DNA from: a virus | IMG/VR virus record: IMGVR_UViG_3300032249_000545 | Coordinates: 1-33,721 of that record | Strand: one strand, 5' to 3' | Length of the DNA: 33,721 nucleotides | Shown: piece after piece, positions 1 through 33,721 of the stretch | Layout of the letters: the number at the start of each line of letters is the position of its first letter | How positions within the stretch are numbered: position 1 is the stretch's first letter | Position numbers and translations under genes: made by a program | The notes under the pieces: generated by a model | What the model saw: the letters and a program-made list of their open reading frames with translations, nothing else | Database searches by the model: none | What the model was told of the DNA's origin: nothing

Positions 1-1
1 A

Positions 2-451
2 ATCCTCAAAGCGTTTTCTGACTTGGAATATGTTCCTGGGTCAAAGCGTAAGCGCCGTGAACCAGACCCAAAAGTTTCCCGTCGTAAGGCGGGGGAAAGT
101 AACGGGTGGGATGCAAATCCCATCATCAAAACTTTAAGTGGAAAAGAAACAGAAGTATTCACTATCGGTGCTTTAGCACAAGCGTTAGAGAAGACTATTG
201 TGACTATCCGCTTATGGGAGCGTAAGGGGTACATTCCACGTGCCCCATACCGCCTTCGTTCTAAGACTCTCAAGGGTCAAAGCACAGGCGGTAACAGAGT
301 GTATACTCGTGCGCTCATTGATTCTGCGATTGACGAGTTTAGCCGCAGAGGGTTACTTGGTTCTGCTCGTATAGAATGGAACCAATACCAAGACCTGACA
401 GAGGCTTTAGTAAAGCGCTGGAAGGACATCACATCCACAGAGAGCCAATAG
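2..451 (+). CDS. MerR-like helix-turn-helix protein, 5' end cut by window edge
   Basis: The frame is open to the left edge, so the start is not visible; a TTG at 23 is only an internal candidate. The middle of the protein reads like a MerR-type winged helix: a segment beginning TIGALAQALEKTIVTIRLWE, then KGYIPRAPYR and a basic wing ending GGNRVYTRALI. The N-terminal part is rich in Lys and Arg. This suggests a DNA-binding regulator or replication accessory protein. It is the first visible gene of the rightward replication block and ends 23 nt before the ssDNA-binding protein gene. The HTH resemblance is seen in the sequence; the role is inferred. Confidence 0.7.
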   Translation: MLKAFSDLEYVPGSKRKRREPDPKVSRRKAGESNGWDANPIIKTLSGKETEVFTIGALAQALEKTIVTIRLWERKGYIPRAPYRLRSKTLKGQSTGGNRVYTRALIDSAIDEFSRRGLLGSARIEWNQYQDLTEALVKRWKDITSTESQ

Positions 452-474
452 GCCTCATTACCAGAAAGAAACAA

Positions 475-1122
475 ATGCCAATAACAAAACCAACAGTAGA
501 GGCAGATTCATACCTCTCAGAAGATAGCGAAGATGCAATGCCAAAAATCGGCACCACAGTGCAACAAGGCTGGGATGCTTTTGAATCATTGGTTCAGGAA
601 AATACATCTGATTTTCCTACCGACTTCAAGTTCTCAGAATCACCACAATTGGTGAAGTTCCTTGAAGACCAACCATTTGCCTCATACGAACAACACTGGA
701 TTGAACGCCCAAAGGGTAAGAAGTCTTTTGTCTGCATCGGTGAAGCATGCCCACTTTGCGATGTCCTTGGCGATAAGCCACGTGGCAAGTTCGCATTCAA
801 CGTACTTGTGCTCTCAGGTGAGTCACAAGGAGTTCAAATTATGACAGCACCACCATCACTTGCTCGCCAGATTAAGAAGGCGCACGATGATGAGCGTAAG
901 GGACCTCTTTCAAAAGAGTTCTGGGAAGTTTCTCGTCTAGGTTCAGGACCTACAACACAGTACACCCTCAACTTTGTTCGTGGGCGTGACTTGGCTGAGG
1001 AATGGAAGTTAAGTGCTGACGATGTTCAAGAGTTAGTAGCAGCCGCTGTACCGTTCACAGCAGAAGTTATTCGAGAGACCCCTCGCTCCGAAATGCTTGA
1101 GGTTGCTCGCTCTGTAGCGTAA
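475..1122 (+). CDS. gp32-like zinc-binding single-stranded DNA-binding protein
   Basis: A 215-residue protein if started at ATG 475, which has an AGAAAG-type ribosome site; a longer open frame from 376 would overlap the previous gene. Residues H74, C87, C92 and C95 form H-x12-C-x4-C-x2-C. Phage T4 gp32 has H-x12-C-x9-C-x2-C, and the following hydrophobic strand (KFAFNVLVL) also matches gp32's layout. The N-terminus is acidic. gp32-type proteins coat single-stranded DNA and organise polymerase and recombinase, which suits the polymerase gene directly downstream. The zinc motif is seen; the function is inferred from family likeness. Confidence 0.75.
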   Translation: MPITKPTVEADSYLSEDSEDAMPKIGTTVQQGWDAFESLVQENTSDFPTDFKFSESPQLVKFLEDQPFASYEQHWIERPKGKKSFVCIGEACPLCDVLGDKPRGKFAFNVLVLSGESQGVQIMTAPPSLARQIKKAHDDERKGPLSKEFWEVSRLGSGPTTQYTLNFVRGRDLAEEWKLSADDVQELVAAAVPFTAEVIRETPRSEMLEVARSVA

Positions 1123-1134
1123 GTACGCTTCCAA

Positions 1135-1186
1135 GTGAGGGAGCCTGTTCATATAAAGGTTCAGGCTCTCTCACACCAAAATTTTT
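1135..1186 (+). terminator. 13-bp stem-loop between ssb-like gene and polymerase
   Basis: Arms 1135-1147 (GTGAGGGAGCCTG) and 1162-1174 (CAGGCTCTCTCAC) pair over 13 bp with one G-T pair around a 14-nt loop, then a short run of five T at 1182-1186. It could be a rho-independent terminator, an attenuator, or an mRNA processing site. A ribosome site (GAGGGGAA) for the polymerase follows at once. Confidence 0.6.
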
Positions 1187-1199
1187 GAGGGGAATTTAA

Positions 1200-3200
1200 A
1201 TGAATATAATTACAACTAAAAAACAACTAGAAGAACTTGTTGAGTTTTACTCCAAGGTAGATGCATTTGCATTTGACGTTGAAACAGTTGGCGAGAATCG
1301 AATCCAACCTGTAGTAAACGATGTATTATGGATTTCATTAGCAACAGAAGGTCGCACAGATGTAATACCTATGGGACATCCAAATGGTGAGTTCTTATAT
1401 TGGGACAAAGAGATGTTGTTAAGCGGTCAACGTAAAGCCGCAGCAGGTAAGACATTGACCGATGCCGATTATTCAAAGAATCAAGCAAAATGGAAACCAG
1501 TATTTGATGCTCCTCCAGCACAGTTACTTCCTGGAGAAGTATTTAAAGCATTAAAGCCACTGTTCTTTAGTGACAAGTTAAAGATTGGTCATAATGTTAA
1601 GTTTGATTTAAAGTCTATTGCTAAGTATTACCGTGGAGTTGTTCCAACTAAGCCGTACTTTGACACGTTGATGGCTTCTTTTATTATTGATAACAGAAAC
1701 CGTAATGGTTTAGGACTTGCTGCATGTGCAGAAAGAGAACTTGGTATTAAAGTTGAAAAAGGGATTGGAGCAATGGTTGAGGTACACTCTTTTAGCGATG
1801 TTGCTCACTACTCTGGTTTTGATTCAGAAGTTACTTGGAAGTTGTACAAGGCACTAGATGCAAAACTGCAGGGAAGTCTTAAGAAGGTTTGGCAGTTAGA
1901 GATGGACGTCGTTGCCGCGTTATGTGACATGGAGTTAACTGGTGCAAACATTGATGTTGAAGAGTTAAAGGCTTTAAAAATTCGTCTTGAAAAAGATATT
2001 GATAATGCTAAAGCAAAGGCATGGAAACTTACTGGTAGACCATTCTCAATGAACTCCATTAAAGAGAAGCAGGAGTTGCTGTTCTCTCCAAAGCCAGAGG
2101 GTCGTGGTATTAAACCTAACTTAAGAATTCGTGTTGCTCTTACCTTAAAGGGTCAAGACGTAGCAGCCACCAATCCGTCTGCTTTAGGTATTCAACACTA
2201 TTCAGTTTCTTCTGATGCACTGGAGTTTTATCGTTCTAAAGATGAATTGGTAGATGCAATTCTTGAGTATCAAGACTTAAATAAGTTAATGACTACATAT
2301 GTGATGCCTTATCTAGGTGGAGAAATTACTCGAACCACAATGGGCAAAGAAAAAATTGTAGACAAGAAAAGCCTAATGATTGAGGGAAAAGTTCACACAA
2401 ATTTTAAAGCCCATGGAGCAGAGACTGGACGTTTTTCCAGTAGCGACCCAAATCTACAGAACATTCCTAGTAGTGGACAGTACGGAAAACTAATTCGTAA
2501 CCTGTTTGTTGCACCACCAGGATATAAGTTAGTAGTTGCTGATTACTCACAGATTGAGCCACGAATCATTGCATCTTTTTCTAATGACCCTATTATGGTT
2601 AATAACTATCTTGAAGGTGGAGATATCTACACAGCAATTGGTGACACGATGGGTGTAGATAGAAAGGCTGGAAAGGTTCTTGTTCTTTCAATTGCGTACG
2701 GTGTTGGACCAGAAAAGATTGCTCAAAGTATTGGTTGTTCTGTTTCCGATGCAAAAGATTTATTAAATAGATTTGAAGAACAATTCAATGACATTTCTAA
2801 GTACAAAGCAAAAGTCATTCGTCAGTCAAGTGGCAGAGCACCTATACCCTATGTAGAGACTATTTTTGGTAGACGTCGCTACATTCCAGAGTTAAAGAGC
2901 AAGGACCGTGGACTTAAGGCTAGGGCTGACCGACAGGCATTTAATACAGTTATTCAAGGTTCTGCTGCAGATTTGATGAAATTAGCCATGGTTAGGGCAC
3001 ATTCTTGTTTTGTTGATGAGCCAGATGTCAATGTCGTTTTGACTGTGCACGATGAACTCGTTACTGTTGCTCGTGAAGACCTCGCAGAAGAGACTGCCGA
3101 AGCAATTCGTGCGTCAATGGAAGGCATCAAACTTCCAGAGATTACAGTTCCTCTTATTGCCGATGTGAAGATAGTCAACAAATGGGGAGAAGCAAAGTGA
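1200..3200 (+). CDS. polA: Family A DNA polymerase with 3'-5' exonuclease, Leu762-type
   Basis: A 666-residue replicative polymerase. The N-terminal DEDDy exonuclease is complete: D26 and E28 (FDVET), D136 (GHNVKFD), and Y204-x3-D208. Polymerase motif A is VVADYSQIEPR with D448, motif B runs R488-x3-K492 to Y500-G501, and motif C is TVHDEL with D618. The upstream HGAETGRFSSSDPNLQNIPS segment is typical of the family. There is no 5' nuclease domain. The residue equivalent to E. coli Phe762 is Leu496 (codon 2685-2687). The ATG at 1200 has a GAGGGGAA ribosome site. Product identity is near certain. Confidence 0.97.
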   Translation: MNIITTKKQLEELVEFYSKVDAFAFDVETVGENRIQPVVNDVLWISLATEGRTDVIPMGHPNGEFLYWDKEMLLSGQRKAAAGKTLTDADYSKNQAKWKPVFDAPPAQLLPGEVFKALKPLFFSDKLKIGHNVKFDLKSIAKYYRGVVPTKPYFDTLMASFIIDNRNRNGLGLAACAERELGIKVEKGIGAMVEVHSFSDVAHYSGFDSEVTWKLYKALDAKLQGSLKKVWQLEMDVVAALCDMELTGANIDVEELKALKIRLEKDIDNAKAKAWKLTGRPFSMNSIKEKQELLFSPKPEGRGIKPNLRIRVALTLKGQDVAATNPSALGIQHYSVSSDALEFYRSKDELVDAILEYQDLNKLMTTYVMPYLGGEITRTTMGKEKIVDKKSLMIEGKVHTNFKAHGAETGRFSSSDPNLQNIPSSGQYGKLIRNLFVAPPGYKLVVADYSQIEPRIIASFSNDPIMVNNYLEGGDIYTAIGDTMGVDRKAGKVLVLSIAYGVGPEKIAQSIGCSVSDAKDLLNRFEEQFNDISKYKAKVIRQSSGRAPIPYVETIFGRRRYIPELKSKDRGLKARADRQAFNTVIQGSAADLMKLAMVRAHSCFVDEPDVNVVLTVHDELVTVAREDLAEETAEAIRASMEGIKLPEITVPLIADVKIVNKWGEAK

Positions 3201-3331
3201 GATTTATTTGTCGTATGGCAGGTCACAAGATGTACAGCATTACGTGGAATACAGGAGATTTTACAGTTTTGTGTACACGCTGTGAGAAGCGTTGGCAAGA
3301 TGACACTCGTTTAGGAGAACACCATGACTAA
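3197..3331 (+). CDS. Small CxxC zinc-finger-like protein (44 aa)
   Basis: A 44-codon gene starting at GTG 3197, overlapping the polymerase stop by 4 nt (GTGA), and ending at TAA 3329-3331 inside the next gene's first codons. It has C5, H10 and a C26-x2-C29 pair (LCTRCEKRW), so it could bind one metal ion. The tight overlaps at both ends support it as a real, translationally coupled gene. Function unknown. Confidence 0.6.
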   Translation: MRFICRMAGHKMYSITWNTGDFTVLCTRCEKRWQDDTRLGEHHD

Positions 3332-3701
3332 TGCAGATTGGTGGGCTAAACAATTAGGAGCACAACCTGCAGCCCCACAACAACCACGTTCTGAAGATGT
3401 TCCTATGCCGCCATCGCAACAGCCGATGACCCCATACACACCGCCACAACCACAAGCACCGTCGTTGAGATTAGGCAGTGCATCGCAAACGGAAATATGT
3501 CCTGACTGTGGCGGTAATAACTATATGTCTGTACAAAATGCAAAGCCACGATGCTATGACTGCGGGTATCCGGTTGAACAATCTGGAAGTCGTTATGGAG
3601 CATTGACTGGAGCAAAAGTAGAAGGCACAACAAAATCTTCTATTGGAAATGATGTTGCAAGTAATTGGAACCCACAAGGAATCATTGGAAGGATTAACTA
3701 G
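3324..3701 (+). CDS. Pro/Gln-rich zinc-ribbon protein
   Basis: A 125-residue protein. Residues 15-47 are a Pro/Gln-rich, probably disordered linker, followed by a four-cysteine zinc ribbon: C59-x2-C62 (CPDCGG) and C77-x2-C80 (CYDCGYP). The start ATG has GGAGAA upstream. Its stop overlaps the GTG start of the RecA-like gene by one base. It sits between polymerase and recombinase, so a role as a DNA- or protein-binding accessory of the replisome is plausible, but this is inference from position only. Confidence 0.65.
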   Translation: MTNADWWAKQLGAQPAAPQQPRSEDVPMPPSQQPMTPYTPPQPQAPSLRLGSASQTEICPDCGGNNYMSVQNAKPRCYDCGYPVEQSGSRYGALTGAKVEGTTKSSIGNDVASNWNPQGIIGRIN

Positions 3702-4747
3702 TGAATGATGAAGCAAAAAAAGTTATCGCACTCCTCAACAAGAAGTTTGGGGATAACGTGGTGGTTGTCGCTTCTGACATTAGGAGTGACCTTATTCCTC
3801 GCATTACCAGTGGTTCTACTACATTGGATTACGTCCTTGGAGGAGGATTTCCAGGAAATCAGTGGAACGAATTAATTGGAGAACCTTCTCACGGCAAAAC
3901 AGCATTAGCATTAAAGACTATTGCTGCCAATCAAGCAAAGAACCCAGAACACACTACTGTGTGGGTTGCTGCTGAGCAATGGGTACCGGAATATGCAGAG
4001 ATGTGTGGAGTGGATACCAGTCGCGTAATTGTTATTGAGACCAGCATTATGGAAGAGGCATATCAAGCCGTCATTCAGTTTGCTGAGTCAAAGTCTGTAG
4101 ATGCAATCGTTATTGATTCTTTGCCAGCACTTTCCCCTGCTCCTGAAATGGAGAAAGATATGAGTGAGGCAACTGTTGGTCGTGGTGCTCTTCTAACTAA
4201 TAAGTTTTTCCGTGTTGTAGGAACTGCAATGAAGCGCTCCCTTGTAGAAGATGAGCGTCCAGTTCTTGGTCTTATTATTAATCAATACCGCATGAAGATT
4301 GGCGTGATGCATGGAGACCCACGCACTACTCCTGGAGGAGAAGGAAAGAATTATGCTTTCTTTACTCGTTGTGAAGTAAAGCGTGACGAATGGATTGAGA
4401 TTGGTTCTGGAACAAATAAGGTTCGTATAGGTCAACGAATTAAAGTTCGTACTTTAAAAAATAAAACCGCACCACCACAACGTTTGGCTTACTTTGATTT
4501 TTATTTTGCTGAAGGTGGGGACTGCGCTCCTGGAGAGTTTGACTTTGCAAAGGAAGTTGCAGCACTGGCTGTTGTTAAAGGCATCATTCAACGTAAGGGT
4601 GGATGGTATTACTTTGGTGAACGCAAATGGCAAGGGATTGAGCCTGTTATTCAAAGCATTCGTGAAGAAGTAGACTTAAAAGAAGAATTACAGAAGTTAG
4701 TATTTGAAACTAGTGACCTACCAATTGCGGAGGAAGTAGATGCCTAA
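3701..4747 (+). CDS. recA-like: RecA-like recombinase
   Basis: A 348-residue ATPase. Walker A is GEPSHGKT (residues 60-67), the catalytic Glu equivalent is in AAEQW (E92), Walker B is AIVIDS with D139, and the L2-region signature NQYRMKIGVMHG closely matches RecA's NQIRMKIG. The C-terminal part contains KGGWYYFGERKWQG, like the end of RecA's core. It would form filaments on ssDNA and drive strand exchange. The GTG start overlaps the previous stop (TAGTG). The pairing with a gp32-like protein and two resolvases points to recombination-dependent replication. UvsX is the phage analogue. Confidence 0.93.
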   Translation: MNDEAKKVIALLNKKFGDNVVVVASDIRSDLIPRITSGSTTLDYVLGGGFPGNQWNELIGEPSHGKTALALKTIAANQAKNPEHTTVWVAAEQWVPEYAEMCGVDTSRVIVIETSIMEEAYQAVIQFAESKSVDAIVIDSLPALSPAPEMEKDMSEATVGRGALLTNKFFRVVGTAMKRSLVEDERPVLGLIINQYRMKIGVMHGDPRTTPGGEGKNYAFFTRCEVKRDEWIEIGSGTNKVRIGQRIKVRTLKNKTAPPQRLAYFDFYFAEGGDCAPGEFDFAKEVAALAVVKGIIQRKGGWYYFGERKWQGIEPVIQSIREEVDLKEELQKLVFETSDLPIAEEVDA

Positions 4748-4985
4748 AGATTTTAATGTTGTTGACCAAGAATGGGCGCATGAGTTAGAGAAGGGCGTAG
4801 AGACTTATACCGACATGCTCATGGACGCCATCTACGAAGGTAGCGACGACGAGATATCAGAAACAATATCTGGAGAAATGTTCTGTGGATGTTCTGCTTG
4901 TTTCTGGCGTGAAGCACTTTTCTACCTTGTTCCTCGTGTGCTGGAGGGCTACAAGGAGGGCAAGGTAGAACTTTTTGAAAAGTGA
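4740..4985 (+). CDS. Hypothetical acidic protein with clustered cysteines
   Basis: An 81-residue acidic protein that overlaps the end of the RecA-like gene by 8 nt. Residues C49, C51 and C54 form CGCSAC, which could bind metal. The rest is predicted helical. No family was recognised. The overlap implies co-translation with the recombinase. Confidence 0.6.
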   Translation: MPKDFNVVDQEWAHELEKGVETYTDMLMDAIYEGSDDEISETISGEMFCGCSACFWREALFYLVPRVLEGYKEGKVELFEK

Positions 4986-5286
4986 AGGACAAAAACAATC
5001 TCAGAAGCATGAAAAAAGACTTGCTAAGAAAGTTGGTGGGTTAAAAACTGCTGCATCTGGGGCATTTTGGTCTAGAAAAGGCGATGTTCGTTCACACGAT
5101 TTACTAATTGAACATAAATGGACCGGAAAGAAATCGTTTTCAATAAAAGCAGCAGAAGTTGAAAAGATTGTCACAGAAGCAATTATTGACAGCAGAATGC
5201 CAGTGTTTGGAATTAGCCTTAACGAAAAGAATTACGTACTATTAACCGAAGATGACTTTCTAGAAATGAGAGAGAAACTCCAATAA
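4975..5286 (+). CDS. PD-(D/E)XK nuclease, Holliday junction resolvase-like
   Basis: A 103-residue protein from a TTG start at 4975 that overlaps the previous gene; no ATG or GTG exists in a better place. The pattern E13, then KGDV with D37, then IEHK with E46 and K48 is the PD-(D/E)XK nuclease core, and its size and the ASGAF segment recall small phage and archaeal (Hjc-like) resolvases. It would cut branched DNA made by the recombinase encoded just upstream. The nuclease fold is fairly clear; specificity for Holliday junctions is inferred. A second resolvase-type gene lies at 8049. Confidence 0.75.
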   Translation: MKSEGQKQSQKHEKRLAKKVGGLKTAASGAFWSRKGDVRSHDLLIEHKWTGKKSFSIKAAEVEKIVTEAIIDSRMPVFGISLNEKNYVLLTEDDFLEMREKLQ

Positions 5287-5616
5287 ATGGAAGAGTCCCG
5301 CCACGCTTGGGTATACAACGCACGTTGCCGAGGCAAAGATGAAACAACACTTATCTTTTTTCCACCCCGTGATAAAGAACAGTACAAAGTTCTTGCGACA
5401 CAAGCAAAAGCCATTTGTTTTGGTGAAGCACGTCAGAGTCCTTGTTCAGTTCGTCAAGAATGTTTATGGGATGCCGTAAGCAGAGATGAGCCACACGGCA
5501 TATGGGGAGGCCTTTCTCACAGAGAAAGAAACGCCCTTATACGAAAGTGGAAAAAGAAATACAAGAAGAAAATGACGCTCAAAGAATTTATTTTTAGTAA
5601 TGAGAGGGATAGATAA
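5287..5616 (+). CDS. whiB-like: WhiB-family iron-sulfur regulator
   Basis: A 109-residue protein with the four cysteines and GIWGG turn of WhiB proteins: C14, C44, C53, C59 and G71-I-W-G-G75, then a basic tail with RKWKKKYKKK. WhiB proteins carry a [4Fe-4S] cluster and bind the main sigma factor to alter host transcription. Here the second and third cysteines are spaced C-x8-C rather than the usual C-x2-C, by an insert FGEARQSP. The gene lies within the replication operon and its stop overlaps the next ATG (TAATG). Family assignment is firm; cluster binding with the odd spacing is not proven. Confidence 0.88.
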   Translation: MEESRHAWVYNARCRGKDETTLIFFPPRDKEQYKVLATQAKAICFGEARQSPCSVRQECLWDAVSRDEPHGIWGGLSHRERNALIRKWKKKYKKKMTLKEFIFSNERDR

Positions 5617-6461
5617 TGGTAGTCAAGACAGACTTACAGAAATATCTAGATACTAAGAAGGCGGACACACGTTTACTTGGCCCTATTGAACGTCACCTAT
5701 TGAAGAAGGCTCCTGGAGACCGCAGTACAACTGTGCTACATCCTTCTGAGATGATTAAATCTGATTTTTGTCATCGTTATTCTTACTACTTACTTACAGG
5801 TGGTAAAAAGAAACAAGACAACCCAAACCTACGCCTACAAAACATCTTTGATGAGGGTCACTTCATTCACGCTAAATGGCAAAACCGCATCTACGAGATG
5901 GGCAATATGTGGGGAGACTTTAAGTGTCAGAACTGCAATGGGATTACTTCGGGACTTTCACCAAAAGTTTGTGAACACTGCAAGTGTATTACTTTGGTTT
6001 ATGATGAAGTCGCACTTGTTGATAACTCTCTTCGCATTGCTGGTCATACTGATGGTTGGGTCAAGGGCCTTGGAGATGATTTCCTAATTGAGATTAAATC
6101 AATTGGTGAAGGCACTCTGCGTTTTGAAGCCCCAGATTTGCTTCGTGATGCTGACCACGACTTGAAGAAAGCATGGCGTAATATCCGTCGTCCATTCCGT
6201 GGTCACTTGTTACAGGGGCAGATGTACCTTGAACTTGCACGTCGCATGTATGGCGAAGATGCGCCCAAGGAGATTGTTTTCTTATATGAATTAAAGATGG
6301 ACCAAGATTACAAAGAGTTCACTGTTAAGGCGGACTATGACATGGTTGACCGCATCTTCTATAAAGCACAGCAGATTAACGATGCAGTTGACGCTGGAGT
6401 TATGCCTAAATGTAATGTTGACCCTAGCGGGTGCAAGCAATGTGACTTGATTGGAGATTAG
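5616..6461 (+). CDS. Cas4/RecB-like PD-(D/E)XK exonuclease with Fe-S cysteines
   Basis: A 281-residue nuclease. It shows GHTDG (D146), IEIKS (E159, K161) and the RecB-type Q200-x3-Y204 motif. One cysteine near the start (C52 in FCHRYSYY) and three near the end (C266, C273, C276) match the [4Fe-4S] arrangement of Cas4 and AddB. An extra zinc-knuckle-like insert has C104-x2-C107 and C119-x2-C122. The likely role is end resection giving ssDNA for the RecA-like protein. There is no cas1, cas2 or CRISPR array here, so a CRISPR role is not supported. Confidence 0.88.
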   Translation: MVVKTDLQKYLDTKKADTRLLGPIERHLLKKAPGDRSTTVLHPSEMIKSDFCHRYSYYLLTGGKKKQDNPNLRLQNIFDEGHFIHAKWQNRIYEMGNMWGDFKCQNCNGITSGLSPKVCEHCKCITLVYDEVALVDNSLRIAGHTDGWVKGLGDDFLIEIKSIGEGTLRFEAPDLLRDADHDLKKAWRNIRRPFRGHLLQGQMYLELARRMYGEDAPKEIVFLYELKMDQDYKEFTVKADYDMVDRIFYKAQQINDAVDAGVMPKCNVDPSGCKQCDLIGD

Positions 6462-6463
6462 TT

Positions 6464-6919
6464 ATGGAACTCTCACCAGTAATGCAGAGTGGCTTAGACC
6501 TTCCTAAGCCTGCCTATGAGCAAGCGGTGCTGCCTCCTGACATCACCGAGTTGAGTAGCGAGCAATTGGCTGAGATGTTCACCATTCTTACGGGCTGGGC
6601 TGACTATATGTCGTCTCAACTAGTTCAGGCTCAGTTGGCTGAGCGAGATGCCTTGCGTAAGGCGGAACTGGCAGAGAGCCGACTCCTTGTGACAAAGACC
6701 ACAGGAGCGCCCAAGGGCACAACAGTCTCGCTCATTAAGGCGCAAATTGACGTAGACCCAGACATCCTTGATTTGCGTGATACGTATGAGGAGAAGTACG
6801 CTTACCGCAAGATATTAGAGATGATGTTGAACAACCAAGAACGGGACATCACCCTAGTATCGAGAGAAATAAGTCGTCGTTCACAGACAATGGGTCGGAG
6901 GGATTCATTTACATTATGA
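6464..6919 (+). CDS. Hypothetical coiled-coil protein, possible recombination mediator
   Basis: A 151-residue, charged, mostly helical protein with likely coiled coils around residues 55-75 and 100-140 (YEEKYAYRKILEMMLNN). Size, helical character and company with a RecA-like protein, a gp32-like protein and resolvases recall T4 UvsY, the mediator that loads UvsX. That link is from context only; no signature residue was identified. It overlaps the next gene by 4 nt (ATGA). Confidence 0.6.
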   Translation: MELSPVMQSGLDLPKPAYEQAVLPPDITELSSEQLAEMFTILTGWADYMSSQLVQAQLAERDALRKAELAESRLLVTKTTGAPKGTTVSLIKAQIDVDPDILDLRDTYEEKYAYRKILEMMLNNQERDITLVSREISRRSQTMGRRDSFTL

Positions 6920-7806
6920 AAAAATTACTAGTAGTACTAAGCCTTATTGCAGCATCAATCGTTCCTGCACACGCAAATACTCCACAAACAATCGTAGTGA
7001 TTGATAATGGAACAAACACAGCACTCTTTGGTGACCGAGTAGCACACGAGGTGTGTCTCTTATCTAGTCAGAAGTGCCCTAATGGACAAACAACAATGGA
7101 GGGTAAGGGCGCTGCCGTTCTTCCCCCAACAACTAACAAAGACTTTAATCATGGAACTCAGATGATTTCTCTTGTTCTTCGGTTTAACCCAACAGTCCAA
7201 GTTATTCCAATTCGTATTGTTGGAATGACTCCTAGCGGTAATCCTGCTCTGTACTCACTAGATGATGTACAGGCTGCTTTAAACTGGGTTGTTGCAAATC
7301 GTGCAAAGTTTAATATCGCTGCAGTAAGCCTTTCACAAGGAAGAGTGTTTGCAAACTGTAAAGTTCCAGCAGGAATGGCGCAAAACATTGCAACACTAAA
7401 GGCTTCTCATGTTCCAGTAATTGCATCAGTAGGAAATAATGGAAACCGAACAGGAGTGTTCTCACCAGCATGTCTTCCTGATGCAGTATCAGTAGGAGCA
7501 ACAGATAATCCATGGCCTGGAATTCAACCTATTGAGTATGACAAGAATGCTGCTCCTTACATCGCACGTTACAGCAATGGAGCACAAGGACAGACTGACT
7601 TCTTTGTCAATGGTCGTTGGAACACCACAATGCTTGATGGCACAACTCGTTTTGCCGCAGGCACCTCTGGTGCAACAGCAGCGTTTGCAGGGTGGTGGGT
7701 TTTAAATAAAAAAGACACCTTTGATGCTACATATAGCGCATTGATGGCTACAACCATTGACGCTAAGAATGAGTTTCAAACAGGACGATATGTCCGAGTT
7801 GAATAA
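6916..7806 (+). CDS. Secreted subtilisin-like (S8) serine protease
   Basis: A 296-residue protein with a signal peptide (KK, hydrophobic core, AHA cleavage site near residue 20). The catalytic triad is visible: D30 in VVIDNG, H79 in FNHGT, S251 in AAGTSGATAAFAG; the oxyanion Asn is in SVGNNGN (N174/N175). Cysteines 47, 54, 148 and 186 could form disulfides outside the cell. It would act outside the membrane, on cell-surface or competitor proteins. A secreted protease in the middle of a replication block is unusual. It could be a lysogeny-expressed gene or a lysis accessory. Confidence 0.9.
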   Translation: MKKLLVVLSLIAASIVPAHANTPQTIVVIDNGTNTALFGDRVAHEVCLLSSQKCPNGQTTMEGKGAAVLPPTTNKDFNHGTQMISLVLRFNPTVQVIPIRIVGMTPSGNPALYSLDDVQAALNWVVANRAKFNIAAVSLSQGRVFANCKVPAGMAQNIATLKASHVPVIASVGNNGNRTGVFSPACLPDAVSVGATDNPWPGIQPIEYDKNAAPYIARYSNGAQGQTDFFVNGRWNTTMLDGTTRFAAGTSGATAAFAGWWVLNKKDTFDATYSALMATTIDAKNEFQTGRYVRVE

Positions 7807-8083
7807 ATCAATTCTGCAAGAAGCGGAAGAGTTAATTAATGGAGACCGTAACCACACTTATGACCATCCATTAGATAATTTCAACCGCATAAAGAAGGGT
7901 TGGGAAGTTATCTTTAATTGCGAATTAACAGAAGAACAAGTTGGTTTAGCAATGGCATGGGTAAAGATAGCGAGAGAGTCTTATCGACATAAGCGAGATA
8001 ATCTAACGGACGGCGCCGGATATCTTGGTACTATTGAGATGGTAATTGATGAGAGAGAGCGCCGTGCCCACCAAACTGATTGA
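7790..8083 (+). CDS. DUF6378-like phage protein
   Basis: A 97-residue protein if started at ATG 7790 (AGGAC just upstream); an in-frame TTG at 7757 would overlap the protease by 50 nt. The sequence shows the pattern LQEAEELINGDRNHTYDHP, then WEVIFN, then VKIARESYRHKRDN and DGAGY, which resembles the DUF6378 family found in many phages. No activity is established for that family to my knowledge. It overlaps the following RuvC-like gene. Confidence 0.75.
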   Translation: MSELNKSILQEAEELINGDRNHTYDHPLDNFNRIKKGWEVIFNCELTEEQVGLAMAWVKIARESYRHKRDNLTDGAGYLGTIEMVIDERERRAHQTD

Positions 8084-8651
8084 CGGAAATCTTCCAATAG
8101 GAAATCCAGTGGCGATTGGTATTGACCAGTCGCTCACTGGGTTTGCCTTTTCTGCTGTAAGCACTTTAGAACCAATCAAACATTTAACGTGGGTATACAA
8201 ATCTCCGTATTTTGGTATTGAGAGACTTGTTGATATTAGGCAATGGTTAAATGAACATCTTGAATACATAGAGGAACAAGGTTGCATTATTCAAGACATT
8301 GCTATGGAAGGCACGGTGCTTGCCAGCCATGCCGCACTGATACTGGGAGAACTGTCTGCTGTAGTTCGTATGGCAATCCATGATTTTTTTGAAGAAGATG
8401 ACGACAGACGCTACCCATTAAAAGTTCCGCCCATGACATTGAAAAAGTACGCATCGGGTAAAGGAAACTCAAAGAAACAAGAGATGCTCTTACAAATCTA
8501 CAAGAGATGGGGCGTTGAGTTTAATGACGATAACGCAGCCGATGCTTATGCACTGGCAAGATTGGCTGCCGAGTCTCATATTGATGCCACAGAATTGGCT
8601 GTAATTGAGCAAATGAAAGATGCTAAATACCGAGACCAACCACGGATTTAG
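8049..8651 (+). CDS. ruvC-like: RuvC-like Holliday junction resolvase
   Basis: A 200-residue RNase H-fold nuclease. The acidic active site is visible: D26 in AIGIDQSLTGFAF, E87 in IAMEGT, and D161/D165 in NDDNAADAYALA. KKQEMLLQIYKRWG before the last motif is typical of RuvC. It resolves four-way junctions into linear duplexes, needed before DNA packaging. The start is uncertain: ATG 8049 or GTG 8064, the latter with a good AGAGAGAG ribosome site. It ends the replication block. Confidence 0.88.
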   Translation: MRESAVPTKLIDGNLPIGNPVAIGIDQSLTGFAFSAVSTLEPIKHLTWVYKSPYFGIERLVDIRQWLNEHLEYIEEQGCIIQDIAMEGTVLASHAALILGELSAVVRMAIHDFFEEDDDRRYPLKVPPMTLKKYASGKGNSKKQEMLLQIYKRWGVEFNDDNAADAYALARLAAESHIDATELAVIEQMKDAKYRDQPRI

Positions 8652-8704
8652 CCTTACCCTTTAGGTCGGGAGTGGCACACTAAACCGAACCAAAGGACTA
8701 ACAA

Positions 8705-8995
8705 TTGAATACAGAAGAAGTAATCTCTGCTGACGAACCGTTCCTACGAGTCAGTGCATCGTCAAACCCACAAAGCGTAGCCTCGGCTATCGCACACGCT
8801 ATTTATGATAAGAACGAAGTTAAACTTCGTGCAGTAGGTGCTGGAGCCGTAAATCAAGCAGTAAAAGCCATGGCAATTGCCAGTGGGTACGTTGCTCCAC
8901 GAGGAATGCGTATCTATAACATCCCTGGATTCACAACAATTGAGTCTCGTGATGGAGAAATTAGCGCCATTGTTTTTAGCATTCACACCTTCTAA
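8705..8995 (+). CDS. spoVS-like: SpoVS-family (Alba-like) protein
   Basis: A 96-residue protein, slightly longer than bacterial SpoVS (about 86). The run LRVSASSNPQSVASAIAHAI, then VGAGAVNQAVKAMAIASGYV and RGMRIYNIPGFTTI, follows SpoVS almost position by position. SpoVS is a small nucleic-acid-binding protein needed for late sporulation in Bacillus. The TTG start has AAAGGA at a good distance. Its job in a phage is unknown; nucleoid or RNA binding is plausible. Confidence 0.88.
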   Translation: MNTEEVISADEPFLRVSASSNPQSVASAIAHAIYDKNEVKLRAVGAGAVNQAVKAMAIASGYVAPRGMRIYNIPGFTTIESRDGEISAIVFSIHTF

Positions 8996-9032
8996 TTCAG
9001 CCGTATCCTTGTACCAAGATTAAGGAGTTACT

Positions 9033-9488
9033 ATGGCAAGATGGACAGATTTAGGTCACGCCATGCGTCGTCGCATGGGCGCATCCTCTAACCACCACGA
9101 AGCGACAGGAAATAGCATGAGCAGAAATCACATGACACCAGAAGAAGTTATTGCATCCGCAGAACACGCTAACAGCGCACGTCGCTATGTTGGTCAAATG
9201 TCTAACGTTGCTAACATGAGCGGTGCACCACTTAAGGGCAAGTTAATGCCTAAGAAGAACACACAAGCAGGCGACCCAACAATTGCTAACAAAGCAAATC
9301 GCAAAAACATGCTTGCAGGAGATGCAGCACAGTCTGAGCGTATGGGTGCTCGCTACTCAGTAGGTGCGTCTTTTCCAGCAGTTCATTCAATTGAAGCAAC
9401 AGCAACTTTGGCTAACTCAAAGATTGTTCCTTCTGTTTCAGGTAGAAATGCACCGAACTTTAACTACGGGATGACAACCGAGTACTAA
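9033..9488 (+). CDS. Hypothetical basic protein
   Basis: A 151-residue protein rich in Ala, Asn, Met and basic residues, with little sign of a hydrophobic core; much of it may be disordered. RBS AAGGAG at 9021-9026 precedes ATG 9033 by 6 nt. It opens the run of small unknown genes at 9.0-14.0 kb. No family recognised. A small virion-associated or DNA-binding protein is possible. Confidence 0.65.
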   Translation: MARWTDLGHAMRRRMGASSNHHEATGNSMSRNHMTPEEVIASAEHANSARRYVGQMSNVANMSGAPLKGKLMPKKNTQAGDPTIANKANRKNMLAGDAAQSERMGARYSVGASFPAVHSIEATATLANSKIVPSVSGRNAPNFNYGMTTEY

Positions 9489-9489
9489 G

Positions 9490-9726
9490 ATGTCAATCTC
9501 ATCATCACAGTTTGGGGATACAGCGCCAGACGTTGATATCCCCTTGTCATTAAGTAGTTCAACACTGGGTTCTGCTGCAGGCGCTACCGCATGGCGTAAC
9601 AGAGGGCTTGCTGGTGGACGCCCAATGGCATACTCAAAACGTACCGCTGGAACAACTTATAAGTTTGACGACGACAATTCTCCTGCAATTCCAAAATCAG
9701 ATAAGGGAATGGGTCGTAACGGATAA
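9490..9726 (+). CDS. Hypothetical protein, Ser/Gly-rich
   Basis: A 78-residue Ser/Gly-rich protein starting 1 nt after the previous stop; its own stop overlaps the next start (TAATG). It contains MAYSKRTAGTTYKFDDDNSP, with no recognisable domain. Probably disordered. Confidence 0.6.
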   Translation: MSISSSQFGDTAPDVDIPLSLSSSTLGSAAGATAWRNRGLAGGRPMAYSKRTAGTTYKFDDDNSPAIPKSDKGMGRNG

Positions 9727-10337
9727 TGTCAGATAACCGCCCAGTCATTAGCGATATTCAGTTTGCTCACCTTCCAGGTGGCTCTCGTGAGATTGCAACT
9801 GGTAAAACAGGAAAAGGTGCTGGGTATTACGTGTCTCGTGACCCCCGTGTTCCTGTAAGCATGGGTGGAAGTCCAGAAGTTATTGGTGGTCTAACTGACC
9901 CAAATGCAGTTAGAGAACACATGCGTGAAATTAAAGGTATTGCTGAAAAAGTTGTACCAACTGGCTGGATGCGTGCTCGTGGCGCAACCGCTGCAGAGAG
10001 TGCAAATGTTCACCAAGGAATTTGGCAAGATGAAGATAGTAAGAAAACTTATTTAGATGTATCTGACCGCATTGGCGGACGTGCTTCTCGTTCTTCATTA
10101 GAAGAAGCGTTGAATCGTGGAATTAACCAAAAACAATTAGGTATTTATGCAGCAGGAACTGGCAGAACACTCACTACACATTTCCAAGATTCAGTTACAG
10201 GCGCAAAGAGCGTTAATCCAGCAGCAGAAATGACTCTTGGTTATCTTCAAAAACAACGTGAAGAGAGCGCTCAGCGTCGTAAAATAACACCACAATATAA
10301 AGCAGAGGCGCTAGAAGCACTTAAGCAGGCCAAATAA
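9726..10337 (+). CDS. Hypothetical protein
   Basis: A 203-residue soluble, basic protein with no signal peptide or membrane segment. The middle (DEDSKKTYLDVSDRIGG, then EALNRGINQKQLGIYAAGTG) looks folded and the C-terminus is a charged helix. Both ends overlap neighbours by one base (TAATG). No family recognised. Confidence 0.65.
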   Translation: MSDNRPVISDIQFAHLPGGSREIATGKTGKGAGYYVSRDPRVPVSMGGSPEVIGGLTDPNAVREHMREIKGIAEKVVPTGWMRARGATAAESANVHQGIWQDEDSKKTYLDVSDRIGGRASRSSLEEALNRGINQKQLGIYAAGTGRTLTTHFQDSVTGAKSVNPAAEMTLGYLQKQREESAQRRKITPQYKAEALEALKQAK

Positions 10338-10870
10338 TGCCTGGAAGTACAAATAATTTTTCTGCATCGCAGAACTGGCAATCGCTAGGTGGCGGTGGAT
10401 TAAACGGATACAACAATCAAGGTGGTGCAGGAACTCCTGTAGCAAGAGATACCCTTGATTCTCTCCGTATTGGTATTGGACGAGTTCCATCTGCGGAATA
10501 TCCAGATGGTTACCTTGGCACTATCCGCTCACGTCGTGATGACCGTTTGTTGGATAGCATCAAGTCACGTGTCAACCAAAAAGCCTATCAACGTGGTGTT
10601 CACAAAGGTGAACGCATCGAACCCTCTATGTACTACTGGCCTGAGCAAGTTCACCCAATGATGGGAATTGAGCGTCAAATGAAGGCACGCCAAGTAAACA
10701 TCAATGGCGGTGTTGTTTACCAATCAGAGCGTAGCGCTCCACAAATATCTCTTACTCCAGCACCTCACCTTGTTAATGATGGTAAAGCCAACACACAGGC
10801 TAACCAACCAGGCACAATCGATGAGCGTCGCAAAGCAATGATGGCTTATTTGAAACCAGCGTGGCGATAA
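10337..10870 (+). CDS. Hypothetical protein with Gly/Asn-rich N-terminus
   Basis: A 177-residue protein. Residues 1-35 are Gly/Asn/Ser-rich and probably flexible. Residues 55-100 contain the conserved-looking DGYLGTIRSRRDDRLLDSIK and YYWPEQVHP. Stop overlaps the next ATG (TAATG). No family assigned; a virion component is one possibility. Confidence 0.6.
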   Translation: MPGSTNNFSASQNWQSLGGGGLNGYNNQGGAGTPVARDTLDSLRIGIGRVPSAEYPDGYLGTIRSRRDDRLLDSIKSRVNQKAYQRGVHKGERIEPSMYYWPEQVHPMMGIERQMKARQVNINGGVVYQSERSAPQISLTPAPHLVNDGKANTQANQPGTIDERRKAMMAYLKPAWR

Positions 10871-11505
10871 TGCCATTTGGAGTAAATGAACAAGGTCGTT
10901 GGGACCCAAGTGTTTCTCAACAATTTATGCCTGAACATGTTCAACGTATTATTCAAAAATATCGTGATGCTAATTCAAGTATGGTTGAGGGAGGACATAA
11001 CTGGTACGAAAAAGCCAACAAAATTGCTAATAAACTTGGTAAAGGTGACGTACATAAGGGAGCAGGTATTATCGCTGCTTTATCTCCACAAACAGGTTGG
11101 AGTCGTAATTTAATGATTGCTGGTGAATTGACTAAAACAGGAACAACTCGTCAAACAACTGACAACGTAACTAAAGCACAAAGAATTTTGGCTGGAGAAC
11201 ACCCAGAAGAAGTTTTAGGTAAGGGTGATGGACATAAAGTTCTTAATTTTTACAGAAATATTTCTGACCCTAGCAACCCACATCCTGTAACAATTGACCG
11301 ACATTCACATGACATTTCTGTAGGTATCCCATTTCGTGGAACCAACAAAGATGCTCCAAAAGGTGAAGACCTTGGTTTAGGTGCAAAAGGACGTTATAAT
11401 CATTTTGTTGAAGCACATAGACTTGCAGCAGGTGAACTAGGAATTGACATTCCAAATAAAGTTCAAGCAACTACGTGGGTAACTCATAGAGGAGCAATTG
11501 CATGA
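10870..11505 (+). CDS. Conserved phage protein, DUF7178-like, unknown function
   Basis: A 211-residue protein from ATG 10870 (TAATG with the previous stop); a GTG at 10861 would add three residues. It has a WYEKANKIANKLG helix, GAGIIAALSPQTGWSRN, a Thr-rich helix leading to QRILAGEHPEEVLGKGDGHK, and a VTIDRHSHDI segment. This order recalls an actinobacterial/phage family I remember as DUF7178, which looks helical and may bind DNA. I cannot confirm the family name here. Confidence 0.65.
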   Translation: MPFGVNEQGRWDPSVSQQFMPEHVQRIIQKYRDANSSMVEGGHNWYEKANKIANKLGKGDVHKGAGIIAALSPQTGWSRNLMIAGELTKTGTTRQTTDNVTKAQRILAGEHPEEVLGKGDGHKVLNFYRNISDPSNPHPVTIDRHSHDISVGIPFRGTNKDAPKGEDLGLGAKGRYNHFVEAHRLAAGELGIDIPNKVQATTWVTHRGAIA

Positions 11506-11873
11506 CACAGCATGTAGACGGTCGTTACGACCACACAAAGCCATGGGCAGAATTTCGTTCGCCCATCAATCCTGATAAAGTAGCAAAAAAATATTCTTAC
11601 TATGGTCCATGGGCAACTAACCAAGAGCGTCTGACATCCCAGGCTCTAATGGTCATGAATGTTCCTGGCGCAGATATTCAGGCAATGGTTCGTCCACCTC
11701 TGCCACAGATTCAATTGTTTCCAGCCCGTTTTGGATACGGAAACCGTTCACAGCCTGGTATTGATGATATTGTAACTATCGATAGAAATTACACAGAGCC
11801 ACGAGTTTCTTGGTTCTCTGGTGGTGTATCTGGTTACCAAGCAGCCGAGAGAAATGCGTTGGGTAGCACATAA
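11502..11873 (+). CDS. Hypothetical protein
   Basis: A 123-residue protein rich in aromatic residues and Pro, with KYSYYGPWATNQERLTSQAL and PPLPQIQLFPARFGYG. It overlaps the upstream gene by 4 nt (ATGA) and the downstream start by 1 nt. No membrane segment, no known domain. Confidence 0.6.
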   Translation: MTQHVDGRYDHTKPWAEFRSPINPDKVAKKYSYYGPWATNQERLTSQALMVMNVPGADIQAMVRPPLPQIQLFPARFGYGNRSQPGIDDIVTIDRNYTEPRVSWFSGGVSGYQAAERNALGST

Positions 11874-12400
11874 TGGCTGCCTCTACTACTTTTAATCAAC
11901 TTGGTGGAGGAATGGGTAATGCTAGTTCCATGAGCAGCATGTCTAAAACCTCAAGCATGGGTAACGCATCTATGTCAAAAATGTCATCACCTACATCAAG
12001 TGCTCCAATGAACACTCCAAGTGCTGCTCCTACAATGTCTTTTTCACAGATGCAGGCACAATCGCCTCAAAGAGGTGGGGCACCTATGACCTTGCCTTCT
12101 CCAGGAACTATTACAACTGACAGTATTACAGCGATTAGTGCTGGTAAATATAAGGCTGGAACTCTTGGCGCTTATCAACAAGGTGCAGTCTCTGCTATGA
12201 AAGCCAGCGGTCGTTCACCTGAGTTTATGGCAAAAAATTTAAATCAAGCCACAGCCATGAGAACCCCTGATTGGAACTTACCTTCTGACCAAGCATCAAA
12301 AGCAGGAGCCATGGCGAATTCAGGACGTTCACAATCATTTATTAGGGGTAAACTAGGTCTTGCTCCACACATACCTGTACCAGGAAAGGCAAGTAACTAA
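11873..12400 (+). CDS. Ser/Met-rich low-complexity protein
   Basis: A 175-residue protein. Residues 14-60 are a low-complexity Ser/Met/Thr stretch with repeated SMSK/SMGNAS units. The C-terminal half has two similar helical units: MKASGRSPEFMAKNLNQA and ANSGRSQSFIRGKLGLAP, so SGRS-x-x-F-x-x-x-x-L occurs twice. This may be a small internal repeat for binding a partner. Function unknown. Confidence 0.6.
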   Translation: MAASTTFNQLGGGMGNASSMSSMSKTSSMGNASMSKMSSPTSSAPMNTPSAAPTMSFSQMQAQSPQRGGAPMTLPSPGTITTDSITAISAGKYKAGTLGAYQQGAVSAMKASGRSPEFMAKNLNQATAMRTPDWNLPSDQASKAGAMANSGRSQSFIRGKLGLAPHIPVPGKASN

Positions 12401-12675
12401 TGGCTAATCAAGTTCCAGATAGAGGTGGAGACCCACGTCGTGGTGGTTTCTATAACCTTGCAGTTAATCGACCAGGAACTGGCGATAAAGCGTGGCAAGT
12501 TGATGCGTGGCATGCAAGCAACGAACAGCATCTTGGCCAACACACCTATTGGGGTTCAAGCCGTGAAGATGCTATTGCAGATGCACACAAGCGTATGGCA
12601 GACAAAGGTCGCCTTACTCACGACGTAGAGCCGCAGTATCAAAAGAAGTTTAGAAAGAGCAGGTCATATCTCTAA
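12400..12675 (+). CDS. Hypothetical protein
   Basis: A 91-residue basic protein with AWQVDAWHASNEQHLGQHTY and EDAIADAHKRMADKGRLTH. It has TAATG overlaps at both ends. The strand-turn-helix look (DAWHAS...WGSSREDAIADAH) is like small sandwich-type domains, but no family was recognised. Confidence 0.6.
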   Translation: MANQVPDRGGDPRRGGFYNLAVNRPGTGDKAWQVDAWHASNEQHLGQHTYWGSSREDAIADAHKRMADKGRLTHDVEPQYQKKFRKSRSYL

Positions 12676-12881
12676 TGGGTAAAAGTAACGCAGCAAATTG
12701 GGCAAACCGTTGGGCAAAAGGCGTACCTGACCGTGCTAATGACCCAAAGAGAAAAGGTCTTAAAGCACAACCAGGTGATAACCCTGCATGGAAATGCGAC
12801 AACTGTGGCGGTGTTGGAGCAATGGATTACGCTGGTCAAGGCCGTGTCTGTAATCAATGCGCTTCAAATTTGGGGTTCTAA
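12675..12881 (+). CDS. Small zinc-ribbon protein
   Basis: A 68-residue basic protein ending in a zinc ribbon: C41-x2-C44 (CDNCGG) and C59-x2-C62 (CNQC). Overlapping stop/start on both sides. Probably binds nucleic acid or a protein partner; function unknown. Confidence 0.65.
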   Translation: MGKSNAANWANRWAKGVPDRANDPKRKGLKAQPGDNPAWKCDNCGGVGAMDYAGQGRVCNQCASNLGF

Positions 12882-13081
12882 TGGATGACGGAGATGGCTC
12901 TTTCATAATGGAATTGCAGGCAAAACAAATTGCTCAAAACGCTACCACGTATAATGCATCTGCTCCATGTCCAACCTGTGGAGTCATTATGAATCCAGTA
13001 GAATTTATCAGCAATAGGGGACACTGCCTCTCTTGTCTAACTCAGACAAAGGCAGCACGAGTCAAGGGAAGAATGGCATGA
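12881..13081 (+). CDS. Small zinc-ribbon protein
   Basis: A 66-residue protein starting at ATG 12881 (TAATG with the previous stop), in preference to an in-frame ATG at 12857. Cysteines C30-x2-C33 (CPTC) and C49-x2-C52 (CLSC) make a zinc ribbon, followed by a basic tail. It is the second zinc ribbon in succession. Confidence 0.62.
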   Translation: MDDGDGSFIMELQAKQIAQNATTYNASAPCPTCGVIMNPVEFISNRGHCLSCLTQTKAARVKGRMA

Positions 13082-13254
13082 TGTTTAACGACCGTCGTCA
13101 AACACGCATTCAGAGTGCCAACGAACGTGCACGAGTCAACAATCTCGTAAAGGTTGCTGGCCCTGTATTAAATACAAACTCTCGTAAAGAGTTGTACGCA
13201 CGAGCAACAGAGGCAGTCGACATTGCTGTAGAAGCAAACAGAAAGAAGAAATAA
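13078..13254 (+). CDS. Hypothetical small basic helical protein
   Basis: A 58-residue, very basic and helical protein. ATG 13078 overlaps the upstream stop by 4 nt (ATGA); the in-frame TTG at 13033 is less likely. Possibly DNA-binding by charge only. Confidence 0.55.
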   Translation: MMFNDRRQTRIQSANERARVNNLVKVAGPVLNTNSRKELYARATEAVDIAVEANRKKK

Positions 13255-13255
13255 C

Positions 13256-13456
13256 ATGGCAGTTAACTCATCACGTTCAATGAACGGAAGCCTTAACGAA
13301 GGCGCAACAGATGGCAAGTACCGTAAAGTTCGTCCAGATACAGAAGTAACTGCTGATTCTGCCGACACTCTCGACAACCGTCAGACACTTCATCCATTCT
13401 ATGGTTATGGTTTTGCTACATCTGAATACCCAAACAAAGTGAATCCAGGTAAGTAA
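13256..13456 (+). CDS. Hypothetical small protein
   Basis: A 66-residue hydrophilic protein starting 1 nt after the previous stop. It contains KYRKVRPDTEVTADSADTL and TLHPFYGYGF. No domain recognised. Its last codons overlap an AAGTAACT site at 13451. Confidence 0.55.
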   Translation: MAVNSSRSMNGSLNEGATDGKYRKVRPDTEVTADSADTLDNRQTLHPFYGYGFATSEYPNKVNPGK

Positions 13457-13458
13457 CT

Positions 13459-13734
13459 ATGGGAAGCATGCACGCAGAAGAATACGCAAGTATGAAGGGC
13501 AAGAACAAGGACATGGGTCTTCTTGCACATTTACAAAGTAACTTGTACCCATCAGTTCCAGCATCAATGCTTGGGCCATCAAAACGAGCAATCTCTGCTG
13601 TTAACCGTGGTAAGCACGATTCAAAAATTAAGTTGCCTGATGGCATCACATGGCGTGGACAGAAGTCTGCACCAGCACACGCAATTGTGGAAGGTCATCG
13701 CCTTCACGCTTGGATAAAGGACGAAGAGTACTAA
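13459..13734 (+). CDS. Hypothetical small protein
   Basis: A 91-residue basic protein with HLQSNLYPSVPASMLGPSKR and a C-terminal AIVEGHRLHAWIKDEEY. It is followed by a TAATG overlap with the next gene. No family recognised. Confidence 0.58.
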   Translation: MGSMHAEEYASMKGKNKDMGLLAHLQSNLYPSVPASMLGPSKRAISAVNRGKHDSKIKLPDGITWRGQKSAPAHAIVEGHRLHAWIKDEEY

Positions 13735-13970
13735 TGAAGACGTTAGTTGGTGGTCCAGAGGATTTTGAAAACAAAAAACCTCAAAATAAATTTCAAAAAT
13801 CTCTTCCAGGAAGTGATTACAATAAACATCCTGTAAAAGAACCTATGGATTCCTCTTTAATGCAATCAAATTACCCTTCTGTTAAACCAAAACCAACTCG
13901 TTCGATGCAGTTTCATACCTCTGTAAGCAAGCAAAAAGGCCCTAAATTAAATTGGGAACATAAACCATAG
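13734..13970 (+). CDS. Hypothetical small Lys/Pro-rich protein
   Basis: A 78-residue, Lys/Pro/Asn-rich and probably disordered protein. ATG 13734 overlaps the previous stop; a longer frame from 13650 lies in the upstream gene and is rejected. Last gene of the 9.0-14.0 kb cassette; a 64-nt gap follows. Confidence 0.55.
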   Translation: MKTLVGGPEDFENKKPQNKFQKSLPGSDYNKHPVKEPMDSSLMQSNYPSVKPKPTRSMQFHTSVSKQKGPKLNWEHKP

Positions 13971-14034
13971 TTTAAGACCCACACAGGGGTAAAAAGTCAT
14001 AGGTTAGTCTCCAAGGAACACCATAAGGAGCACT

Positions 14035-14583
14035 ATGAGTAACGTACCAATTTTGGGACAAAAACCCCAAGAACAAGAACCTATGTTCAGGCTGTTATTT
14101 TGCCTTGTCTGTCAAACGCTAGAAGAACTTCCACCGTATGACGGTGACCCTGAACTTGACATGCTGTTGGCTGTTGCATGTGAGAACCACGTATTTCCTT
14201 CAGGAGAACCACACAAAGGCAAATTATTTGTACTGCCATTACGTTCATGGGCAGATACAAAATCAAAGCAAGAAATTATTCGTCAGATTAAAGGTGGCGG
14301 TTCTAAAGGTCTTGCAGAAATTGATGACACATTTTACGAATCACGTTCTATATTTATGGAAGATGCCATGGCTTGTTACAAGGCTCACAATAAGCCAAAA
14401 GATGGCTGTAGTGATTGGCATGATGAAAATAAGATGCTGATTCCTAAGACAGAAAAGGAACGTAGAGCAGAAGGAATGGAAAAGTACAAAGACTCTCCAG
14501 GTCAAAAGACCTATCTATGCGATTTTTGCCCAGTAGCAATCGGCGTAGCACAACGTAAACAAAAACTGATGGGAATGATTTAA
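14035..14583 (+). CDS. Cysteine-rich zinc-binding protein of unknown function
   Basis: A 182-residue protein with several metal-binding pairs: C23-x2-C26 (FCLVCQ), C49-x2-H52, a Cys/His cluster in CYKAHNKPKDGCSDWH, and a final CDFCP pair. A good ribosome site (AAGGAG) precedes ATG 14035. The cysteine arrangement suggests two zinc sites. No family recognised. It begins a block linked by TAATG overlap to the next gene. Confidence 0.68.
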   Translation: MSNVPILGQKPQEQEPMFRLLFCLVCQTLEELPPYDGDPELDMLLAVACENHVFPSGEPHKGKLFVLPLRSWADTKSKQEIIRQIKGGGSKGLAEIDDTFYESRSIFMEDAMACYKAHNKPKDGCSDWHDENKMLIPKTEKERRAEGMEKYKDSPGQKTYLCDFCPVAIGVAQRKQKLMGMI

Positions 14584-14879
14584 TGAGCGAAGAACTTCAC
14601 AAAGTAGCAGCAGGTTATACCGTCCTCCTTGAGTTGGACGGCACCATTACCACACACGCTTTGCCAGCAGATGAGCAAATTCAGCGTCAAGCAACGACGA
14701 TGGATATTTACGCAACCTGTAAAGAACTTGCAACAAATGTAGAAACATATCTTTTGGCTGACAGAGTGGCACAGGCAGTTGTACAGGCTCTTCAACCTGG
14801 CAATCCAAGTGCTGAAATGAAGGAAAAGATTAAAGACGCATTGAGCAATAGGGGCATAGAAACGCCCATAGTCGAATAG
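14583..14879 (+). CDS. Hypothetical helical protein
   Basis: A 98-residue acidic protein with a strand-rich start (VAAGYTVLLELDGTITTHAL) and long helices after residue 30. TAATG overlap with the upstream gene. No family recognised; possibly a small subunit partner of the zinc protein before it. Confidence 0.58.
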   Translation: MSEELHKVAAGYTVLLELDGTITTHALPADEQIQRQATTMDIYATCKELATNVETYLLADRVAQAVVQALQPGNPSAEMKEKIKDALSNRGIETPIVE

Positions 14880-14889
14880 ACTATGAGGT

Positions 14890-15828
14890 ATGAATCGTAA
14901 CGATGGTCTAGGAAACTATGTAGGTCGTGTAGACCTTCATGAGTCCTCTACCTCTTACTTCTCTGCTCCATCGGAAACGCTAGACCCTACCTTGTTTGAT
15001 GACCATCGAATTAAAGGTTGGGTTCGTAACGGTCTTCTCAGTCTTCTGTATGACTTCTTAGGTGAAACCTACCGTCATTCAAATCTCTGGACAACCGTAT
15101 GGCTTGCTGGTTCTGGCGTTTCCTATCAATGGCAGGCACAGCGTGACCCAGCAGACCTTGATGTTCTTATTGGTGTTGATTACATCCAGTTTCGTAGAGC
15201 ACACCCAGAATATCAAGGCCTGACTGACCTTGAAGTCAGCAAGATGTTGAACGAAGATTTTCGTGAGCATTTGCAGCCAGAAACAACTTATTGGAATGGC
15301 TTTGAAGTTACATTTTATGTAAATCCTGGTGCAACAGATATACGCACTATCAATCCTTATGCAGCATACGACTTAACTCACAATGAGTGGACTGTAGTGC
15401 CAACAAAGATAGGCGCACCAAAAAACGCTGTATGGGAAGAACTGGCAAAGAACGACCGTAAAATGGCAGGAGATATTGTTTCTCGCTATTCAAAAGCCAT
15501 TACGGAATTGCACAGCGCAAAGAATGATGCATCACGTCGTAACGCAGAAGCACGTTTACAATCTACATTAATGCAGGGCTCAATGCTCTATGACGACATT
15601 CACCACGCACGTCGCTATGCATTTAGCACAACTGGTCAGGGTTATGGAGATTATTACAACTATAGATGGCAAGCAGGAAAACGTTATGGAACCGTTCCTG
15701 CATTAAAGAAGATGTCTGAGTACTGGGCAGCATACAAAGCGCAACAAGCGACAAGCACATACGGCGTTGAACTGCCTGATACTCAGACCCTAATTAGAAG
15801 AGCAGCAATATACCGAGCAAAAGGATAA
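14890..15828 (+). CDS. Nucleotidyltransferase-fold protein
   Basis: A 312-residue protein. LAGSGVSYQW (G74-S75-G76) followed by DPADLDVLIG (D89, D91) is the GS...DxD core of the Pol-beta-type nucleotidyltransferase superfamily, and GFEVTFYV could be the third strand. Such enzymes transfer a nucleotide to protein, RNA or a small molecule. The C-terminal half is helical. It is in the same reading frame as the next (HAD-like) gene, separated by a single TAA at 15826-15828. Substrate unknown. Confidence 0.75.
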   Translation: MNRNDGLGNYVGRVDLHESSTSYFSAPSETLDPTLFDDHRIKGWVRNGLLSLLYDFLGETYRHSNLWTTVWLAGSGVSYQWQAQRDPADLDVLIGVDYIQFRRAHPEYQGLTDLEVSKMLNEDFREHLQPETTYWNGFEVTFYVNPGATDIRTINPYAAYDLTHNEWTVVPTKIGAPKNAVWEELAKNDRKMAGDIVSRYSKAITELHSAKNDASRRNAEARLQSTLMQGSMLYDDIHHARRYAFSTTGQGYGDYYNYRWQAGKRYGTVPALKKMSEYWAAYKAQQATSTYGVELPDTQTLIRRAAIYRAKG

Positions 15829-15831
15829 AAA

Positions 15832-16320
15832 ATTAACATACTCGTATCACTAGACGGCGTACTTAGTTCGGATTCTGGAGAACCAATCCGTGCAGGAGTA
15901 GCGCTTTACTATGCTCTCAACATCAGTAATAGAGTAGCAATTATGACTTCTCGTAAAACGCAAGATGCAGAGCATTGGCTTCATTCCCATGGAATTATTA
16001 ATTACGATGACCTTATTGATGTTTCTTATCACCTTGAAGGAGAAGATTTAAAGAGACGTCAATTTATTCTTAGTCGTGCTAAGGCTCCAGTAGAGATGTA
16101 TGTTGATTCAGACCCTTCTATGTGTGCATGGGTTTTTGAAGAACAGGGAGTTCCTGCCGTTATGTTTATGAATCCAGGGTATCTTGCTGTAGACCGCCGT
16201 CCAGATGCTCCTAGAAAAGTTCGAAAATGGACTGATATCGAAGAGGCTATTGATAGGGTAAATGTTGCTAAGTCTAAGGATGCTGCTAATCCTAAAGACT
16301 TAGAGTTCTGGCAAGACTAA
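15832..16320 (+). CDS. HAD-like protein lacking the nucleophile Asp; probable ATT start
   Basis: A 162-residue protein if started at ATT 15832, which has a well-placed AAGGA at 15821-15825. The first ATG (15943) would cut off the first HAD motif, so it is unlikely. The motif ILVSLDGVL corresponds to hhhDxDG(T/V) with Ser instead of the first Asp. MTSRK fits motif II, LKRRQF may hold the motif III Lys, and MYVDSDPSMCAWVF fits motif IV. With no nucleophile it may bind rather than hydrolyse phosphate esters. It partners the nucleotidyltransferase gene in the same frame. Confidence 0.78.
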   Translation: MNILVSLDGVLSSDSGEPIRAGVALYYALNISNRVAIMTSRKTQDAEHWLHSHGIINYDDLIDVSYHLEGEDLKRRQFILSRAKAPVEMYVDSDPSMCAWVFEEQGVPAVMFMNPGYLAVDRRPDAPRKVRKWTDIEEAIDRVNVAKSKDAANPKDLEFWQD

Positions 16321-17822
16321 TGAAACTTATTTTTTCTGGAGTCGAAGTGGGCTCCAATAGGACGCTCCTTGAAGGAATGAAAGTTGAGTCAATGGGACTC
16401 AACTATTGGGGACTTCGCAAACGTGGTTTACCCAAGACTAAAAACTGGCTCATAAGTGAGCACTTCACTCCAGAAACCCAAGTCATCATCGAGTCCGGTG
16501 CGCCACAAGCAGAAAAGGCTGGATTATCAAAACAGGAACTTATAGATTTAGCCGCTGATTATCAAGAGTTCCTCGTTAATAACGCAGACCGTGCCACAGC
16601 CTTCTTAGAATTTGACTCAATAATTTTGGGTTATGAATGGGTCAAACAACAACGTTCTTTCTTCAGTAACGACCCCAAATTACGTGTCATCTGGCATGAG
16701 GAATACGGACAGCAAACTCTACGAGAGATGTGTGAGACCCATCAAAATGTAGCCATCCCCAACGATGAGATTGAATCAGTAACTAACTTGGCGGCCGTTA
16801 CTCGAAGTTACTCCAGACAGTATGGAACTAGGTTTCATGCTCTAGGATGTGCCAAGCCAGACAATCTAAGACAGATACCATTTAGCACAGCCAGCACATT
16901 GTCATGGCTTTCTCCCATGAGACGAGGCGAAACCATCGTCTGGGATGGCACTAAATTGAACCGCTATCCGAAGAAAATGAAAGACCAAGCACGACCCCGC
17001 TATAAGGCTATGGTGGAGAAGTCTGGGTTAAACTATTTAGACTTTGTGCAAGATAGTACCCTTGAAGCGACTAGAGTTGCCGTCTGGTCATACCAACAGT
17101 TGGAGACATCAATGGACAAAAAGACACCTGACTTTCATATCATTGAGGGTGGTAAAGGTGAGAACTTATCTGATAACAGCGACACTTTCTTAACAGGTCT
17201 AATGGGATTTGAAACTCCCACATCTGATAACAGCGATGTTCCGATGCGGAAACAAGAACCTACTAAAGTTGTTCCAAGAGACCCACAAGAGGTTCAAAAT
17301 CTCCCTGTCTTTGGGGTAAAGATGAAGACTATCGTCGAAACTGATGAACATGGTAAAGACGTTCTGCAGGATGTTCCGGTCATCAATAACCAACAGTCAT
17401 CTTTGCGTCAATGCAACACTTGCTTTGTAGCAAGTAATTGTCCAGCGTTTAAACCAGACAATATGTGTGCATTTAATTTGCCGATTGAGGTTAAAACCAA
17501 AGACCAATTGAAGGCTCTACTTACTGCAATTATTGAAATGCAGGGGCAAAGAGTGGCTTTTATGCGATTTGCTGAAGAAATGAATGGCGGATATGCAGAC
17601 CCAAATCTTTCGCAAGAAATCGACAGACTTTACAAATTGGTTGGTCAAGTTAAGGAGATGGAGACCAACAAAGAGTTCATTCAAATTACTGCACAACGTC
17701 AATCTTCTAGCGGAGTCCTCTCTGCTATCTTCGGTGACCGTGCTCAAGCACTCAAAGAATTGCCAGAAACTCTTAGAGAAGATACCGTGACCAAAATAAT
17801 TTCTGAATCTATTGAAGAATAG
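16320..17822 (+). CDS. TIM-barrel protein resembling tRNA-guanine/DpdA transglycosylases, with C-terminal zinc domain
   Basis: A 500-residue protein. The N-terminal 215 residues follow the strand order of TGT-like barrels: QVIIESGAPQ (where TGT-type enzymes often have DSG), AFLEFDSIILGY, LRVIWHEEYG, GTRFHALGCAKPDNL and STASTLSWL. The first acidic residue is Glu58 rather than Asp, and the second catalytic Asp is not evident. A linker at 280-350 precedes a zinc-like cluster C365-x2-C368-x5-C374-x8-C383 and a helical tail. It may be an inactive or altered base-exchange enzyme. The fold call is by eye and tentative. Confidence 0.45.
   Translation: MKLIFSGVEVGSNRTLLEGMKVESMGLNYWGLRKRGLPKTKNWLISEHFTPETQVIIESGAPQAEKAGLSKQELIDLAADYQEFLVNNADRATAFLEFDSIILGYEWVKQQRSFFSNDPKLRVIWHEEYGQQTLREMCETHQNVAIPNDEIESVTNLAAVTRSYSRQYGTRFHALGCAKPDNLRQIPFSTASTLSWLSPMRRGETIVWDGTKLNRYPKKMKDQARPRYKAMVEKSGLNYLDFVQDSTLEATRVAVWSYQQLETSMDKKTPDFHIIEGGKGENLSDNSDTFLTGLMGFETPTSDNSDVPMRKQEPTKVVPRDPQEVQNLPVFGVKMKTIVETDEHGKDVLQDVPVINNQQSSLRQCNTCFVASNCPAFKPDNMCAFNLPIEVKTKDQLKALLTAIIEMQGQRVAFMRFAEEMNGGYADPNLSQEIDRLYKLVGQVKEMETNKEFIQITAQRQSSSGVLSAIFGDRAQALKELPETLREDTVTKIISESIEE
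17169..17236 (+). repeat. 14-bp direct repeat inside a gene
   Basis: TCTGATAACAGCGA occurs at 17169-17182 and 17223-17236, both encoding SDNSD in the linker of the TIM-barrel protein. A 10-bp partial copy (TCTGATAACA) lies just after the gene at 17828-17837. Could be a slippage duplication or a protein-binding site. Confidence 0.6.
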
Positions 17823-17874
17823 TATTATCTGATAACATCACGTGGAGTGACGTGGAACATAGTGGAGGAATGTG

Positions 17875-17893
17875 GAGGGGAGTTTAGCCCCTC
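17875..17893 (+). terminator. Weak stem-loop upstream of the reductase gene
   Basis: GAGGGG (17875-17880) pairs with CCCCTC (17888-17893) around AGTTTAG. The following bases are only moderately T-rich, so it is a weak terminator or a leader hairpin. Before it lies a run with three GTGGAG copies. The gap 17823-18004 probably contains the reductase promoter, but no well-spaced -35/-10 pair was found. Confidence 0.4.
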
Positions 17894-18004
17894 AAGTTCT
17901 AGTTTAGTACTTCACCTTGTTGACATATACCTGATAGGGTTCCAAGCGTAATACTAAGCAACCCATCGAGGGGTATTTAGACATCTATAGAAATGGTAGG
18001 GGTT

Positions 18005-20023
18005 ATGTCATTGTTTTCATTTAAATTAGCCGAAGAATTTGTGGCTCCATATCGGGCAAAGAAACCGCCCTTTGGATATCGAGACGCAGCAGGAAATTCT
18101 GTAGGAGAGATTACTTTTCTCAGAACTTATTCACGGTTAAAGCAAGATGGTACTAAGGAGACATGGGCAGACGTATGTGAAAGAGTCATCAATGGAATGT
18201 ACTCATTACAGAAAGACCACGCCAAGACTAACCGCCTGCCATGGTCTGATGCCAAGGCAGCATCATCTGCCAAAGAAGCATTTGACCGACTCTTTGAATT
18301 GAAGTGGACACCACCAGGACGTGGACTCTGGGTTATGGGTACACCAATTGTTAATCAACACCGCAACTCTGCAGCCTTGCAGAACTGCGCCTTCGTATCA
18401 ACTGGCTCTATGAACAAGGTAGACCCAGCAAAGCCATTTGCATTTCTCATGGAAGCATCCATGTTGGGTGTTGGAGTTGGCTTTGATGATAAGGGCGCAG
18501 ATAAAGAGTTCACTATCTATGCACCACAACAAGGAGATACATATGTCATCCCAGACACCAGAGAAGGTTGGGTCGAATCAACCGCTGCCCTCATCAATTC
18601 CTACCTCAAGCCAGATACGAAAACTCCAGTATTTGATTACCAAGAAATCCGTCCAGCAGGCGTCCCAATTAAAACGTTCGGTGGAACAGCAGCAGGGCCA
18701 GACCCACTAATCAAACTCCATGAGTATCTAACTCAGATGTTTGCGGGCCGTGCTGGACAGTTACTTACTCGTCGAGACATTGCTGATATTGGAAACATGA
18801 TTGGTGTCTGTGTTGTTTCTGGAAACGTCCGTCGTTCTGCTGAACTTCTTATTGGTCGTATTGATGATGAAGAATTCCTTAACCTTAAGAACTACGAGAA
18901 GTACCCAGAGCGTATGACGCACGGTTGGATGTCTAACAACTCTGTCTCTGTCAATGTAGGCGATAACCTCAATCCAATTATCGAAGGCATTGCTCGCAAC
19001 GGTGAGCCTGGAGTTATCTGGATGGATATCTCAAAGCAATACGGTCGACTTGCTGACCCAATCAATAACAAAGATTGGCGAATCTCTGGTTACAACCCAT
19101 GTGCTGAACAGTCACTTGAATCATATGAATGTTGTACGTTGGTTGAGACTTACTTAAACCGCCATAAAGATTTAGAAGATTTTAAGCGCACATTAAAATT
19201 TGCTTATCTCTACGCAAAGACAGTAACTCTCTTGCCTACACACTGGGAAGAGACAAACGCAATCATGCAACGCAACCGTCGCATTGGTACATCTGTCTCT
19301 GGTGTTGCTAACTTTGCAGATAACCGTGGTCTTCCTGTTCTTCGTACATGGATGGACGATGGGTACAAGGTCATCAAGCAGTACGACACTACATACTCTG
19401 AATGGCTTGGCATCCGTGAATCAATCAAGATGACAACTGTAAAGCCATCAGGCACAGTAAGTATCTTGGCTGGTGAATCTCCAGGAGTTCATTGGACTGT
19501 TGGTGGCGAATACTTTAATCGTGCTATTCGTTTCTCAAACAACGACCCAATGCTTCCTCTATTTAAACTAGCAAACTACAGAGTTGAACCAGCAAGTGAG
19601 TCTCCTGATACAACTAGCGTTGTCTTCTTCCCTATCAAGTCAGAAGCACGACGCAGTGAGAAGGATGTCAGTATTTACGAGAAGATGGCACTCGCCGCTA
19701 CTGCTCAACGTTACTGGTCAGATAACTCGGTTTCTGTAACAATTTCATTTGACCCAGAGACAGAAGCCTCGGCTATTGGTACGGCTTTGCATATGTATGA
19801 CGGTCAACTTAAGACTGTCTCATTTTTACCTTCTGGTAATGCTGTCTATCCACAGATGCCGTACACGCAGATTACTCAAAATGAGTATGAGCAAGAAGGA
19901 ACTATGAAGTTGTTCCCTATTGATTTGACTGGTGTTTATGCTGGAATGGCTGCTGATGCTATTGGTGAGGCTTACTGCACCACCGATGCTTGCGAAGTGA
20001 AATTAATTAAAGATAACCAGTAA
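18005..20023 (+). CDS. nrdJ-like: Adenosylcobalamin-dependent (class II) ribonucleoside-triphosphate reductase
   Basis: A 672-residue monomeric-type reductase from ATG 18005 (AGGGG just upstream; ATG 17993 is an alternative). It matches Lactobacillus leichmannii RTPR in motif order: FGYRDAAGN...LRTYSR near the start, C128 (QNCAFVS), GNVRRSAELLIG, then NPCAEQSLESYECC with radical Cys C366, E368 and redox partner C377, and a C-terminal C658-x4-C663 pair for re-reduction. It converts NTPs to dNTPs using coenzyme B12. No thioredoxin or glutaredoxin gene is visible here, so host reductants are presumably used. Confidence 0.93.
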   Translation: MSLFSFKLAEEFVAPYRAKKPPFGYRDAAGNSVGEITFLRTYSRLKQDGTKETWADVCERVINGMYSLQKDHAKTNRLPWSDAKAASSAKEAFDRLFELKWTPPGRGLWVMGTPIVNQHRNSAALQNCAFVSTGSMNKVDPAKPFAFLMEASMLGVGVGFDDKGADKEFTIYAPQQGDTYVIPDTREGWVESTAALINSYLKPDTKTPVFDYQEIRPAGVPIKTFGGTAAGPDPLIKLHEYLTQMFAGRAGQLLTRRDIADIGNMIGVCVVSGNVRRSAELLIGRIDDEEFLNLKNYEKYPERMTHGWMSNNSVSVNVGDNLNPIIEGIARNGEPGVIWMDISKQYGRLADPINNKDWRISGYNPCAEQSLESYECCTLVETYLNRHKDLEDFKRTLKFAYLYAKTVTLLPTHWEETNAIMQRNRRIGTSVSGVANFADNRGLPVLRTWMDDGYKVIKQYDTTYSEWLGIRESIKMTTVKPSGTVSILAGESPGVHWTVGGEYFNRAIRFSNNDPMLPLFKLANYRVEPASESPDTTSVVFFPIKSEARRSEKDVSIYEKMALAATAQRYWSDNSVSVTISFDPETEASAIGTALHMYDGQLKTVSFLPSGNAVYPQMPYTQITQNEYEQEGTMKLFPIDLTGVYAGMAADAIGEAYCTTDACEVKLIKDNQ

Positions 20024-20046
20024 CTCTTCTGGTATTGCTTTGGCTT

Positions 20047-20079
20047 AAGCCCTGCCTTTTGGTAGGGCTTTTGCTTTTA
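20047..20079 (+). terminator. Strong rho-independent terminator after the reductase
   Basis: A 10-bp stem (20047-20056 with 20061-20070, one G-T pair) closes a TTTT loop, followed by TTTGCTTTT. It ends the long rightward transcription unit where it meets leftward genes. Confidence 0.88.
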
Positions 20080-20499
20080 CTCTTCTACCGGATTGCAATC
20101 TTTGATTTCACGTTTGTGTTGAAATAACTTTTGGCTTAACAAAGATATGTCGCACATGTTCTTGACTTGACTAGGTAATAATGTATTTACATTTTGAATG
20201 TGGAGTGGCTTGTCGCAGTCGGAACAGACAAATATAAATTGCTTTATTTCGGCTGTTGATGTCTTGTCATTCAAAAGTGGCTTGCTATTAAAACGCCAAC
20301 CAAGTTTGACTAATTTGCCCCAAAACAGGTCATCTATTTCTTCAGCAATGAGAGGTGACTCTTCAACCTTCTTACTGTAATCATTACCTAGCGTCTGCTC
20401 GTGATGTTGTTCATGCGGTCGCTTGGGCTTTTGGTGTTGCTTTTGGTAATGCTTTTGATATTGCTCTGACTTCTCTATGTAACTCTTAAACTCGGCCAA
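20077..20499 (-). CDS. Hypothetical Gln/His/Lys-rich protein with CxxC
   Basis: A 140-residue protein with a TTG start and an excellent AAGGAG ribosome site. Residues 10-40 are a low-complexity YQKHYQKQHQKPK-type stretch. The C-terminal half has FVCSDCDKPL and later Cys/His residues that could complete a zinc site. The DNA under the low-complexity part carries the GCTTTTG repeat seen across this segment. Function unknown. Confidence 0.65.
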   Translation of the reverse strand: MAEFKSYIEKSEQYQKHYQKQHQKPKRPHEQHHEQTLGNDYSKKVEESPLIAEEIDDLFWGKLVKLGWRFNSKPLLNDKTSTAEIKQFIFVCSDCDKPLHIQNVNTLLPSQVKNMCDISLLSQKLFQHKREIKDCNPVEE

Positions 20500-20521
20500 T
20501 TTATACTCCTTAGTAAGAGAT

Positions 20522-20545
20522 AGCCCCCCTATTGCTAGGGGGGCT
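20522..20545 (-). terminator. Perfect 10-bp hairpin after the lysozyme-like gene
   Basis: Arms 20522-20531 and 20536-20545 (AGCCCCCCTA / TAGGGGGGCT) with a 4-base loop. It lies just after the leftward lysozyme-like gene. There is no T-run on either side, so it may be a terminator of weak tail or an RNA-stability hairpin. Confidence 0.65.
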
Positions 20546-20550
20546 TCCCA

Positions 20551-21135
20551 TTATGCCTTTGCTTTTGCTATGGCTTTTGCTTTTGCTTTGTCTGGGAACT
20601 GAGTTAGCCAGAATTTTACTACCTTTGTCTTAGTTCCCTTCCATGCACTCCAGTCCTTGCCACCATTGCTCATGTGATAAGCAATTTTGGCGTTAACCAC
20701 AGGGTCAAGCAATTCGGCGTTGTAATCCAAATTGAACTTATCCCTACGCTCTTGACCCATCGCACCGAGCATGTTGACTTGGAACAACCCATATGAGTTA
20801 TCTCCAGTCTCTCGGTTTCCGTTATGGGAGAGAGGATTGCCTCTTGATTCTTTCATTACGACCGCCCACGCTTCCCGTAGGTCGTGACCCTCAAATCCCA
20901 CAGCCGATAGCAGATGCACCAAATCTGTTTTGGTGAGGCTGTCTGCGTTGCGGAACTTGTCTAGGGTTTTTAATCGTAATGCGCTTTCTGATACCACTAG
21001 TTTTTTGGCTTCTGGTACTGCTTTTGATGTGGCTTTGACTGCTTGAGCCGAGTGGCTTCCAACAACCTGTAAACCAATCACTAGGACTGAAATAGCCCCA
21101 CCAATCACTAGTTTATTTCTATGTAAGTGTTTCAT
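20551..21135 (-). CDS. Lysozyme/transglycosylase-like enzyme with signal or anchor segment
   Basis: A 194-residue protein. Residues 8-32 are a signal peptide or anchor (LVIGGAISVLVIGLQVV...AQA). The lytic core shows AWAVVMKESRGNP with candidate catalytic E96, then GDNSYGLFQVNMLG and NAKIAYHMSNGGKDWSAW, the pattern of SLT/lysozyme-like domains. The tail is KAKAKAIAKAKA. The start is the second ATG (21135), 5 nt after GGAG; ATG 21138 and GTG 21141 are alternatives. It overlaps or abuts the integrase stop. It would cut peptidoglycan, as endolysin, a virion entry enzyme or a lysogen-expressed factor. Confidence 0.85.
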   Translation of the reverse strand: MKHLHRNKLVIGGAISVLVIGLQVVGSHSAQAVKATSKAVPEAKKLVVSESALRLKTLDKFRNADSLTKTDLVHLLSAVGFEGHDLREAWAVVMKESRGNPLSHNGNRETGDNSYGLFQVNMLGAMGQERRDKFNLDYNAELLDPVVNAKIAYHMSNGGKDWSAWKGTKTKVVKFWLTQFPDKAKAKAIAKAKA

Positions 21136-21137
21136 CA

Positions 21138-22415
21138 TCACTCCAAAAAGTCGCTGGCACTTTCTGATGCCTTTGACTGGTTGTGACGAAGGCGATGTAA
21201 GTATCGCTCTGTCGTCTTTATCGACTGATGTCCTAGACGTTCCTTGACCTCATGCACATCTACCCCACTTTTTAGAAGGTGAGTAGCGTTAGCGTGCCGA
21301 AGGTCATGGGTTCTTGGACTCCAACCGATTGCGGACTTGTCTATTGCTTTGTTCCAGATGGTTCTCCATACATCTCGTGGCAGGTGACTCGTTTGGTCGA
21401 TGAATCGCTGTGGCTTCTGGTATGGCTTTTGCTTTTGGTATGGCTTTGCCTTTTGCCTGTGCTTTCGCACCGACTCTCGGCAAGCCTCACATCTGCATTT
21501 GCCATGCGTGTAGGCGTACAGCGTTCCATGCTGGAACTTTTTTCCGTCCTTCTCGAATGGTCGAGAAGGCTTTGTGCCACGAGAAGTCTTTATTTTAGTC
21601 TGTTCACTTACTAGTAACCTTGAGAACAGCAGGTCATCTTTTCGTAGGGCTTTTGCTGTGACATAACCCTGAATCTCTAGTAGTAGGGCTTTGCTTATGA
21701 TAAGGCTTCTTTTATGACCCGATTTTGTAGCATCAATGACCATGAACCTACTGGTATGGCTTGCCCCTAGGTCACTCACTCGCCTCTGGATATAGACCTC
21801 ACCACTCTTGAAGTTGAAATCCTTGACCCGAATCTCGGTTGCTTCTCCGAATCTGCAACCCGATACCGCTAGAAACTGGGCAAGTAACTTTGCGCCCTGC
21901 GTCGGTAAATTACTAAGTAACTCTTTAAATTCTGCGGGCTCTAATACGTTCTGGATATCGGCATGACGTTGCTTGACCTTGATGCCTCTGGTGGGGTTCT
22001 TAGCCAGTTCGCCAGTCTCCACGAGCCGAGATAGGGCTGACCCTAGTGATGCCTTGACCTGCGCCAGCGTTGCGCTACCGACCCCCTGCGCCCTCAATCG
22101 GGCAAGTAAATCTGAGACGTGACGGGTGGAGATAGAAGTAACTTTCATGTCGCCCAATTCCGCCATTACGAATCTTTCCAGAACCGACCGATAGCCCTTG
22201 AGCGTGATAGGCATGAGGTCGGCAGACTTGAACCACCCCTCTAGATATTCCGATAGGGTAAATACGGCTCTGGAAGGCTCTGTAACGCCCGATACCCCTG
22301 CTTGCATGGCGTGATATTCGGCTTCCACTTTCGTGCCCCATGTGCCAGCAGAACGGCGTTTACCGCCCTGTCTGTAATAGCCAGTCCACCTGCCATTGCG
22401 CTCTACAACGTACAC
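21138..22415 (-). CDS. int: Tyrosine-family integrase with zinc-like insert
   Basis: A 425-residue recombinase. It has an N-terminal arm-binding region (residues 1-40), a SAM-like core-binding domain (about 50-150) and a catalytic domain with R188 (SGCRFGE), K231, H370-x2-R373 (HDLRH), H396 (LGHQS) and Y405. Between strand and helix, residues 280-340 form an insert with HGTLYAYTHGKCRCEAC (H296, C307, C309, C312), a Cys motif common in actinobacterial proteins. It starts with GTG. It integrates and, with an excisionase, excises the phage genome. The candidate excisionase is at 22906. Confidence 0.95.
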   Translation of the reverse strand: MYVVERNGRWTGYYRQGGKRRSAGTWGTKVEAEYHAMQAGVSGVTEPSRAVFTLSEYLEGWFKSADLMPITLKGYRSVLERFVMAELGDMKVTSISTRHVSDLLARLRAQGVGSATLAQVKASLGSALSRLVETGELAKNPTRGIKVKQRHADIQNVLEPAEFKELLSNLPTQGAKLLAQFLAVSGCRFGEATEIRVKDFNFKSGEVYIQRRVSDLGASHTSRFMVIDATKSGHKRSLIISKALLLEIQGYVTAKALRKDDLLFSRLLVSEQTKIKTSRGTKPSRPFEKDGKKFQHGTLYAYTHGKCRCEACRESVRKHRQKAKPYQKQKPYQKPQRFIDQTSHLPRDVWRTIWNKAIDKSAIGWSPRTHDLRHANATHLLKSGVDVHEVKERLGHQSIKTTERYLHRLRHNQSKASESASDFLE

Positions 22416-22439
22416 CTGCCACCCCCAATCTGTGCCATG

Positions 22440-22470
22440 TTACTGATGAGTAATGTTACTGACCAGTAAC
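22440..22470. promoter_or_regulatory. Palindromic GTTACT/AGTAAC sites upstream of integrase
   Basis: Two back-to-back dyads: TTACTGATGAGTAA, then GTTACTGACCAGTAAC (7-bp arms), which runs into ACTT. They lie 25-55 nt upstream of the integrase GTG, so they could be a repressor operator or integrase arm-type sites. They share the AGTAACT core that is dispersed through the phage. Confidence 0.55.
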
Positions 22471-22479
22471 TTCCAAGTC

Positions 22480-22507
22480 AAAAAAAACCCCAGACCGAAA
22501 TCTGGGG
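22480..22507 (-). terminator. Rho-independent terminator of the leftward operon
   Basis: Stem 22488-22494 / 22501-22507 (CCCCAGA / TCTGGGG) with a 6-nt loop. Read leftward it is followed by eight T (22487-22480). It ends the long leftward operon before the integrase. Confidence 0.9.
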
Positions 22508-22566
22508 TGTCCACATAATGAGACTAGATATGGCTAGTGAGATTCTGATTCTGCTTATGTGTTTAG

Positions 22567-22608
22567 AAGTAACTTTTTAGAACGTCCAAAATTTTGGACG
22601 TAGTTACT
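22567..22608. promoter_or_regulatory. Nested palindrome, possible operator or attachment site
   Basis: A perfect 20-bp palindrome at 22582-22601 (ACGTCCAAAATTTTGGACGT) is flanked by AGTAACT at 22568-22574 and AGTTACT at 22602-22608, making a larger dyad. It lies between the leftward operon's last gene and its terminator, upstream of int. This is where an attP core with integrase sites might be expected, but no core can be defined without the host sequence. Confidence 0.5.
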
Positions 22609-22611
22609 CAA

Positions 22612-22797
22612 TCAGACTTCGCCCTCAATTTTAGTGCTGTTGCACTCATTGCACTCTGGTGGGTACTTTTCATCGAGACGTTCTCGGTCACCTGAATAGT
22701 TATCAACGCACTTGTCTCCGTCGAAGATTGAAACTTCGAATTCAATAAATGCAGAAATAAATTTAACTGTGTTACCGCAATCAAGGCACTTAGGCAT
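22612..22797 (-). CDS. Small zinc-ribbon protein
   Basis: A 61-residue acidic protein with C4-x2-C7 (CLDCGN) and C49-x2-C52 (CNEC) forming a zinc ribbon. Ribosome site GAGAGGAA precedes ATG. Last gene of the leftward operon; its start overlaps the preceding 38-codon gene by 8 nt. Function unknown. Confidence 0.68.
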   Translation of the reverse strand: MPKCLDCGNTVKFISAFIEFEVSIFDGDKCVDNYSGDRERLDEKYPPECNECNSTKIEGEV

Positions 22798-22906
22798 TTG
22801 TATTCCTCTCTACTTTCACCCAGACGAATCCGGAATTGTGTTTACTAAGTTCTCCAAGGAACTCTAACCATTCATCATTTACTTCAACAGTTATCTTGTT
22901 AGCCAT
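22790..22906 (-). CDS. Hypothetical 38-residue protein
   Basis: A very short gene from ATG 22906 with GGAG upstream, reading MANKITVEVNDEWLEFLGEL and on to NTNA. It overlaps both neighbours (TAATG with the excisionase-like stop, 8 nt with the next start), which supports real translation. The amphipathic helix plus strand suggests a small folded or partner-bound protein. No family recognised. Confidence 0.5.
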   Translation of the reverse strand: MANKITVEVNDEWLEFLGELSKHNSGFVWVKVERNTNA

Positions 22907-23097
22907 TACTGAATCTCCAATTCATTTGAATCACGATTTACTATCCAATCGTCGATTGTTGTCTGCTTCCATACTGGTCTGTTGCCAATCATTGCATCGT
23001 GGGTTGGAAGGGTGTCGCGTTCTCGATACTTGTATATCGTGCGAACCTTTACGCCGATTTGATTTGCGATATCGGTACTTGTTAGCCAATCTTTCAT
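22906..23097 (-). CDS. xis-like: Excisionase-like helix-turn-helix protein
   Basis: A 63-residue protein. LTSTDIANQIGVKVRTIYKY, then RERDTLPTHDAMIGNRPVWK and TIDDWI is the winged HTH of the excisionase/AlpA (HTH_17) family. These bind DNA at attachment sites and steer integrase towards excision, or act as regulators. It is two genes from int and overlaps the WhiB gene upstream by 4 nt. Excisionase role is inferred from size and location. Confidence 0.78.
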   Translation of the reverse strand: MKDWLTSTDIANQIGVKVRTIYKYRERDTLPTHDAMIGNRPVWKQTTIDDWIVNRDSNELEIQ

Positions 23098-23402
23098 ATT
23101 GAATTCTTACTTTCATATCGAGTCTCCCTACGTCGAATGTTCTTTCTTTCCTCTGCTGTAAGTCCACCCCAGATTCCGTAAGCAATCTTGTTGCTCATAG
23201 CAAAAGATAGACATTCTTTTATAGTTTCTGGGTTACATTGTTTGCATAACGATTTTGCTTTATCAGTTTTTACCAAATCCGTTGAGTCTGGAAAGAATGT
23301 ATCTGGGTCAACTGATTGACATGGTGCATCGACAATATCTGGTCTTTTAGTTGTTAATTCAAACCCAACAGAAAGTGTTTTCTTCGGTCTAGTCATTTTC
23401 AT
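23094..23402 (-). CDS. whiB-like: Second WhiB-family iron-sulfur regulator
   Basis: A 102-residue protein from ATG 23402, which has GGAG at the right distance; ATG 23414 contains that GGAG and is less likely. WhiB features are C28, C53-x2-C56, C64 and the GIWGG turn (76-80), then a basic tail. The last spacing is C-x7-C rather than the usual C-x5-C. It presumably binds host sigma factor and modulates transcription of host or phage genes. Its place beside the excisionase-like gene suggests a role in the lysis-lysogeny switch, which is inference. Confidence 0.88.
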   Translation of the reverse strand: MKMTRPKKTLSVGFELTTKRPDIVDAPCQSVDPDTFFPDSTDLVKTDKAKSLCKQCNPETIKECLSFAMSNKIAYGIWGGLTAEERKNIRRRETRYESKNSI

Positions 23403-23718
23403 TTTTATCTCCATATATCTCTGGGTTATTTTTGATGTGTTCTACGAACTTATCCATAACAGCAGTTAAGTCCTCTGGTGTAAGGTCGCAATACTTCAAC
23501 AAGATTTCAATCATGTGAAGCATTCCCCATATAAGCATCTCCGGTTCTAGATTGCGTTCTGCAATAAGAGTATTGAGATGTTCATTGGCAAGATGTTCTT
23601 TAACGTCCTGTGGCAAGCCGTCAGGTCGGTCGTGTTCGACTTTGAAGCCACGAACTACTTTCATAAATTCGTTGGCGAAATCGATTGAGTTAATTAAATC
23701 TGATTGATGTTTATTCAT
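23389..23718 (-). CDS. Hypothetical helical protein
   Basis: A 109-residue acidic, all-helical protein (VRGFKVEHDRPDGLP, LTPEDLTAVMDKFVEHIKNN). It overlaps the start of the WhiB gene. The structured element 23746-23876 lies 27 nt upstream of its ATG. No family recognised. Confidence 0.62.
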   Translation of the reverse strand: MNKHQSDLINSIDFANEFMKVVRGFKVEHDRPDGLPQDVKEHLANEHLNTLIAERNLEPEMLIWGMLHMIEILLKYCDLTPEDLTAVMDKFVEHIKNNPEIYGDKNEND

Positions 23719-23745
23719 TTATTTTCCTTTTTATTAATAGGGGAA

Positions 23746-23876
23746 GTCGAATGCGAGCAGGTACGTCTCGCTCTGTGAACCAAAAGTATAAAAAACACAC
23801 AGAGGTCGTGAACGTCCTTCGTAAGAGGAGAGTACCCATGCTAAGTACAAGTAACTTACGTTGACTCGCATTCGAC
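23746..23876. ncRNA. Structured intergenic element E1 (candidate RNA)
   Basis: A 131-nt element closed by a perfect 12-bp stem: GTCGAATGCGAG (23746-23757) with CTCGCATTCGAC (23865-23876). Inside, GGTAC-G-TCTC pairs with GAGA-GTACC (9 bp, one bulge), and CTCTGTG pairs with CACAGAG. It starts 8 nt after one leftward gene's stop and ends 27 nt before the next start, filling the gap. Strand and function are unknown; a leader, RNase III site or small RNA is possible. Confidence 0.5.
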
Positions 23877-23884
23877 AAAGTTAT

Positions 23885-24046
23885 TTACAGATTATGTTTT
23901 TGTATGCAGTTGAAACAAAAGAAAATAACTGGGTCACCATGTTCATCGTTGACAGTTTTTCCTGATGATTTCAATCCCTGTTGACAGCATTCGTCACAGA
24001 TATCTAACTGATTTGCTGTTACCGGAATAATTTCAACGTATCCCAT
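23885..24046 (-). CDS. Small zinc-ribbon protein (53 aa)
   Basis: A 53-residue gene whose ATG directly follows the upstream stop codon (TAA then ATG). It has C17-x2-C20 (CDECC) and C44-x2-C47 (CFNC), a zinc ribbon. Function unknown. Confidence 0.6.
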   Translation of the reverse strand: MGYVEIIPVTANQLDICDECCQQGLKSSGKTVNDEHGDPVIFFCFNCIQKHNL

Positions 24047-24250
24047 TTACTCTTCCTCTCCTTCTTTATACCCGTACATCTCTAGAAGAGTTTCTAGAAT
24101 GTTCCAACCTTCTTCGGTTGCTCTATCTTTGAATGAATCTCGAATCGTATGAAGTGCTTCGATTGCATCTGCATCACTCATATTAGGTACAAGTGATTGG
24201 ATATCTTCTGGACTCCACACAATACGAATTTGATTATCTTCATTTGCCAT
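24047..24250 (-). CDS. Hypothetical acidic helical protein
   Basis: A 67-residue acidic protein (WSPEDIQSLVPNMSDADAIE). It starts directly after the stop of the membrane protein gene and is followed directly by the next ATG. No family recognised. Confidence 0.58.
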   Translation of the reverse strand: MANEDNQIRIVWSPEDIQSLVPNMSDADAIEALHTIRDSFKDRATEEGWNILETLLEMYGYKEGEEE

Positions 24251-24436
24251 TTATTTGCCCCCATTAATTACTCGGTCAATCATTGCTGTGCATGAGCCAT
24301 AGCCCAATGTGTTTCCGTATTCAGTACCGACATAACAGATGTCACGAGTGGCATAAGTAAATAGCGATACAACAAGAACGATTGGAATGATTACGAGAAC
24401 CACCCAACCGCGACGTGTGAGATGTTGTTTAGACAC
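24251..24436 (-). CDS. Small single-pass membrane protein
   Basis: A 61-residue protein with one hydrophobic segment (residues 11-28, WVVLVIIPIVLVVSLF) after a basic N-terminus. Two cysteines (C34, C49) on the outer side could form a disulfide. It overlaps the HNH gene by 8 nt. Could be a holin-like or superinfection-exclusion protein, but nothing in the sequence decides this. Confidence 0.62.
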   Translation of the reverse strand: MSKQHLTRRGWVVLVIIPIVLVVSLFTYATRDICYVGTEYGNTLGYGSCTAMIDRVINGGK

Positions 24437-24857
24437 TTTGATTCCTCTCTATATGCATTTGATGTTTCCAAGTGTTTTGTTCACCATGAGTTTTTACTTG
24501 GTGACAGTTTGCACAACGCACATCGCACTTTGCGATTTCTGATTGCACGTCTGCAAGAGACTTACTCTTACCAACAAGTGATTTACCAATTACAAATTTT
24601 TTATCGCCTTTATGGTCAAGTTGAAGTCGTAGTGGGTCACGTTCACCACAGTCGATACATGGATTCTCCGATAAGTAATCGAAGAGCCATTGCTTGATAT
24701 CGATTCTGCGAGTGATGTAGTACCCACGATTACGTTGCCGTCTGCATGGCTTACAGATTGCAAGGTAACTGTTTCGTGATGTAACGACATCAAAGTTTTC
24801 AAGTAACTTTATCTCTTTGCACTCTTTGCATTCTTTTTGCGTTACTAATCGTGTCAT
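24429..24857 (-). CDS. HNH endonuclease
   Basis: A 142-residue protein. An N-terminal zinc site (CKECKE ... CKPCRRQRNRGYY) is followed by the HNH core: CIDCGERDPLRLQLDHKGDK, then AKCDVRCANCHQVKTHGE. Conserved His is in LDH and CANCH. It cuts DNA, either as a free-standing homing-type enzyme or in phage DNA processing. It lies within the operon with 4-nt and 8-nt overlaps, which argues for a phage function rather than a recent insertion. Confidence 0.88.
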   Translation of the reverse strand: MTRLVTQKECKECKEIKLLENFDVVTSRNSYLAICKPCRRQRNRGYYITRRIDIKQWLFDYLSENPCIDCGERDPLRLQLDHKGDKKFVIGKSLVGKSKSLADVQSEIAKCDVRCANCHQVKTHGEQNTWKHQMHIERNQSV

Positions 24858-25606
24858 ACCTTTTCCTGTGTGTAGAGAAGTGAGAGTCGAAGAGTTTTAA
24901 ACTTCAACTCTTTATGATTTGAAGGCGTTACATAACCAACAATGAATCGAGAGCCAGTCGTGTCAACGACGATTCCTTTGCGTAGACGACCATGTGCATT
25001 AATAAACACCTTGTCACCAACTAACACGTTGTATGGAACTACTTCATCTCTGTTAGTTATTCCACCATTCCAACGCTCTTGTGCGATAGCAATAAGTTCG
25101 TCACTAACTGCAAGTATCTTTGCTTGCAGGTCGATACGTTTCTTTGCTTTCTTCATTGTTGCTTCGAATGAATCAGTTTCGAATGTTCCTTTGACTACAG
25201 CAAACTGATACGAGAATGAAAGTTCCAGACTTGATTCTGTATCACCAATTTTGTATCCGAATGCAATGTAGGTTGCTGATGTCATTGGGTCAGATTCCAG
25301 AATTGAATTATGTAACTGATAATAATCATTTACATTTTCGTAAGTAACTGGGTCTAAGTAATGCCGGAAGATACGGTGATAACCAACAACAACAATTTGA
25401 TGACCTTTGTATTCCTCTTCCTGAATTGTAATTTCAGAAGTTCGCATTTGTGCATATCCGTTTAATCGCTTGCGACCATTCCAGATTGAATCTTGATTAA
25501 TACCCATTGATTGGTAATAATCTTTTTTGTAATAGTCGTGAAGTCTCCTTGCATATATAGAAGGAACTCCTGTTGTGAGGTTCTTATAGACAACTGGAAC
25601 TGTCAT
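24854..25606 (-). CDS. Hypothetical protein with C-terminal beta (KOW/SH3-like) segment
   Basis: A 250-residue soluble protein. Residues 60-130 look like beta strands (HQIVVVGYHRIFRHYLDP, ATYIAFGYKIGD). A helix rich in Lys follows at 140-175. The end reads GDKVFINAHGRLRKGIVVDT and RFIVGYVTP, like a KOW or SH3-type barrel. No family recognised. It ends with a 4-nt overlap with the HNH gene. Confidence 0.65.
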   Translation of the reverse strand: MTVPVVYKNLTTGVPSIYARRLHDYYKKDYYQSMGINQDSIWNGRKRLNGYAQMRTSEITIQEEEYKGHQIVVVGYHRIFRHYLDPVTYENVNDYYQLHNSILESDPMTSATYIAFGYKIGDTESSLELSFSYQFAVVKGTFETDSFEATMKKAKKRIDLQAKILAVSDELIAIAQERWNGGITNRDEVVPYNVLVGDKVFINAHGRLRKGIVVDTTGSRFIVGYVTPSNHKELKFKTLRLSLLYTQEKV

Positions 25607-25607
25607 A

Positions 25608-26231
25608 TTAAGCCACCATGTCCTGTGCTTCTAGAATTTTTTCTGCAAGGTATTGCATAGTCCTTCCGTCGATAACAAATTCGGCGCAAGGCAAGTAAGT
25701 TCCGGTAACTGAATCACGTTTGCGAGATACAGAACCTTGTACGTTCTTGATTCGTTCACCAAGAATTGATGCAAGAACTTCGGTGCATGAAGTAACAATG
25801 CGTTCAGCGTATGCATGAGCATCACGTTCCCTGCGTTCTTCTTCGGCTCTTTGAGCCTCATATTCAGCCTTCTTGCGTTCTTCTTCGGCTTCTTCACGAG
25901 TCCAACGAGTCTCAAGTGATGAGTATTCAGCAACGATATCTTGTGGACGTGCAAGCCAGTAAGTGTATGTATCTGGGGCATTGTTAGACCAGTCACTTGA
26001 TTTAACAAGATAACCAACAGAACGTGCGCCCTTATCTGCCAGTTTAAATTGTGGATTATCTGATGTATTACTACGAAATACCTCATATTGATATTTATCA
26101 AGTGATATTAATTCTGCTTTTGCAACAGAACGACGTTGAACTGTATCTGGATTTTTTTTATCTGCTGATGAGTAATCCCATGACGGAATGACTGCATAAA
26201 CAGTTCCTACTTTTAGGTCTGTAAATTTCAT
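25608..26231 (-). CDS. Hypothetical protein with central coiled coil
   Basis: A 207-residue protein. The N-terminal part (LKVGTVYAVIPSWDY) resembles a small beta barrel. Residues 108-140 form a highly charged coiled coil (REEAEEERKKAEYEAQRAEE). The C-terminal part is mixed alpha/beta. It lies 1 nt before the next gene. The similar beta opening suggests it works with the neighbouring 250-residue protein, but function is unknown. Confidence 0.62.
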   Translation of the reverse strand: MKFTDLKVGTVYAVIPSWDYSSADKKNPDTVQRRSVAKAELISLDKYQYEVFRSNTSDNPQFKLADKGARSVGYLVKSSDWSNNAPDTYTYWLARPQDIVAEYSSLETRWTREEAEEERKKAEYEAQRAEEERRERDAHAYAERIVTSCTEVLASILGERIKNVQGSVSRKRDSVTGTYLPCAEFVIDGRTMQYLAEKILEAQDMVA

Positions 26232-26263
26232 TTGTATGTATTCCTTTTCTGTTGAATTAGTAA

Positions 26264-26289
26264 GTGGGGCGCACCCTCATGCGCCCCAC
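26264..26289 (-). terminator. Strong 10-bp GC hairpin after the VWA gene
   Basis: Arms 26264-26273 and 26280-26289 (GTGGGGCGCA / TGCGCCCCAC) with a 6-nt loop, 5 nt after the VWA stop. No T-run follows on the leftward strand, so it may be an RNA-stability or processing hairpin rather than a true terminator. Confidence 0.7.
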
Positions 26290-26294
26290 CTGTA

Positions 26295-28298
26295 TCAATA
26301 AGAAACCAATCGACGATTGATTCCGTACTTCACTATTGACCGAACCAATCCGATTAAGTCGATTGGATTACGAATGACTTCACGAATTTCACAATGGTGT
26401 GAATTATTTTCGTTAAGTGTGACTGATTCATCACCGCTAGGAATGTATGCAAGTGCAGTAAGAACACCAGCATTATTCATGCGCTTGATTGCATCGTGAT
26501 TTGCCTCTTGATTGCCAGACCAATCGCCGTCAGTAATTGAGACGAAGAGACGTACTGGCTTTTCAGTTTCAGCAAGTAACTTAGTTGCGTAAGTGATTGC
26601 ATCATTTGCAACAGTTCCACCACCAGTACCAGCATCTCGAATCTGTGCGCCAGCCTTATCCTTTGCACGATAAAGAACGTTGGTTTGGTCATGGAATGTA
26701 ATGACTGTGCAATTTGCATCGATTCTATCTAGCGCACGTTTAATTGCGTACATAGCACGATATGCATTCGTTGCTTTGCTACCAGACATAGAACCAGAGA
26801 TATCAAGTGCAATTACACATTCAATCTCGGTTGCATCTTCACGACCCTCATTCCATTGGTCGAATACTGTGTCGAATTCATCGCCACGAAGATATCTGTG
26901 TGCATCGATACGACCTTGTGATTGGTATTTATCCCAAGCAGGGTCAAATGATGCACGCAAGCGTTCTAGTTCACGACCAAATGCAAGTGATGCGTGGAAT
27001 GTATTTGCATCAGGTGTGAGTGAGTGATAACGATTTAAATCTGGCTCTTTTGATTTGTTGGTAGAAAGAGAAGTGAGTCCACCAAGTTGTCGAAGAGTGT
27101 CATTTAATTCTTTGACGTTATCTGCATCATTGAGAATATCTTCAAGAAGATTATCAATTAATGTGTTGACGATATTGCCAGCAGAATCACCGGCAGAATC
27201 TCCACCAGTTGAATCACCAGAATCATTTGAATCAGAATCACTAGAACTATCTGAATCAATATCTGAATCAGAATCATCTACATCATCAAATTCAATGTCA
27301 TTGATATCAACATCAATAACTTTTTTATTCTTCAATGATTCAGCAAGTTCTTTTTCATCTTCGCCGTCATTAGCAAGTGCATTCTTTAAATCGTTTGCTT
27401 GCTTGCGTGCTGGCTGTGGTCGTGATTGTGCAGAGGTTTCTAAACCCTCATGTGGACGTGAGCCATGTCCAAATGGGTCAGAGATACGAACGACTGTATC
27501 GCCCTCTCCTGCGCCCTTTGAGACACGAATCTTGCCTGTACCAGTACCAGTCTCACCTTCACCTTCGCCCTCACCAGTACCGCCCTCACCGCCGTCTCCA
27601 GCCTGTGTAAGTAACTCGTGGAATCGCGCAATAAGTTCTTTTCCTTTTTCAGTATCAGCAGGAAAGAGAAGTGAACGATATTGAGTAACGACATCAGAGA
27701 TATCGTCGACAAGTTCCTGATGTGGATATGCATTACGAGAACGGGCTCGTAATTCAACAGGAAGATATCTGCGACCGCATAGCAACGGATATGAAGTATT
27801 GAATGCATCTGGTTTATCAACGAAGTGAATCAAGATTGTTGATGTAAACCAATCAATCGTTGACGGATACTTCGATGTAAATAGAAATTCGATGCGTGCA
27901 TCTTCTAAACAGTTATACGCCATGAAGAATTTATTCTCCCTGACGTAATCAAATAGTTCTGAACCCTCACGAGATGTGTAGAGAATGTGTGATATCTCGT
28001 GAAGGTCTAGACCCTTGATGCCAGCGATAGCACGAGCAGAATCAAGTTCTTCAATCATTCTGGAATTGAAAGTAACTTCTGATGCTGTCGACCATGCCGG
28101 TGCAGGTAACTTTGAATCTTCAATCTTTACAGTTACCTTGCGGAATGTGAATGCAGAATTAACACGACCGAAGAATTGTGTGAAGCGTTCTAACTTTTGC
28201 TTCTTAAGTTCTTCACGAGCCTTCTGCTCTTCATACTCTTTGCGACTGCTACCGAGACTTTCTAATTCCCAGTCTTTAATTGCTTGGTCGTAATTCAC
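26295..28298 (-). CDS. VWA-domain protein with HEXXH metallopeptidase-like N-terminus (CobT/CoxE-like)
   Basis: A 667-residue protein. Residues 97-140 have GLDLHEISHILYTS (H100, E101, H104) and later NCLEDARIE, as in VWA-MoxR-associated metallopeptidase-like domains. Residues 234-262 are Gly/Glu-rich and 326-374 are Asp/Ser-rich, both disordered. The C-terminal VWA domain has a full MIDAS: D499-I-S501-G-S503, T562 and D590 in ITDGD. It is paired with the MoxR-type ATPase directly upstream, 9 nt apart. Such pairs remodel or insert metal into protein complexes (CobS/CobT, RavA/ViaA); the target here is unknown. Confidence 0.88.
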   Translation of the reverse strand: MNYDQAIKDWELESLGSSRKEYEEQKAREELKKQKLERFTQFFGRVNSAFTFRKVTVKIEDSKLPAPAWSTASEVTFNSRMIEELDSARAIAGIKGLDLHEISHILYTSREGSELFDYVRENKFFMAYNCLEDARIEFLFTSKYPSTIDWFTSTILIHFVDKPDAFNTSYPLLCGRRYLPVELRARSRNAYPHQELVDDISDVVTQYRSLLFPADTEKGKELIARFHELLTQAGDGGEGGTGEGEGEGETGTGTGKIRVSKGAGEGDTVVRISDPFGHGSRPHEGLETSAQSRPQPARKQANDLKNALANDGEDEKELAESLKNKKVIDVDINDIEFDDVDDSDSDIDSDSSSDSDSNDSGDSTGGDSAGDSAGNIVNTLIDNLLEDILNDADNVKELNDTLRQLGGLTSLSTNKSKEPDLNRYHSLTPDANTFHASLAFGRELERLRASFDPAWDKYQSQGRIDAHRYLRGDEFDTVFDQWNEGREDATEIECVIALDISGSMSGSKATNAYRAMYAIKRALDRIDANCTVITFHDQTNVLYRAKDKAGAQIRDAGTGGGTVANDAITYATKLLAETEKPVRLFVSITDGDWSGNQEANHDAIKRMNNAGVLTALAYIPSGDESVTLNENNSHHCEIREVIRNPIDLIGLVRSIVKYGINRRLVSY

Positions 28299-28307
28299 AA
28301 TGTCTCC

Positions 28308-29183
28308 TTAGACGTTTGAGTGTTCGGTTTTAATTGAATCAACAGCAAGTCCGAGTTCTTCCTTGATGTTGTATGTAACACCTTCAAGAAGCATCTTGAC
28401 TGCAGGACGTTCTTCATCTGTAAAGTTATTGATGAAGTTCTCGACAGCGAAGTCGAATGACAATCCCTTTGCAACCTTCTCAAATGTTTTCAAGAGACGT
28501 GGAGAGATTGGTGTTTCGAAGATAGTGCCTCTATCTGATGAAGAGTATTCATTCTGTCGAGACGTTGCACGCATTCCGTTAGCAAGTTCCAAAAGTGAGG
28601 ACGATGTAACGATTTTCTTTTCAATCTCGTTGTCGTAGTCATAACGCAACTTGATTTCGAATCTATCTTTCCAAGCCTCATTAAGTAACTGTGTGCCACG
28701 ATAGTGAGGATTCTGGTCAGCGATAATGAGAAGGTCTGGGTGCGCCTTCACAACTTCGTTGCCATGACCCATGAGAGTGATTGAACGTCGGTCGTCAAGT
28801 AATGACATGAGATATTGCGACAAGTTCTTTGGCGCATTATTTAATTCGTTAATGAGAAGCACACCGCCTTCACGAACGATTCGTGTGATACCGCCGTCAA
28901 CCCATTCAAGTTTTCCGTCGGCATTTGGAAAGAGTCCACCAATCACTTGAGTGAAGTCGATTGCACTATTGCAAGGAACAGCAAAGAAGTTCAAGTGACG
29001 TTGAGCGCAGTACGCAAGTACCGCAGAAGTTTTACCAGTTCCAGTTGCACCTTCGGACAACACATTCATGTTGTTATCTGATGCAAAGTCGAACGTTTGA
29101 TATTCACCGATACCGCCAGCGAATGTTCGTGGAATGTAGTGTGATGTTGATTCGAGTGTTGGTACGAATAGAGATGTTGACAT
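28308..29183 (-). CDS. MoxR/CobS-like AAA+ ATPase
   Basis: A 291-residue AAA+ protein. Walker A is GATGTGKT (45-52); Walker B reads GGVLLINELN with Asn112 in place of the usual Asp before catalytic Glu113. Sensor 1 is IIADQNPHY and there is WKDRFEI downstream, the arginine-finger region. It belongs with MoxR, CobS and RavA ATPases, which work with VWA proteins, and the VWA gene follows directly. The 198-nt gap before it holds structured element E2. Family call is firm; the substrate is unknown. Confidence 0.9.
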   Translation of the reverse strand: MSTSLFVPTLESTSHYIPRTFAGGIGEYQTFDFASDNNMNVLSEGATGTGKTSAVLAYCAQRHLNFFAVPCNSAIDFTQVIGGLFPNADGKLEWVDGGITRIVREGGVLLINELNNAPKNLSQYLMSLLDDRRSITLMGHGNEVVKAHPDLLIIADQNPHYRGTQLLNEAWKDRFEIKLRYDYDNEIEKKIVTSSSLLELANGMRATSRQNEYSSSDRGTIFETPISPRLLKTFEKVAKGLSFDFAVENFINNFTDEERPAVKMLLEGVTYNIKEELGLAVDSIKTEHSNV

Positions 29184-29242
29184 TTTGTATTCCGTTTCTT
29201 TTAGGTTTTGGTTTGTTGGTTGTAGTTGGTTATTACGTTGTA

Positions 29243-29375
29243 TGCATAGTGGTGAGTAGCAAGCAACTCTCCATACGGACGGATTGGGCTTGGAAATGGG
29301 TTGGCATAAATGCGAACCGGAAGTCCATTGTCGCTCCGTACTGATGCCTGATTAACAGGTAGTCACCACTATGCA
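29243..29375. ncRNA. Structured intergenic element E2 (candidate RNA)
   Basis: A 133-nt element with a perfect 13-bp closing stem, TGCATAGTGGTGA (29243-29255) and TCACCACTATGCA (29363-29375). Inside, GGCAT (29303-29307) pairs with ATGCC (29344-29348) and CCTG with CAGG. Next to the arms are GTAGCAAG on the left and GGTAG on the right, as in E3. It begins 6 nt after a leftward stop and lies 59 nt before the MoxR start. Confidence 0.5.
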
Positions 29376-29381
29376 ATTTTA

Positions 29382-29642
29382 TTATTTATAGTCGGTTGTA
29401 ACTGCATCTGGGTTCTTTTGAATGATGCGCGATGCAAGTTCGACATCTTCTAATTGCGTTGTAAGTTCTTGGAACTCATTAAAGATTTCACATTCTGCAT
29501 CAATGAGTGGTTGCAACTTTTCAAGAATTGATTCAAAGGTTGCAACTATGTGAGGTGGTGCATCTATATTGTCGGCGTTATCCAGAGCCATATCAATGAC
29601 CATGTGAATCACACCAAGTTCTTTTAGATTGAAGTCCTTCAT
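29382..29642 (-). CDS. Hypothetical acidic helical protein
   Basis: An 86-residue acidic, helical protein (LGVIHMVIDMALDNADNIDA, then ILEKLQPLIDAECEIFNEFQ). Likely a helical bundle or coiled coil. It is upstream of the MoxR/VWA pair and could belong to that unit, but no family is recognised. Confidence 0.6.
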   Translation of the reverse strand: MKDFNLKELGVIHMVIDMALDNADNIDAPPHIVATFESILEKLQPLIDAECEIFNEFQELTTQLEDVELASRIIQKNPDAVTTDYK

Positions 29643-29651
29643 TGGTATCTC

Positions 29652-29933
29652 CTAACACCACATCAGAGGAACGAGAGCGTAGAAGATGTTTAAGAATGTA
29701 AATTCATCTTCTATCTTTAACAGTTCTTTAAATACGCCGTTATCTTCTGTACGACCATTCTCACATTTTTCATTGTGAAGAATGTGTGATGCCAAGAACT
29801 CACGAAGAACGAGAATGTTTTCTTCTTTAATAAGTTCTCGGACAGTTATTTCATTATCGATTTCATCATCGAGTTTGCCATTGATTGCAAGAATGATTTC
29901 GGCGTAATCAGTTCCCATAAATAAAGTGGTCAT
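29652..29933 (-). CDS. Hypothetical acidic protein
   Basis: A 93-residue acidic protein from ATG 29933, which has AGAGGGG upstream and overlaps the previous stop by 4 nt. A longer frame from 30023 would sit in the upstream gene and is rejected. It reads MTTLFMGTDYAEIILAINGK, then mostly helices. No family recognised. Confidence 0.6.
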   Translation of the reverse strand: MTTLFMGTDYAEIILAINGKLDDEIDNEITVRELIKEENILVLREFLASHILHNEKCENGRTEDNGVFKELLKIEDEFTFLNIFYALVPLMWC

Positions 29934-30229
29934 GCGAGAGCCCCTCTTACTATTGATTGGTGACGTGATGTCGTTGATGAGTATTTGATTGCAGGTACTG
30001 ACCAACCGAATTTGCCATGCCATGCGATTGGTGTGCCGTATGAGTAGATGATGTAATCCGGTTCATCTAATTCCATTTGCAATACAACGTCGGAAGGTAA
30101 ACGACCAGTTGCATATTTTGCGTGTTGGAATGTTCCAAGAAAACCAGAGAAGTTACTGGCTGTGAAGTTGATTCGGTTCTGAATGTATTCAGGTGCTTTT
30201 TTATTTGTAACAACAGTTGAGTAATACAT
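29930..30229 (-). CDS. Hypothetical protein
   Basis: A 99-residue protein with aromatic-rich segments (YIIYSYGTPIAWHGKFGWSV) suggesting beta strands. It contains DVVLQMELDEPDY. Overlaps the next gene by 4 nt. No family recognised. Confidence 0.6.
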   Translation of the reverse strand: MYYSTVVTNKKAPEYIQNRINFTASNFSGFLGTFQHAKYATGRLPSDVVLQMELDEPDYIIYSYGTPIAWHGKFGWSVPAIKYSSTTSRHQSIVRGALA

Positions 30230-30231
30230 TT

Positions 30232-30438
30232 TTATTCTCCTAAATAATTATTAATTTGATGAGTTGCTTCACGAAGATTAGAAGCAAGAATGCGATGATG
30301 TTTGTCACCAATATTAATAACGAAGTCATAGCGAGATGCATAACGACCAGAGCCACGAAGAATTCGAACGCCCTTGTAGGTATATGTAGTTCCCCATAGT
30401 CCGGTGAACTTATTTAGTCCTTCAATTTTTACTGACAT
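30232..30438 (-). CDS. Hypothetical small basic beta-rich protein
   Basis: A 68-residue protein of mostly short strands (TTYTYKGVRILRGSGR, YDFVINIGDKHHRILAS) and one helix. Its ATG comes directly after the stop of the previous gene. No family recognised. Confidence 0.6.
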   Translation of the reverse strand: MSVKIEGLNKFTGLWGTTYTYKGVRILRGSGRYASRYDFVINIGDKHHRILASNLREATHQINNYLGE

Positions 30439-30609
30439 TTATTTCACCTTCACTATCTGTAAGTTGCGAAGAAAGTTGATGTCGTAGTTGTCGCTCTTTG
30501 TAGCGAAGTAACGTGTGCCGTCATTGAAGATTAAATCGATGCGTTGCTCGTCAATAGTTCCACGAGCAACGATTTCGTTCTTTGAATTAATGAATGTTTT
30601 GGTACGCAT
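30439..30609 (-). CDS. Hypothetical 56-residue beta-rich protein
   Basis: A short gene from ATG 30609 with GGAGAAA upstream. It reads MRTKTFINSKNEIVARGTID and on to LRNLQIVKVK. Mostly beta strands by pattern. Stop codon adjoins the next ATG (TAA ATG). Tight packing supports it. Confidence 0.55.
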   Translation of the reverse strand: MRTKTFINSKNEIVARGTIDEQRIDLIFNDGTRYFATKSDNYDINFLRNLQIVKVK

Positions 30610-30638
30610 GGTATTTCTCCTTTTGGTTGATTGATTGA

Positions 30639-30740
30639 TTAAGCGATGTCGTAGGTGAGGTATTCCTTCTGTGCAATTTCTTGACGTTCTTTTTCTGCAA
30701 GAACGTCGTTCCAGAATTCATCAGTTATTTCGATTGCCAT
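30639..30740 (-). CDS. Hypothetical 33-residue peptide
   Basis: A very short gene from ATG 30740 with GGAGATAAC upstream, encoding MAIEITDEFWNDVLAEKERQ and a short tail ending YDIA. Acidic and helical. Position between two small genes and a good ribosome site support it; size keeps confidence moderate. Confidence 0.45.
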   Translation of the reverse strand: MAIEITDEFWNDVLAEKERQEIAQKEYLTYDIA

Positions 30741-30749
30741 TGTTATCTC

Positions 30750-30905
30750 CTATTCAGGTTTCCATGTTGTCCAGCGAATTGCACCGGCAACGTCTAGTCG
30801 GATTTTTACAAGGTCTGGTTTGATTACAACAATTTCTTTAATCGTTCCAGTTTCTTGTGTTTTTGTAGTGGTGTAGATGTCACCGATTTCGTATGTTTTG
30901 TTCAT
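30750..30905 (-). CDS. Hypothetical 51-residue protein, first gene of the leftward operon
   Basis: A 51-residue gene from ATG 30905 (GGAAACAC upstream) reading MNKTYEIGDIYTTTKTQETG, ending TTWKPE. Its alternating pattern (IKEIVVIKPDLVKIRLD) suggests a small beta barrel. It is the promoter-proximal gene of the leftward operon; structured element E3 ends 29 nt upstream. Confidence 0.55.
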   Translation of the reverse strand: MNKTYEIGDIYTTTKTQETGTIKEIVVIKPDLVKIRLDVAGAIRWTTWKPE

Positions 30906-30934
30906 TGTGTTTCCTTTCGTTTATGTGTTCACCA

Positions 30935-30996
30935 CATTCACCAGTAAGTAGCAAGGTTCGAAGCCAACGGCTCGAAAATGTAGATACTGGTGAATG
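30935..30996. ncRNA. Structured element E3 in the leader of the leftward operon
   Basis: A 62-nt element with a perfect 12-bp stem: CATTCACCAGTA (30935-30946) with TACTGGTGAATG (30985-30996). Inside, TTCG-A-AGCC pairs with GGCT-CGAA. The left arm is followed by AGTAGCAAG and the right arm preceded by TGTAGA, as in E2. It lies 29 nt upstream of the operon's first start codon. Confidence 0.5.
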
Positions 30997-31013
30997 CAGA
31001 AATCACATAAGCA

Positions 31014-31115
31014 GAATCACTATGCATTCAATATCAACTTCAATGTGCTATCGAACAGATTGGTTACTGTCTGCACCGAGTAAGTAGCAATGCATAATTC
31101 GCAATGTAGTTACTT
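31014..31115. promoter_or_regulatory. Element E5 and further dyads upstream of the leftward operon
   Basis: GAAT...TATGCATT (31014-31028) pairs with AATGCATAATTC (31089-31100) over 12 bp with a 3-nt bulge. Overlapping it, AGTAA (31079-31083) followed by GTAGCAATG pairs with TTACT preceded by AATGTAG (ending near 31114), the same order as E2 and E3. The motif AGTAAGTAGCAA (31079-31090) is identical to that in E3. Probably operator, promoter or leader sequence for the leftward operon. Confidence 0.4.
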
Positions 31116-31977
31116 TGGCATTCCATGATTGATGTTGATTGCATTCCATGAATCTCACTAGCCCCACACTATTCACAATTAATTTCATAATCGTTTCGAA
31201 GTAACTTAGTTGTCGTTGAGTGCGTGCATATTGCATTTATTTATCAACGAGAATTAATTGCGCCATTACAGAATCATTTATTTATTCCAGTAACGACCAA
31301 TAACAATTAAGTCGTGTGTATCTAGTCTCTATGTAATTAAAAGTGCGAATCGCTTTCCGTCACCTGATATCGATTTCCCTAGGGATTCATTATGAATCGA
31401 ATCAGTTCACCGCTTTTGCGATTTACTTCCTGAGCCTTTTTCACGCTTTCGGTTTATATCTCGAATGCGCCTAGGCGATTCTGATTCGAGACACTCCGCA
31501 GGGGGTGTGCTAGGAGAATTGAACCACAGGTGTCGGACATCGTGCGACAGGGGTGTGAATAGGTCGGTGATGCGTGTCCGGCGCACAGGCTCGTTGAGCG
31601 TGGGGGCGTTTACGCTCAAATGCCCCTCACAAGCCCTAGAAGCCCGATTAGAGGCGATTACCCCCCATATTGACCCAATGACCCCAGAGGGGGGCTGATA
31701 GGGGCTGTAAGGCGCATCTGGCAGGGTGGCGATTTAGTGACGTGGCTCACACATGAGCGTGGGCGATTGAAGTGACCTTGAATAAGTAGTTGAAAGTTCA
31801 ATTAGTTACATGGTCGTGATGACGTGATGACATGGTGGGAAATTCGGCGCAGGGATTTTTTTTCCAGTAATGATTTAACAGATTCCTAATCAACGACGTA
31901 TTAAAGAGATAGAGAGAGAGAAACACTTAACACAATTTCTGCCAAGGAAGAGTAAGTGTTATGGAAGGGAGATATCA
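31116..31977. other. Non-coding region with GC-rich island
   Basis: No convincing gene is seen. Notable parts: a direct repeat GCATTCCATGA near 31118 and 31141; dyad GATTCATTATGAATC near 31383; a distinctly GC-rich stretch about 31490-31760 with stem-loop 31594-31619 (TTGAGCGT / ACGCTCAA) and CCCC-AGA-GGGG near 31682; a doubled GTGATGAC near 31817; purine tract GAGATAGAGAGAGAGAAA near 31906; and dyad AACACTTA (31922-31929) / TAAGTGTT (31953-31960). It separates divergent transcription units, so promoters, operators, an origin or a packaging site are possible. Confidence 0.5.
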
Positions 31978-32070
31978 ATGTATCCGATATCAGAATTGGT
32001 AAGTGATGAATCAATTACCAATGTAGCAATCTGGTTACAGAACAATGCATCACATAGTGATGATAAGTAA
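31978..32070 (+). CDS. Possible 30-residue peptide
   Basis: ATG 31978 with GGGAG eight bases upstream encodes MYPISELVSDESITNVAIWL and a short tail ending HSDDK. A hairpin (31922-31960) lies just before it. It is the only well-signalled short frame in the non-coding region, but it could be chance. Confidence 0.3.
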   Translation: MYPISELVSDESITNVAIWLQNNASHSDDK

Positions 32071-32089
32071 CTGTTAACAGATAACAGAT

Positions 32090-32214
32090 GTAATCAGGTG
32101 ACTATCTAACAACAGGCTAACGAGCCACGATGCCATTGTGCAGTTGTAATCGATAGTTACCTGATTACGTTATTTAATATCAGAAGTGAAATCACTTAGT
32201 TACTACCTGATTAC
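32090..32214. repeat. Repeated ACCTGATTAC in both orientations
   Basis: GTAATCAGGTGACTATC (32090-32106) and GATAGTTACCTGATTAC (32152-32168) form a 17-bp inverted repeat with one G-T pair. A further direct ACCTGATTAC is at 32205-32214, next to dyad AAGTGAAATCACTT (32184-32197). Spacing of tens of bases suggests protein-binding sites, such as a repressor operator or origin. Confidence 0.6.
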
Positions 32215-32290
32215 AACGTGGGAAGGTGGCTGTCAGTCTGGTTACTCCAACGATTAGCAAGCCATGTGGCGATGTAGTAGCCGAAGCCAC

Positions 32291-32312
32291 GTCACCAAAC
32301 TGTCACCAAACT
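32291..32312. repeat. Tandem 11-bp repeat (iteron-like)
   Basis: GTCACCAAACT is repeated twice without a gap (32291-32301, 32302-32312). Two copies are too few to call an iteron origin, but it lies in the repeat-rich non-coding region. Confidence 0.55.
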
Positions 32313-32336
32313 ATTGAAAATCAATGCTTTTGAGCA

Positions 32337-32434
32337 GGTGTTAACACCAGCCCACCTGATTGATAGTCAGGTGGTGATGTGAACATGATGCAACTGACCA
32401 GTTGACCCCCCACCCTTAAGCACGCGCACGCGTG
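32337..32434. promoter_or_regulatory. Three adjacent palindromes before the rightward genes
   Basis: GGTGTTAACACC (32337-32348) is a perfect palindrome. CCACCTGA (32352-32359) pairs with TCAGGTGG (32367-32374). CACGCG-CA-CGCGTG lies at 32421-32434. They are 75-170 nt upstream of the ParB-like gene. Operator or terminator functions are possible; the second is a good hairpin without a T-run. Confidence 0.45.
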
Positions 32435-32508
32435 GGAGCAGCCAGGTTGGAGCCATGATTGAAGGGTTTAGGCCTAGGCAGTAGCCAAAATGAGCCACAA
32501 TAGGCCAC

Positions 32509-32784
32509 ATGCCCATATTCTCAGCCGAACAGTTCAAAGGCATCTATAAGCCTAGTGAATACGGCATGAACTGGGACGAGGTTCCTCGTCACAGGCTCTT
32601 CCACATGCGTATGACCCCGGATGCCCTCAACGATATGGAGAACAGCATCAAGGCAGAGGGCATCAAGGTCCCCGTGAAAGTTGACCGCATGGTGGGTAAG
32701 GTCGTTGATGGTCACCACAGAGCCGCTATTGCTCTACGCCATGGGCTTGATATCCCAGTGGAATATAAGAAGGCTGACGAATGA
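32509..32784 (+). CDS. ParB/Srx-like domain protein
   Basis: A 91-residue protein with MTPDALNDMENSIKAEGIKV followed by KVVDGHHRAAIALRHGLDIP, the core of the ParB N-terminal (ParB/Srx) fold, where GHHR replaces the usual GNRR/GHRR. The HTH part of true ParB is missing. Such short phage proteins may bind nucleotides (CTP) or act as nucleases. It is the first gene of the rightward unit. Confidence 0.8.
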   Translation: MPIFSAEQFKGIYKPSEYGMNWDEVPRHRLFHMRMTPDALNDMENSIKAEGIKVPVKVDRMVGKVVDGHHRAAIALRHGLDIPVEYKKADE

Positions 32785-32790
32785 GCAACA

Positions 32791-33219
32791 ATGAGTTCGA
32801 CTCACATGGCTGAATACAACTCTGGAGATGGGCGCTGGCATATCCGTCCCACATCGTTGCCTACATTGAATTTCCATCAATTCAACCCTCATATTAGTTT
32901 TAGCGCTGCCGGTCCTTACTCAAACCACGGCCAGAAGGTTCATTACCTCTCTATGCATACTCAAGACCCTTATAGCAATAACGAAGTGAAGATGGGGGAG
33001 ATTGAGTGGCACAAAGACAGAGGCGAAATTCTTCGAGTACATGTAGATGAGCCATACCGCCGTCTTGGGGTAGCACATACTCTTTTCCACGAAGCAAAGA
33101 ACATCGCAAGAAACCAAGAATTAACCGAGCCAATTCACTCATCAGATAGAAGTACTATGGGAAATAAGTGGGCTAAGGCTGTCGGTGGCGTACTACCGAA
33201 GAGGATGAAGAGGATATAA
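32791..33219 (+). CDS. GNAT-like acetyltransferase
   Basis: A 142-residue protein. MGEIEWHKDRGEILRVHVDE leads into PYRRLGVAHTLFHEAKNIAR, matching the acetyl-CoA-binding R/Q-x-x-G-x-A/G turn (RRLGVA) of GNAT enzymes, and the end STMGNKWAKAVGG is common in actinophage members. Start ATG 32791 lacks a strong ribosome site; ATG 32806 is an alternative. Substrate unknown. Confidence 0.75.
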   Translation: MSSTHMAEYNSGDGRWHIRPTSLPTLNFHQFNPHISFSAAGPYSNHGQKVHYLSMHTQDPYSNNEVKMGEIEWHKDRGEILRVHVDEPYRRLGVAHTLFHEAKNIARNQELTEPIHSSDRSTMGNKWAKAVGGVLPKRMKRI

Positions 33220-33223
33220 CCAT

Positions 33224-33577
33224 ATGAGCAAGAAGAAGGGTGTGCCAAAGCCACTAGCCTTTGCCAACCTCTCACCGAAGCAATTCCTGCCCAAGATATT
33301 TCATGGCTCCCACTCTCTCTTAAAGTCTGGTGACATGGTTCTTCCGGCAAAGTCCAACCCTAAATTTACAGATATAGCCAGAGGTGGCGGCGATATGGCG
33401 TGGGCAACCACCGATGCTAAAGAGGCAGCCTCCTATGGTCCTCATGTCTATGAAGTCAAGCATATGGAAGACCCAAAGAAGACAACAAACAACCCCTTCC
33501 CAGAAGAACCAATGGAAGGTTCAGAGGTATTTGGTAGTAAACAAGGTTTTCGTGTCGTTAAAAAAGTAAAGCGTTAG
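33224..33577 (+). CDS. Arr-like ADP-ribosyltransferase-fold protein
   Basis: A 117-residue protein resembling rifampin ADP-ribosyltransferase (Arr): IFHGSHSLLKSGDMVLP (H27-G-S), then MAWATTDAKEAASYGPHVYE and QGFRVVKKVKR, in the same order as HGT...GD...VYxVEP...LRVV in Arr. It would transfer ADP-ribose from NAD to a protein or small molecule. Start 4 nt after the upstream stop. Whether the catalytic residues are complete cannot be judged by eye. Confidence 0.72.
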   Translation: MSKKKGVPKPLAFANLSPKQFLPKIFHGSHSLLKSGDMVLPAKSNPKFTDIARGGGDMAWATTDAKEAASYGPHVYEVKHMEDPKKTTNNPFPEEPMEGSEVFGSKQGFRVVKKVKR

Positions 33578-33615
33578 ATTTCTTTCTCAGTAACGGCCGT
33601 GATAGCGTGCCGCCC

Positions 33616-33721
33616 ATGTCGCCACGAGCAGATTTAGATACTGAAGAGGGTCGTCAAAAGGCTAGGGAAGACTCAAAACGCCATTATCAGCGTAATAAAC
33701 CCGCCTACATAGCCAGAAACA
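33616..33721 (+). CDS. Start of a basic protein cut by the window edge, possibly HNH endonuclease
   Basis: From ATG 33616 (in-frame GTG at 33607 also possible) the frame stays open to the edge, reading MSPRADLDTEEGRQKAREDS and then KRHYQRNKPAYIARN. This RxYQRNKxAY segment is typical of the basic N-terminus of small phage HNH endonucleases. The HNH motif itself would be outside the window. Confidence 0.5.
   Translation, partial: MSPRADLDTEEGRQKAREDSKRHYQRNKPAYIARN

Follow-up and report, generated by a model that had tools for sequence, protein, structure and literature searches.

Two putative non-coding RNA families and a probable leader hairpin in the leftward operon of related uncultured phages

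Comparative sequence analysis identifies two structured elements, E1 and E2, in gaps of a leftward phage operon as new non-coding RNA families that occur in related uncultured phages. A third element, E3, forms a hairpin where the same operon begins. The explanation we favour, and hold to be probable though well short of certain, is that E1 and E2 are separate phage RNA families that are cut out of the operon transcript, with E3 serving as a 5'-leader hairpin.

The window (the whole stretch of DNA analysed) is a 33,721-nt virus record, to which no near DNA match was found among named phages. The rightward gene set encodes a DNA polymerase, a UvsX-like recombinase and a ribonucleotide reductase, while the leftward operon encodes a MoxR-type AAA ATPase, a VWA/CobT-like protein and a WhiB regulator, with an integrase further left. 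The WhiB regulator points to an actinobacterial host, and hence the phage probably infects actinobacteria. Relatives were collected as 31 loci via the MoxR protein and 13 via the gene after E1 (some on the same contigs), and additional phages were found by patterns derived from E1. As the gene order of the leftward operon is kept despite large protein divergence, its gaps can be compared one by one between relatives. The features of the window considered here are:

22487–22508, minus strand: hairpin resembling an intrinsic terminator, where the leftward operon ends
23389–23718, minus strand: gene for a 109-aa protein, next after E1 in the window but not a constant neighbour of E1
23746–23876, minus strand: E1 RNA, 131 nt, matched by covariance model R1 with E=1.9e-28; perfect arms of 12 bp, GTCGAATGCGAG
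26295–28298, minus strand: gene for the VWA/CobT-like protein (Pfam VWA), same operon as MoxR
28308–29183, minus strand: gene for the MoxR-type AAA ATPase (Pfam AAA_5), next after E2
29243–29375, minus strand: E2 RNA, 133 nt, with a 13-bp closing stem, homologues and compensatory pairs; perfect arms TGCATAGTGGTGA
30932–30999, minus strand: E3 operon-leader hairpin, at the same position in relatives; perfect arms of 12 bp at 30935–30996 (62 nt), CATTCACCAGTA
31000–31019, minus strand: conserved promoter-like motif TGATTCTGCTTATGTGATTT, directly before E3

All three stem-closed elements are present where the preliminary description had placed them. E1 and E2 begin 8 nt and 6 nt past a stop codon, the distance to the next start codon is 27 nt for E1, 59 nt for E2 and 29 nt for E3, and the arm sequences are wholly different, in each case as first described. 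Across the whole window, stems with perfect arms of 11 bp or more and loops of up to 220 nt are limited to E1–E3 and one pair at 32089–32215. For arms of at least 12 bp spaced by 20–150 nt, the three observed compare with a mean of 0.295 in dinucleotide shuffles of the window (n=200), which gave a maximum of two such stems and never three. When the gaps were shuffled singly, such a stem arose in 1, 2 and 0 of 2000 shuffles for the E1, E2 and E3 gap, respectively. On the minus (mRNA) strand, E1 and E2 each fold with a z-score of −4.9, and E3 with one of −7.3. The proposal that these are conserved RNA structures is borne out by covariation in E1, compensatory pairs in E2, and E3 arms that have changed completely yet still pair. 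Their description as a single family did not survive: E1 and E2 are separate RNA families and E3 is a leader hairpin, a common family being ruled out as neither the E1 model (R1) nor the E2 model (R2) detects the other element. A CUAC/UUGCUAC internal loop beside the closing stem is common to E2 and E3.

E1 is, on the comparative evidence, a conserved RNA built on a three-way junction, and the sequence of its closing stem is free. The 12-bp closing stem P1 pairs 23746–23757 with 23865–23876, and encloses P2 (CGTAAG/CTTACG) and P3 (GGACGT with ACGTaCC, one bulged A). The layout reads P1 (12 bp, any sequence, G-C closed), UYAA, P2, AA, P3 (with the bulged A), UG and P1'; the junction UYAA..AA..UG is conserved, while the extension of P3 is variable. 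Three near relatives show paired changes in the inner helices, and a pattern scan recovered homologues with wholly different 12-bp arms around an identical core. The covariance model R1, built from 24 sequences, gave 44 strong matches (E<1e-13), every one on the mRNA strand and including more than 10 loci outside its building set. In the 32 distinct sequences, 98.6% of cells are paired in an alignment fitted to the model; an alignment made with MAFFT agrees, with 97.7% paired and 18 of the 24 pairs covarying. Changes on both sides are seen in 18 of 24 pairs compared with 11.6 in shuffles (32 sequences), and double-change cells number 145 against 42, with slid controls dropping to 1–8 pairs. 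The covariation that the preliminary description had called for is hence present in the homologues of E1. When every pair of columns in the model-fitted alignment was ranked by corrected covariation, helix pairs took all ten top places, with no loop-loop pair among them. G.U cells number 24 on the mRNA strand compared with no A.C cells, the signature expected of the opposite strand, which indicates that an RNA of the mRNA strand is under selection. Besides the two covarying inner helices, some 20 nearly invariant unpaired or junction bases are kept. In one homologue (L075) the P1 stem is degenerate.

E1 occurs as a single copy in 16 of the 17 phage records searched; the exception, G010 (L027), belongs to a lineage in which the gap is empty. 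The absence of E1 from this lineage (L005, L027, L048, L051) suggests it is not universally needed. In the window group E1 lies mid-operon, while in three other phages (L075/L077, L080 and L085) a stop codon precedes it and an intrinsic terminator comes after it, and the gene ahead differs from that of the window group. It is flanked by different genes again in L054/L056. As the neighbours vary and operon ends are also occupied, E1 is not the leader of a fixed gene, and the constant position upstream of one gene class by which riboswitches and cis-leaders are recognised was not found for it. Its unusually strong covariation, single copy number and changing neighbours together mark E1 as an independent RNA gene, not a leader. 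A MoxR homologue is present in most records with E1, and the MoxR-VWA operon usually accompanies it. No E1 was detected in cultured phages of Gordonia and Brevibacterium that carry MoxR-VWA genes; the cultured actinophages in which these genes are nearest (Cantare, ScarletRaider, Gray, GMA6, DalanDe and DSL-LC01) yielded none. A blastn search of E1 against phage records returned short chance matches only. Twenty pattern hits in bacterial genomes were taken as chance since all have at most 6 closing pairs, and a Streptomyces candidate (L094) was rejected with a model E-value of only 0.049.

E2 is a real but patchy RNA, as far as can be judged from the three sequences on which it rests. Its homologues (L044:1238–1370 and L045:1831–1964) span 133–134 nt and occupy the same gap upstream of MoxR, which is therefore the downstream gene in all three phages carrying E2. 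The arms differ between these phages yet pair, ten pairs show compensatory change, and long stretches of the core (CUACCUG..GCGACAAUSGACUUC..AAGCCCAAUYC..GUUGCUUGCUACU) are kept. The preliminary description had set store by the presence of the elements in the same gaps of related phages; for E2 this holds in L044 and L045, whose MoxR is 72% identical to that of the window, and fails in L002, L003 and L004, where MoxR is 95–96% identical and no element is present at the MoxR gap. Run against 44 loci and 21 records, the E2 model, built from the three sequences, detected no copy outside these phages. Pattern hits L110–L112 were discarded: L110 lacks the closing stem, and the other two are of equal span. 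A different stem-closed element of 178–182 nt occupies the MoxR gap in other relatives (L018:1715–1892, L019:2405–2585, L023:5553–5730, and L026 upstream of 3679), and its outer stem is kept around a short loop in L015, L016, L020–L022, L024 and L025.

E3 is most likely the 5'-terminal hairpin of the operon message. More than a dozen distinct alleles occupy the same position, with mRNA-strand stems of 13–18 bp and arms that range from that of the window to GATCGATCACCA, different yet pairing in every listed allele. The arms were compared by anchored search, as MAFFT misaligns ten alleles owing to the varying arm lengths. In the window the stem reaches 15 bp on the mRNA strand (with two G.U pairs) and 12 bp on the other strand. 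The corresponding lengths are 16 and 13 bp in L015, where G.U pairs likewise lengthen the stem, and 16 and 17 bp in L003; the longer stem off the mRNA strand in the latter makes the strand polarity of E3 less clear than that of E1. The internal loop is CUAC/GCUAC in the window, L004 and L015, and AGCGA or UGCGA in most others. A motif containing TATGT lies directly ahead of the hairpin in the relatives compared, and from this arrangement we infer that the motif functions as a promoter, with transcription starting at or very near E3.

In the model we favour, E1 and E2 would be co-transcribed with the leftward operon messenger RNA. The long stem of free sequence unites the RNA ends and clamps the conserved core, which for E1 is the three-way junction. 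Release of the clamped RNA from the message would most likely involve cleavage by RNase III close to the stem, or trimming by exonucleases that the stem halts. Once free, E1 and E2 would act in trans, probably through binding a protein. E3 would lie at or very near the transcript 5' end, probably protecting the message or controlling its start. We infer transcription, excision, stability and action in trans of E1 and E2 from sequence features. No convincing promoter of their own was found at E1 or E2 in the window, weak promoter-like matches being fewer than in shuffles. RNase III processing, one of the roles first suggested, would be a reasonable route for releasing the elements; RNase III typically acts on longer stems than the 12–13 bp present here, a shortfall that stacked inner helices could make up. 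Of the other suggested roles, that of a small RNA is the best match for E1 and, by analogy, for E2, while that of a leader fits E3 only, since E1 is also found at operon ends right before terminators and its neighbours change.

It is nonetheless conceivable that E1 and E2 are cis-acting leaders, controlling translation or transcription of the next gene in the manner of a riboswitch or a protein-binding leader. Their position 27–59 nt ahead of a start codon, the MoxR gene behind E2 in three of three phages, and the location of E3 at the operon start would all suit such a role, and proximity to start codons in the window may give E1 and E2 a local effect on the next gene. We nevertheless regard it as unlikely that this is their function: E1 can have behind it different genes, another RNA (E5, below) or a terminator not directly followed by a gene, its perfect and often G+C-rich P1 leaves scant room for switching, and in the window neither E1 nor E2 is followed by a terminator. 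A small chance should also be given to the closing stem being the only functional part, as an RNase III site, decay barrier or segmental stabiliser with an incidental interior. This would explain why arm sequence is free provided pairing is kept, and why the 178–182-nt MoxR-gap element is reduced in some relatives to its outer stem and a short loop, but a mere processing stem would not conserve the invariant bases and covarying inner helices of E1 or the core of E2.

Two further explanations fare less well. Elements acting as DNA, either cruciforms or dyad operators bound by a DNA-binding protein, appear improbable and are disfavoured for E1 and E2. The TTATGT/ACATAA dyad and the arms around E3 could form an operator; against this, the G.U pairs of E1 fall on the mRNA strand only (24 versus 0 A.C), and the mRNA strand gives the longer E3 stem in the window and L015, although not in L003. 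An origin from small inverted-repeat transposons or retron-like RNA would account for the patchy presence of E1 and E2 in related phages and for their long terminal inverted arms. It is very improbable given that each record has one copy of E1, that the arms differ between phages, and that the same gaps are kept across large protein divergence. Retron msr-msd RNAs are likewise structured RNAs closed by inverted arms of about 12 bp and free sequence, but a retron was rejected here, as a reverse transcriptase domain was found in none of 16 records (fragments), with positive controls.

Searches for known RNAs gave no Rfam 15 match at the gathering threshold, whether in the window or among seven loci with E1, E2, E5 or E6 (E5 and E6 being further candidates described below). 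An Rfam E-value search of 22500–33721 returned chance snoRNA-like matches only (up to E 5), ARAGORN gave no tRNA or tmRNA hit, and nothing was found in the literature searched on the E1, E2 or E3 RNAs. A parallel in genomic setting is DicF of the Qin prophage of E. coli, a small non-coding RNA within a phage operon (PMC10448788, PMC12197685). Judged by synteny and sequence, E1 is similarly placed within an operon or at its end, with no convincing promoter of its own. The likeness of DicF to E1 and E2 is that of a non-coding RNA borne in a phage operon, and no sequence relation is claimed; DicF is 53 nt long, pairs with ftsZ mRNA and has neither a three-way junction nor a free-sequence clamp. 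The phi29-type pRNA is a phage RNA of similar size to E1, with a three-way junction and paired ends. Its junction has been described (PMC5340915). In contrast, E1 is mostly found in the MoxR-VWA operon and not by packaging genes, and has no Rfam match; furthermore, phi29-like genomes are small, while the records here reach 95 kb. Bacterial Y RNAs resemble E1 in having ends paired in a long stem, and a VWA-domain protein is encoded nearby in the present phages. A Y RNA acting with Ro was rejected, since the TROVE (Ro) domain was found in 0 of 17 records with a positive control, and no Rfam match was obtained. The manA and wcaG motifs of cyanophages are phage-borne structured RNAs likewise obtained from comparative genomics (PMC2864571). 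These are proposed regulators of metabolic genes, whereas E1 also occurs at operon ends.

To our knowledge, few structured non-coding RNAs of actinobacterial phages have been described. E1 comes with a covariance model that is ready for use and offers a concrete target for bench work, and if E1 and E2 act in trans, they would be new means by which phages handle the host cell.

Further RNA candidates were seen. In many relatives, a second structured RNA with a 17-bp stem, E5, lies 8 nt downstream of E1 (L006:13838–13965, L007:7518–7646, L008:13425–13551, L013:13854–13982, L044:6967–7101 and L045:7453–7589). E5 is 127–137 nt long, has a long closing stem, shows 8 compensatory pairs, and is not present in the window. 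A tentative extension of our model, possible but doubtful, is that at least four non-coding RNAs (E1, E2, E5, E6 and perhaps the MoxR-gap element of L018) share one clamped-core plan and form a toolkit excised from operons to act in trans, possibly with the MoxR-VWA proteins. The E6 candidate is located in a noncoding stretch beyond the operon start (window 32090–32168, minus strand, within the wider stem 32089–32215). It has homologues at L002:5621, L003:5194, L004:55, L027:5676 and L010:3103, and shows compensatory change in 8 of 29 predicted pairs.

Sequences resembling those of the operon start recur elsewhere. A hairpin-like copy of the internal-loop motif of E2 and E3 (GTAACTAC..GCTACTTAC) lies upstream of the promoter-like motif at 31080–31115 of the window (minus strand), in a stretch that folds no better than shuffles. 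The promoter-like motif followed by a hairpin (AAGTAACT..AGTTACT) is found again on the opposite strand at the leftward operon end, pointing inward, with copies at window 22546–22620, L002:15063–15127, L014:10092 and L023:13226. It is possible that this opposite-strand copy gives rise to an antisense transcript.
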